A DNA stretch of 31,355 bases from a virus, in IMG/VR virus record IMGVR_UViG_3300048582_000056, positions 1 through 31,355 of that record; one strand, given 5' to 3'. The notes beneath the pieces were generated by a model that was given only the letters and a program-made list of their open reading frames with translations, made no database searches and was not told the origin of the DNA. Shown here in pieces: positions 1 through 31,355 of this stretch. Every line of letters starts with the position of its first letter. Position 1 is the stretch's first letter. A program made the translations under genes and the position numbers.

Positions 1-33
1 AGGTATGAAGTCGGTCAGTGGGAAGCACTGTAG
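1..33 (+). CDS. C-terminal end of an upstream gene (partial)
   Basis: Reading from the first base gives RYEVGQWEAL followed by TAG at 31-33, which could be the tail of a gene entering from the left. The terminator at 135-157 lies about 100 bases further on, consistent with a transcription unit ending here. Only ten residues are visible, so the family cannot be named and the reading frame may be chance. Confidence 0.3.
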   Translation, partial: RYEVGQWEAL

Positions 34-82
34 TCACTGTAGCGCTGCACACTACATCTCTCCCTTAATCCCGACACTCTGC

Positions 83-97
83 GCGGTTCGCAACCGC
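83..97. repeat. Perfect inverted repeat (hairpin or operator-like)
   Basis: GCGGTT and AACCGC flank a 3-base loop. It lies in the 150-base non-coding stretch before the first complete gene, with a doubled CACTGTAG at 26-33 and 35-42 and CAGTG/CACTG arms at 16-30. It could be an operator or an RNA hairpin. No regulator is visible to link it to. Confidence 0.3.
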
Positions 98-134
98 AAC
101 AGCCATCACCCCGATGCAGGCGCATCACACCTTC

Positions 135-157
135 GCCCCGTAACTGGGGCTTTTTTT
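135..157 (+). terminator. Rho-independent terminator
   Basis: GCCCC (135-139) and GGGGC (146-150) form a stem around a 6-base loop, followed by seven T residues. It separates whatever lies upstream from the operon starting at 183. Confidence 0.75.
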
Positions 158-182
158 CGTCTGATTTTGGAGGGTTCAAAAA

Positions 183-701
183 ATGGATGCGTGCCGTATT
201 CGCGAGCTTCTCAATTACGACCAATCAAGTGGATTGTTTCATTGGGCCATTAAGCCATCCAAGCATATTCATGCAGGCGCAAAGGCTGGATACGTTGGCG
301 CATCTGGATATGTGCGCATCCACATTCATGGCAAGGATTACTTAGCCCACAGGCTGGCTTTTTTGATTATCACGGGGAGCTTCCCGAGCGAGCAGGTTGA
401 CCACAAAAACGGCATTAGAAGCGACAACAAGTGGGCAAATCTAAGAGCCGCTTCTAGGCAGGAAAACGCACGAAATCTCAAGATCCAAGAACGGAACAAG
501 AGTGGACACATCGGGATTCATTGGAAAGAAAGCAAAAACAGATGGGTAGCCCAAATCGGCATTGAAGGAAAAAAAATACACATCGGAAATTTCAAATCTT
601 TGGATGAGGCTGTTTTTGCCCGCAAAGAATTTGAAATAAAACTCGGGTTTTACGTCAACCACGGAAGATCAAATGCGGCTTCCGAAGGGAGAACAGCATG
701 A
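183..701 (+). CDS. HNH endonuclease with C-terminal AP2 DNA-binding domain
   Basis: This is a free-standing homing-type endonuclease of 172 residues. The HNH core is seen as HR at 56-57, then VDHKNG (72-77), RSDN (79-82) and NLR (86-88), followed by RQEN. Residues about 107-152 (SGHIGIHWKESKNRW onward) match the AP2/integrase-like DNA-binding module often fused to phage HNH nucleases. A strong GGAGGG site at 170-175 supports the ATG at 183. Its stop overlaps the next start (ATGA at 698). Its 3' half is visibly richer in A and T than its neighbours, as expected for a mobile intruder. Such enzymes nick or cut phage DNA at a specific site and spread themselves; the target here is unknown. Confidence 0.9.
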   Translation: MDACRIRELLNYDQSSGLFHWAIKPSKHIHAGAKAGYVGASGYVRIHIHGKDYLAHRLAFLIITGSFPSEQVDHKNGIRSDNKWANLRAASRQENARNLKIQERNKSGHIGIHWKESKNRWVAQIGIEGKKIHIGNFKSLDEAVFARKEFEIKLGFYVNHGRSNAASEGRTA

Positions 702-988
702 GCAGATCAGCAGCAGCACACCAGCGCGACGAGGACGATGCAGCCGAGCGCGAGAGCTACATCAGCGAGCAGGTTGATGAACTGATGGACGCAGAGAACA
801 GCGACCGGCTGACCTTTGAGGACTTCGTTGAAGAAGTGGCCGGCGAGTTAGACGGCAGCGCAGTCGTGCAGCTAGTTCTAGCCATCAACGCCGGAAAGAT
901 GGAACTGGCAGACAAGATCGCCGGACGCCTTGCAGAACAACTGGCCGACCGCGCCAAACAATTGATTGATGAGAGGGTTGCAGCATGA
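698..988 (+). CDS. Hypothetical acidic phage protein
   Basis: 96 residues, strongly acidic in the first half and rich in Ala, Leu and charged residues in the second, so probably mostly alpha-helical. No motif, signal peptide or membrane segment is visible. It is stop/start coupled to the HNH gene upstream and to the next ORF (ATGA at 985), so it is part of the same early transcript. Function is not recognised. Confidence 0.7.
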   Translation: MSRSAAAHQRDEDDAAERESYISEQVDELMDAENSDRLTFEDFVEEVAGELDGSAVVQLVLAINAGKMELADKIAGRLAEQLADRAKQLIDERVAA

Positions 989-1230
989 AAGACAACAGAG
1001 AGTTTTGCGTCCGGTCAGTGCTGGAGATGCTGGTTGAGATTCGCGGCTTTGAGTTTCAAACCCTGATAGCCGAGCAAACACAGTACCTGCGCGGCCTGCT
1101 CGCCGGAATGATGCACGCAGACGCGATTGATGGCGACGAGTTCAAGCGGCTCAACGAGCTTGCTTGGAATGCGTACCAAGTGCGCAACAACGAACTGTTT
1201 GAACTGGCACTAACGAGGGCTGCGGCATGA
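985..1230 (+). CDS. Hypothetical phage protein
   Basis: 81 residues, predicted largely helical, with no recognisable family. Its start overlaps the previous stop (ATGA) and its own stop overlaps the start at 1227. This tight coupling is the main evidence that it is a real gene. Confidence 0.65.
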   Translation: MKDNREFCVRSVLEMLVEIRGFEFQTLIAEQTQYLRGLLAGMMHADAIDGDEFKRLNELAWNAYQVRNNELFELALTRAAA

Positions 1231-1355
1231 AAACGATCACCTTCACCGGCCACCGGATCGGCTCAGCAATCGCCAACGCACTGAACAGCGGCTACACCAA
1301 GCCGCTGCGCATCGAGCGCACCAATGGCCGCTGGCTTGTCACGGTGGCAGCGTGA
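1227..1355 (+). CDS. Small basic hypothetical protein
   Basis: 42 residues, beginning MKTITFTGHRIGSAIAN and ending RWLVTVAA. ATG at 1227 overlaps the previous TGA and its own TGA at 1353-1355 overlaps a GTG start at 1352. The pattern alternates short beta-like segments, which fits a compact folded mini-protein. No function is recognised. Support is positional: an unbroken chain of coupled ORFs with no other gene in the interval. Confidence 0.55.
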   Translation: MKTITFTGHRIGSAIANALNSGYTKPLRIERTNGRWLVTVAA

Positions 1356-1447
1356 ACCAAAAACGCCTTGCAGCATGGCAGGGCGCACTTCTACCAATAA
1401 CTTTAATCGCCGCCTATACGCTGGTCGCATGGGTGCAAGGGGTTTGA
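1352..1447 (+). CDS. Very small single-span membrane protein
   Basis: 31 residues from a GTG start that overlaps the previous stop (GTGA). After a short polar N-terminus (MNQKRLAAWQ), residues about 11-29 are uniformly hydrophobic and could span the membrane once. Phage early operons often carry such mini membrane proteins, but this one matches no family I know. The short length makes it uncertain. Confidence 0.4.
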   Translation: MNQKRLAAWQGALLPITLIAAYTLVAWVQGV

Positions 1448-1448
1448 A

Positions 1449-1592
1449 ATGAGCAGCCCAAAACTAGCCGCTCTGCTCGACTGGATGCAACAGGGCGCGT
1501 TTTTCCCTGAGCGATTCAGCGGTACAGAGCGCGACGAATATCAAGCGGAGGCCGCACGCATACAGCGGCAATGGGATATGCAACCAATCTAG
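1449..1592 (+). CDS. Small hypothetical protein
   Basis: 47 residues, MSSPKLAALLDWMQQ to WDMQPI, with ATG one base after the previous stop. The composition is helical and polar. It fills the space between the mini membrane ORF and the recombination gene at 1606. No family is recognised. Confidence 0.5.
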   Translation: MSSPKLAALLDWMQQGAFFPERFSGTERDEYQAEAARIQRQWDMQPI

Positions 1593-1605
1593 CGAGGCAG
1601 CAATC

Positions 1606-2235
1606 ATGGCAACGGTAACGCTAATTCTAGGCAAGTCAGGCAGCGGAAAATCAACCTCACTTCGCAACTTCAACCCGCAGGAAGTGGCGTTGATCCAAGT
1701 GATCAGAAAGCCACTCCCCTTCCAGAATGCAAAGGCTTGGACGCAAACGCTTGTCACGGACGATCACACGAAGATCATCCGCGCAGCTCAGAAAACGGCC
1801 CGCAAGGTGATCGTCATTGATGACTATCAATATGTTCTGGCTAACGAATTTATGCGGCGCAGCCAGGAAAAGGGTTACGACAAATTCAACGACATTGGCC
1901 GGCACACATGGGACGTTTTCGACGCCCTTTTGAAGCTGCCGGAGGATGTTCGCGTTTACATCTTGAGCCACACGGAAGAAACCGAAAGCGGCCAGATCAA
2001 GATGAAAACCGTAGGGAAAATGCTGGATGACAAGATCACGCTTGAAGGCATGGTCACTATCGTCTTGCGCGCAATTGTTCAGGATGGGCAGAACTTCTTT
2101 GCCACTCGGAACAATGGATCGGACACGACAAAGGCCCCGATGGGCATGTTTGAAAGTGATCTGATCGACAACGATCTGGCAGCAGTTGATGCGGCCATCT
2201 GCAACTACTACGCAATAACTCAACAGGCAGCCTAA
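1606..2235 (+). CDS. Sak4-like P-loop ATPase, putative single-strand annealing/recombination protein
   Basis: 209 residues. A Walker A motif sits at the N-terminus (GKSGSGKST, residues 9-17) and a Walker B-like strand VIVIDD at 68-73, the layout of the short RecA-fold AAA_24/Sak4 proteins of phages. Sak4 proteins anneal single strands or promote strand exchange with the help of a phage SSB. The next gene is just such a protein, which supports the assignment. ATG at 1606 follows a GAGG site. A general phage nucleotide-binding protein is the alternative, since the family is recognised mainly from the P-loop and its neighbours. Confidence 0.75.
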   Translation: MATVTLILGKSGSGKSTSLRNFNPQEVALIQVIRKPLPFQNAKAWTQTLVTDDHTKIIRAAQKTARKVIVIDDYQYVLANEFMRRSQEKGYDKFNDIGRHTWDVFDALLKLPEDVRVYILSHTEETESGQIKMKTVGKMLDDKITLEGMVTIVLRAIVQDGQNFFATRNNGSDTTKAPMGMFESDLIDNDLAAVDAAICNYYAITQQAA

Positions 2236-2247
2236 GGAGGCAGCACT

Positions 2248-2895
2248 ATGGCACGGTCATACGCGCTTGATACTCAAGCAGCAAAAGAAGCAAACACTGG
2301 CGGAAAGCGCATCAGCGAAACCGGCAAGTACATCGGCACCATCGTGGCAGCGTTCTATGAGAAGAACCAGAAAGGCACCGAAAGCGTAAACATTATGTTT
2401 GCGTCAGATGCTGGGCAGGAAGTCGGGCCAGTAAACCTGTACACCCACAATGGCAGCGGCGAGCCGCTGGCAGGCTACAAGATGCTGAATGCAATCATGA
2501 CCTGCGCCAAGGTCAAGGCACTGACGTGGAAGCAGGAGCCGCTTGATCTGTACGACTTCGACGAAGGCAAGACGGTAACGAAACAGAAAGAATGCTGCGT
2601 AGAACTGAAGGGCAAAAAAATCGGCCTGGTTCTTCAGCAGGAGGAGTATCTAAAGCGCGACCAAACAATAGGCGAGCGAATGGTAATTGCTGCACCTTTT
2701 GAGTTTGGAACTGAGCTGATGGCGGTGGAAATTCTCAGCAGCCAGAAAACAGCGCAAGCACTAGGCAGCTTCATGGCATTCATCGCCAAGTCACCAGTAC
2801 GAAAGCTGCGCAGCCAGCCTTCTGCAAACAGCCACCAAAGCGGCCCGCTTGCGGATGCGCCAGACTCTTTCGACGATCAAGACATCCCGTTCTAG
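2248..2895 (+). CDS. DUF669-like single-stranded DNA-binding protein
   Basis: 215 residues, preceded by an AGGAGG site. The last residues are DDQDIPF, the acidic tip with terminal Pro-Phe typical of bacterial SSBs, where it docks partner proteins. A low-complexity Ser/Ala/Gln linker (about 185-205) joins it to the body. The size, tail and position right after a Sak4-like ATPase match the DUF669 proteins found beside phage recombinases. The likely role is coating single strands during phage recombination and recruiting repair enzymes. The N-terminal fold itself is not certain from sequence. Confidence 0.75.
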   Translation: MARSYALDTQAAKEANTGGKRISETGKYIGTIVAAFYEKNQKGTESVNIMFASDAGQEVGPVNLYTHNGSGEPLAGYKMLNAIMTCAKVKALTWKQEPLDLYDFDEGKTVTKQKECCVELKGKKIGLVLQQEEYLKRDQTIGERMVIAAPFEFGTELMAVEILSSQKTAQALGSFMAFIAKSPVRKLRSQPSANSHQSGPLADAPDSFDDQDIPF

Positions 2896-2903
2896 CGAAC
2901 AGC

Positions 2904-2926
2904 AGGGCGCACACAGCGCCCTTTTT
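2904..2926 (+). terminator. Rho-independent terminator
   Basis: AGGGCGC (2904-2910), loop ACACA, GCGCCCT (2916-2922), then a T-rich run. It lies between the SSB-like gene and the Gp157-family gene and would attenuate transcription of the downstream genes. Confidence 0.7.
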
Positions 2927-2941
2927 ATTGAGGGTTAAATC

Positions 2942-3442
2942 ATGGGAATGAGCCTTTATCACATGGCAACCGAATATCAGGTTGCCCTAGTCGCGCTGTC
3001 TGATCCCGAGCTTCCTGAAGATGTTGTGGCCGACACACTTGAAGCACTGGAGGGCGAGCTAATCCACAAGGGGCAAGCGGTAGCAGCGTTCGCGCTGAAT
3101 CTCGATGCCGAGGTAGATGCAATCAAGGCAGTAGAGAAGCGAATCAGCGACCGCCGCAAGGCACTGGAAAGCCGAGCAACCCACATGCGCAACTACCTGA
3201 AGATGAATATGGAGCGTTGCGGCATCAGCGAAATCAAGGCGATTGACGGCAGCTTTACCGCGAAGCTGACAGCCGGCCGAGAGTCAGTGGTTATTGATGA
3301 CGAATCGCTAATCCCTGACGACAGCGAGTATGTGAAGTGGTCGCGCACGGTAAGCAAAACGGCCATTGGTGACGCAATCAAGGCCGGCAAAGAAGTTCCG
3401 GGCGCGCATCTGGAGAAGAGGCCGGCGCTAAGGCTCGGGTGA
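2942..3442 (+). CDS. Siphovirus Gp157-family protein
   Basis: 166 residues. The N-terminal two thirds is a long helical/coiled-coil stretch with the typical KGQAVAAFALNLDAE and IKAVEKRISDRRKALE segments. A short C-terminal beta region (SFTAKL, YVKWSRTVSKTAIGDAIKAG) follows, ending in EKRPALRLG. This pattern matches the Gp157 family (PF05565), common next to phage SSB and recombination genes. The biochemical role is not established. A GAGGG site precedes ATG 2942; a second ATG two codons later is possible. Confidence 0.8.
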   Translation: MGMSLYHMATEYQVALVALSDPELPEDVVADTLEALEGELIHKGQAVAAFALNLDAEVDAIKAVEKRISDRRKALESRATHMRNYLKMNMERCGISEIKAIDGSFTAKLTAGRESVVIDDESLIPDDSEYVKWSRTVSKTAIGDAIKAGKEVPGAHLEKRPALRLG

Positions 3443-3456
3443 TCAACGCAGCAACC

Positions 3457-3481
3457 AAGCCCCGCGAGTCGGGGCTTTTTT
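3457..3481 (+). terminator. Rho-independent terminator
   Basis: AAGCCCCG (3457-3464), loop CGAGT, CGGGGCTT (3470-3477) followed by T residues. It begins right after the Gp157-family stop and ends 15 bases before the next start, so the ORF extension upstream of 3496 is unlikely to be translated. Confidence 0.8.
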
Positions 3482-3495
3482 CTTGGACAACAAAA

Positions 3496-3909
3496 ATGAG
3501 CATCTGCAACCGAACCCCCACTAGCACGGAGTCAGCCGCGCAGATCATTTCCGAGGCGATGGCGCGGTTTACCGGACGGATTGAGATTGTGCCGGGCTTG
3601 CCTGAAAAGCCGCCACCAAAGCGCCGCACTGACTGGATTGATCCAGATACCAAGCTTCTGCGCCGGAAGGTCAAGAAAGACCAGCGCAGCGTTATGACCG
3701 AAGAAAAGCTGGCGAACATCCGCGCCGCCCAGCGCAAAGGCGTCGAGATTCGCAAAGACCCAAACGCCGAGCCGTCAATGGCTGAAATGGCGCGCCGGTA
3801 CGGGCTTCACAAGTCCCTAGTCTGGCGCCGAGTCAGGCAGCAAGGCATGACGATTGAGCAGGCGGTGACAACGCCCGTCAATGACCGGAATCAGAGGTTC
3901 AGACGATGA
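3496..3909 (+). CDS. HTH-containing DNA-binding protein
   Basis: 137 residues from ATG 3496. The frame is open upstream to 3439, but that stretch crosses a terminator hairpin. The middle is very basic (LRRKVKKDQR), and near the C-terminus SMAEMARRYGLHKSLVWRRV reads as a helix-turn-helix. The protein probably binds DNA, as a small regulator or a recombination/replication accessory. The exact family is not recognised. The stop overlaps the next start (ATGA at 3906). Confidence 0.65.
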   Translation: MSICNRTPTSTESAAQIISEAMARFTGRIEIVPGLPEKPPPKRRTDWIDPDTKLLRRKVKKDQRSVMTEEKLANIRAAQRKGVEIRKDPNAEPSMAEMARRYGLHKSLVWRRVRQQGMTIEQAVTTPVNDRNQRFRR

Positions 3910-4085
3910 AGAACGAACACCGGAACCCGCCTGACTACCAAGACGGGCGAAACGCTCGCGTTGCAGGACTGCCAAAGATAGCGCCCGCAAACATAACGCC
4001 AGTGCTGCGTTACTGGTGGCTCGCTGGCTATGGAGATATGGATCATGAACTTAAACAGACTGACACAGATAACAGACGCCGCTAA
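3906..4085 (+). CDS. Small protein resembling phage RMF-like proteins, overrun by an HNH gene
   Basis: 59 residues, stop/start coupled to the HTH gene. The core DYQDGRNARVAG followed by YWWLAGYGDMD recalls the G-x-x-A-R-x-x-G ... W-x-x-G-W-x-D pattern of small phage proteins related to ribosome modulation factor; this similarity is weak and inferred. The last ~14 codons overlap the start of the HNH endonuclease gene, and the terminal QTDTDNRRR looks like read-through into foreign sequence. The original 3' end may have been replaced when the HNH gene arrived. Confidence 0.5.
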   Translation: MKNEHRNPPDYQDGRNARVAGLPKIAPANITPVLRYWWLAGYGDMDHELKQTDTDNRRR

Positions 4086-4662
4086 TGGCCGTGCATATTT
4101 TGCATGCAAGTGCGGAAGGACTATTGAATGCACCGTAGCGGATGTTAAGCGAGGAAACACGAAAAGCTGCGGATGCTTGAGGTCAGATATTCAGAGAGCG
4201 CGTTTCCTGTCTAGCAACCCATCTATAAAAACGCACGGAATGAAATCTACTCGGACATACGAGTGCTGGGCATCAATGAAAAAGCGTTGCAAATATCACG
4301 ACTATTACAAAGGTCGCGGGATTAGCGTTTGCGCCAGATGGGAAGTGTTCGAGAATTTTCTTTCGGATATGGGAGAAGTGCCGGAAGGAATGAGCATCGA
4401 CAGGATAAACAATGATCTTGGATACGATCCTGCAAATTGCAGATGGGCAGACAGTCTTACGCAGACAAGAAACAGAAGAAACACCATCAAAGCAGAATAT
4501 TTTGGCGATCTGCTGTTTCTGGCTGAAATAGCAGAAAAAGAAGGCGTTTCTTACTCGGCAATTCTGAAGCGCATGGCCATGAATGGAAATGTCTATTCCA
4601 GGCAATCGCGGCATAAACAATCCCCCCTATTGAACGCCGCAACTTGCGAGGTGTCACCGTGA
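4045..4662 (+). CDS. HNH-type homing endonuclease with N-terminal zinc-binding motif and C-terminal HTH
   Basis: 205 residues from ATG 4045, which has GGAG at a good distance; an in-frame ATG at 4030 is less well placed. The N-terminus holds paired cysteines (C21/C23 and C42/C44, the latter in KSCGC). The central KGRGISVCARWEVFENF and SIDRINND...NCRWA signature is characteristic of a widespread family of phage HNH proteins. Residues about 161-177 (EIAEKEGVSYSAILKRM) form an HTH-like segment for DNA recognition. Its A+T-rich composition differs from flanking genes. It overlaps the preceding small ORF by 41 bases and is probably a selfish insertion. Confidence 0.85.
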   Translation: MNLNRLTQITDAANGRAYFACKCGRTIECTVADVKRGNTKSCGCLRSDIQRARFLSSNPSIKTHGMKSTRTYECWASMKKRCKYHDYYKGRGISVCARWEVFENFLSDMGEVPEGMSIDRINNDLGYDPANCRWADSLTQTRNRRNTIKAEYFGDLLFLAEIAEKEGVSYSAILKRMAMNGNVYSRQSRHKQSPLLNAATCEVSP

Positions 4663-4970
4663 GCGAAGAAAAACACCCTTACGAGGTAATGCCCGAAGGC
4701 GAGCCGCACGCCGCGACGAACTACATCACGCGCCTGCTTGCGGGCCTGCTGATCGTGCTGATCGGGATTGCTGCACTGGCCTGGCCCAATCATGCCGGCG
4801 CTGCTGAAAGCTGGGCAGCGCAGTGGGTTGACGGGTACGAGACAGGCTTTTGCTGGACGCGCAATCCCTGCGAGTACATTCCGCCAGTGCAGATACCTTA
4901 CCCCGAAGATGGGCAGTCTGACGGGTATGTGGCCGGGCTAAAGCGTGGACTGGAAGATGGGAGGGAGTAA
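4659..4970 (+). CDS. Single-span membrane protein
   Basis: 103 residues from GTG 4659, which overlaps the HNH stop (GTGA) and follows GAGGTG; a TTG at 4644 is an alternative. One hydrophobic segment (about 24-44, LLAGLLIVLIGIAALAW) follows a polar N-terminus. The rest is probably periplasmic and contains two cysteines (FCWTRNPCEY) that could form a disulfide. No family is recognised. It is translationally coupled to a DNA methyltransferase and followed by a lipoprotein, so envelope-related genes cluster here. Confidence 0.65.
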   Translation: MSEEKHPYEVMPEGEPHAATNYITRLLAGLLIVLIGIAALAWPNHAGAAESWAAQWVDGYETGFCWTRNPCEYIPPVQIPYPEDGQSDGYVAGLKRGLEDGRE

Positions 4971-5572
4971 TGGACGGACTAATGCTTGCCAATGCCAGCG
5001 CCATCGACAGGAACAGCACCGACTATTACCCAACACCAGAGAACGTCACCTTTGCCCTGATCGACTACTTGAACATTAAGCCGTCAACGATATGGGAGCC
5101 TGCATGCGGAGAAGGTCACATGGCCGAAGCAATCATAAAAAGAGGCCATCGCGTAGTTTCCTCAGACCTGAACTGGCAAGGGTACGGAATCGCCAACATG
5201 GACTTTTTATCGGCTGACCTTCCGGAGTGCGACTGGATTATCACCAACCCGCCATTCAAGTTCGCTGAACAATTCATAGAGCGGTGCATAGATCACGGTA
5301 AGCCGTTCGCGCTACTGCTCAAAAGCCAGTATTGGCACAGCTCTAAGCGCAGAAGCCTATTTGAAAGACATAAGCCCATTGCTGTGCTGCCTCTTACATG
5401 GCGACCTGATTTCCATTTCGGGGCGAAAGGAGGTAGCCCGACTATGGAATGTGCTTGGACTGTATGGGGCGAACAGCCATCGCAAACGACTTGGTACACG
5501 CCGTTGCCAAGGCCGGAAAAACAACAAAATGTTGTCACCTGCCAGCAGGCCACGATGGAGTTTTCATTATGA
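4970..5572 (+). CDS. Class I DNA methyltransferase, probably N6-adenine type
   Basis: 200 residues. The SAM-binding motif I is EPACGEGH (43-50), an acidic SDLN at 65-68 would contact the SAM ribose, and the catalytic motif IV is TNPPF (92-96), an NPPF form typical of amino-methyltransferases acting on adenine. No target-recognition domain or linked restriction gene is seen, so it is probably an orphan phage enzyme that protects phage DNA or modulates its expression. The start is coupled to the previous stop (TAATG). ATG 4982 is an alternative start. The stop overlaps the next start at 5569. Confidence 0.85.
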   Translation: MDGLMLANASAIDRNSTDYYPTPENVTFALIDYLNIKPSTIWEPACGEGHMAEAIIKRGHRVVSSDLNWQGYGIANMDFLSADLPECDWIITNPPFKFAEQFIERCIDHGKPFALLLKSQYWHSSKRRSLFERHKPIAVLPLTWRPDFHFGAKGGSPTMECAWTVWGEQPSQTTWYTPLPRPEKQQNVVTCQQATMEFSL

Positions 5573-5784
5573 AACGCATCCTGTTCCTGATTGTCGTCCT
5601 GATCCTGACCGGCTGCGGCCAAGAAAAATGGGAGCGAAACCAAGAGCTGCGTACCGAGATATTCATGGCCTGCCTGAAAGCTCTCCCTGCTGGCCCGGTG
5701 GCAACCATGTACAACGATTGGGACGAGGTAGTCAGTGAGTGCGAAAGCGCAGCTTATTACCAGTCACTGAGGAAAGTGCCATGA
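5569..5784 (+). CDS. Small lipoprotein
   Basis: 71 residues from ATG 5569, which overlaps the methyltransferase stop (ATGA). The N-terminus is a textbook lipoprotein signal: KR, then hydrophobic ILFLIVVLILTG, then the lipobox LTGC with the lipidated cysteine at 16. The mature part is about 55 polar residues with two further cysteines. Candidate roles are superinfection exclusion or a spanin-like envelope function, but this is a guess. The position in the early operon fits exclusion better than lysis. Confidence 0.75.
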   Translation: MKRILFLIVVLILTGCGQEKWERNQELRTEIFMACLKALPAGPVATMYNDWDEVVSECESAAYYQSLRKVP

Positions 5785-6089
5785 CAACAGGCGAATTAAT
5801 AAACTTGTGCAAGATGTTGGATCAGGAAAAGGCGAAGTTAATGGATATGCAAACGCGCCTGAGCTACTGCACGTTGAGCGGCCACCAGCGAGATATAACC
5901 ATCGGCATCACCGACCTTGGGAATATCGCGGTGACGGAAATGCACAGGGGAACCGGGTATTCCGCAAAGGTTATCCGTGGGCGAGAAATGATCTTGCTGG
6001 GTGTAAAGAAAGTCTTGGTAGCAATGGTTGAGCAGCGGGCAGCAGTTGTTGCCGACATTGAGCGCCAGATAGCCGAAGCGAGGGTTTAG
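5781..6089 (+). CDS. Hypothetical phage protein
   Basis: 102 residues from ATG 5781, overlapping the lipoprotein stop (ATGA). Helical N- and C-terminal parts flank a central beta-rich segment (DITIGITDLGNIAVTEM). The C-terminus AAVVADIERQIAEARV looks like a coiled coil. The family is not recognised. Confidence 0.65.
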   Translation: MTTGELINLCKMLDQEKAKLMDMQTRLSYCTLSGHQRDITIGITDLGNIAVTEMHRGTGYSAKVIRGREMILLGVKKVLVAMVEQRAAVVADIERQIAEARV

Positions 6090-6091
6090 CC

Positions 6092-6979
6092 ATGACACAC
6101 GACGACGAAACACTTACGCAACGCTACCAGCGCGAGCATGAAACGCACCTGGCCAGCCTTGCAGCAATGACGCCTGAGCAGATTTTCGCGCTTGAGGTTG
6201 AAGCGCATAACGCGATGGCCGAGGTCGATAAGCTCAAGGCGCGCATCGTCGAGATTGAGTCCGGCGCAGAGTCGCTGCGACTGACAAGCGACTATCACAA
6301 GCGCCAGGCAGATCAGTACCGGAAAGAGTGGGCTGGCCGTCTTGCCGCAGCGACAGTTGGCGAGGAAGTGGAGCGTTACGCTTTCGAGCCTTATGGAATG
6401 CAGTGGATGAAAGATGGCGCTTACGTCCTACATGACCAGCACCAGCGCCTAATCGAAGCCGAGAGACAACGCCGCTGGGACGGCAACGAAATCAGCAGCA
6501 GGGAACAGCGCGAGGAAGTCCAAAGGTTGCAAGCTGAGATAGAAAGGTTGCAAGCATACGACTCATTCGCTGACCTAATCGGCTGGACTGTAAAGGTCGA
6601 AAAAGCCTTGTGCGAAAAGCTGGGCAAGCCTTGGACTCCAGACGGCATAAGCATCCAGTTGCTCATAGATGAACTTGGTGTATCGCTAGAAGAAGCCAAG
6701 CATGGTCAGCGGGTGTTGGCGCATGAGCTGGAAACAATGACTGCTCATGCTGACAACTACTCTCGTATGTTTGAGGAAGAACACGAAAGCCACGAGGCTA
6801 CTAAGGCAGAGGTTGAGCGACTGACTACTGCCTGCAATAAGTTCTCTGAGCCTGAAATGCTCGCACAGACGGTTGTGCTGCCTGAGCCAATAGACGATAG
6901 GTCTTGCTCGATAGCCTATGCCTCCGGTTGGAGCGCCTGCCTTGATGAAGTAGCAAGACTGAATGGAGCAAAGCCATGA
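6092..6979 (+). CDS. Coiled-coil phage hypothetical protein
   Basis: 295 residues, dominated by heptad-like helices in three blocks (about 25-80, 125-160, 215-255) separated by short less regular segments. The C-terminal ~30 residues (DRSCSIAYASGWSACLDEVARL) resemble a module seen at the ends of many phage early hypotheticals. The gene begins two bases after the previous stop and is stop/start coupled to the next (ATGA at 6976). It is probably an assembled-from-modules early protein of unknown function. Confidence 0.7.
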   Translation: MTHDDETLTQRYQREHETHLASLAAMTPEQIFALEVEAHNAMAEVDKLKARIVEIESGAESLRLTSDYHKRQADQYRKEWAGRLAAATVGEEVERYAFEPYGMQWMKDGAYVLHDQHQRLIEAERQRRWDGNEISSREQREEVQRLQAEIERLQAYDSFADLIGWTVKVEKALCEKLGKPWTPDGISIQLLIDELGVSLEEAKHGQRVLAHELETMTAHADNYSRMFEEEHESHEATKAEVERLTTACNKFSEPEMLAQTVVLPEPIDDRSCSIAYASGWSACLDEVARLNGAKP

Positions 6980-7446
6980 CTGACAAGATAACTGTAGATC
7001 GTGAGTTGCTGGAGCGGATAACCAGCAATAACTTCTTTGGTAGTTCAGCAATAGACGAACTCCGCGCCGCCCTGTCTGCGCCTGCTCAGGATGAACTATG
7101 CCGCCACGGTAGCGACTACGGGTGCAAGCAATGTTACGTGGAGGAACAAGCAGCCCCTGTTCAGCAGCAGGAGCCGGTTGGCGAGTTCCGCGTGTCTGAG
7201 TATGACGGCGAGCCCGCCTTCTACTGGGTAGATGAAATTCCGCCACTCGGAACCAAACTCTACACCCACCCATCCCCAGCAGACACGAGGCTGGTTGAGG
7301 CGCTGGAACACGCTCGCCTGTTCATCGTAAACGGGATTGACCTTGGATATATCAAAATGCCTGACGTTGATACACCAGACCCAGCGCATGACACGCTGCC
7401 AATGATTGAAGCAGCCCTAGCCACGCACAAAGGAGAGCCGACATGA
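6976..7446 (+). CDS. Modular phage hypothetical protein
   Basis: 156 residues. It starts with an MTDKITVDRELLERI helix and an ALSAPAQD linker. A short Cys/His segment (CRHGSDYGCKQC, possibly metal-binding) follows, then EPVGEF...FYWVDEIPPLGTKLYT, a strand-rich module common in early-region phage proteins. The C-terminal helix may mediate oligomerisation. The N-terminal module is related to that of the next gene. No function can be assigned. Confidence 0.7.
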   Translation: MTDKITVDRELLERITSNNFFGSSAIDELRAALSAPAQDELCRHGSDYGCKQCYVEEQAAPVQQQEPVGEFRVSEYDGEPAFYWVDEIPPLGTKLYTHPSPADTRLVEALEHARLFIVNGIDLGYIKMPDVDTPDPAHDTLPMIEAALATHKGEPT

Positions 7447-7724
7447 CTGACCAAGTAACGATCAGCAGGGAGGCGTTGAAGCGTGTGCTGCAAACTTTGA
7501 AGTTCTATGAAGGGGGGTTTGAATATTCGGACAGCATGTTCCAAGTAGAGAAGGCACTCGCAGCCCCAGCACAGGACGCCAAGCCAGTCGTGCCGGATGG
7601 CTATGTGCTTGTGCCTGTGGAGCCGACTGACGCGATGATGGAAGTTGGACGCGATTCTTTAGGTAGAGGCCACGGCATGTTTTTGATTTACGAAAGCATG
7701 ATCAAAGCCGCACCTAAGCAGTAA
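7443..7724 (+). CDS. Modular phage hypothetical protein, relative of the preceding gene
   Basis: 93 residues, coupled by ATGA. The N-terminus MTDQVTISREALKRV...ALAAPAQD mirrors the preceding protein, and the C-terminal part VVPDGYVLVPVEPTDAMM is a module seen in numerous phage hypotheticals. Function is unknown. Confidence 0.7.
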   Translation: MTDQVTISREALKRVLQTLKFYEGGFEYSDSMFQVEKALAAPAQDAKPVVPDGYVLVPVEPTDAMMEVGRDSLGRGHGMFLIYESMIKAAPKQ

Positions 7725-7775
7725 CCCTCCCCGCCCTCTCACCTTTACTGCCAGCAATGGCGGGACGGAGTAGCT

Positions 7776-8012
7776 ATGAACGATCAACCTGCTTTTCCGT
7801 GTCAGTATCAAGGCGACACAAGGTCTGACGCATTCGGCCTGACAATGCGCGACTACTTCGCAGCAAAGGCCATGCAGACAATGCTCGAAAGTGTCTACGA
7901 CTATGAGGCAATTGAAGAAACGCATAAGGCTCGATCGCGGCTGATGGCCCGTGATGCGTATGCGACGGCTGACGCCATGATGAATGCGCGGGAGGCAAAG
8001 CCATGTTCATGA
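7776..8012 (+). CDS. Conserved phage hypothetical protein
   Basis: 78 residues after a GGACGGAG-like site. The pattern FGLTMRDYFAAKAM...DAYATADAMMNAR is recognisable from many phage early regions, where a GhohRDYFAAkAM core precedes an Ala-rich helix. No biochemical role is known. It overlaps the next gene by 10 bases. Confidence 0.75.
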   Translation: MNDQPAFPCQYQGDTRSDAFGLTMRDYFAAKAMQTMLESVYDYEAIEETHKARSRLMARDAYATADAMMNAREAKPCS

Positions 8013-8197
8013 CCCGCAAAGAACTTGCCGAGGCGAGCGGTCGAGTCAAGGCCGGCGCGCAGATTCGCTGGCTTGATTCCCAGCGTCTATTCTATCGAGT
8101 CGATGCAGACGGATGGCCGCGAGTGACTTGGGCCGATTATCTCAACCGACCAGACGACCACATGAAGAAAGAGCCACAGCTTAGGCTGACCGGCTAG
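8003..8197 (+). CDS. DUF4224-like protein upstream of integrase
   Basis: 64 residues from ATG 8003, preceded by GGGAGG. The layout (MTRKELAEASGR, then QIRWLDSQRLFYRVDADGWPRVTW) matches the DUF4224 family, whose members lie directly upstream of tyrosine integrases in many prophages. The N-terminal part is probably a small winged/HTH fold. The location suggests a role tied to recombination, such as directionality, but this is an inference. Confidence 0.75.
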   Translation: MFMTRKELAEASGRVKAGAQIRWLDSQRLFYRVDADGWPRVTWADYLNRPDDHMKKEPQLRLTG

Positions 8198-8205
8198 GAG
8201 GAACT

Positions 8206-9180
8206 ATGCGCCCTCGCAAGAATGACCGGCATCTGCCTGCGTGCATGTATCACAAGCATGGCGCGTACTGGTACGTCAAAGGCGGGAAGTGGTCGAAGCT
8301 CGGCAAAGAGTTGGCCGAAGCCATGCAGGAATATACCCGCCTTCAGTCTGCGCCGGCTTTGGGCGGCATGGCAAAGCTGATCGACAAGGCACTGGCGCAC
8401 CACTCAAAGAAGATCAAGCCAAACACCTTGGCGCAGTACACGATTGCAGCGGATCGGCTGAAGGTGATACTGGCGGAGTTTGAGCCGCAACAAGTCCAGC
8501 AAAAGCACGTCGCGGCAATCAAGGTCAGCCTGAGCGGCACGCCGAACATGGCGAACCGCATCTTATCCTTTCTGCGGATCGTCTTTAGCTATGCCGTCGA
8601 GTGGCAGCTTGTGGACAATAACCCCTGCATAGGCGTCAGGCGGCACGAAGAAAAGAAACGGAACCGCTATATCACTGATCGGGAGTTTGAAGCCCTGATG
8701 GCCCACAGCAGCGACTCGATGCGGGTGATTTTCGAGATGGCTTACCTGACCGGGCAGAGGATCGGTGACGTGCTGAAAATTAGGCTTTCTGACATTTCGC
8801 CCGATGGCGTGTCATTCGTGCAGGAAAAGACCGGCTCCAAGCTGATCGTGACCATGACGCCAGATATTGCAGACGTGATCGCCAGGACGAAGGCGCTGCC
8901 GAGAAAGGTGCGCGGCTTAACCCTGTTCTGCGGGAGAGGTGGACGGCCAGTATCTTATGACGTGGCTAAAGAGGCATTTGCGCGCATTCGTGTCGCTGCG
9001 GGAGTTGCAAACGTGACAATCCATGACCTGCGGGCCAAGTCGCTGACAGACGCCGATGAGGAAGGCAAAGACGCGCAGAAGTTGGGCGGGCATACTGACG
9101 CAAGGATGACGGCGCGTTACCTGCGCGGGAAGAAACCGACAGTGGCCATTGCCCCGAACATGCCCAAAAAATCAGGGTAG
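8206..9180 (+). CDS. int: Tyrosine-family phage integrase
   Basis: 324 residues with a strong AGGAGG site just upstream. The N-terminal part is a basic arm-binding region. Residues about 55-135 are the core-binding SAM-like domain (IDKALAHHSKKIKPNTLAQY). The catalytic domain carries R185 (TGQRIGD), K208 (QEKTG), H273 and R276 (HDLRAK), H296 (GGHT) and the nucleophile Y305 (TARYLR), so it appears intact. It would catalyse attP x attB recombination to form the prophage. The stop codon lies within the first copy of a repeated motif that may be an arm-type site in the adjacent non-coding region. Confidence 0.95.
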   Translation: MRPRKNDRHLPACMYHKHGAYWYVKGGKWSKLGKELAEAMQEYTRLQSAPALGGMAKLIDKALAHHSKKIKPNTLAQYTIAADRLKVILAEFEPQQVQQKHVAAIKVSLSGTPNMANRILSFLRIVFSYAVEWQLVDNNPCIGVRRHEEKKRNRYITDREFEALMAHSSDSMRVIFEMAYLTGQRIGDVLKIRLSDISPDGVSFVQEKTGSKLIVTMTPDIADVIARTKALPRKVRGLTLFCGRGGRPVSYDVAKEAFARIRVAAGVANVTIHDLRAKSLTDADEEGKDAQKLGGHTDARMTARYLRGKKPTVAIAPNMPKKSG

Positions 9181-9411
9181 TATTGGACACGCAACTTTTG
9201 CCCAATGAGACAAGTATCGGACAGCGCCCGTAAGTGATTGATTCTACAGACCTTAAAACCCACACCCCCATGATGCAGCAGTATAGGAAAGCGAGACTGA
9301 AAGGCGCAGTAAAATCAAACAGTTAGGCGCGGTACTGTCTAACAATCAACGAGCCGGTAGCACCGCTACAGCCCAGCAAAATCAAGGCGTCATCCGGTAG
9401 TATTAGACAGG
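9176..9411. other. Candidate attP region with repeated integrase-site-like motifs
   Basis: This 233-base gap between the convergent integrase and holin genes contains no ORF worth calling. It holds related motifs: GGTAGTATTGGACA at 9176-9189, AAGTATCGGACAG at 9212-9224, GGTAGTATTAGACA at 9396-9409, and an inverted copy, ACTGTCTAACAA, at 9334-9345. Repeated short motifs beside an integrase gene are typical of arm-binding sites in attP. I cannot identify the core crossover sequence. Confidence 0.45.
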
Positions 9412-9413
9412 CT

Positions 9414-9821
9414 TTAAGCCACGCCTTTTACTTTTTCTACGCTGCGGAACCCACCCAAGCCGAGCATGCCCGTCAGCAGAACCATCAGCGTGTCAGTCGC
9501 AATGGGTGGCGGCACTGGCCATCCCTGAATAGACGACACCCAAGACAGCAAAGGCTGCGCCAGAAAGGTGTAACCCATGCCGGCCACGCAAACCCAGCCA
9601 GCGCCCGGTCGCCACAATGCTGCCGCCTTGCCGCTCTGTGCCTCTGCCTTGTTTACCTCGATCTGGCCAAGCGCCAGCGAAGTGTCAGCGTTGAGCTGTG
9701 CAAGCTCGCCGGTCTGCGCAATCTTGACCAGTTCAATCTTTGCGTTTGATGCGGCCTGAGCATCCGGCAACACTTTGTCCAGTACGTCCCCGATCAGCGG
9801 GATAAGCGCCAGTAAGCTCAT
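9414..9821 (-). CDS. Holin of the 3-TM (GTA_holin_3TM) type
   Basis: 135 residues. A short amphipathic/hydrophobic N-terminus (LLALIPLIGDVLDKV) is followed by a helical linker, then ALWRPGAGWVCVAGMGY with one membrane span (about 75-97) and a second span around 107-124. This matches the three-helix holin family whose WRPg(a/r)GW motif is diagnostic. It would form the membrane lesion that releases the endolysin. It is the last gene of the late operon and its start overlaps the endolysin stop (ATGA). Confidence 0.85.
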   Translation of the reverse strand: MSLLALIPLIGDVLDKVLPDAQAASNAKIELVKIAQTGELAQLNADTSLALGQIEVNKAEAQSGKAAALWRPGAGWVCVAGMGYTFLAQPLLSWVSSIQGWPVPPPIATDTLMVLLTGMLGLGGFRSVEKVKGVA

Positions 9822-10306
9822 GCTTCATTCCTCGATAGTTCAGCACCAGAAAGAGTCGGCAGCGCACCGGCTACACGCTGAACGCCAGCCGGCCACCTGT
9901 AGCCAGTGACGCGCTCACGGGCAAACTCCTTTATGTTCACTTCGTCGGACTGGTTGCCGCCCAGAACTAACAGATTTCCGTTTTTGTCCTGCCCTACCAC
10001 GAAGCCAACATGACCGCCGCCAGTGCGACTAAACACGACCACACAGCCGACAGCAGGCGCTGCAAGCGTGACGCCCCACTGTAGATAGGACTTTGCCGAC
10101 TCATAGCGGCTTGAAGTTACGCCGGCACGCTCAAGAACTGCGCCGACGAAAGCAGCACACCACGGCGTTTCATCATCCTTGATGCCTCCGCGCTTAATGT
10201 CTTTCCAGAACTGCAATATCTCAGGCGAATGCGTTGCGCCCTTAATCTCGCGCAGCCCGATAAAGCCGCGCGCAATGGCAAGCCACGCTGGTTCAGATGC
10301 TTGCAT
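9818..10306 (-). CDS. Endolysin, CHAP/NlpC-like (TIGR02594 type)
   Basis: 162 residues. The cysteine-peptidase-like signature is TPWCAAFVGAV with Cys50, HVGFVVGQD with His99, and GGNQSDEV with Asn118, matching the TIGR02594 family of phage lysins. There is no signal peptide, so release through the adjacent holin is expected. It would cleave peptidoglycan cross-links or stem peptides. The C-terminus carries no clear wall-binding domain. Confidence 0.85.
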   Translation of the reverse strand: MQASEPAWLAIARGFIGLREIKGATHSPEILQFWKDIKRGGIKDDETPWCAAFVGAVLERAGVTSSRYESAKSYLQWGVTLAAPAVGCVVVFSRTGGGHVGFVVGQDKNGNLLVLGGNQSDEVNIKEFARERVTGYRWPAGVQRVAGALPTLSGAELSRNEA

Positions 10307-10322
10307 GGGTTTCTCCAGGCGT

Positions 10323-10341
10323 AAAAAAACCGCTTTCGCGG
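10323..10341 (-). terminator. Terminator-like hairpin between late genes
   Basis: On the minus strand CCGC-GAAA-GCGG, a stable tetraloop hairpin, is followed by seven T residues. It follows the stop of the 10347-10922 gene and precedes endolysin and holin, so it could attenuate lysis gene expression unless the polymerase is antiterminated. Confidence 0.65.
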
Positions 10342-10346
10342 CCCGG

Positions 10347-10922
10347 TCATATTGTCTTGTAAGGGTTGATCTTGAACGTCATCCCCTTGCGCGGCTCGTC
10401 CTGCCCTTCGTGTGCCGGTTTGATCTTGAAGCCAAGCCGAACCACGAAGGCGCGCTCTGCGTTCCAACATCGCACAAGGTAGAACCCAAACCAGCGCCGA
10501 CCGCCCTGCTCGGCCCAGACGAACTGCCAGCCATCTTGGCCGGGCTTGTCCTCGACGGTGTAACTGCCGCGATACTTGATCTGACTGCCGATAACCGGCG
10601 CGCTGAATGCGCCCAGAAACCGCATGTTGTTCGCCGGATTGCGGATAGCCGCCCACCAGTACATTGCCGCGAAGCTGTCAACGGCCCAGCCGCGCGGCGT
10701 GTTGGCTTCCCACCAACCGCGCTTGTCGCCCAGCAGCCCATCGAAGTCATTGCCCCACAGCCACGCCCAGCGCGGCAGGTTCAGGATCGGCCGGCCGTCG
10801 CTGCCAGACAGGCCGGCAACGCGGAACGGAATCGCCACAGCGACCACCACCAAGCCGGTGATGATGCCAGCGGCGCGGGCCACGATAAGCCACGCCCATT
10901 GCACAGCGGCGCGGAAGATCAT
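10347..10922 (-). CDS. Phage membrane protein of unknown function (DUF7338-like)
   Basis: 191 residues. An N-terminal hydrophobic segment (about 8-32, AWLIVARAAGIITGLVVVAVAI) is followed by a Trp-rich soluble domain (LPRWAWLWGNDFDG, RGWWEANTPRGW, MYWWAAIRNPANN). Such proteins are common near the ends of tail/lysis modules in phages of Proteobacteria, and I associate them with DUF7338. The role is unknown. The start overlaps the preceding stop (ATGA). Confidence 0.7.
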   Translation of the reverse strand: MIFRAAVQWAWLIVARAAGIITGLVVVAVAIPFRVAGLSGSDGRPILNLPRWAWLWGNDFDGLLGDKRGWWEANTPRGWAVDSFAAMYWWAAIRNPANNMRFLGAFSAPVIGSQIKYRGSYTVEDKPGQDGWQFVWAEQGGRRWFGFYLVRCWNAERAFVVRLGFKIKPAHEGQDEPRKGMTFKINPYKTI

Positions 10923-11323
10923 GGAGCCACCCAGATAGCAGCCTGCGCAGCGCCGGCCAGAGCAAGCGCCTCAGTCAGCTCGGCAACCGTGGCGTCGATC
11001 ACGGAGTTGTCAGCCAGCACCCAATTAACCGTAGTGCCGGGAGCCGCCGCATTGAGTGCCAGAATTGCCCGAGCCATGCGGCCTTGGCTTATCTCGTCAC
11101 CGTCAAAAGTGTTACCGGCAGCAGTGGTTACGTCGATAGCTTCAACCTGAGAGGCACGCTGGGCTTTCCATTCTTCACGGAGTTGTTCCTCAGTCTTTGG
11201 CGGGTTTACATGCGCCTCGACTTCCTCTGGAGTCATTGGCGTTTTGCCATCGGCTAGACCGGCAGCAACCTGATCGGCGTCGTAGGCGAATACGTCGCCG
11301 GTTTCGTCTTTGTAGTAGTTCAT
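10919..11323 (-). CDS. Tail fibre assembly-like protein (DUF4376-like)
   Basis: 134 residues from ATG 11323, which overlaps the tail fibre stop (TAATG) and has GGGAG upstream; a GTG at 11338 is less likely. The N-terminus MNYYKDETGDVFAYDADQV is typical of small proteins following fibre genes. The central EEWKAQRASQVEAIDVTTAAGNTFDGDE segment resembles the DUF4376 domain. The likely role is chaperoning or capping the fibre. Confidence 0.75.
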   Translation of the reverse strand: MNYYKDETGDVFAYDADQVAAGLADGKTPMTPEEVEAHVNPPKTEEQLREEWKAQRASQVEAIDVTTAAGNTFDGDEISQGRMARAILALNAAAPGTTVNWVLADNSVIDATVAELTEALALAGAAQAAIWVAP

Positions 11324-12696
11324 TATCGTAGCTCCCACACGGTAAGTCCCGATCCAACCCCAGAATTTACTGTGAAATTATACGAAGCACCATCCGGCAC
11401 TATGGCTGAAACGTATGATCCGTGGTTTACAGCTCCGTTTGCGCTTCCCGTAACCGCAACCCCTTGCACAGTGACAACAATGCTGGAGTTTGTTGTTGTT
11501 ATGGCGCACCTTCCCTGCACTTCTATGGGCTTACCAGTGCTGTTCGTGTAGGTTGTTGACAGCGCCCTGCTACCAGTCACGTCCTGCCAAGTCTGGCCAA
11601 CGCCAATTGATTTATTGACAGTTGACGAGAAAGACAGCACCTCAACCACGTTCGCAGCAGTCGCCCGCAGAATGCAGGTATCGCCCGCCGCCGTTGTGAT
11701 GTTCGCGCCGGTCTGCGTCACGATGTTGGCGTTGTTGGTCAGCGTCAGCGCGGCATTGAACCGGACGAAATAGCACTGACCAGCGGCGACAGTGAATCCG
11801 GTTATGGTTGTCGTGCCGGTTATGTTGATGTGCCGAGTGCTAGGCGCTGAACTGGTCAGGTTGACTGTTGCGGCTGACGCAACGTCTATTCTGGTGGAGT
11901 TGAGCCAATCGGTTACTTGCACCTGCTGCCAATCGCCCCAAGTAGTCCCGTTCCAGTAACGGGTACGAAACGACCCCGGCGTGACATTAACAGCAGCAAC
12001 CTGGTGAACACGGCTTGCTTGATCGACCATAACCAAGACGGGGCCGGCGCTCCCGCTTGAAGGTGCGGAGGGGTCTGAGGACGCATAACGGTATAGCCCT
12101 GCTGTTTTGGCGTCGTCTAGCGTTACTAGCGGCGCGGTGCCAGCATTCCCCAACCCAAACGCACCGACAGCCATCAAAGCGCCTGCTGTTGTATCTGTTG
12201 TGGAGGTTTGCACGTTCGACGTGCGCAAAACCTCAATCCAACCGCTCCACACTCCAGCGCTCTGCTGCTGCACCCATATTCTGTTAGAGCTTTGATTCAT
12301 AAGAATCTGCGAGCAGTTAGTTGTGCTGCTTCCGGCGATAGTCAGACCTTGACAGTTACTGGTTAGCGGGACATTAAGGGTTGCGTTGTTGGTGCGCCAT
12401 AGCCCTGATGTTGTTTCCAGTCGCGTATCAGTAGCCAGTCTTCCTGAGTTAGTGCCAAGCCCAAACGCCCCGACAGTCATAACAGAGCCTGCCGTTGTGT
12501 CTGTTGCGCTTGTTTGCTTAACGATCCCGTTCGGGATATTTGGATCAGTCGCGCCGCCGATCACGGCCCGCATTTGTGCTATAAATGCGGCGTGCGCTCG
12601 AAAGTAATCGTCTGCGGTTGCTGGCGACTCGCTCCCCGCTGGAGAGTTGGAAGCGACAACCGTTGACAGGTCGGTAATTGCTGATGGTACGGGCAT
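11323..12696 (-). CDS. Tail fibre protein
   Basis: 457 residues from ATG 12696, which has GGGAG upstream; the open frame continues to 12837 but lacks a better start. The N-terminal ~45 residues (MPVPSAITDLSTVVASNSP..., then FRAHAAFIAQMRAV) match the attachment region of many short phage fibres. Two copies of TSxTDTTAGxxMxVGAFGLG (about 62-81 and 164-183) each lead into knob-like modules with WRTNN/YRYAS and W-rich strands. The rest is Ser/Thr/Asn-rich beta structure. It probably binds the host surface receptor. Confidence 0.85.
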   Translation of the reverse strand: MPVPSAITDLSTVVASNSPAGSESPATADDYFRAHAAFIAQMRAVIGGATDPNIPNGIVKQTSATDTTAGSVMTVGAFGLGTNSGRLATDTRLETTSGLWRTNNATLNVPLTSNCQGLTIAGSSTTNCSQILMNQSSNRIWVQQQSAGVWSGWIEVLRTSNVQTSTTDTTAGALMAVGAFGLGNAGTAPLVTLDDAKTAGLYRYASSDPSAPSSGSAGPVLVMVDQASRVHQVAAVNVTPGSFRTRYWNGTTWGDWQQVQVTDWLNSTRIDVASAATVNLTSSAPSTRHINITGTTTITGFTVAAGQCYFVRFNAALTLTNNANIVTQTGANITTAAGDTCILRATAANVVEVLSFSSTVNKSIGVGQTWQDVTGSRALSTTYTNSTGKPIEVQGRCAITTTNSSIVVTVQGVAVTGSANGAVNHGSYVSAIVPDGASYNFTVNSGVGSGLTVWELR

Positions 12697-12725
12697 AGAT
12701 AATGCTCCCGATACAGGGTGATAAA

Positions 12726-12893
12726 ATGTTTGATTTTCTGTTGCCGCATTTGCACTGGTTTGTTGCGTTCGCGGGCCTTGGCCTGCTGGTAGCGCTTGAA
12801 CAGGGATTGATAAAACTGGCGAAGCGCTACTTACCAAGAGGCAGCAAGATGCGCCGCGCCGTTCTCTGGTCGCGCGCTAATGAGCCGGATTAG
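12726..12893 (+). CDS. Small membrane protein on the opposite strand of the late operon
   Basis: 55 residues, MFDFLLPHLHWFVAFAGLG onward, with one membrane span (about 9-28) followed by a basic tail (KLAKRYLPRGSKMRR). AGGG precedes ATG 12726 at a usable distance. Its stop at 12891-12893 interlocks with the convergent stop of the ejection gene at 12890-12892. It fills a ~190-base gap in an otherwise gapless minus-strand operon, which supports it being a gene. A TTGACA lies at 12663-12668 but has no good -10 at standard spacing. The position matches the P22 immI/sieA locus, so a lysogen-expressed exclusion gene is a plausible guess. Confidence 0.5.
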   Translation: MFDFLLPHLHWFVAFAGLGLLVALEQGLIKLAKRYLPRGSKMRRAVLWSRANEPD

Positions 12894-14875
12894 TTGCCCG
12901 TAAAACCAAGCAGCCCGCCAGACGCCAGCGGAGCAAGATGGCTTGCGGCAGGATCGAGAAGCGGCATTGTTGCCCGTGGGTTGAGCAGCCCGTTTACCTT
13001 GACCATCTGATGGCCTTTTCCGGCAACCTCTAGACCGATCTCGGCACCCCTTCCGAGGAAAGGGATATTTTTAAGAACCCGCAGCGCATTTGGTGCCGTG
13101 CTTGAGCCAGCAGGCTTCAGCGGCGCGTTGTTGATGTTTCCAGCCGCGCGCAGAACCTGCTGATAGCCTTCCCATCCATCCTTCCCGAACAAAAGCTGGC
13201 CTTTCTCTGGCCCAATCTTGTCCAGCGCTTTGCGCATTCCGTTGACAGTAAAAGATCCGCCGGTTTCGCCCTGGAGCGTTGCCGAGTCGCGGATGAACAC
13301 CTTGGCGGCATCCTGCAAACTCTGCATAACCGGCAGATTGTGTTCTGCGCTGACTTTCGACAGGCTTTCGAGATCATCCACGCGCATCTTGCCCACCACG
13401 TCAGGCAATTGCTCTGGCGTGAATTTTCCAGACAGAACGCGATCAATCAGCGGATTTGACTCTTGGAACTTGAACCGTTGCGCGGCTGCTTGCCTTGCGC
13501 CTCGGAAAGCCTGCGACAATCCAGCCTGTTCGGCCTGCTGCCCTCCGATAACGCCCGCACCCTCTGAGCCGTAATCGTCAAGCGCATTGATTAGATGAGT
13601 TTTGACGACTCCGAGCGCCTTGGCTTCTGCTGGGTCTGCTGTTCCGTAGATTCGACCGTTAATGGCCTGCAATCGCTGCATGGCCGTCCCCATGTCGAAC
13701 GGCTCCTTGCCGGCTGTTACCTTCTGGAACCATGACAGTGTGTCGGCAGGGAGCTTGCTTCCTAGCATCTGCTTGTCCAGTTCGATTGACGCATCATTGA
13801 CAAACCGATGCGGGTCGAGCGGTATGTCACGGCCTGCCATGTTCCGCGCAGAATTGTAGAGCTGATCCACATTCGACTTCATTGCAGCGTCGTAGCCCGT
13901 CACGGAGTCGGACAGCTTTCGCCCAATTTGGTAGTCGGTAGCATCTGGCGCGCCCTGAGTTACCTTCTGCAATAAGGTCTGATTGGCATCCTTGAACCGT
14001 GCGGCAATCCCATCGTCAACCGTGTTGAGCGTGTTTTCTTCCCACCAGGCGCTCGGGTCGCGTGTTACCCATCCCTTTGTCGGCTTGATGTTCAGCGCCT
14101 CAAAGTCGGCCATTCGCTTGAGTTCGTCAGGGTTGAGATTATCCAGCGCATCGAGCGATGTTTTCCCGACTTTCTTGATCTGCTCCTGCACGGCACGAGG
14201 CAGTGCGTTGAAGTCCAGACCGTTGACCTTGAGCTTTGCGGTAATCGCTGACTCAAGTTCTTGCGTGCCGGCAGAACCCTTCACCAAGTTCTTAACCGCT
14301 GACCCTGTAGCTTGCAGGCCGCGACCAACAGCAAGACCCGCCGCGCCGCCCGTAGCACCAGCGGCAGCACCCTGCGCACGGTCGATTAGATCGCCAGGCG
14401 TTGCAGCCACTCCGAACAGCCCGCCAGCGGTTGCGGCTTGCTTGTAGCTAGTCGGAGCAGTAGCGCCAGCGCCAAGCCACTCAAGCGCGCCACCGGCTGC
14501 TTTAGCCGCCTTCGGAGCGCCCTGTATTGCCTTAATGCCTGCGCCTGCGCCTTTTAGCGCAGAGCCTCCGACATACATCATGCCGGCTTGAGCAAGGCCG
14601 CTGCCGACTTGACCGGCTGTGTCGTTGTTAATGGCTTGGTCAGCAGGCGCGAAGCCGTCAACAGGGTTTAGCCCGAACGATCCAAGAAAGTCGTTTGTGG
14701 CCTTTCCTGCGCCGATGGCTAGGCGCTCAGGCACGCTGTAGCCTTCCATGTAGTCGATCGGCTTGCTCTGTTCCTCGGCTGCAAGTCTTGCGGCAAAGAG
14801 AGCCTCTTTATTTTGCGGAGGCGTTGCGGCCGATTCGCTTGCAAGCCTTTGCGCGAACATTTCCTCTTTGGTCAT
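12890..14875 (-). CDS. Large ejection/internal virion protein (gp16-like position)
   Basis: 661 residues from ATG 14875, coupled to the preceding stop (TAATG). The N-terminus repeats an EEMFAQRLASE / EALFAARLAAEE motif twice. A Gly/Ala-rich hydrophobic region (about 75-200) and a long helical region follow. Large, Ala/Gly-rich helical proteins after the tail stabiliser are DNA ejection proteins in P22-like phages (gp16 is 609 residues). It would be packaged in the capsid and injected with the DNA, possibly inserting in the host envelope. Assignment is by composition, size and gene order. Confidence 0.65.
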   Translation of the reverse strand: MTKEEMFAQRLASESAATPPQNKEALFAARLAAEEQSKPIDYMEGYSVPERLAIGAGKATNDFLGSFGLNPVDGFAPADQAINNDTAGQVGSGLAQAGMMYVGGSALKGAGAGIKAIQGAPKAAKAAGGALEWLGAGATAPTSYKQAATAGGLFGVAATPGDLIDRAQGAAAGATGGAAGLAVGRGLQATGSAVKNLVKGSAGTQELESAITAKLKVNGLDFNALPRAVQEQIKKVGKTSLDALDNLNPDELKRMADFEALNIKPTKGWVTRDPSAWWEENTLNTVDDGIAARFKDANQTLLQKVTQGAPDATDYQIGRKLSDSVTGYDAAMKSNVDQLYNSARNMAGRDIPLDPHRFVNDASIELDKQMLGSKLPADTLSWFQKVTAGKEPFDMGTAMQRLQAINGRIYGTADPAEAKALGVVKTHLINALDDYGSEGAGVIGGQQAEQAGLSQAFRGARQAAAQRFKFQESNPLIDRVLSGKFTPEQLPDVVGKMRVDDLESLSKVSAEHNLPVMQSLQDAAKVFIRDSATLQGETGGSFTVNGMRKALDKIGPEKGQLLFGKDGWEGYQQVLRAAGNINNAPLKPAGSSTAPNALRVLKNIPFLGRGAEIGLEVAGKGHQMVKVNGLLNPRATMPLLDPAASHLAPLASGGLLGFTGN

Positions 14876-16077
14876 TATTGCGCGCCTCCCTGTTTGGCTT
14901 TCCATGCCTGATATTCGGCTTCCATGTCGGCATCAAACTGCGGCATTGCTGCTGGCGGGTTGCTGGAATTGGTCAGGTTTCCACTAGGCCCCGCTGGCTT
15001 GATCCTGTCAGCACCACGGCCAGCCGGCAAAGTCATGTCCTGCTCTGCCTGCGCTCGAGCATCAGCCTTGCTTTTGATGACTTCGGGCGTGTCGCCAACA
15101 ACAGGGAAGAATGTACGGATATTCCCATCAACCTCTTGCTGAGTCGCCGCCGCGCCTGTTTTTGCACGCAGGAATGATTCCGCCCACTGACGCTGCGCTT
15201 GTGCTGCTTGCTGTGCTTCAGCGGGAGCCATCCAGTTAGTCCATGTGCTGCCAGTCGCGCCGACCTTCACTGGCGAAACATCAGGCAGCTCGCTCAGAGT
15301 TCTTGATGCGTCCTTCATCTGGCTCAGATAGATGGATGCCTTCCCCTCCCCCTCGGTCAAGTTTTGGGGGATTTTAGGCATCGGTTGACCTGTTGGAGAT
15401 TTCGGCTCGATAAAATCTCCAGTCCCCTTGTCGATTAGCTTGACTGATCCGTCAGGCATGACTTGGACGTGAGTTCGCTGCGCCGTTTTTTGGATTTCGT
15501 TGGCCTCTGTAAGTATCTGGTTGTTCTGGTTGCGCACAGCAAGCGATTGCTGCTGATACGGGGAAATCCCAACCTCGAAAGTCTGGCCGGCAGTCGGAAC
15601 AACAAACTGCTTTGTGTCACCAGTGTCTACAAGTTGCGGCGCGACGTAGCCGTTAAACCCATCGCCAAGCTGGCGATTTTGCTTATCAAGAGTGATAATT
15701 TTTTTGCCGCCCTTGCCGTCGTCTACTTCCAGCGTTTTCCAAGCCTGCGGCGAACCAAGGCTCGGCAGTTCTGCGTAAGCCTTAATGTCAGAAGGCGAAG
15801 CGCCAAGCTCGGCAGCCTTGCGATAGTCAAACGTCCCGTCTTGACCGTACAGCGTCGGAATAGCCGCCTGAATAGCCGCAGCCTTGTCCTGATCGCGCTG
15901 CTTTTGCTGCAAGGCATCCGCAGCAGAATATCCGGCCAGACCAGCCAGCCCTGCGCGGCCAATGTTGTTGATCGGAGTGTTACGGTTAGCGCCAGCCAGA
16001 CCGCCAAAGCCCGCAGCAAGCAGGCCCATAGCAGCAGGGCTTTTCATCAGATCGAGCAAGCCGTTTGATTCAGCCAT
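14875..16077 (-). CDS. Ejection/internal virion protein (gp20-like position)
   Basis: 400 residues. The N-terminal Gly/Ala-rich hydrophobic stretch (MGLLAAGFGGLAGANR, then GRAGLAGLAGYSAADA) could insert in membrane. Residues about 60-400 are helical, Gln-rich and without Cys. The size and place match P22 gp20 (471 residues). Both flanking starts and stops overlap as TAATG, so it is translated in step with its neighbours. Function is inferred from synteny. Confidence 0.6.
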   Translation of the reverse strand: MAESNGLLDLMKSPAAMGLLAAGFGGLAGANRNTPINNIGRAGLAGLAGYSAADALQQKQRDQDKAAAIQAAIPTLYGQDGTFDYRKAAELGASPSDIKAYAELPSLGSPQAWKTLEVDDGKGGKKIITLDKQNRQLGDGFNGYVAPQLVDTGDTKQFVVPTAGQTFEVGISPYQQQSLAVRNQNNQILTEANEIQKTAQRTHVQVMPDGSVKLIDKGTGDFIEPKSPTGQPMPKIPQNLTEGEGKASIYLSQMKDASRTLSELPDVSPVKVGATGSTWTNWMAPAEAQQAAQAQRQWAESFLRAKTGAAATQQEVDGNIRTFFPVVGDTPEVIKSKADARAQAEQDMTLPAGRGADRIKPAGPSGNLTNSSNPPAAMPQFDADMEAEYQAWKAKQGGAQ

Positions 16078-16559
16078 TACACACCCCCGCGAAGCATGGC
16101 GCGACGGCGCGCGCGCTCTTGCATTCCAGTCTGTACGTTTGCGCCACCTTGGCCGGCAATCTGCGCCAGCACTTCAGGCCCGCCCTGAGTCATAGGCGCA
16201 GGAGCCGGAGCAGCTTGCTCGGGTTGCTCATCGAGCGCGCCAGACATTTGAATGCCGGTCGATGCGGCGTCGATCATTGGCTTGTACTGAGTCAGCGCGG
16301 CACTGGCAGACGACAGAAGGCCCGTAGAAGGAGCAGCAGCAGGCGCAACGATTGCACCCGCACCGTCAGCCCAAGGCGCAGCAGCGGCAGCCCCAGAAGC
16401 AGCCCCAGAGCCTCCCAGCAGACCGCCAATAGCCGGAGCCGCAGCAGCAGCCCCAGCGCCAAGGCCAGCACCCAGCAAAGCGCCTTTCAGCGGGTCTTTT
16501 TTCTTCAGCAGAGCGCCGCCGACTGCGCCGATTCCCATCGGGATCAATAGTGGGAACAT
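16077..16559 (-). CDS. Small Gly/Ala-rich virion or ejection protein
   Basis: 160 residues of highly biased composition. A hydrophobic Gly/Ala-rich N-terminus (MGIGAVGGALLKKKDPLKGALLG then GAGLGAGAAAAAP) contains glycine-zipper-like GxxxG spacing, followed by a Pro/Ala linker and a basic C-terminus. This recalls glycine-zipper membrane-inserting ejection proteins. It lies within the block of ejection-type genes and is TAATG-coupled on both sides. No family is recognised with certainty. Confidence 0.6.
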   Translation of the reverse strand: MFPLLIPMGIGAVGGALLKKKDPLKGALLGAGLGAGAAAAAPAIGGLLGGSGAASGAAAAAPWADGAGAIVAPAAAPSTGLLSSASAALTQYKPMIDAASTGIQMSGALDEQPEQAAPAPAPMTQGGPEVLAQIAGQGGANVQTGMQERARRRAMLRGGV

Positions 16560-17500
16560 TATTTGCCACCTCCGCTCGTTTTGCTGGTCGTCTGACTGCC
16601 AAGGCCCGAAGAAAATACGCCCGACATTGCAGCCAACTGCTTGTAGGGTAAGTTCTCCTTCTCTTGGAACTGCTGATAGTTGAAGTCCAAGCCCTGCTGA
16701 TTCTGATCCTGCTGAATCTGGCCGGCTTTCAGCATCTGCTCGGCGTCAGCGTAGGACTGATTTCCGTAATTCAAGCCAAGCTGCGCGGCCTGCAATTGGT
16801 TAGCGTCTTGCGACTGCTTAACCTGATCGTTCCGTGTTGCCCAATTATTCGCATTCTGGCTGTTGAACTGCTGCGCCTGCATGTTGCGGTTAATGCCAGC
16901 CTCGGCAAGCTGCTGAGTGTTGGCGTAGTCTGCGCCATACATTTGCGCTGCGGTATCGCTCAATCCGCGCTGGAACTGCTCCTGCAATCCTGAGTTGCCA
17001 AAGCTTCCAGAACTCACAGCGCCAGTGTTGAACTGTGAGCGGATCGAGTCCTGCGCCCTGCCTACCATCTTATCTAGGTATGGGTTTTGACCCTGATATT
17101 GATTCTGCCCAGCCGTCACGTCGCCGTAAGGGTTGCGCGTTGCGCTCTGCTCGCCTGCTGATAGCTGGCCTTGCAGGTAATTTTTCCCTTTGTTAATCGT
17201 CGCATCGCCACCCTGCGCACGTTGCAGCACAGCCTGAATGCCTTGATTCTGCGCACCTGTCAGATCAGCAAAACGCTGCTGAGTGTAGGGGTTGTAGGCG
17301 TCATTGCTCAGGTCTAGCGCCTTGGCCGAGTAAGCACTAGCCAGCGGCTTCAATTCGTTCGGGATCGATTGCGTTGTTGTCGAGCCTCCACTACTTCCAC
17401 CGCTCTTGTGCGGGCGCAGCTTGTCACCCTTAAACGCCGGCAAAGCACCCATCGCAGGCCCGCCAAACTCGGCGCTGACCCATTCGTCCATCTGATTCAT
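16559..17500 (-). CDS. Gln/Asn-rich internal virion protein (gp7-like position)
   Basis: 313 residues from ATG 17500, which overlaps the GNAT-like gene stop (ATGA). The first ~50 residues are Gly/Ser rich. The rest is a long Gln/Asn/Ala-rich helical region with AYNPYTQQRFADLTGAQNQ, NPYLDKMVGRAQDSI and RGLSDTAAQMYGADYAN, a pattern shared by internal proteins of many podoviruses. It probably travels in the capsid and helps DNA delivery. P22 gp7 holds the equivalent place. Confidence 0.65.
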   Translation of the reverse strand: MNQMDEWVSAEFGGPAMGALPAFKGDKLRPHKSGGSSGGSTTTQSIPNELKPLASAYSAKALDLSNDAYNPYTQQRFADLTGAQNQGIQAVLQRAQGGDATINKGKNYLQGQLSAGEQSATRNPYGDVTAGQNQYQGQNPYLDKMVGRAQDSIRSQFNTGAVSSGSFGNSGLQEQFQRGLSDTAAQMYGADYANTQQLAEAGINRNMQAQQFNSQNANNWATRNDQVKQSQDANQLQAAQLGLNYGNQSYADAEQMLKAGQIQQDQNQQGLDFNYQQFQEKENLPYKQLAAMSGVFSSGLGSQTTSKTSGGGK

Positions 17501-17907
17501 ATCTCTACCTCCAGCACTGTATATACGGGCTTGTAGCCAAAGCGCATTCGGTAGAGCCGTTCTTGCGCGGGTTTGGCTGCGCAGCGAATGCGGGAGCATC
17601 CGAGTGCTTTTGCCATGTCTTTAAATTCGTCAAAATAGCTTTCGAAGTGGCCGTTGGGCGCATACAGGTCATAAACAAACATGGTGCGAACATTCGGCAA
17701 CTGATCGACCCCAGCCACTACCCAGCCAACAGGCTCGCCGTCATTGTCTATTCGTATCAACGTTCGTTCGCCACGGCTCAGCATCATCTTGAGCTGGTCG
17801 CCGGTTATCTCGTCGGTACTGCCTGAACAGGCGAGGCCGAGGTTGCTTGCGCCTTCCTTCCATGCCTGATCGATGTGTGTCTGCGGTACAACGATTAAAC
17901 GGCCCAT
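17497..17907 (-). CDS. GNAT-like protein in the virion gene block
   Basis: 136 residues with the strand-helix order of the GNAT N-acetyltransferase fold. A strand GEPVGWVVAGV sits near 57-67, MFVYDLYA (76-83) follows, and the closing RIRCAAKPAQERLYRMRFGYKPVYTVLEVEI matches the GNAT motif B end (an RLYxrxGF-like turn). The usual R/Q-x-x-G-x-G/A loop for acetyl-CoA is not evident, so activity is uncertain. It occupies the place of P22 gp14. It could be a structural protein that has adopted the fold, or a modifier of virion or host proteins. Confidence 0.65.
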   Translation of the reverse strand: MGRLIVVPQTHIDQAWKEGASNLGLACSGSTDEITGDQLKMMLSRGERTLIRIDNDGEPVGWVVAGVDQLPNVRTMFVYDLYAPNGHFESYFDEFKDMAKALGCSRIRCAAKPAQERLYRMRFGYKPVYTVLEVEI

Positions 17908-18203
17908 TAGTTACCTGTTAGGAAGCGGCATTGCACCCAAGTTCCAGGCGTGCCGCTTGCAACGCACACCCATCCGAAAATCACATACTTGCTTAATGCC
18001 GTGCCAAGCTCGGTCGGCGTGCTGTTGCGCACGAAATCGCCCTGAGCGTGCGGGCCAGTAGTTGGAGCCGCTGTTGTCGCATTGGTAACAGCGGTGATCC
18101 GGCCCTCGGTCAAGTTGTTGACCTGAATCGCGTGTTCCCGCAACTCTCGCTGCAAGATCGGATCATTGATGCCGACCCGAGGCGAGTTATTAAGCCGGCT
18201 CAT
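17907..18203 (-). CDS. Small virion-block protein of unknown function
   Basis: 98 residues. A polar helical start (NDPILQRELREHAIQVNNLTEGRITAV) is followed by a strand-rich C-terminal half ending YVIFGWVCVASGTPGTWVQCRFLTG, which resembles the closing beta element seen in many phage head-tail and fibre-associated proteins. It lies between the tail stabiliser and GNAT-like genes and overlaps both, roughly where P22 has its gp26 needle. Its role is unknown. Confidence 0.6.
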   Translation of the reverse strand: MSRLNNSPRVGINDPILQRELREHAIQVNNLTEGRITAVTNATTAAPTTGPHAQGDFVRNSTPTELGTALSKYVIFGWVCVASGTPGTWVQCRFLTGN

Positions 18204-19645
18204 CTGTTACCTGCCGGCTTCATCTTGGCATTCATGTGCGTGACGCGAACTGGGCCGGTGAAGTCGACAATGGCTTTGTGCCAGCGCGCAGCCTTCAAGG
18301 TGTCGAACTTGCCGTCATTGAGCGACCCGCTAACCCCATCGGCATAAGTCCCGCCGCTGTTCTGCATGTATCGCGTTTGAACGGTTGCCGATGTCGGGGC
18401 TAATCCATAACGGAAGCGGATTTGCTGCAACAGCATCACTGCATCATCGTCGCCCACTTCGCCCGTGGTCATGTTGCTAGTAGTCGGAGAGCCTGACAGC
18501 GATTGAAGCTGATTTGACGTATTGAAGAATGCCAACGAACTGCTCGCCGCATTCCAGAACTGAGACCCCCAACTTATCGTCGGGAAGGCGTCATAGGTGG
18601 CGCTAAGGTCGGTCATTGTGTCGTATGTGTAACCACTCGACACATAGGTCAGCGCGCACTGGATCGAGCGATTAGCGCGCCCCCACATCTTCGACTGGAC
18701 GTGGTAAACAATCGCCTGATCGCATTCTGTAGATCCGACGCCTGGGTAAAAAATCCACACTCGATTGTTTTGGCGGTCAAACGTGCAGACGGTTTTGTAA
18801 AGGAAGGCAGAGTTTGAGTTGTTGACGAACCACAGACGCAGCGCGCCGTCACCCAACGGAGTCGGGCGCGTGCCGTCGAACAGCCAGAAATTGTCCTCGC
18901 CGACGAAGAAATGAACCCCGCCAATATCAACCAGCGCATTCTTGCCGACACATCCAGCATTGCCGCCAGCCACTTGCACCCAGTCCCAGACAACAGGCGC
19001 GCCGACGTACTGCCCGAGGTAGATCGAGCGTTCTTTGTAGGCAATCGCATATTCGCCCATGCGTGCGCCAGCGGTTAGCCGACCAGGTGTCGCAACCAGC
19101 CGGCCTGATGCGGCCTGAGTGGTGATAGAAGGCGTCCAGCTAGTGTCGTCAAACGCCGCGCAGCAGTGCCATCCGTCAGGCTTTACCGTGCCGTCATTGG
19201 TGTTTAGTGCCATGACGAACGCGCCGACCGAGAAGATCACCTCGGCCCGTGGAGCTGTCGCAATGTCAGCGAATGCGCCAGTGGTCGAGCGTTGGATAAC
19301 CTCGGAGCCTGAGCAAGCCAGCGTGGAATCGCCAAACTGAGCAAAGGCCCAGCGCGAGTCAGTGCCGGCTGTGTAGTTACCGGCGCGGCTGCGGTCAGTC
19401 CATGCGCCTGCGACCAGTTCATACATATTGGTCTGCGATCCGGCAAACAAGCGGCGCGAGTTGTCCAGCTTGTAGACCACAGCAGCCCCTTTGCAGCCAG
19501 CGGCCAGCGCAGGAACTCCAGAAGGCGTCACGGCAGACGGCGCGCCTTCCATGCCAATAACGGCAGGGATCAGGTTCTCGCAGTCCGACAGAATGCCAGG
19601 CGTGGTCTGGTCGGCGTCCGGCGCAAAGCCAAGGATCGGAACCAT
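18200..19645 (-). CDS. Packaged-DNA stabilisation protein (P22 gp10-like tail component)
   Basis: 481 residues, close to P22 gp10 (472). It is strand-rich throughout with blade-like repeats such as RLFAGSQTNMYEL, SRWAFAQFGDSTLACSG, RSIYLGQYVGAP and HFFVGEDNFWLFDG, typical of the propeller-like tail-completion proteins that seal the portal after packaging. It is preceded by the gp4-like adaptor (TAATG coupling). Assignment combines size, sequence style and synteny. Confidence 0.75.
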   Translation of the reverse strand: MVPILGFAPDADQTTPGILSDCENLIPAVIGMEGAPSAVTPSGVPALAAGCKGAAVVYKLDNSRRLFAGSQTNMYELVAGAWTDRSRAGNYTAGTDSRWAFAQFGDSTLACSGSEVIQRSTTGAFADIATAPRAEVIFSVGAFVMALNTNDGTVKPDGWHCCAAFDDTSWTPSITTQAASGRLVATPGRLTAGARMGEYAIAYKERSIYLGQYVGAPVVWDWVQVAGGNAGCVGKNALVDIGGVHFFVGEDNFWLFDGTRPTPLGDGALRLWFVNNSNSAFLYKTVCTFDRQNNRVWIFYPGVGSTECDQAIVYHVQSKMWGRANRSIQCALTYVSSGYTYDTMTDLSATYDAFPTISWGSQFWNAASSSLAFFNTSNQLQSLSGSPTTSNMTTGEVGDDDAVMLLQQIRFRYGLAPTSATVQTRYMQNSGGTYADGVSGSLNDGKFDTLKAARWHKAIVDFTGPVRVTHMNAKMKPAGNR

Positions 19646-20214
19646 TAGCGCGGCCTCGCCACTAGCGGGCCAGAGCGGCGCTTATCGTTTCCGTTCAGGT
19701 CATCGAGAACCTGTTGAAAGCGTGCGCCCCAGTTTGCTGCGCCGGCATCGTCGCCAACATACAGCTTCGCCTCGGCCATAGTGCCGAACAGGTACAGGCT
19801 AGGCGCGTCTGTGCTGACCCAATTGGTTGATGCAGTGGCTAGGGCTGGGATTCGCTCATAAAGCACGCCCTGAACGTCACCTCCGCCGTCGAAATACAGA
19901 TTGCTTCCGCTCCATGCGTACATGGTCGGGAATCCGTCTGGCCCATTAGCCACGACAGACTCCAAAGACTGCGCCTTGAGTGGGGTCGCCTCGAAATTAG
20001 GAACCCACAGCACCTTAACGTCGATCACGTCAGCAGCCGGCGTTATCTCGTTGGCCACAATGGCCGTAACAGGCAAAGCCAACTCCATCTGACGCACACG
20101 GAGATACCGATTCATGCGCTCTTCTGCCAGCTCCACGAAATCGGGGATCATGGCCGTCAGGTCGTCGCGGTTCATCCATGCGGCAGCCTTCGTCAGCAGT
20201 TCGGCATAAGTCAT
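19645..20214 (-). CDS. Head-tail adaptor (P22 gp4-like)
   Basis: 189 residues. The N-terminal MTYAELLTKAAAWMNRDDLTA segment continues into PDFVELAEERMNRYLRVRQME, the signature of adaptor proteins that ring the portal in podoviruses. A strand-rich middle domain with VLYERIPAL and ASTNWVSTDAPSLYLFGTMAEA follows. It would bind under the portal and begin closure of the filled head. The start overlaps the preceding stop (ATGA). Confidence 0.8.
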   Translation of the reverse strand: MTYAELLTKAAAWMNRDDLTAMIPDFVELAEERMNRYLRVRQMELALPVTAIVANEITPAADVIDVKVLWVPNFEATPLKAQSLESVVANGPDGFPTMYAWSGSNLYFDGGGDVQGVLYERIPALATASTNWVSTDAPSLYLFGTMAEAKLYVGDDAGAANWGARFQQVLDDLNGNDKRRSGPLVARPR

Positions 20215-20507
20215 TTCAGCACCTTGGAGAAAGTAGCCAACTGAGGATTAGCGCGCAGGTAAGCAATCATGCGTTTTTGGTCAATGCCACCGTCCTGTCG
20301 CATCATCTTCCCAAGCTCGGCCATTGGGATGTAGCCAACATGCCGGAACTCGCCCCACTTCTCGCCCTCGGTCGCTGCGCGCATCTCTGCGGCTGCGTCT
20401 ACGAACTGCTGGCCGTCGTAGGTCTTTTGAAAGACAACCTTATCGTCGAGGTAATGCGTGGTCGTCGTGATGCCCGTCTGGCGGTCGTGTTCTGTGATCT
20501 TGGTCAT
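20211..20507 (-). CDS. Conserved small phage protein in the head-completion block
   Basis: 98 residues. The first half is strand-rich (DRQTGITTTTHYLDDKVVFQKTYDGQQ), and the second half is helical with HVGYIPMAELGKMMRQDG, a pattern seen in small proteins found next to the head-tail adaptor in several podoviruses. Its precise role is unknown. It is the first gene after the coat terminator at 20562-20590. Confidence 0.65.
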   Translation of the reverse strand: MTKITEHDRQTGITTTTHYLDDKVVFQKTYDGQQFVDAAAEMRAATEGEKWGEFRHVGYIPMAELGKMMRQDGGIDQKRMIAYLRANPQLATFSKVLK

Positions 20508-20561
20508 GTGATGCCCTCAAATCCTTGCGTAATGCGTGCTTACGGAAAAATTCGACCCAAT

Positions 20562-20590
20562 AAAAAAGGGGCCATTTCTGACCCCTTTTC
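20562..20590 (-). terminator. Rho-independent terminator after the coat gene
   Basis: On the minus strand, AAAAGGGG and CCCCTTTT arms enclose a ~10-base loop and are followed by a T run. It lies 16 bases beyond the coat protein stop. It would cut back expression of the head-completion genes relative to the coat protein, unless antiterminated. Confidence 0.75.
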
Positions 20591-20605
20591 CTGTTTCAGT
20601 TGCTA

Positions 20606-21577
20606 TCAAGCACTGAGGTTCTTGATTGCCCCGTGAGCCTTCTCAGAGGTCACGACCAAGCAAGCTTCCACCGACACCATTTCCTTGTCGGTGTGGCCGG
20701 TCTTAGCCAGAGGCTCAGACTTGAAGCCGCCCAGATAGGCGATGCCGGCATACTCAGGGTTGAGGATGAAGGCAGCGTTGGCGTTGGCGGTGGTCTGCAC
20801 ATAGTTCGGAACAACGGTCAGCTCGCCGAAGTCGCTCATGTACACATCAGCACCGCCGACAATCACGCCCTGCTTACCCTTGGCCACGTTGAAGCGGTTC
20901 ACTGCAATGCCGGTGAAGGCAGAGAACAAACCCTTGTGCGAAGGGGTCAGGGAAATAACGGTCGGCATCTCGCCGCTGTTGGTGTAGATGCTTTGCAGCA
21001 CGGTTTTGAGCAGGGTTTCCGAGATTGCACGGTTAGTACCGGCAGTCTGTGCAGTGGTTGCCAAGCCAGAAGTGTGCGCAGGAGTTGCACCGGCGCCGCC
21101 GTGGCTGACGTTGGAGTAAATCAGCGCACCCAAGCCGGCAGACTTGCGGGCAGTTGTAGCGTTGCCCTGAACGGCGACGTTATCAGACAGAACCATTGCC
21201 TCAACATCGCGCTTCAGTTCGGCCATGCTCTTGGAGATTTGATACTTCATCTCGTTGGAGCGACCGGCAGACTTGGTCTTCTGCTGAGTGCCAGACACAA
21301 CAGCAACCTTGTCGAACAACTGAACGGTGTTAGCAACGCGATCAGTCGCAGTCAGCGCAGTACCGGTGCGGTCGTCGCCTTCAATCACTGCGTTGTCTTT
21401 GTTCGGGGTTGCTAGGCTGTCGCGCTGCCATTCATGCAGGCGTTGGGTAGCGGTAAAACGCTTGATCGAGGAAACGATAGGAGTTTTCTCTGGCGATACC
21501 ATGTAAATCTTGTCATCCAAGCTTTCACGGTTGCCGCGTGCGTCGTAGCTGTCAAATGTCTCTGAAGGCTGAGCCAT
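20606..21577 (-). CDS. Major capsid protein, SU10/DUF5309 type
   Basis: 323 residues. The start MAQPSETFDSYDARGNRESLDDKIYMVSPEKTPIVSSI matches the N-terminal arm of the SU10-type coat family (DUF5309, HK97 fold). Further blocks are LHEWQRDSLA, QKTKSAGRSNEM, MAELKRDVEAMVL and YMSDFGELTVVPN, as in that family. It would form the icosahedral shell. A scaffold lies directly upstream and a terminator directly downstream. P22 itself uses a larger, unrelated coat, so the head genes here are a different lineage. Confidence 0.85.
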   Translation of the reverse strand: MAQPSETFDSYDARGNRESLDDKIYMVSPEKTPIVSSIKRFTATQRLHEWQRDSLATPNKDNAVIEGDDRTGTALTATDRVANTVQLFDKVAVVSGTQQKTKSAGRSNEMKYQISKSMAELKRDVEAMVLSDNVAVQGNATTARKSAGLGALIYSNVSHGGAGATPAHTSGLATTAQTAGTNRAISETLLKTVLQSIYTNSGEMPTVISLTPSHKGLFSAFTGIAVNRFNVAKGKQGVIVGGADVYMSDFGELTVVPNYVQTTANANAAFILNPEYAGIAYLGGFKSEPLAKTGHTDKEMVSVEACLVVTSEKAHGAIKNLSA

Positions 21578-21589
21578 GATGTTGCTCCT

Positions 21590-22453
21590 TTAAAGGAATG
21601 CGGCCAAATCTTCCATGCGCCCGCTTTTGCGGAGGCGTTCGGAAGCGGCCAAATTAGGTTTTCTTTGCTGTGCGGCTGCTGGCTTGATAGCTCGGGGAGC
21701 CTCTTGCACTGAGCGCATCGCCTTGGGTTTTTGCGCCTGCAATTCGCGCCACTTCATCGCATCGTGCAGAACGTGGACATGGCGAGCATCAGTCAGCCCT
21801 TCCAGTTCTTGCGGCGTGAAGCCATACGAATCTTTGGCAGTGGTAACGATCTTTTCAGCAAGCTGCGGCCCGAAGTTGGGAAGGCGTGCTTTCAGGTCTT
21901 GCTCGGCCTGGACAAGCTGTTGCTGACGCTGCTCTTGCGTCAGTTGCTCGGCCTGGGAGTTAGCCTGTTGCAGTGCGTTCCACTTGGTTTGTGCCTCTCG
22001 CTGAAGTTGCTGGTAAGCAATGTTCAGACGGGTAGCCTGTGCTGGGTCTTGCTCTGCCAAGCTCTGCCAGTCGATTTTCTCGTACTGGGTTAGCCGGTTT
22101 TGCACGTCCCGAAACTCCACGGCCTTATCGAAGGTCTGAGCCATAATCCGCTCGCGGCTTTCGAGAGCTTGCGCACGCTCATCTACAGCCCGACGTTGCT
22201 CGGCAACTGCCTGTGTTTTCTGTGTGTAGTCCTTGTGCATCAAGACCATGTCTTTCAGTTCTTTGGGAACCTTGTAAGACTTGCCCTCAATCTCGACCAC
22301 TTCAGAGTCGTCTTCTTCCGGCTCGTCGGATTGCAGGTCGTCGCCTTCCTGTTCTTCTTCGCCAGATGCCTCGATTTCCTCGTCTTCGATCTCGTCGCCC
22401 AATAGACCGGCTACATCGTCCAACGACACTTCTGATTCCAGATTGGTGTCCAT
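21590..22453 (-). CDS. Scaffold protein
   Basis: 287 residues from ATG 22453, with AGGAG six bases away; a GTG directly before it is an alternative. The N-terminal ~60 residues are very acidic (DEIEDEEIEASGEEEQEGDD), residues about 75-200 are Gln/Ala/Glu-rich coiled coil, and the C-terminus is basic (KPNLAASERLRKSGRMEDL). This acidic-coil-basic design just before the coat gene is typical of scaffolds that guide procapsid assembly. It probably exits before DNA packaging. Confidence 0.8.
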   Translation of the reverse strand: MDTNLESEVSLDDVAGLLGDEIEDEEIEASGEEEQEGDDLQSDEPEEDDSEVVEIEGKSYKVPKELKDMVLMHKDYTQKTQAVAEQRRAVDERAQALESRERIMAQTFDKAVEFRDVQNRLTQYEKIDWQSLAEQDPAQATRLNIAYQQLQREAQTKWNALQQANSQAEQLTQEQRQQQLVQAEQDLKARLPNFGPQLAEKIVTTAKDSYGFTPQELEGLTDARHVHVLHDAMKWRELQAQKPKAMRSVQEAPRAIKPAAAQQRKPNLAASERLRKSGRMEDLAAFL

Positions 22454-22484
22454 CACACACTCCTAATCGCCCAAATTGCGGGCA

Positions 22485-22508
22485 TAAAAAAACCCGCACT
22501 AGGCGGGT
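22485..22508 (-). terminator. Rho-independent terminator upstream of scaffold
   Basis: On the minus strand ACCCGC, a 5-base loop and GCGGGT are followed by seven T residues. It lies between the gene at 22526-22816 and the scaffold start, so scaffold and coat form a segment bounded by terminators on both sides. Confidence 0.75.
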
Positions 22509-22525
22509 CGGTTGGTTGCTCTGTT

Positions 22526-22816
22526 TCAGCCGAAGATTCGACTGAGTTTCGATTCTTTCTCGTAGCGTTTGAGCTGCTCGGTAGCCAGCTTGCCGGAGTT
22601 GATATAGCCGGTCAGAAGGCTGCGGAACTTGCGGCTAGTCTTGATCAGTTGCCACAACGCTTCCTTGCCTTCCTTGTCACGGGCTGGGCATTCGATCCAT
22701 TGTTCCATCACCTCGGAATCAATGGCATCTAGGGCTTCTGTCAGCAATTCATTCTGCGCCAAGCTCAAGGCCAGATGACCCTTGTATTCCGTTGCCCGAT
22801 AGTCTGTTTCGCTCAT
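22526..22816 (-). CDS. Small conserved virion-block protein
   Basis: 96 residues, mostly helical (LALSLAQNELLTEALDAIDSE, SRKFRSLLTGYINSGKL). It lacks Cys except in WIECPARDKEG. No family is recognised with confidence. It lies between the repeat-containing protein and the scaffold. Confidence 0.65.
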   Translation of the reverse strand: MSETDYRATEYKGHLALSLAQNELLTEALDAIDSEVMEQWIECPARDKEGKEALWQLIKTSRKFRSLLTGYINSGKLATEQLKRYEKESKLSRIFG

Positions 22817-22824
22817 CGTTTCCC

Positions 22825-23715
22825 CTATGCCGCAAGCAGCATGATCAACAAATCGTCTTCGTCCCGAGCAATCCGCATAAGCGCGGCCTGTTCAGCCTCA
22901 AATCGTGCGCGTTCGGCTTCTTGTTCTTGTTGCCGAATGTGCAAACCAAGCAGGACGGTCTGATAGATCACCGTCCAGTCAAAGCCAGGCATTTCCGCAA
23001 GCTGCGGCGCGATGGCTTTTACAATCTCTTTTCGCGTTGCTGGGCTTGCCGGCCCTTGCTTGCTGGCTATGCGCTCAATCGTGCCAGCGATCCGAGCAAC
23101 CTTTTCCTCGGCCTCGTCATCCGGCATTGCCTTGGGCTTGCGCTTCCACCACAACTTCGGCTCGAAATCGACGATTACGAAGCCATTGCCGCCTGCTGGC
23201 ACTTCAGGCTCTACAATGTCGCCGCCTGTTGCGTAGAAAGTGTCATCGCCCTCTTCAGTCGCAACCAAAACGCCGGTGATTAGCACAACGCCAGAGCCGG
23301 CCATTGTGTCAGCGCCAGACTCGACAGCAGCCAATGCACCCTTAACGAACAAATCACCGGCAGCGGCGAATGTGTCAGCGCCAGCCTCAGTTGCGGCTAG
23401 TGCGCCCCGTACAAATACATCACCAGCACTGGCGAAGGTATCAGCCCCCGCCTCGGTAGCAGCCAGCGCGCCCTTGACGAATACGTCACCAACCGATGCA
23501 AAGGTATCTGCGCCTGTTTCGGTCGCTGCCAGCGTGCCGGTTATGCCCGTAGCGCCGACAGTGCCGGTCGCTGCAAAGGTGTCGTCGCCTGATTCAGTAG
23601 CGGCGAGCGTGCCGACAATCGCAGGTAGTGTTGCAGTCTCGAAATACTCTGACGGATAGATCAGCGCCTCGCGCCATCCGTATCTGTGACCCTGACCATC
23701 AATCAGTTTGGCCAT
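22825..23715 (-). CDS. Virion-block protein with 22-residue tandem repeats
   Basis: 296 residues. After a short N-terminus (GHRYGWREALIYPSEYFE), residues about 35-168 hold six copies of a G-x-L-A-A-T-E-x-G-x-D-T-F-A unit. The last five start at 60, 82, 104, 126 and 148, an exact 22-residue period; the first starts at 35. The C-terminal part (180-296) changes to a basic/helical region with LWWKRKPK and a Glu/Ala/Arg coiled coil (RQQEQEAERARFEAEQ). Similar ATESGaDTFa repeats occur in other phage structural proteins. A surface decoration or spike role is an inference from the location between portal and scaffold. Confidence 0.7.
   Translation of the reverse strand: MAKLIDGQGHRYGWREALIYPSEYFETATLPAIVGTLAATESGDDTFAATGTVGATGITGTLAATETGADTFASVGDVFVKGALAATEAGADTFASAGDVFVRGALAATEAGADTFAAAGDLFVKGALAAVESGADTMAGSGVVLITGVLVATEEGDDTFYATGGDIVEPEVPAGGNGFVIVDFEPKLWWKRKPKAMPDDEAEEKVARIAGTIERIASKQGPASPATRKEIVKAIAPQLAEMPGFDWTVIYQTVLLGLHIRQQEQEAERARFEAEQAALMRIARDEDDLLIMLLAA
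23209..23613 (-). repeat. Tandem 66-bp repeats coding for 22-residue units
   Basis: Six in-frame repeats encode the G-x-L-A-A-T-E-x-G-x-D-T-F-A units; the last five are exactly 66 bases apart. The middle copies differ at scattered third positions, which points to repeated duplication followed by drift with the protein pattern conserved. Confidence 0.85.
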
Positions 23716-23721
23716 GGCGGT

Positions 23722-24558
23722 TTATCCGTGGGCGATCTTGCCGCCACCCCTGACAGTGCCAGTAGAAGTCGTGCCAGCGATCTGGATCATGAAAAGGCAT
23801 GAACTGTTCGGCACTTCCGATACCGGCAATGCAGCCCAGTCGCCAGACCACTTCATGTTTGCCACAGGACAAAGAACCGAAGCGCGAAGTCGAGTGGCGG
23901 TTACGCCAAAGCTGCCAGCCGTGCCGGTTGTTGCCGAGAGCGTTACGCTGACAATGCCGCGAATGTACTTACCAGCGGCGGCGGCAGGAATCAGGCCGTT
24001 CAGCGGTTGCATGAATGAAGCTCGACGGGTTGCGGCGAGTGATACTGCCGTCAGGTTGCCAGTCGTGCCGTCGTTGTAAGTAACCGCGACCGTGGCGTTG
24101 ACGACAGTTGCGCCGGTATCCGTGTACCACTCAAGGAACCACATAATGTCGCTGTAATTAGCATCACCGATCCGCTCGACCATGTTGTCAGCCGTCACGC
24201 CGTTAAAGTCGATATTGACCGTTTGAGCGGTGGCGAGAGTGCCAGACAAGCCGCCCATGTGGATCAGCCGGTCGTGCCACTCCATTGTTACCGAACTGTT
24301 AGCGCAAACAGTCTCCAGATACCCGAGGTAGCTGGTCGCGGGCGCGGTCTGCTGGGTGAAGTTAAACCCGCCCAGCGTCGCGTTGTTGCAGTTAGCCGCA
24401 GCAGCAGGGATTGCACCCTGCCCCGGCTGACCAGTAGCACGCCAAAGGCTATGAAGCTGTCCGGCCACGGCGTTAGCGATAGACGCCTTGTCGATAACCA
24501 GACGGCTGGAGTTGTTCGCCAGCGCGTTATAAAACCCGTCGAGCGTGGTAATGGTCAT
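23722..24558 (-). CDS. Putative structural protein between portal and scaffold
   Basis: 278 residues. A helical N-terminus (TTLDGFYNALANNSSRLVIDKASI) is followed by strand-rich sequence with WFLEWYTDTGATVVNATVAVTYNDG and RGIVSVTLSATTGTAG, a style typical of virion surface or decoration proteins. The family is not named with certainty. It lies in a three-gene block with 24568-24954 and 22825-23715 that P22 lacks. Confidence 0.65.
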   Translation of the reverse strand: MTITTLDGFYNALANNSSRLVIDKASIANAVAGQLHSLWRATGQPGQGAIPAAAANCNNATLGGFNFTQQTAPATSYLGYLETVCANSSVTMEWHDRLIHMGGLSGTLATAQTVNIDFNGVTADNMVERIGDANYSDIMWFLEWYTDTGATVVNATVAVTYNDGTTGNLTAVSLAATRRASFMQPLNGLIPAAAAGKYIRGIVSVTLSATTGTAGSFGVTATRLRASVLCPVANMKWSGDWAALPVSEVPNSSCLFMIQIAGTTSTGTVRGGGKIAHG

Positions 24559-24567
24559 AAATCAGCC

Positions 24568-24954
24568 TCAGACGTGAGTTATAGCGGCAGAGTTGATCGT
24601 TACCGTCTGGCCGGCTGTGATGCTCAAGCTGTCAAGGTTGATGTCCGAGGCAGACAGGCCAACCGTAAGGCCCGTGATAACGTCAGCATTCGCGCTGGTG
24701 CGTATGCGAGCAATTGCGGCTGTTCCGGTATTGTCTGCACTGGTATCGCTGCGAGGAAAGCCCGCAAGGGTCAGGACAAGGCCCGACACAGTGCCAGTCG
24801 ATGCGCCCGAATAGCCGAGCGGGATCGTGGCGAGGATTGACGCATAAGCAGCCGAGCAGATTTCCAGCTTGCCTGCCGCGCCGCCTGCGTCGATCTGGTC
24901 ACGCACTGCGGTCATGCGTGCCGTTTTGACTGCGGTTGAATAGGTGACGGCCAT
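24568..24954 (-). CDS. Putative structural protein after portal
   Basis: 128 residues. A short helix (TAVKTARMTAVRDQIDAGG) is followed by strand-rich sequence (KLEICSAAYASILATIPLG, ADVITGLTVGLSASDINLDSLSITAGQTVTI) reminiscent of small head or decoration proteins. The start is TAATG-coupled to the portal stop. Function is inferred from location. Confidence 0.65.
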   Translation of the reverse strand: MAVTYSTAVKTARMTAVRDQIDAGGAAGKLEICSAAYASILATIPLGYSGASTGTVSGLVLTLAGFPRSDTSADNTGTAAIARIRTSANADVITGLTVGLSASDINLDSLSITAGQTVTINSAAITHV

Positions 24955-27185
24955 TAGTTGCTTACTCCAAATTCAGGGACAACGCCGATTGCTTGCCCGT
25001 TTTCATCTCGCACTACTCGCTTGGGCGCTGCGATGGACTGCGCCAGCATTTCAAGCGTCTGCTGCATGCTTGCGAGCATCATTTGTTCGCGGCTCGGCTC
25101 GGCCAATACTGAGCCGTCATCGTCGAAGCCGATCTGTGCGCCTGCGCCGGCCATGTGATCCATTGCCTTGCAGCGTTCGGAATGGTGCTGCTTGATCTGC
25201 TCCAGTCGCAGCGAGTGCATCCGGTCAAGCTCTGCCTGCTGCGCCTTAAACTCTCGATCAAGCTCGGCTTGGCGGGCTTTCTGAGCCATTTCCGCTTGTG
25301 CTTTCTGCTGACTGTCTTGCAGCTTGGCTTTCTCAAGCTCGACCGCAGGATTTGGTGGAGGCGGCGCGTCTGGCGTTTCGATGGTGTCAGGATCAACCCA
25401 GAACTCGCCTGGATTCTTGAAGCCTGCGTTCTCGGCCAATCTTGCCTGCACGTTGTAGACAGACTTTGGCGATAGCAGCTTGGCGGCGAATGGCGATTGA
25501 GCGACAGCGGCTTGACTCTGCGCGATCTGAATCAGGAAGGCAGACTGTTGTTGAACGTCGCCAGTTCCGATGCCGACGTTGACGGTCATGTCGTACTGGT
25601 CGCGCCATTCCTGCGGGTTGTACTGCACGAACTTGCCGTTGAGCCGGTAGCTGATCTGCTGCATGCCGTGATCGGAGAGGGTTTTGAATATCCCTCGGAA
25701 CATAGGTGCAACCAGGCACTCGGCAGCGATGCGGGCCATCAGCTTCATTCGCTTCTGGCTGGCGTTCATAATCATTTGAGCGCCGGTTGCGGTTTTGTTC
25801 AGGCTATCGCCGTCAAGCCCTTGGCTATAGCGAGTCCAGCCTGTGCGGTTCTCTTTCTCGCTCGCAAGCTGCTCAAGCATCGGCATAGCTTCGATGCCCT
25901 GCCAGCGTTCGTTATACGGGCGAATCGCGCCCTGAACATGCTCAAGCATGATGCCGCCAGGACGACGATTCAGCAGTCCGTCAATGTCTGCCTTCGGGTT
26001 GCCCTGCGAGTCAGTCAGCACGACTGATTCCTGATTGTTGGCAAGCGCGAGGTTGTCCAACTGATTGCGCATGATCACCGTATGGATGCGCTGGAATTCC
26101 TCGACCAGATCAGCAACGGAGAGGCCGTTGAACTGGTGGGTCAGGATGTAAGGCGTCCATGCGGCAATCGGGACGTGCGAGCATTCGGTGTTCTCAAGGA
26201 TCAGATCACCCAAGCGCACAATGCGGCGGCGCTCTGCGATACCGTCACCATCGAAGTCGACAAGCACATACTCATCGCGCAGGTAGCCGCGAGTGCTTGA
26301 TTCGTCTGCGCTGTTGTCGCTCAGCCACTTGTCACGAAGCTGGGAGGATTGCTCGTAGCTTTCCCAATCGCCGTTCTCGTTGGTGGCGCGGCTAACATCG
26401 TCGGCGGTCACGTTGTAACCCATCGACAGAATGTCGCTCATGGTCTTTTGCGTGACGTGCGCAACGTATTGGCATTCGTCCAGCAGGATCGAGTCATGCC
26501 AGGCTGACACGCGCAGTTCCTCGGGCGGCATAGCGCACACACGGCAGACGCCTTTCTTCTCGATGCTCTTAGCGTGGACGTTGTAGCGCACAGGCATAGC
26601 CGGCATCTGGCCGGTCATCTCAAACTCTTGCGCGGCCTGCTGCTGGAACTGCTGAAGTTCCTCGTCAGTAGGCTCGGCTTCCTCTTTGCTCAACACCTTG
26701 GTGTCAGGGTTAGCAAGCAGGTACTCGACTATCTGGTCTTCAGTAACGCCGCGATAGGTCTGAAAGGTCGGGGTTTCCTTTTCTTCCCAGTACCATTTAA
26801 CCGCGCCGGTCTTGAGCATCAGCGCATCTTTGAGCGCCGTGTAAAGGATCAGAAAGCCGTTATTCTGCTTGTAAAACACATAGTTGCAGGCGTTCGTTAC
26901 CTGCTCGGCGCTTTCCTCATCTTCAGCGCCGACAGGCTCAAAGACCACAGCCTTGTCGGAACTGGTAAAGACTTCGATCAGGTCAGGCAGCATTCCTTCC
27001 ACCGCATCAAAGACGTCGGACGCGACAACAGCCGAGCGCCCTTCTTCCTCGTTGCCGTAAGGCTCGCGCATGTAGGCACGCATAGACCTGGAGCGATCAG
27101 CCGCAACATCCGACTGGCTAAGCTCGCGTGACTGGCGCGCTTCCTCGTCGAGAAAGTTCAGCAGCTCTTGTTCACTCATCTTCAT
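24954..27185 (-). CDS. Portal protein
   Basis: 743 residues, close to P22-type portals (725). The N-terminal segment (SMRAYMREPYGNEEEGRS, ASDVFDAVEGMLPDLIEVFTSS) and the NPAVELEKAKLQDSQQKA coiled coil near the C-terminus fit the large podovirus portals. It would form the dodecameric ring at one capsid vertex through which TerL drives DNA and to which the tail adaptor binds. ATG 27185 overlaps the terminase stop (ATGA); ATG 27179 is an alternative. Confidence 0.9.
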   Translation of the reverse strand: MKMSEQELLNFLDEEARQSRELSQSDVAADRSRSMRAYMREPYGNEEEGRSAVVASDVFDAVEGMLPDLIEVFTSSDKAVVFEPVGAEDEESAEQVTNACNYVFYKQNNGFLILYTALKDALMLKTGAVKWYWEEKETPTFQTYRGVTEDQIVEYLLANPDTKVLSKEEAEPTDEELQQFQQQAAQEFEMTGQMPAMPVRYNVHAKSIEKKGVCRVCAMPPEELRVSAWHDSILLDECQYVAHVTQKTMSDILSMGYNVTADDVSRATNENGDWESYEQSSQLRDKWLSDNSADESSTRGYLRDEYVLVDFDGDGIAERRRIVRLGDLILENTECSHVPIAAWTPYILTHQFNGLSVADLVEEFQRIHTVIMRNQLDNLALANNQESVVLTDSQGNPKADIDGLLNRRPGGIMLEHVQGAIRPYNERWQGIEAMPMLEQLASEKENRTGWTRYSQGLDGDSLNKTATGAQMIMNASQKRMKLMARIAAECLVAPMFRGIFKTLSDHGMQQISYRLNGKFVQYNPQEWRDQYDMTVNVGIGTGDVQQQSAFLIQIAQSQAAVAQSPFAAKLLSPKSVYNVQARLAENAGFKNPGEFWVDPDTIETPDAPPPPNPAVELEKAKLQDSQQKAQAEMAQKARQAELDREFKAQQAELDRMHSLRLEQIKQHHSERCKAMDHMAGAGAQIGFDDDGSVLAEPSREQMMLASMQQTLEMLAQSIAAPKRVVRDENGQAIGVVPEFGVSN

Positions 27186-28495
27186 GCGATAACCCTGTTT
27201 CGATACTGGATGGCCTTTTTCGGCCCTGCTGCTGGCTGTTCATAAGCGATACACATAGCGCCGAATGCGTCAGCCGAGTGACTAGCCCAATCGTGGTCAG
27301 GCCCAAGCCCTACGCCGCGCACTTCATCGCGCTTTTCGTGATACCAGCCGAGCGCATCAATGCCTGCCTCGGTTGTCTGTTCGTTGAACCACATGGCCGG
27401 AAACAGCCGACGGCCTGCCTCTACACGAAGCATCGCAGCGCCCTTGCCTTGGTTCGGGATAACGGTCACAACGTAGCCAGCCGCCTCCAGAGCGGAGCGG
27501 TAGGACACATCGAACACCTTGTCTTGCGTGTCGCCGTCATGCGGCAACCAGATTTGTGCGCGGTCTGGCGTATAGCCTTGCGACCTGAGCCAATTCAGAT
27601 GCGCCTCGATGGGCTGGCCCTGCTGCTCGTAGTGATTCAGAACCCTGATTTCGCGGCCAATGAACTGAGCAGCCCAGAACACGAAGTTGTCAGCCTTGGC
27701 TCCAGTGCCGCCAATGTCAGCGAATAGCCGAATAGTCATCAGCGGATCGGCTGGAACCTTGCCAATTCTGCCCTCTGCCTTGGCTTGCGTCAGGCTTTGC
27801 GCGAAGTAAGCGCCGGCAATGGCCGTGGCATACTCGCCTTCCCAGATATGGCCGTACTGATCCGGCCTGTCGTGCAAATCCCTGAGCCGGTCGCGCTCTA
27901 GCTTGGCCGGAAACTTTGGGTTGTCTCGCCAGTTGAGCTGCACAACCTTGGTCAATACGTCAGAGCTAGCCCTGAATCGTTCCTCGACCGGCGCGATCTT
28001 GCGCTTAGGGTTCCATGTCACCCATAGCTCAGCGTTCCAGTCGGAACCCTCCTCGCGCAGCGTCGGGATCAGAGTCAGCCAGGCGTCATCAGTTACCGGC
28101 TCGGCCTCATCGACCCAGCACAGCAGCAGACGACCCTTAGACTTGACCGATGCAATGTTTCGATCAAGACCAGAGAAGGCGAAGGTGATGCGCCCGTCAT
28201 GGCTCTTGATGTACTTCGCGCCAACATCGTAATAAGCCGCTAGAAACGGCTCGTCCTCGATGGCCCGCTTGACTTCCTCAAGGCTGGAATCTTCCAGCGA
28301 GTTCATAAATTGGCGAGCGCAAAGGATAATCCCCGACTCGCCTGCACATCCGTGTATATAGCCGCGAACCGCAGCCATCTTTGCAAAAGATCGAGTTTTG
28401 CCTGAACCCCGCCCACCGAATGCGCCGCGAACGTCTGCGCGTCCCTTGAATACCGGCCTTAACTTAGGCGGTAGGGCTATCCTCGCGGTCGTCAA
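27182..28495 (-). CDS. terL: Terminase large subunit
   Basis: 437 residues. The ATPase domain has Walker A GGRGSGKT (27-34), Walker B LLLCWVDEAE with D129/E130, and a coupling motif LWVTWNP (157-163). The nuclease domain has D260 (FADIGG), D320 (LPHDG), D402 and D409 (HDWASHSADAF). It pumps and cuts DNA during packaging. The frame begins at a TTG at 28495, with GGTGG upstream; no ATG lies before the essential Walker A region. The gene overlaps TerS by 32 bases. It looks like the Terminase_3/PBSX type. Confidence 0.92.
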   Translation of the reverse strand: MTTARIALPPKLRPVFKGRADVRGAFGGRGSGKTRSFAKMAAVRGYIHGCAGESGIILCARQFMNSLEDSSLEEVKRAIEDEPFLAAYYDVGAKYIKSHDGRITFAFSGLDRNIASVKSKGRLLLCWVDEAEPVTDDAWLTLIPTLREEGSDWNAELWVTWNPKRKIAPVEERFRASSDVLTKVVQLNWRDNPKFPAKLERDRLRDLHDRPDQYGHIWEGEYATAIAGAYFAQSLTQAKAEGRIGKVPADPLMTIRLFADIGGTGAKADNFVFWAAQFIGREIRVLNHYEQQGQPIEAHLNWLRSQGYTPDRAQIWLPHDGDTQDKVFDVSYRSALEAAGYVVTVIPNQGKGAAMLRVEAGRRLFPAMWFNEQTTEAGIDALGWYHEKRDEVRGVGLGPDHDWASHSADAFGAMCIAYEQPAAGPKKAIQYRNRVIA

Positions 28496-28775
28496 CTAAG
28501 TCCACCAATTCAATTCGTGTGACCATCGAGACGGGGCCACCTTCTGCGCCAGTCACTTCAAGCCCTTGCTTGGCCTTGCCGTAACCGCGATCCAGTACCT
28601 CTCTAATCGCAGCGACACGGGCTGCATGAGGTGCTTCGCCATCACGCACAATCTCGACCAGCGCCTTGATGGCTTCCTCGCCGAACTCTTGCGCTAGGTC
28701 TTTCACATCCTTCGTGACTTTGTTGCGCACACCGGCAGGACGGCCAGCGCCTTCACGCTTTCCACCGTATGCCAT
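28464..28775 (-). CDS. terS: Terminase small subunit
   Basis: 103 residues. The N-terminus GGKREGAGRPAGVRNKVTKDVK is the typical start of HTH-type small terminases. The middle AIKALVEIVRDGEAPHAARVAAIREVLDRGYGKAKQ has the helical oligomerisation pattern with the RGYGK motif. It would recognise the pac site and hand DNA to TerL. AAGGA precedes ATG 28775. Confidence 0.85.
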   Translation of the reverse strand: MAYGGKREGAGRPAGVRNKVTKDVKDLAQEFGEEAIKALVEIVRDGEAPHAARVAAIREVLDRGYGKAKQGLEVTGAEGGPVSMVTRIELVDLVDDREDSPTA

Positions 28776-28809
28776 TTGATTTCCTTTGATTTTTTTTCAG
28801 GATGAAGAT

Positions 28810-29166
28810 TTACAGAATGCTCTTGAAGAACGGCAGCAGCTCAATGAAGCCAAGGATGGCCGCACCAATGAAGCCAGCAGTACGGATCATTGTCTTGATC
28901 TCGTTCTGATAGCGGGCCATCGCTGAGTTCTGTTCGTTGAGGGTCTTTTGCACGCCTTCCCATATCCGCTCGATCTTGGTCACGTCAACGCGAATCTGAA
29001 CGGTGTTCTGTTCAACCGATGCCACGCGATGCGGAAGGCGTTCGCTCTCAAGAGTGTCTAGGCGGAAGGTATGCGTGTGCATATCCCTTTCCAGACTATT
29101 CAGGCGGGCGTAAATGCTATCGATCATCACTGCCTTCTCGCCGTTCGCTGGGCTTCCATCGCTCAT
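28810..29166 (-). CDS. Coiled-coil membrane protein (XhlA-like, possible holin/antiholin or lysis accessory)
   Basis: 118 residues. Residues about 15-90 form a polar coiled coil (RLNSLERDMHTHTFRLDTLESE, SVEQNTVQIRVDVTKIERIWEG) and the C-terminus is a single membrane span (about 94-117). This layout resembles XhlA-type accessory holin proteins. It is the first gene after the late promoter and terminators, a position often used by lysis genes. A proper holin and endolysin are at the far end of the operon, so its role here is uncertain. Confidence 0.65.
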   Translation of the reverse strand: MSDGSPANGEKAVMIDSIYARLNSLERDMHTHTFRLDTLESERLPHRVASVEQNTVQIRVDVTKIERIWEGVQKTLNEQNSAMARYQNEIKTMIRTAGFIGAAILGFIELLPFFKSIL

Positions 29167-29182
29167 GGATAGTCCTTAGAAA

Positions 29183-29208
29183 TAAAAAAGCCCCGCGCTA
29201 GCAGGGCT
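29183..29208 (-). terminator. Second late-leader terminator
   Basis: On the minus strand AGCCCTGC, loop TAGC, GCGGGGCT (one G-T pair) is followed by a T run. It lies 17 bases before the first late gene, about 190 bases from the likely transcription start at about 29379. Unmodified polymerase should stop here. Confidence 0.85.
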
Positions 29209-29321
29209 GAGAGTGCCGAGGGGTGGCGGCACAGCATGAATAAGGCCCGCACAATTTGAGCGTCGCCCCATTACAGGGCCAGCACTGCCGGGAAACTCCC
29301 AGCGTTCTAGGCTTGGCGGGC

Positions 29322-29353
29322 AAAAAAAAGCCCCGATTCGCTAGAATCAGGGC
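29322..29353 (-). terminator. First late-leader terminator
   Basis: On the minus strand GCCCTGATTC and GAATCGGGGC form a 10-pair stem with loop TAGC followed by eight T residues. It starts only about 25 bases after the predicted transcription start. With the second terminator it makes late expression dependent on antitermination. Confidence 0.88.
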
Positions 29354-29385
29354 CATCGAAGCGGTAAAACCGCAACGTAGACTCA

Positions 29386-29414
29386 TTTATAAACCTACTG
29401 GATTCCACTGTCAA
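29386..29414 (-). promoter_or_regulatory. Late promoter (pR'-like), sigma70 type
   Basis: On the minus strand a consensus TTGACA (29414-29409) is separated by exactly 17 bases from TATAAA (29391-29386), placing the start near 29379. TACGTT at about 29379-29374 resembles a -10-like pause signal and a GCGGT/ACCGC hairpin follows (29361-29373). The 274-base gap between the Q-like gene and the first late gene holds only this promoter, two terminators and their leader. The layout matches lambda pR', where Q loads onto polymerase paused just after initiation. Confidence 0.8.
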
Positions 29415-29440
29415 TATGTACAGCGTGGTTTTTTATACAG

Positions 29441-29830
29441 TCACGCCGCCTCAGTCATGTGCAGCAAACCCGAGTCGATCCACTCATACCCTAGCGATAC
29501 CAACTGACCGGCCCGAACGTGCGTGATCTTGCCCTCTTGCGGGAAATGCTCAGTCAGCATCCGGCCTAGCGCGTGATTGCTCAGGTTGTAGCGGTATGAG
29601 TTCCAGAGCGCGGCTGCCTGCACTGGCTTGAGGCAATACATGCGGGCGATCATGGTATCTATCATGCCGGCCATTTCATCGCTAATGTTCGGATCAGGCG
29701 GGCTGCTCTGCTGCACGTTGTCACGCATCAGCGCCCACATGGGCGAGGTGTAGCCGGGTATTCCGGCCTTGACTCTGATCCAGTAAGACCACTGCAAAAG
29801 CAGATAAGACGTGCTGATTGTTTTGCTCAT
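29441..29830 (-). CDS. Q-like late antitermination protein
   Basis: 129 residues from ATG 29830, which overlaps the RusA stop (ATGA). The N-terminus LLLQWSYWIRVKAGIPGYTSPMW and the central DEMAGMIDTMIARMYCLKP...AALWNSYRYNLSNHALGRML fit the phage antitermination Q family (LxxWGxW start, ID helix, then a Tyr-rich helix and HTH-like end). It lies directly upstream of the promoter and tandem terminators and is the obvious candidate to modify polymerase there. Family assignment is by pattern and context. Confidence 0.75.
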   Translation of the reverse strand: MSKTISTSYLLLQWSYWIRVKAGIPGYTSPMWALMRDNVQQSSPPDPNISDEMAGMIDTMIARMYCLKPVQAAALWNSYRYNLSNHALGRMLTEHFPQEGKITHVRAGQLVSLGYEWIDSGLLHMTEAA

Positions 29831-30186
29831 GCCAATCCCCCGATTGATACCTGAATCGCCCCGTTTACAGCCCACAGCTTCGTTGTTCGTACGTCCCACA
29901 CTCCCGAGTCATCATCTAGACAGGCATCCATCAGCGCCTTGCCCAAGTTGTCCACGTCAGGCTTTTGCTTGTGCGGCTTGCCCTGCATTTCCCAGCGTTT
30001 CTTCATGCTCCAACTGGCGGGCATCGGCATAAAGAACGTGATATGGGCGCCGGCTTCTGGCAGCTCGATACCTGCCGCCCGTACTTGGTCGCAGAACTCC
30101 CGATAGCGAAGCACTGCTGGCCGCTTCGCCCACTTGTCGCGCTGAGTCATGCGCGGCTTAGGTACTGGCAGGATTTCGTAAATCAA
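29827..30186 (-). CDS. rusA: RusA-family Holliday junction resolvase
   Basis: 119 residues, the family's usual length. The start IYEILPVPKPRMTQRDKW gives the conserved PxPKxRxR-type region, and KPDVDNLGKALMDACLDDDSGVWD carries the catalytic acidic residues (D77, D79 and one of the later Asp cluster). It would cut four-way junctions made in replication and recombination before packaging. ATGA links join it to both the upstream small gene and the Q-like gene. Confidence 0.92.
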   Translation of the reverse strand: MIYEILPVPKPRMTQRDKWAKRPAVLRYREFCDQVRAAGIELPEAGAHITFFMPMPASWSMKKRWEMQGKPHKQKPDVDNLGKALMDACLDDDSGVWDVRTTKLWAVNGAIQVSIGGLA

Positions 30187-30389
30187 TTACCAATCCCCAA
30201 GCGAGAGTTGAGAAAGTGCCGCACCCGGTCTGGTTGGTTGAGCTTGTCCAGTTCCGACTTCACCCATTCGCGCCACTCCTTGCCCTTGTGCTTCTTGTTG
30301 TGGATCAGCCGGCAGGCTTCCAAGTCGGCTGCTATGTCGATCCGCTCTGCAAGCGAGCGCGTCGCCAAATTCAATGAAACATTCGCCAC
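30183..30389 (-). CDS. Small conserved protein of the nin-like region
   Basis: 68 residues, basic and helical (LAERIDIAADLEACRLIHNKKHKGKEWREWV). The ADLEACRLxHNKKxKG pattern recurs in small proteins next to phage RusA genes. There is no known biochemical role. It overlaps the RusA start by 4 bases. Confidence 0.65.
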   Translation of the reverse strand: MANVSLNLATRSLAERIDIAADLEACRLIHNKKHKGKEWREWVKSELDKLNQPDRVRHFLNSRLGIGN

Positions 30390-30392
30390 AGA

Positions 30393-30866
30393 TCACGCAC
30401 CCACTGCCAAACAAGGTTCGTTATCAAAGTGAACCGTTTCGCAGCGTTTGCACTTACTCAGTAGCGCGTAGTGCAGTCCGTCATTGCCGTTCTGATCAAT
30501 TGCCTGCCGGCGCTGACTGTCGTCGTCAATCTCGCTGGCCGGCTCAGCATCTGGCTGCTGGAGGAAGCTGCCAACCATCAGTCCCCCTGGCGCAAATTGG
30601 TTCTGCCTCCCGAAGTCGCCAATATCAAAACCGTCTGGCGCGCTCTGTAATGCCTCCAGGCGCTTAACCTCTGCCGTCGCATAGAACAGAACCTTTCTCG
30701 CGTCCCTGAGCGCGTCTGAGTGGCTTGCGCGGCCTTTGCGGTAGATGGCCCTGAAAATCTCCCCGTCTTGCGCGTTTAGATTCCGGTAACTGATCAGGTC
30801 TTGCAGTTCTGTGCAGCCTTTCGGGAGCGTGTAGTAATCCGCTGTGCTTCCGTCGCTCTTGCTCAT
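30393..30866 (-). CDS. DUF3310-like protein with C-terminal Cys motif
   Basis: 157 residues from ATG 30866, which overlaps the zinc-ribbon gene stop (ATGA). DYYTLPKGCTELQDLISYRNLN, then IFRAIYRKGRASHSDALRDARKVLFYATAEVKRLEAL, matches the DUF3310/SaV-like family found in phage replication regions. Beyond residue ~80 a polar linker leads to SKCKRCETVHFDNEPC, a possible zinc-binding end that is not part of the usual domain. The role is unknown; some relatives are annotated as nucleotide-kinase-like without proof. Confidence 0.75.
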   Translation of the reverse strand: MSKSDGSTADYYTLPKGCTELQDLISYRNLNAQDGEIFRAIYRKGRASHSDALRDARKVLFYATAEVKRLEALQSAPDGFDIGDFGRQNQFAPGGLMVGSFLQQPDAEPASEIDDDSQRRQAIDQNGNDGLHYALLSKCKRCETVHFDNEPCLAVGA

Positions 30867-31030
30867 TGTTGTTTTTCCCCTTTTCCCTTTCCGAGTATTG
30901 ATTTCTGCCCTTCTGCCAGCTTCCACGGCTCGCTATGGCCGCACCCGATGCACTGGCGCTCGTTGATGCTGCTCAGGTTGACCATTGGCGTGCCGCACTT
31001 TGGGCAGGGCTTGCCGGTTCCGTCTGTCAT
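30863..31030 (-). CDS. Small zinc-ribbon protein
   Basis: 55 residues. CPKCGTPM at 9-16 and CIGCGH at 27-32 give two Cys pairs of a zinc ribbon, followed by a basic Lys/Gly/Gln tail. ATG 31030 overlaps the nuclease stop and its TGA overlaps the next start, both as ATGA. NinF-type small zinc proteins occupy similar places in lambdoid nin regions. A role in nucleic-acid binding is likely but unproven. Confidence 0.7.
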   Translation of the reverse strand: MTDGTGKPCPKCGTPMVNLSSINERQCIGCGHSEPWKLAEGQKSILGKGKGEKQQ

Positions 31031-31323
31031 GGCCATAGCCCAAGCTCGGCCCGCAGCGTTTCGAGCAACTGCGCCTCGGTGCCGAATTGTTCAATGAATC
31101 GCAGCTTGTCCAAGTGGATGCTTGGATAGACAGGATGCTGAATACCGCGATGATGAGTCGGGCAGAGCGGTATGGCGTCCAGATGCGAAGCCTTGCGGCC
31201 CATGCCTGCGCCGGCCCTTGGGTGATGGATTTCGGCTTGGACGTTCGGATAGCCAGACAGCCAGCAGGCGATACAGCCGAATGCGGCTACCTTGTCCAAG
31301 TGCTTTCGCTCGGCCTTTGTCAT
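31027..31323 (-). CDS. Ref-family (RecA-dependent) HNH-type nuclease
   Basis: 98 residues. FGCIACWLSGYPNVQAEIHH, then GAGMGRKASHLDAIPLCPTHH, is the conserved core of the P1 Ref family, whose members cleave DNA within RecA-made D-loops. The Cys pair and the His clusters form the metal-binding HNH-like site. The position upstream of RusA and Q parallels ninG in lambda. The start overlaps the stop of a gene that enters from the right (ATGA at 31323). Confidence 0.88.
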   Translation of the reverse strand: MTKAERKHLDKVAAFGCIACWLSGYPNVQAEIHHPRAGAGMGRKASHLDAIPLCPTHHRGIQHPVYPSIHLDKLRFIEQFGTEAQLLETLRAELGLWP

Positions 31324-31355
31324 GCCGCCTCCTGCATCAGCGGCCAGCCGTTTTC
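31320..31355 (-). CDS. C-terminal end of an upstream gene (partial)
   Basis: The frame entering from the right edge reads ENGWPLMQEAA then TGA at 31320-31322, overlapping the nuclease start as ATGA. Only 11 residues are visible, so the family cannot be named. The coupling indicates that the nin-like operon continues to the right of the window. Confidence 0.5.
   Translation of the reverse strand, partial: ENGWPLMQEAA

Follow-up and report, generated by a model that had tools for sequence, protein, structure and literature searches.

HK97 gp15 is reportedly a phage-encoded moron protein for superinfection exclusion; it comes from another phage type and another genomic place than the gene described here, to which it is likened by description. 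Closer in genomic place is sieA of phage P22 (complement 13336-13830), which is separated by 22 b from gene 16, the two genes converging; a late-strand terminator stands before the P22 tailspike gene 9. Mutations that escape SieA map towards the C-termini of gp16 and gp20, and the different SieA types do not differ in the specificity for their targets (PMC10883804); strict pairing with a target is thus not a known SieA property. The authors of that study found the continued action of SieA on very diverse ejection proteins hard to explain (PMC10883804). A further counterpart occurs in an isolated phage, EBPR podovirus 1 (JF412294), in which gp24, a 54-aa one-span gene on the opposite strand that is annotated only as hypothetical, overlaps the stop codon of gp25, the ejection homologue.

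We have analysed a virus-derived DNA of 31,355 nucleotides (IMG/VR record IMGVR_UViG_3300048582_000056, hereafter the window) that carries a small gene in a comparable position. As in P22, the mini-gene immediately follows the last ejection gene, with which it converges, and lies opposite to the late strand and before the tail fibre, and its product is a predicted membrane protein belonging to one of several diverged sequence types; an analogy to the P22 immI/sieA slot had been proposed in a preliminary description of this DNA, and both position and orientation agree with it. The mini-protein is nevertheless not a member of the SieA family. SieA has 162-164 aa and 3 predicted spans, compared with 55 aa and one hydrophobic stretch; its gene has a promoter of its own, whereas the window's mini-gene has no recognisable one; and BLASTP detected no sequence similarity between the 2 proteins (E 0.22 over 9 residues). 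Membership was accordingly rejected for want of homology and on both size and topology. The mini-protein, though no SieA homologue, may work like SieA. It is likewise dissimilar in sequence to gp24 of EBPR podovirus 1.

The mini-gene and its surroundings

Features of the region are collected in the table below. The slot between the tail-fibre start at 12696 and the end of the ejection-type gene at 12890 comprises 193 b (12697-12889) and is the largest gap in the late block of 9.4-28.5 kb. The late operon had been called gapless except for some 190 b, which holds for this largest gap but slightly overstates the case, as there are 2 smaller gaps of about 70-100 b. Within the slot, both the list of open reading frames and the sequence itself bear out the reported 55-residue, one-span plus-strand ORF with interlocking stops: its best start is ATG 12726, and its TAG at 12891-12893 interlocks, in TTAG, with the TAA of the ejection-type gene at 12890-12892 on the other strand.

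Features of the window around the mini-gene (strand "." for features assigned to neither strand)
Feature	Position	Strand	Basis or remark
Tyrosine integrase	8206..9180	+	PF00589
Tail fibre; N-terminus MPVPSAITDLSTVVASNSPAGSES, conserved, the anchor of the survey	11323..12696	-	
Divergent leader, 29 b, from tail-fibre start to mini-gene start	12697..12725	.	100% identical in sister phage
Shine-Dalgarno-like AGGGTG	12715..12720	+	5 nt before ATG 12726; identical in sister phage
Mini-gene, 55-aa one-span membrane protein (family II), MFDFLLPHLHWFVAFAGLGLLVALEQGLIKLAKRYLPRGSKMRRAVLWSRANEPD	12726..12893	+	Sequence, conservation, selection, helix model
Cassette that differs from sister phage IMGVR_UViG_3300048582_000098 by exchange; contains mini-gene, last ejection gene, C-terminal half of penultimate protein	12726..15600	.	
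Last ejection-type virion gene, 671 aa, convergent with mini-gene	12890..14905	-	Conserved start probably 14875
Penultimate protein of ejection type (400 aa), its C-terminal half lying in the exchanged cassette	14875..16077	-	
DNA ejection protein-like gene	16559..17599	-	phrog_4287, E 2.9e-7

Hydropathy analysis of the mini-protein gave a single hydrophobic stretch, with residues 13-29 as the best 17-residue window, and an AF2 model (mean pLDDT 74) placed helices at residues 5-35 and 41-50. The protein had no match in Pfam, PHROGs, NCBIfam or PADLOC. A tblastn search of 50,697 phage records with proteins of its own type and of another described below (families II and I, respectively) gave no credible match, and the tail-fibre N-terminus was not found in those records either; the clade thus has hardly any representatives among isolates.

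We refer to the convergent 671-aa protein as an ejection protein by its position, by its phrog_4287 neighbour, by the similarity of the gene in the same place in EBPR podovirus 1, and by the SLT transglycosylase domain that some of its relatives carry as an added N-terminal domain (locus L005, 3482-6076; L134, 4398-7007). Its own structure model was of low confidence (mean pLDDT 56) and matched nothing in the PDB.

The window phage carries an integrase, as do 31 of the 33 near-complete carriers of such a slot, and lysogeny is therefore likely. The int-holin junction (9181-9413), possibly an attP with arm sites, contains repeated GTATTRGACA and TGTCTAACA-like motifs as well as a stretch of 60 b (9357-9416) that is shared almost unchanged with the sister phage. 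The early operon includes 2 HNH endonuclease genes (183-701 and 4030-4662), which have as neighbours a gene for a Sak4-like annealing protein (1606-2235) and one for an SSB (2248-2895). For the mini-gene itself, we found no sigma-70 promoter in the window, and in the relatives such promoters were not enriched over synonymous-codon shuffles.

The leader is longer in many relatives than the window's 29 b. An intrinsic terminator on the late strand, between mini-gene and tail fibre, was predicted in 29 of 45 slots, as against 0.8% in shuffles; P22 shares it with these relatives, and it is lacking in the window and its nearest relatives. In loci L147-L224 it lies around positions 2930-3000, some 20 b from the tail-fibre ATG; it belongs to the late strand and does not follow the end of the mini-gene. 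Its stem shows covariation in many relatives; the terminator looks bidirectional in 11 relatives. Such a terminator would part the structural genes from the tail fibre and lysis genes unless it were read through or antiterminated.

A selected gene in a slot that is nearly always filled

Comparison of the same slot in related phages, which had been put forward as a check, showed the ORF to be conserved. All 11 of the contigs first fetched with the 671-aa ejection-type protein have a family II homologue in the slot and on the opposite strand, with the motif LAK[KR][YH]LP[KR]GS.[IMV]R[RK].VL. A wider profile search supplied 2 further carriers for examination: L124 has a family II gene in its slot, and L134, the most divergent (44%), has an opposite-strand one-span ORF of only vaguely similar sequence. 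By eye, the tails of L134 and of a further group, family VI, look like that of family II, a similarity that falls short of established homology. Prophages of Pseudomonas nitroreducens TX1, P. brassicacearum and Vogesella indigofera also carry family II, and P. brassicacearum 38D7 and V. indigofera DSM 3303 are among the lysogens with the slot; of 398 genomes sampled from the P. brassicacearum family, 5 carry family II, 2 of them already known, and the 3 new carriers have it in prophages, adjoining the ejection gene.

Synonymous and nonsynonymous change, the other comparison that had been suggested, proved unequal. Among 12 family II sequences, pS exceeded pN in 66 of 66 pairs with a median dN/dS of 0.25, although pairs of the window with a relative are near synonymous saturation and their single values are rough; mismatch at codon positions 1, 2 and 3 was 0.37, 0.25 and 0.55, respectively. 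The 22 family I sequences gave the same picture (231 of 231 pairs; median dN/dS 0.23). The ORF at 12726-12893 is thus a real gene under purifying selection.

To survey the slot more broadly, we used contigs with the common tail-fibre N-terminus, which gave 61 non-redundant slots, and scored opposite-strand ORFs of 22-75 aa within the slot that had a Shine-Dalgarno sequence and a hydrophobic segment. These criteria were fixed after the first examples had been seen, and the null was run with the same criteria. An SD-preceded one-span mini-ORF on the opposite strand was present in 49 of the 61 slots, compared with chance rates of 1.9% for dinucleotide-shuffled sequence and 2.4% for positions picked at random. 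The mini-ORFs fall, by eye and by pattern and with no formal clustering, into at least 8 dissimilar sequence groups (I-VIII), including family I (MxFTDFMIWKG...IYGFWLGITGR), family III (...NAWWASRRK, plus loosely similar members) and family IV (MDSEQYYRILAVAAISAVV...). In each of 21 representatives the C-terminal tail is more positive than the N-terminus, which predicts an N-out/C-in topology. The slot is therefore conserved, and what is replaced within it are dissimilar families of one architecture. A moron expressed from the prophage had been envisaged for the window's gene; a classical moron would be an occasional insert, and this gene is not one, as in relatives another mini-gene stands in the slot, which is nearly always occupied. 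A profile search run with a positive control found no family II among the portal relatives; what first looked like an absence of the mini-gene turned out to be replacement, as the slots that were read there hold other mini-gene families.

We found no account of this slot in the literature, and no convincing match of the mini-proteins to known defence proteins. PADLOC aligned family IV with PD-Lambda-6 (PDLC04020) at E 1e-3, over the hydrophobic segment only, a weak and likely compositional hit to a 131-position profile that does not match the window's mini-protein. In Pseudomonas phage PAE2 (L226, 5364-5492, minus strand) and Vibrio phage 340E47.2 (L228, about 5334-5549, minus strand), possible unannotated one-span ORFs were also seen on the opposite strand, following the ejection homologue.

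Exchange of the mini-gene together with the ejection gene

The type of mini-gene tracks the ejection gene and not the tail fibre. The product of identity and coverage for the ejection protein C-terminus averaged 0.52 within a mini-gene family and 0.014 between families, where it never rose above 0.34, and tail-fibre N-termini can be identical across different families. Pairs of phages from one ejection cluster had a common mini-gene family in 88% of cases, against a baseline of 23%; the corresponding values were 23% for pairs from one tail-fibre cluster and 37% for the next downstream gene.

The extent of the exchanged unit could be read from close pairs. The sister phage, whose portal is 89% identical to the window's, shares its leader and has a different mini-gene: starting at the first codon of the tail fibre, the 2 sequences remain identical beyond the SD and diverge exactly at the start codon of the mini-gene, which in the sister belongs to family I and adjoins an ejection gene unrelated to the window's. 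At the other end, the sister's counterpart of the 400-aa protein is about 95-100% identical up to residue 120 and at background beyond about residue 200. Similarly, L162 (family I) and L164 (family II) agree in the tail-fibre N-terminus, the leader and the SD, with divergence setting in at the start codon. By these comparisons, the exchanged unit runs from the mini-gene through the last ejection gene into the penultimate protein, of which it includes the C-terminal half. Breakpoints fall inside the ejection gene as well, as the ejection genes of L144 (595-2232) and L003 (4001-6202) share the N-terminus MTEQEEFEFR and differ in their C-terminal bodies and mini-gene families. A leader, GTTGAGTGAGGGCGTTACGCCC-GGAGG, is common to phages with the unrelated families I and II (L155-L200, about 2910-2960, minus strand), and no second copy of GTTGAGTGAGGGCGTTACGCCC-GGAGG was present in any fetched locus. 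It should be noted that the mini-gene and the ejection gene touch each other, so that their co-inheritance could be mere hitch-hiking.

Candidate functions

We consider, with a probability of roughly one half, that the mini-protein is a minimal exclusion protein of the SieA kind, non-homologous to SieA and carried as the cognate partner of the last ejection gene. It would be located in the inner membrane, with a short acidic N-terminus outside, one span and a basic cytoplasmic tail, and would be made in the lysogen, early in infection, or both. When a related phage arrives, the mini-protein may there engage the ejection proteins of that phage, and the DNA conduit would then be unable to form or open, giving superinfection exclusion as by P22 SieA. 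Exclusion directed at the ejection conduit fits the place of the mini-gene, its predicted topology and the unit of exchange, and an ejection-directed function in general fits the finding that the mini-gene is inherited along with the ejection gene and not with the tail fibre, as well as the exchange of the cassette. The presence in that cassette of the C-terminal half of the penultimate protein is consistent with a SieA-like target, as SieA escape maps to the corresponding end of gp16 and gp20. Against this reading count the negative search for a plus-strand promoter, the lack of similarity to SieA or of a convincing match among known defence proteins, and the uniform target specificity of the P22 SieA types.

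The same co-inheritance would be expected if the mini-protein served its own phage in the producing cell, as a partner or antidote that blocks premature insertion of the ejection protein into the inner membrane, or damage there, before assembly, and hence must match it. The SLT domain of some ejection relatives and the membrane anchor of the mini-protein agree with this proposal, which we regard as unlikely though the foremost of the alternatives: the mini-gene is antisense to the late operon and would not be made with the ejection proteins from the same transcript, and P22 gp16 is not known to depend on one of this kind. Only slightly less probable is a difference in timing, with the same target acted upon early in the lytic cycle, as by T4 Imm and T5 Llp, through plus-strand read-through past int. 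The early operon, with int, is on the plus strand and heads towards the slot, and we saw no convincing terminator between them; yet about 3.5 kb of antisense transcription would be required, and the location of int varies among the relatives.

We think it improbable that the mini-gene encodes a hydrophobic peptide of the type I toxin kind, for which the late transcript, or else a short antisense RNA, would be the antisense regulator. The mini-protein is a small one-span hydrophobic peptide with a basic tail, in size and make-up like Ldr/TisB-type peptides; by eye, the tails of family III (NAWWASRRK) are reminiscent of Ldr, and the leader is structured in many relatives. Against this, no Pfam toxin family matched, family II has a conserved polar C-terminal motif (LP[RK]GS.[IM]R[RK]), and there is no obvious reason for a toxin to track the type of ejection gene. 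A role in lysis control, as an antiholin or pinholin, would suit a small one-span protein encoded 2-3 kb from a holin and endolysin, but is less probable still, as the mini-gene is on the strand opposite to the lysis cassette and its type goes with the ejection gene much more closely than with the gene next downstream. A leader RNA or antisense element with an incidental ORF, for which the covarying leader hairpin and the late-strand terminator (29/45) might speak, is very improbable in view of the dN/dS of about 0.25, the third-position excess in 2 families, and an SD and start that are kept while the ORF sequence is replaced.

More tentatively than for the exclusion function itself, and at somewhat less than even odds, we suggest that temperate podophages carry modular cassettes of ejection plus exclusion, in which the last ejection gene and an antisense one-span gatekeeper of 25-63 aa are exchanged as a matched pair while leader and RBS stay, many dissimilar families doing the same job as an unannotated class of minimal exclusion proteins. 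If this is true, one membrane helix of 25-60 residues, matched to an ejection protein, suffices for exclusion at DNA entry; a simple rule of place (opposite strand, adjoining the last ejection gene) would find such genes where annotation skips short ORFs; and the natural swaps of mini-gene and ejection gene are ready-made pairs for testing specificity. Should the function be another, the slot still marks out a group of phage membrane proteins that are under selection and for the most part lack annotation.
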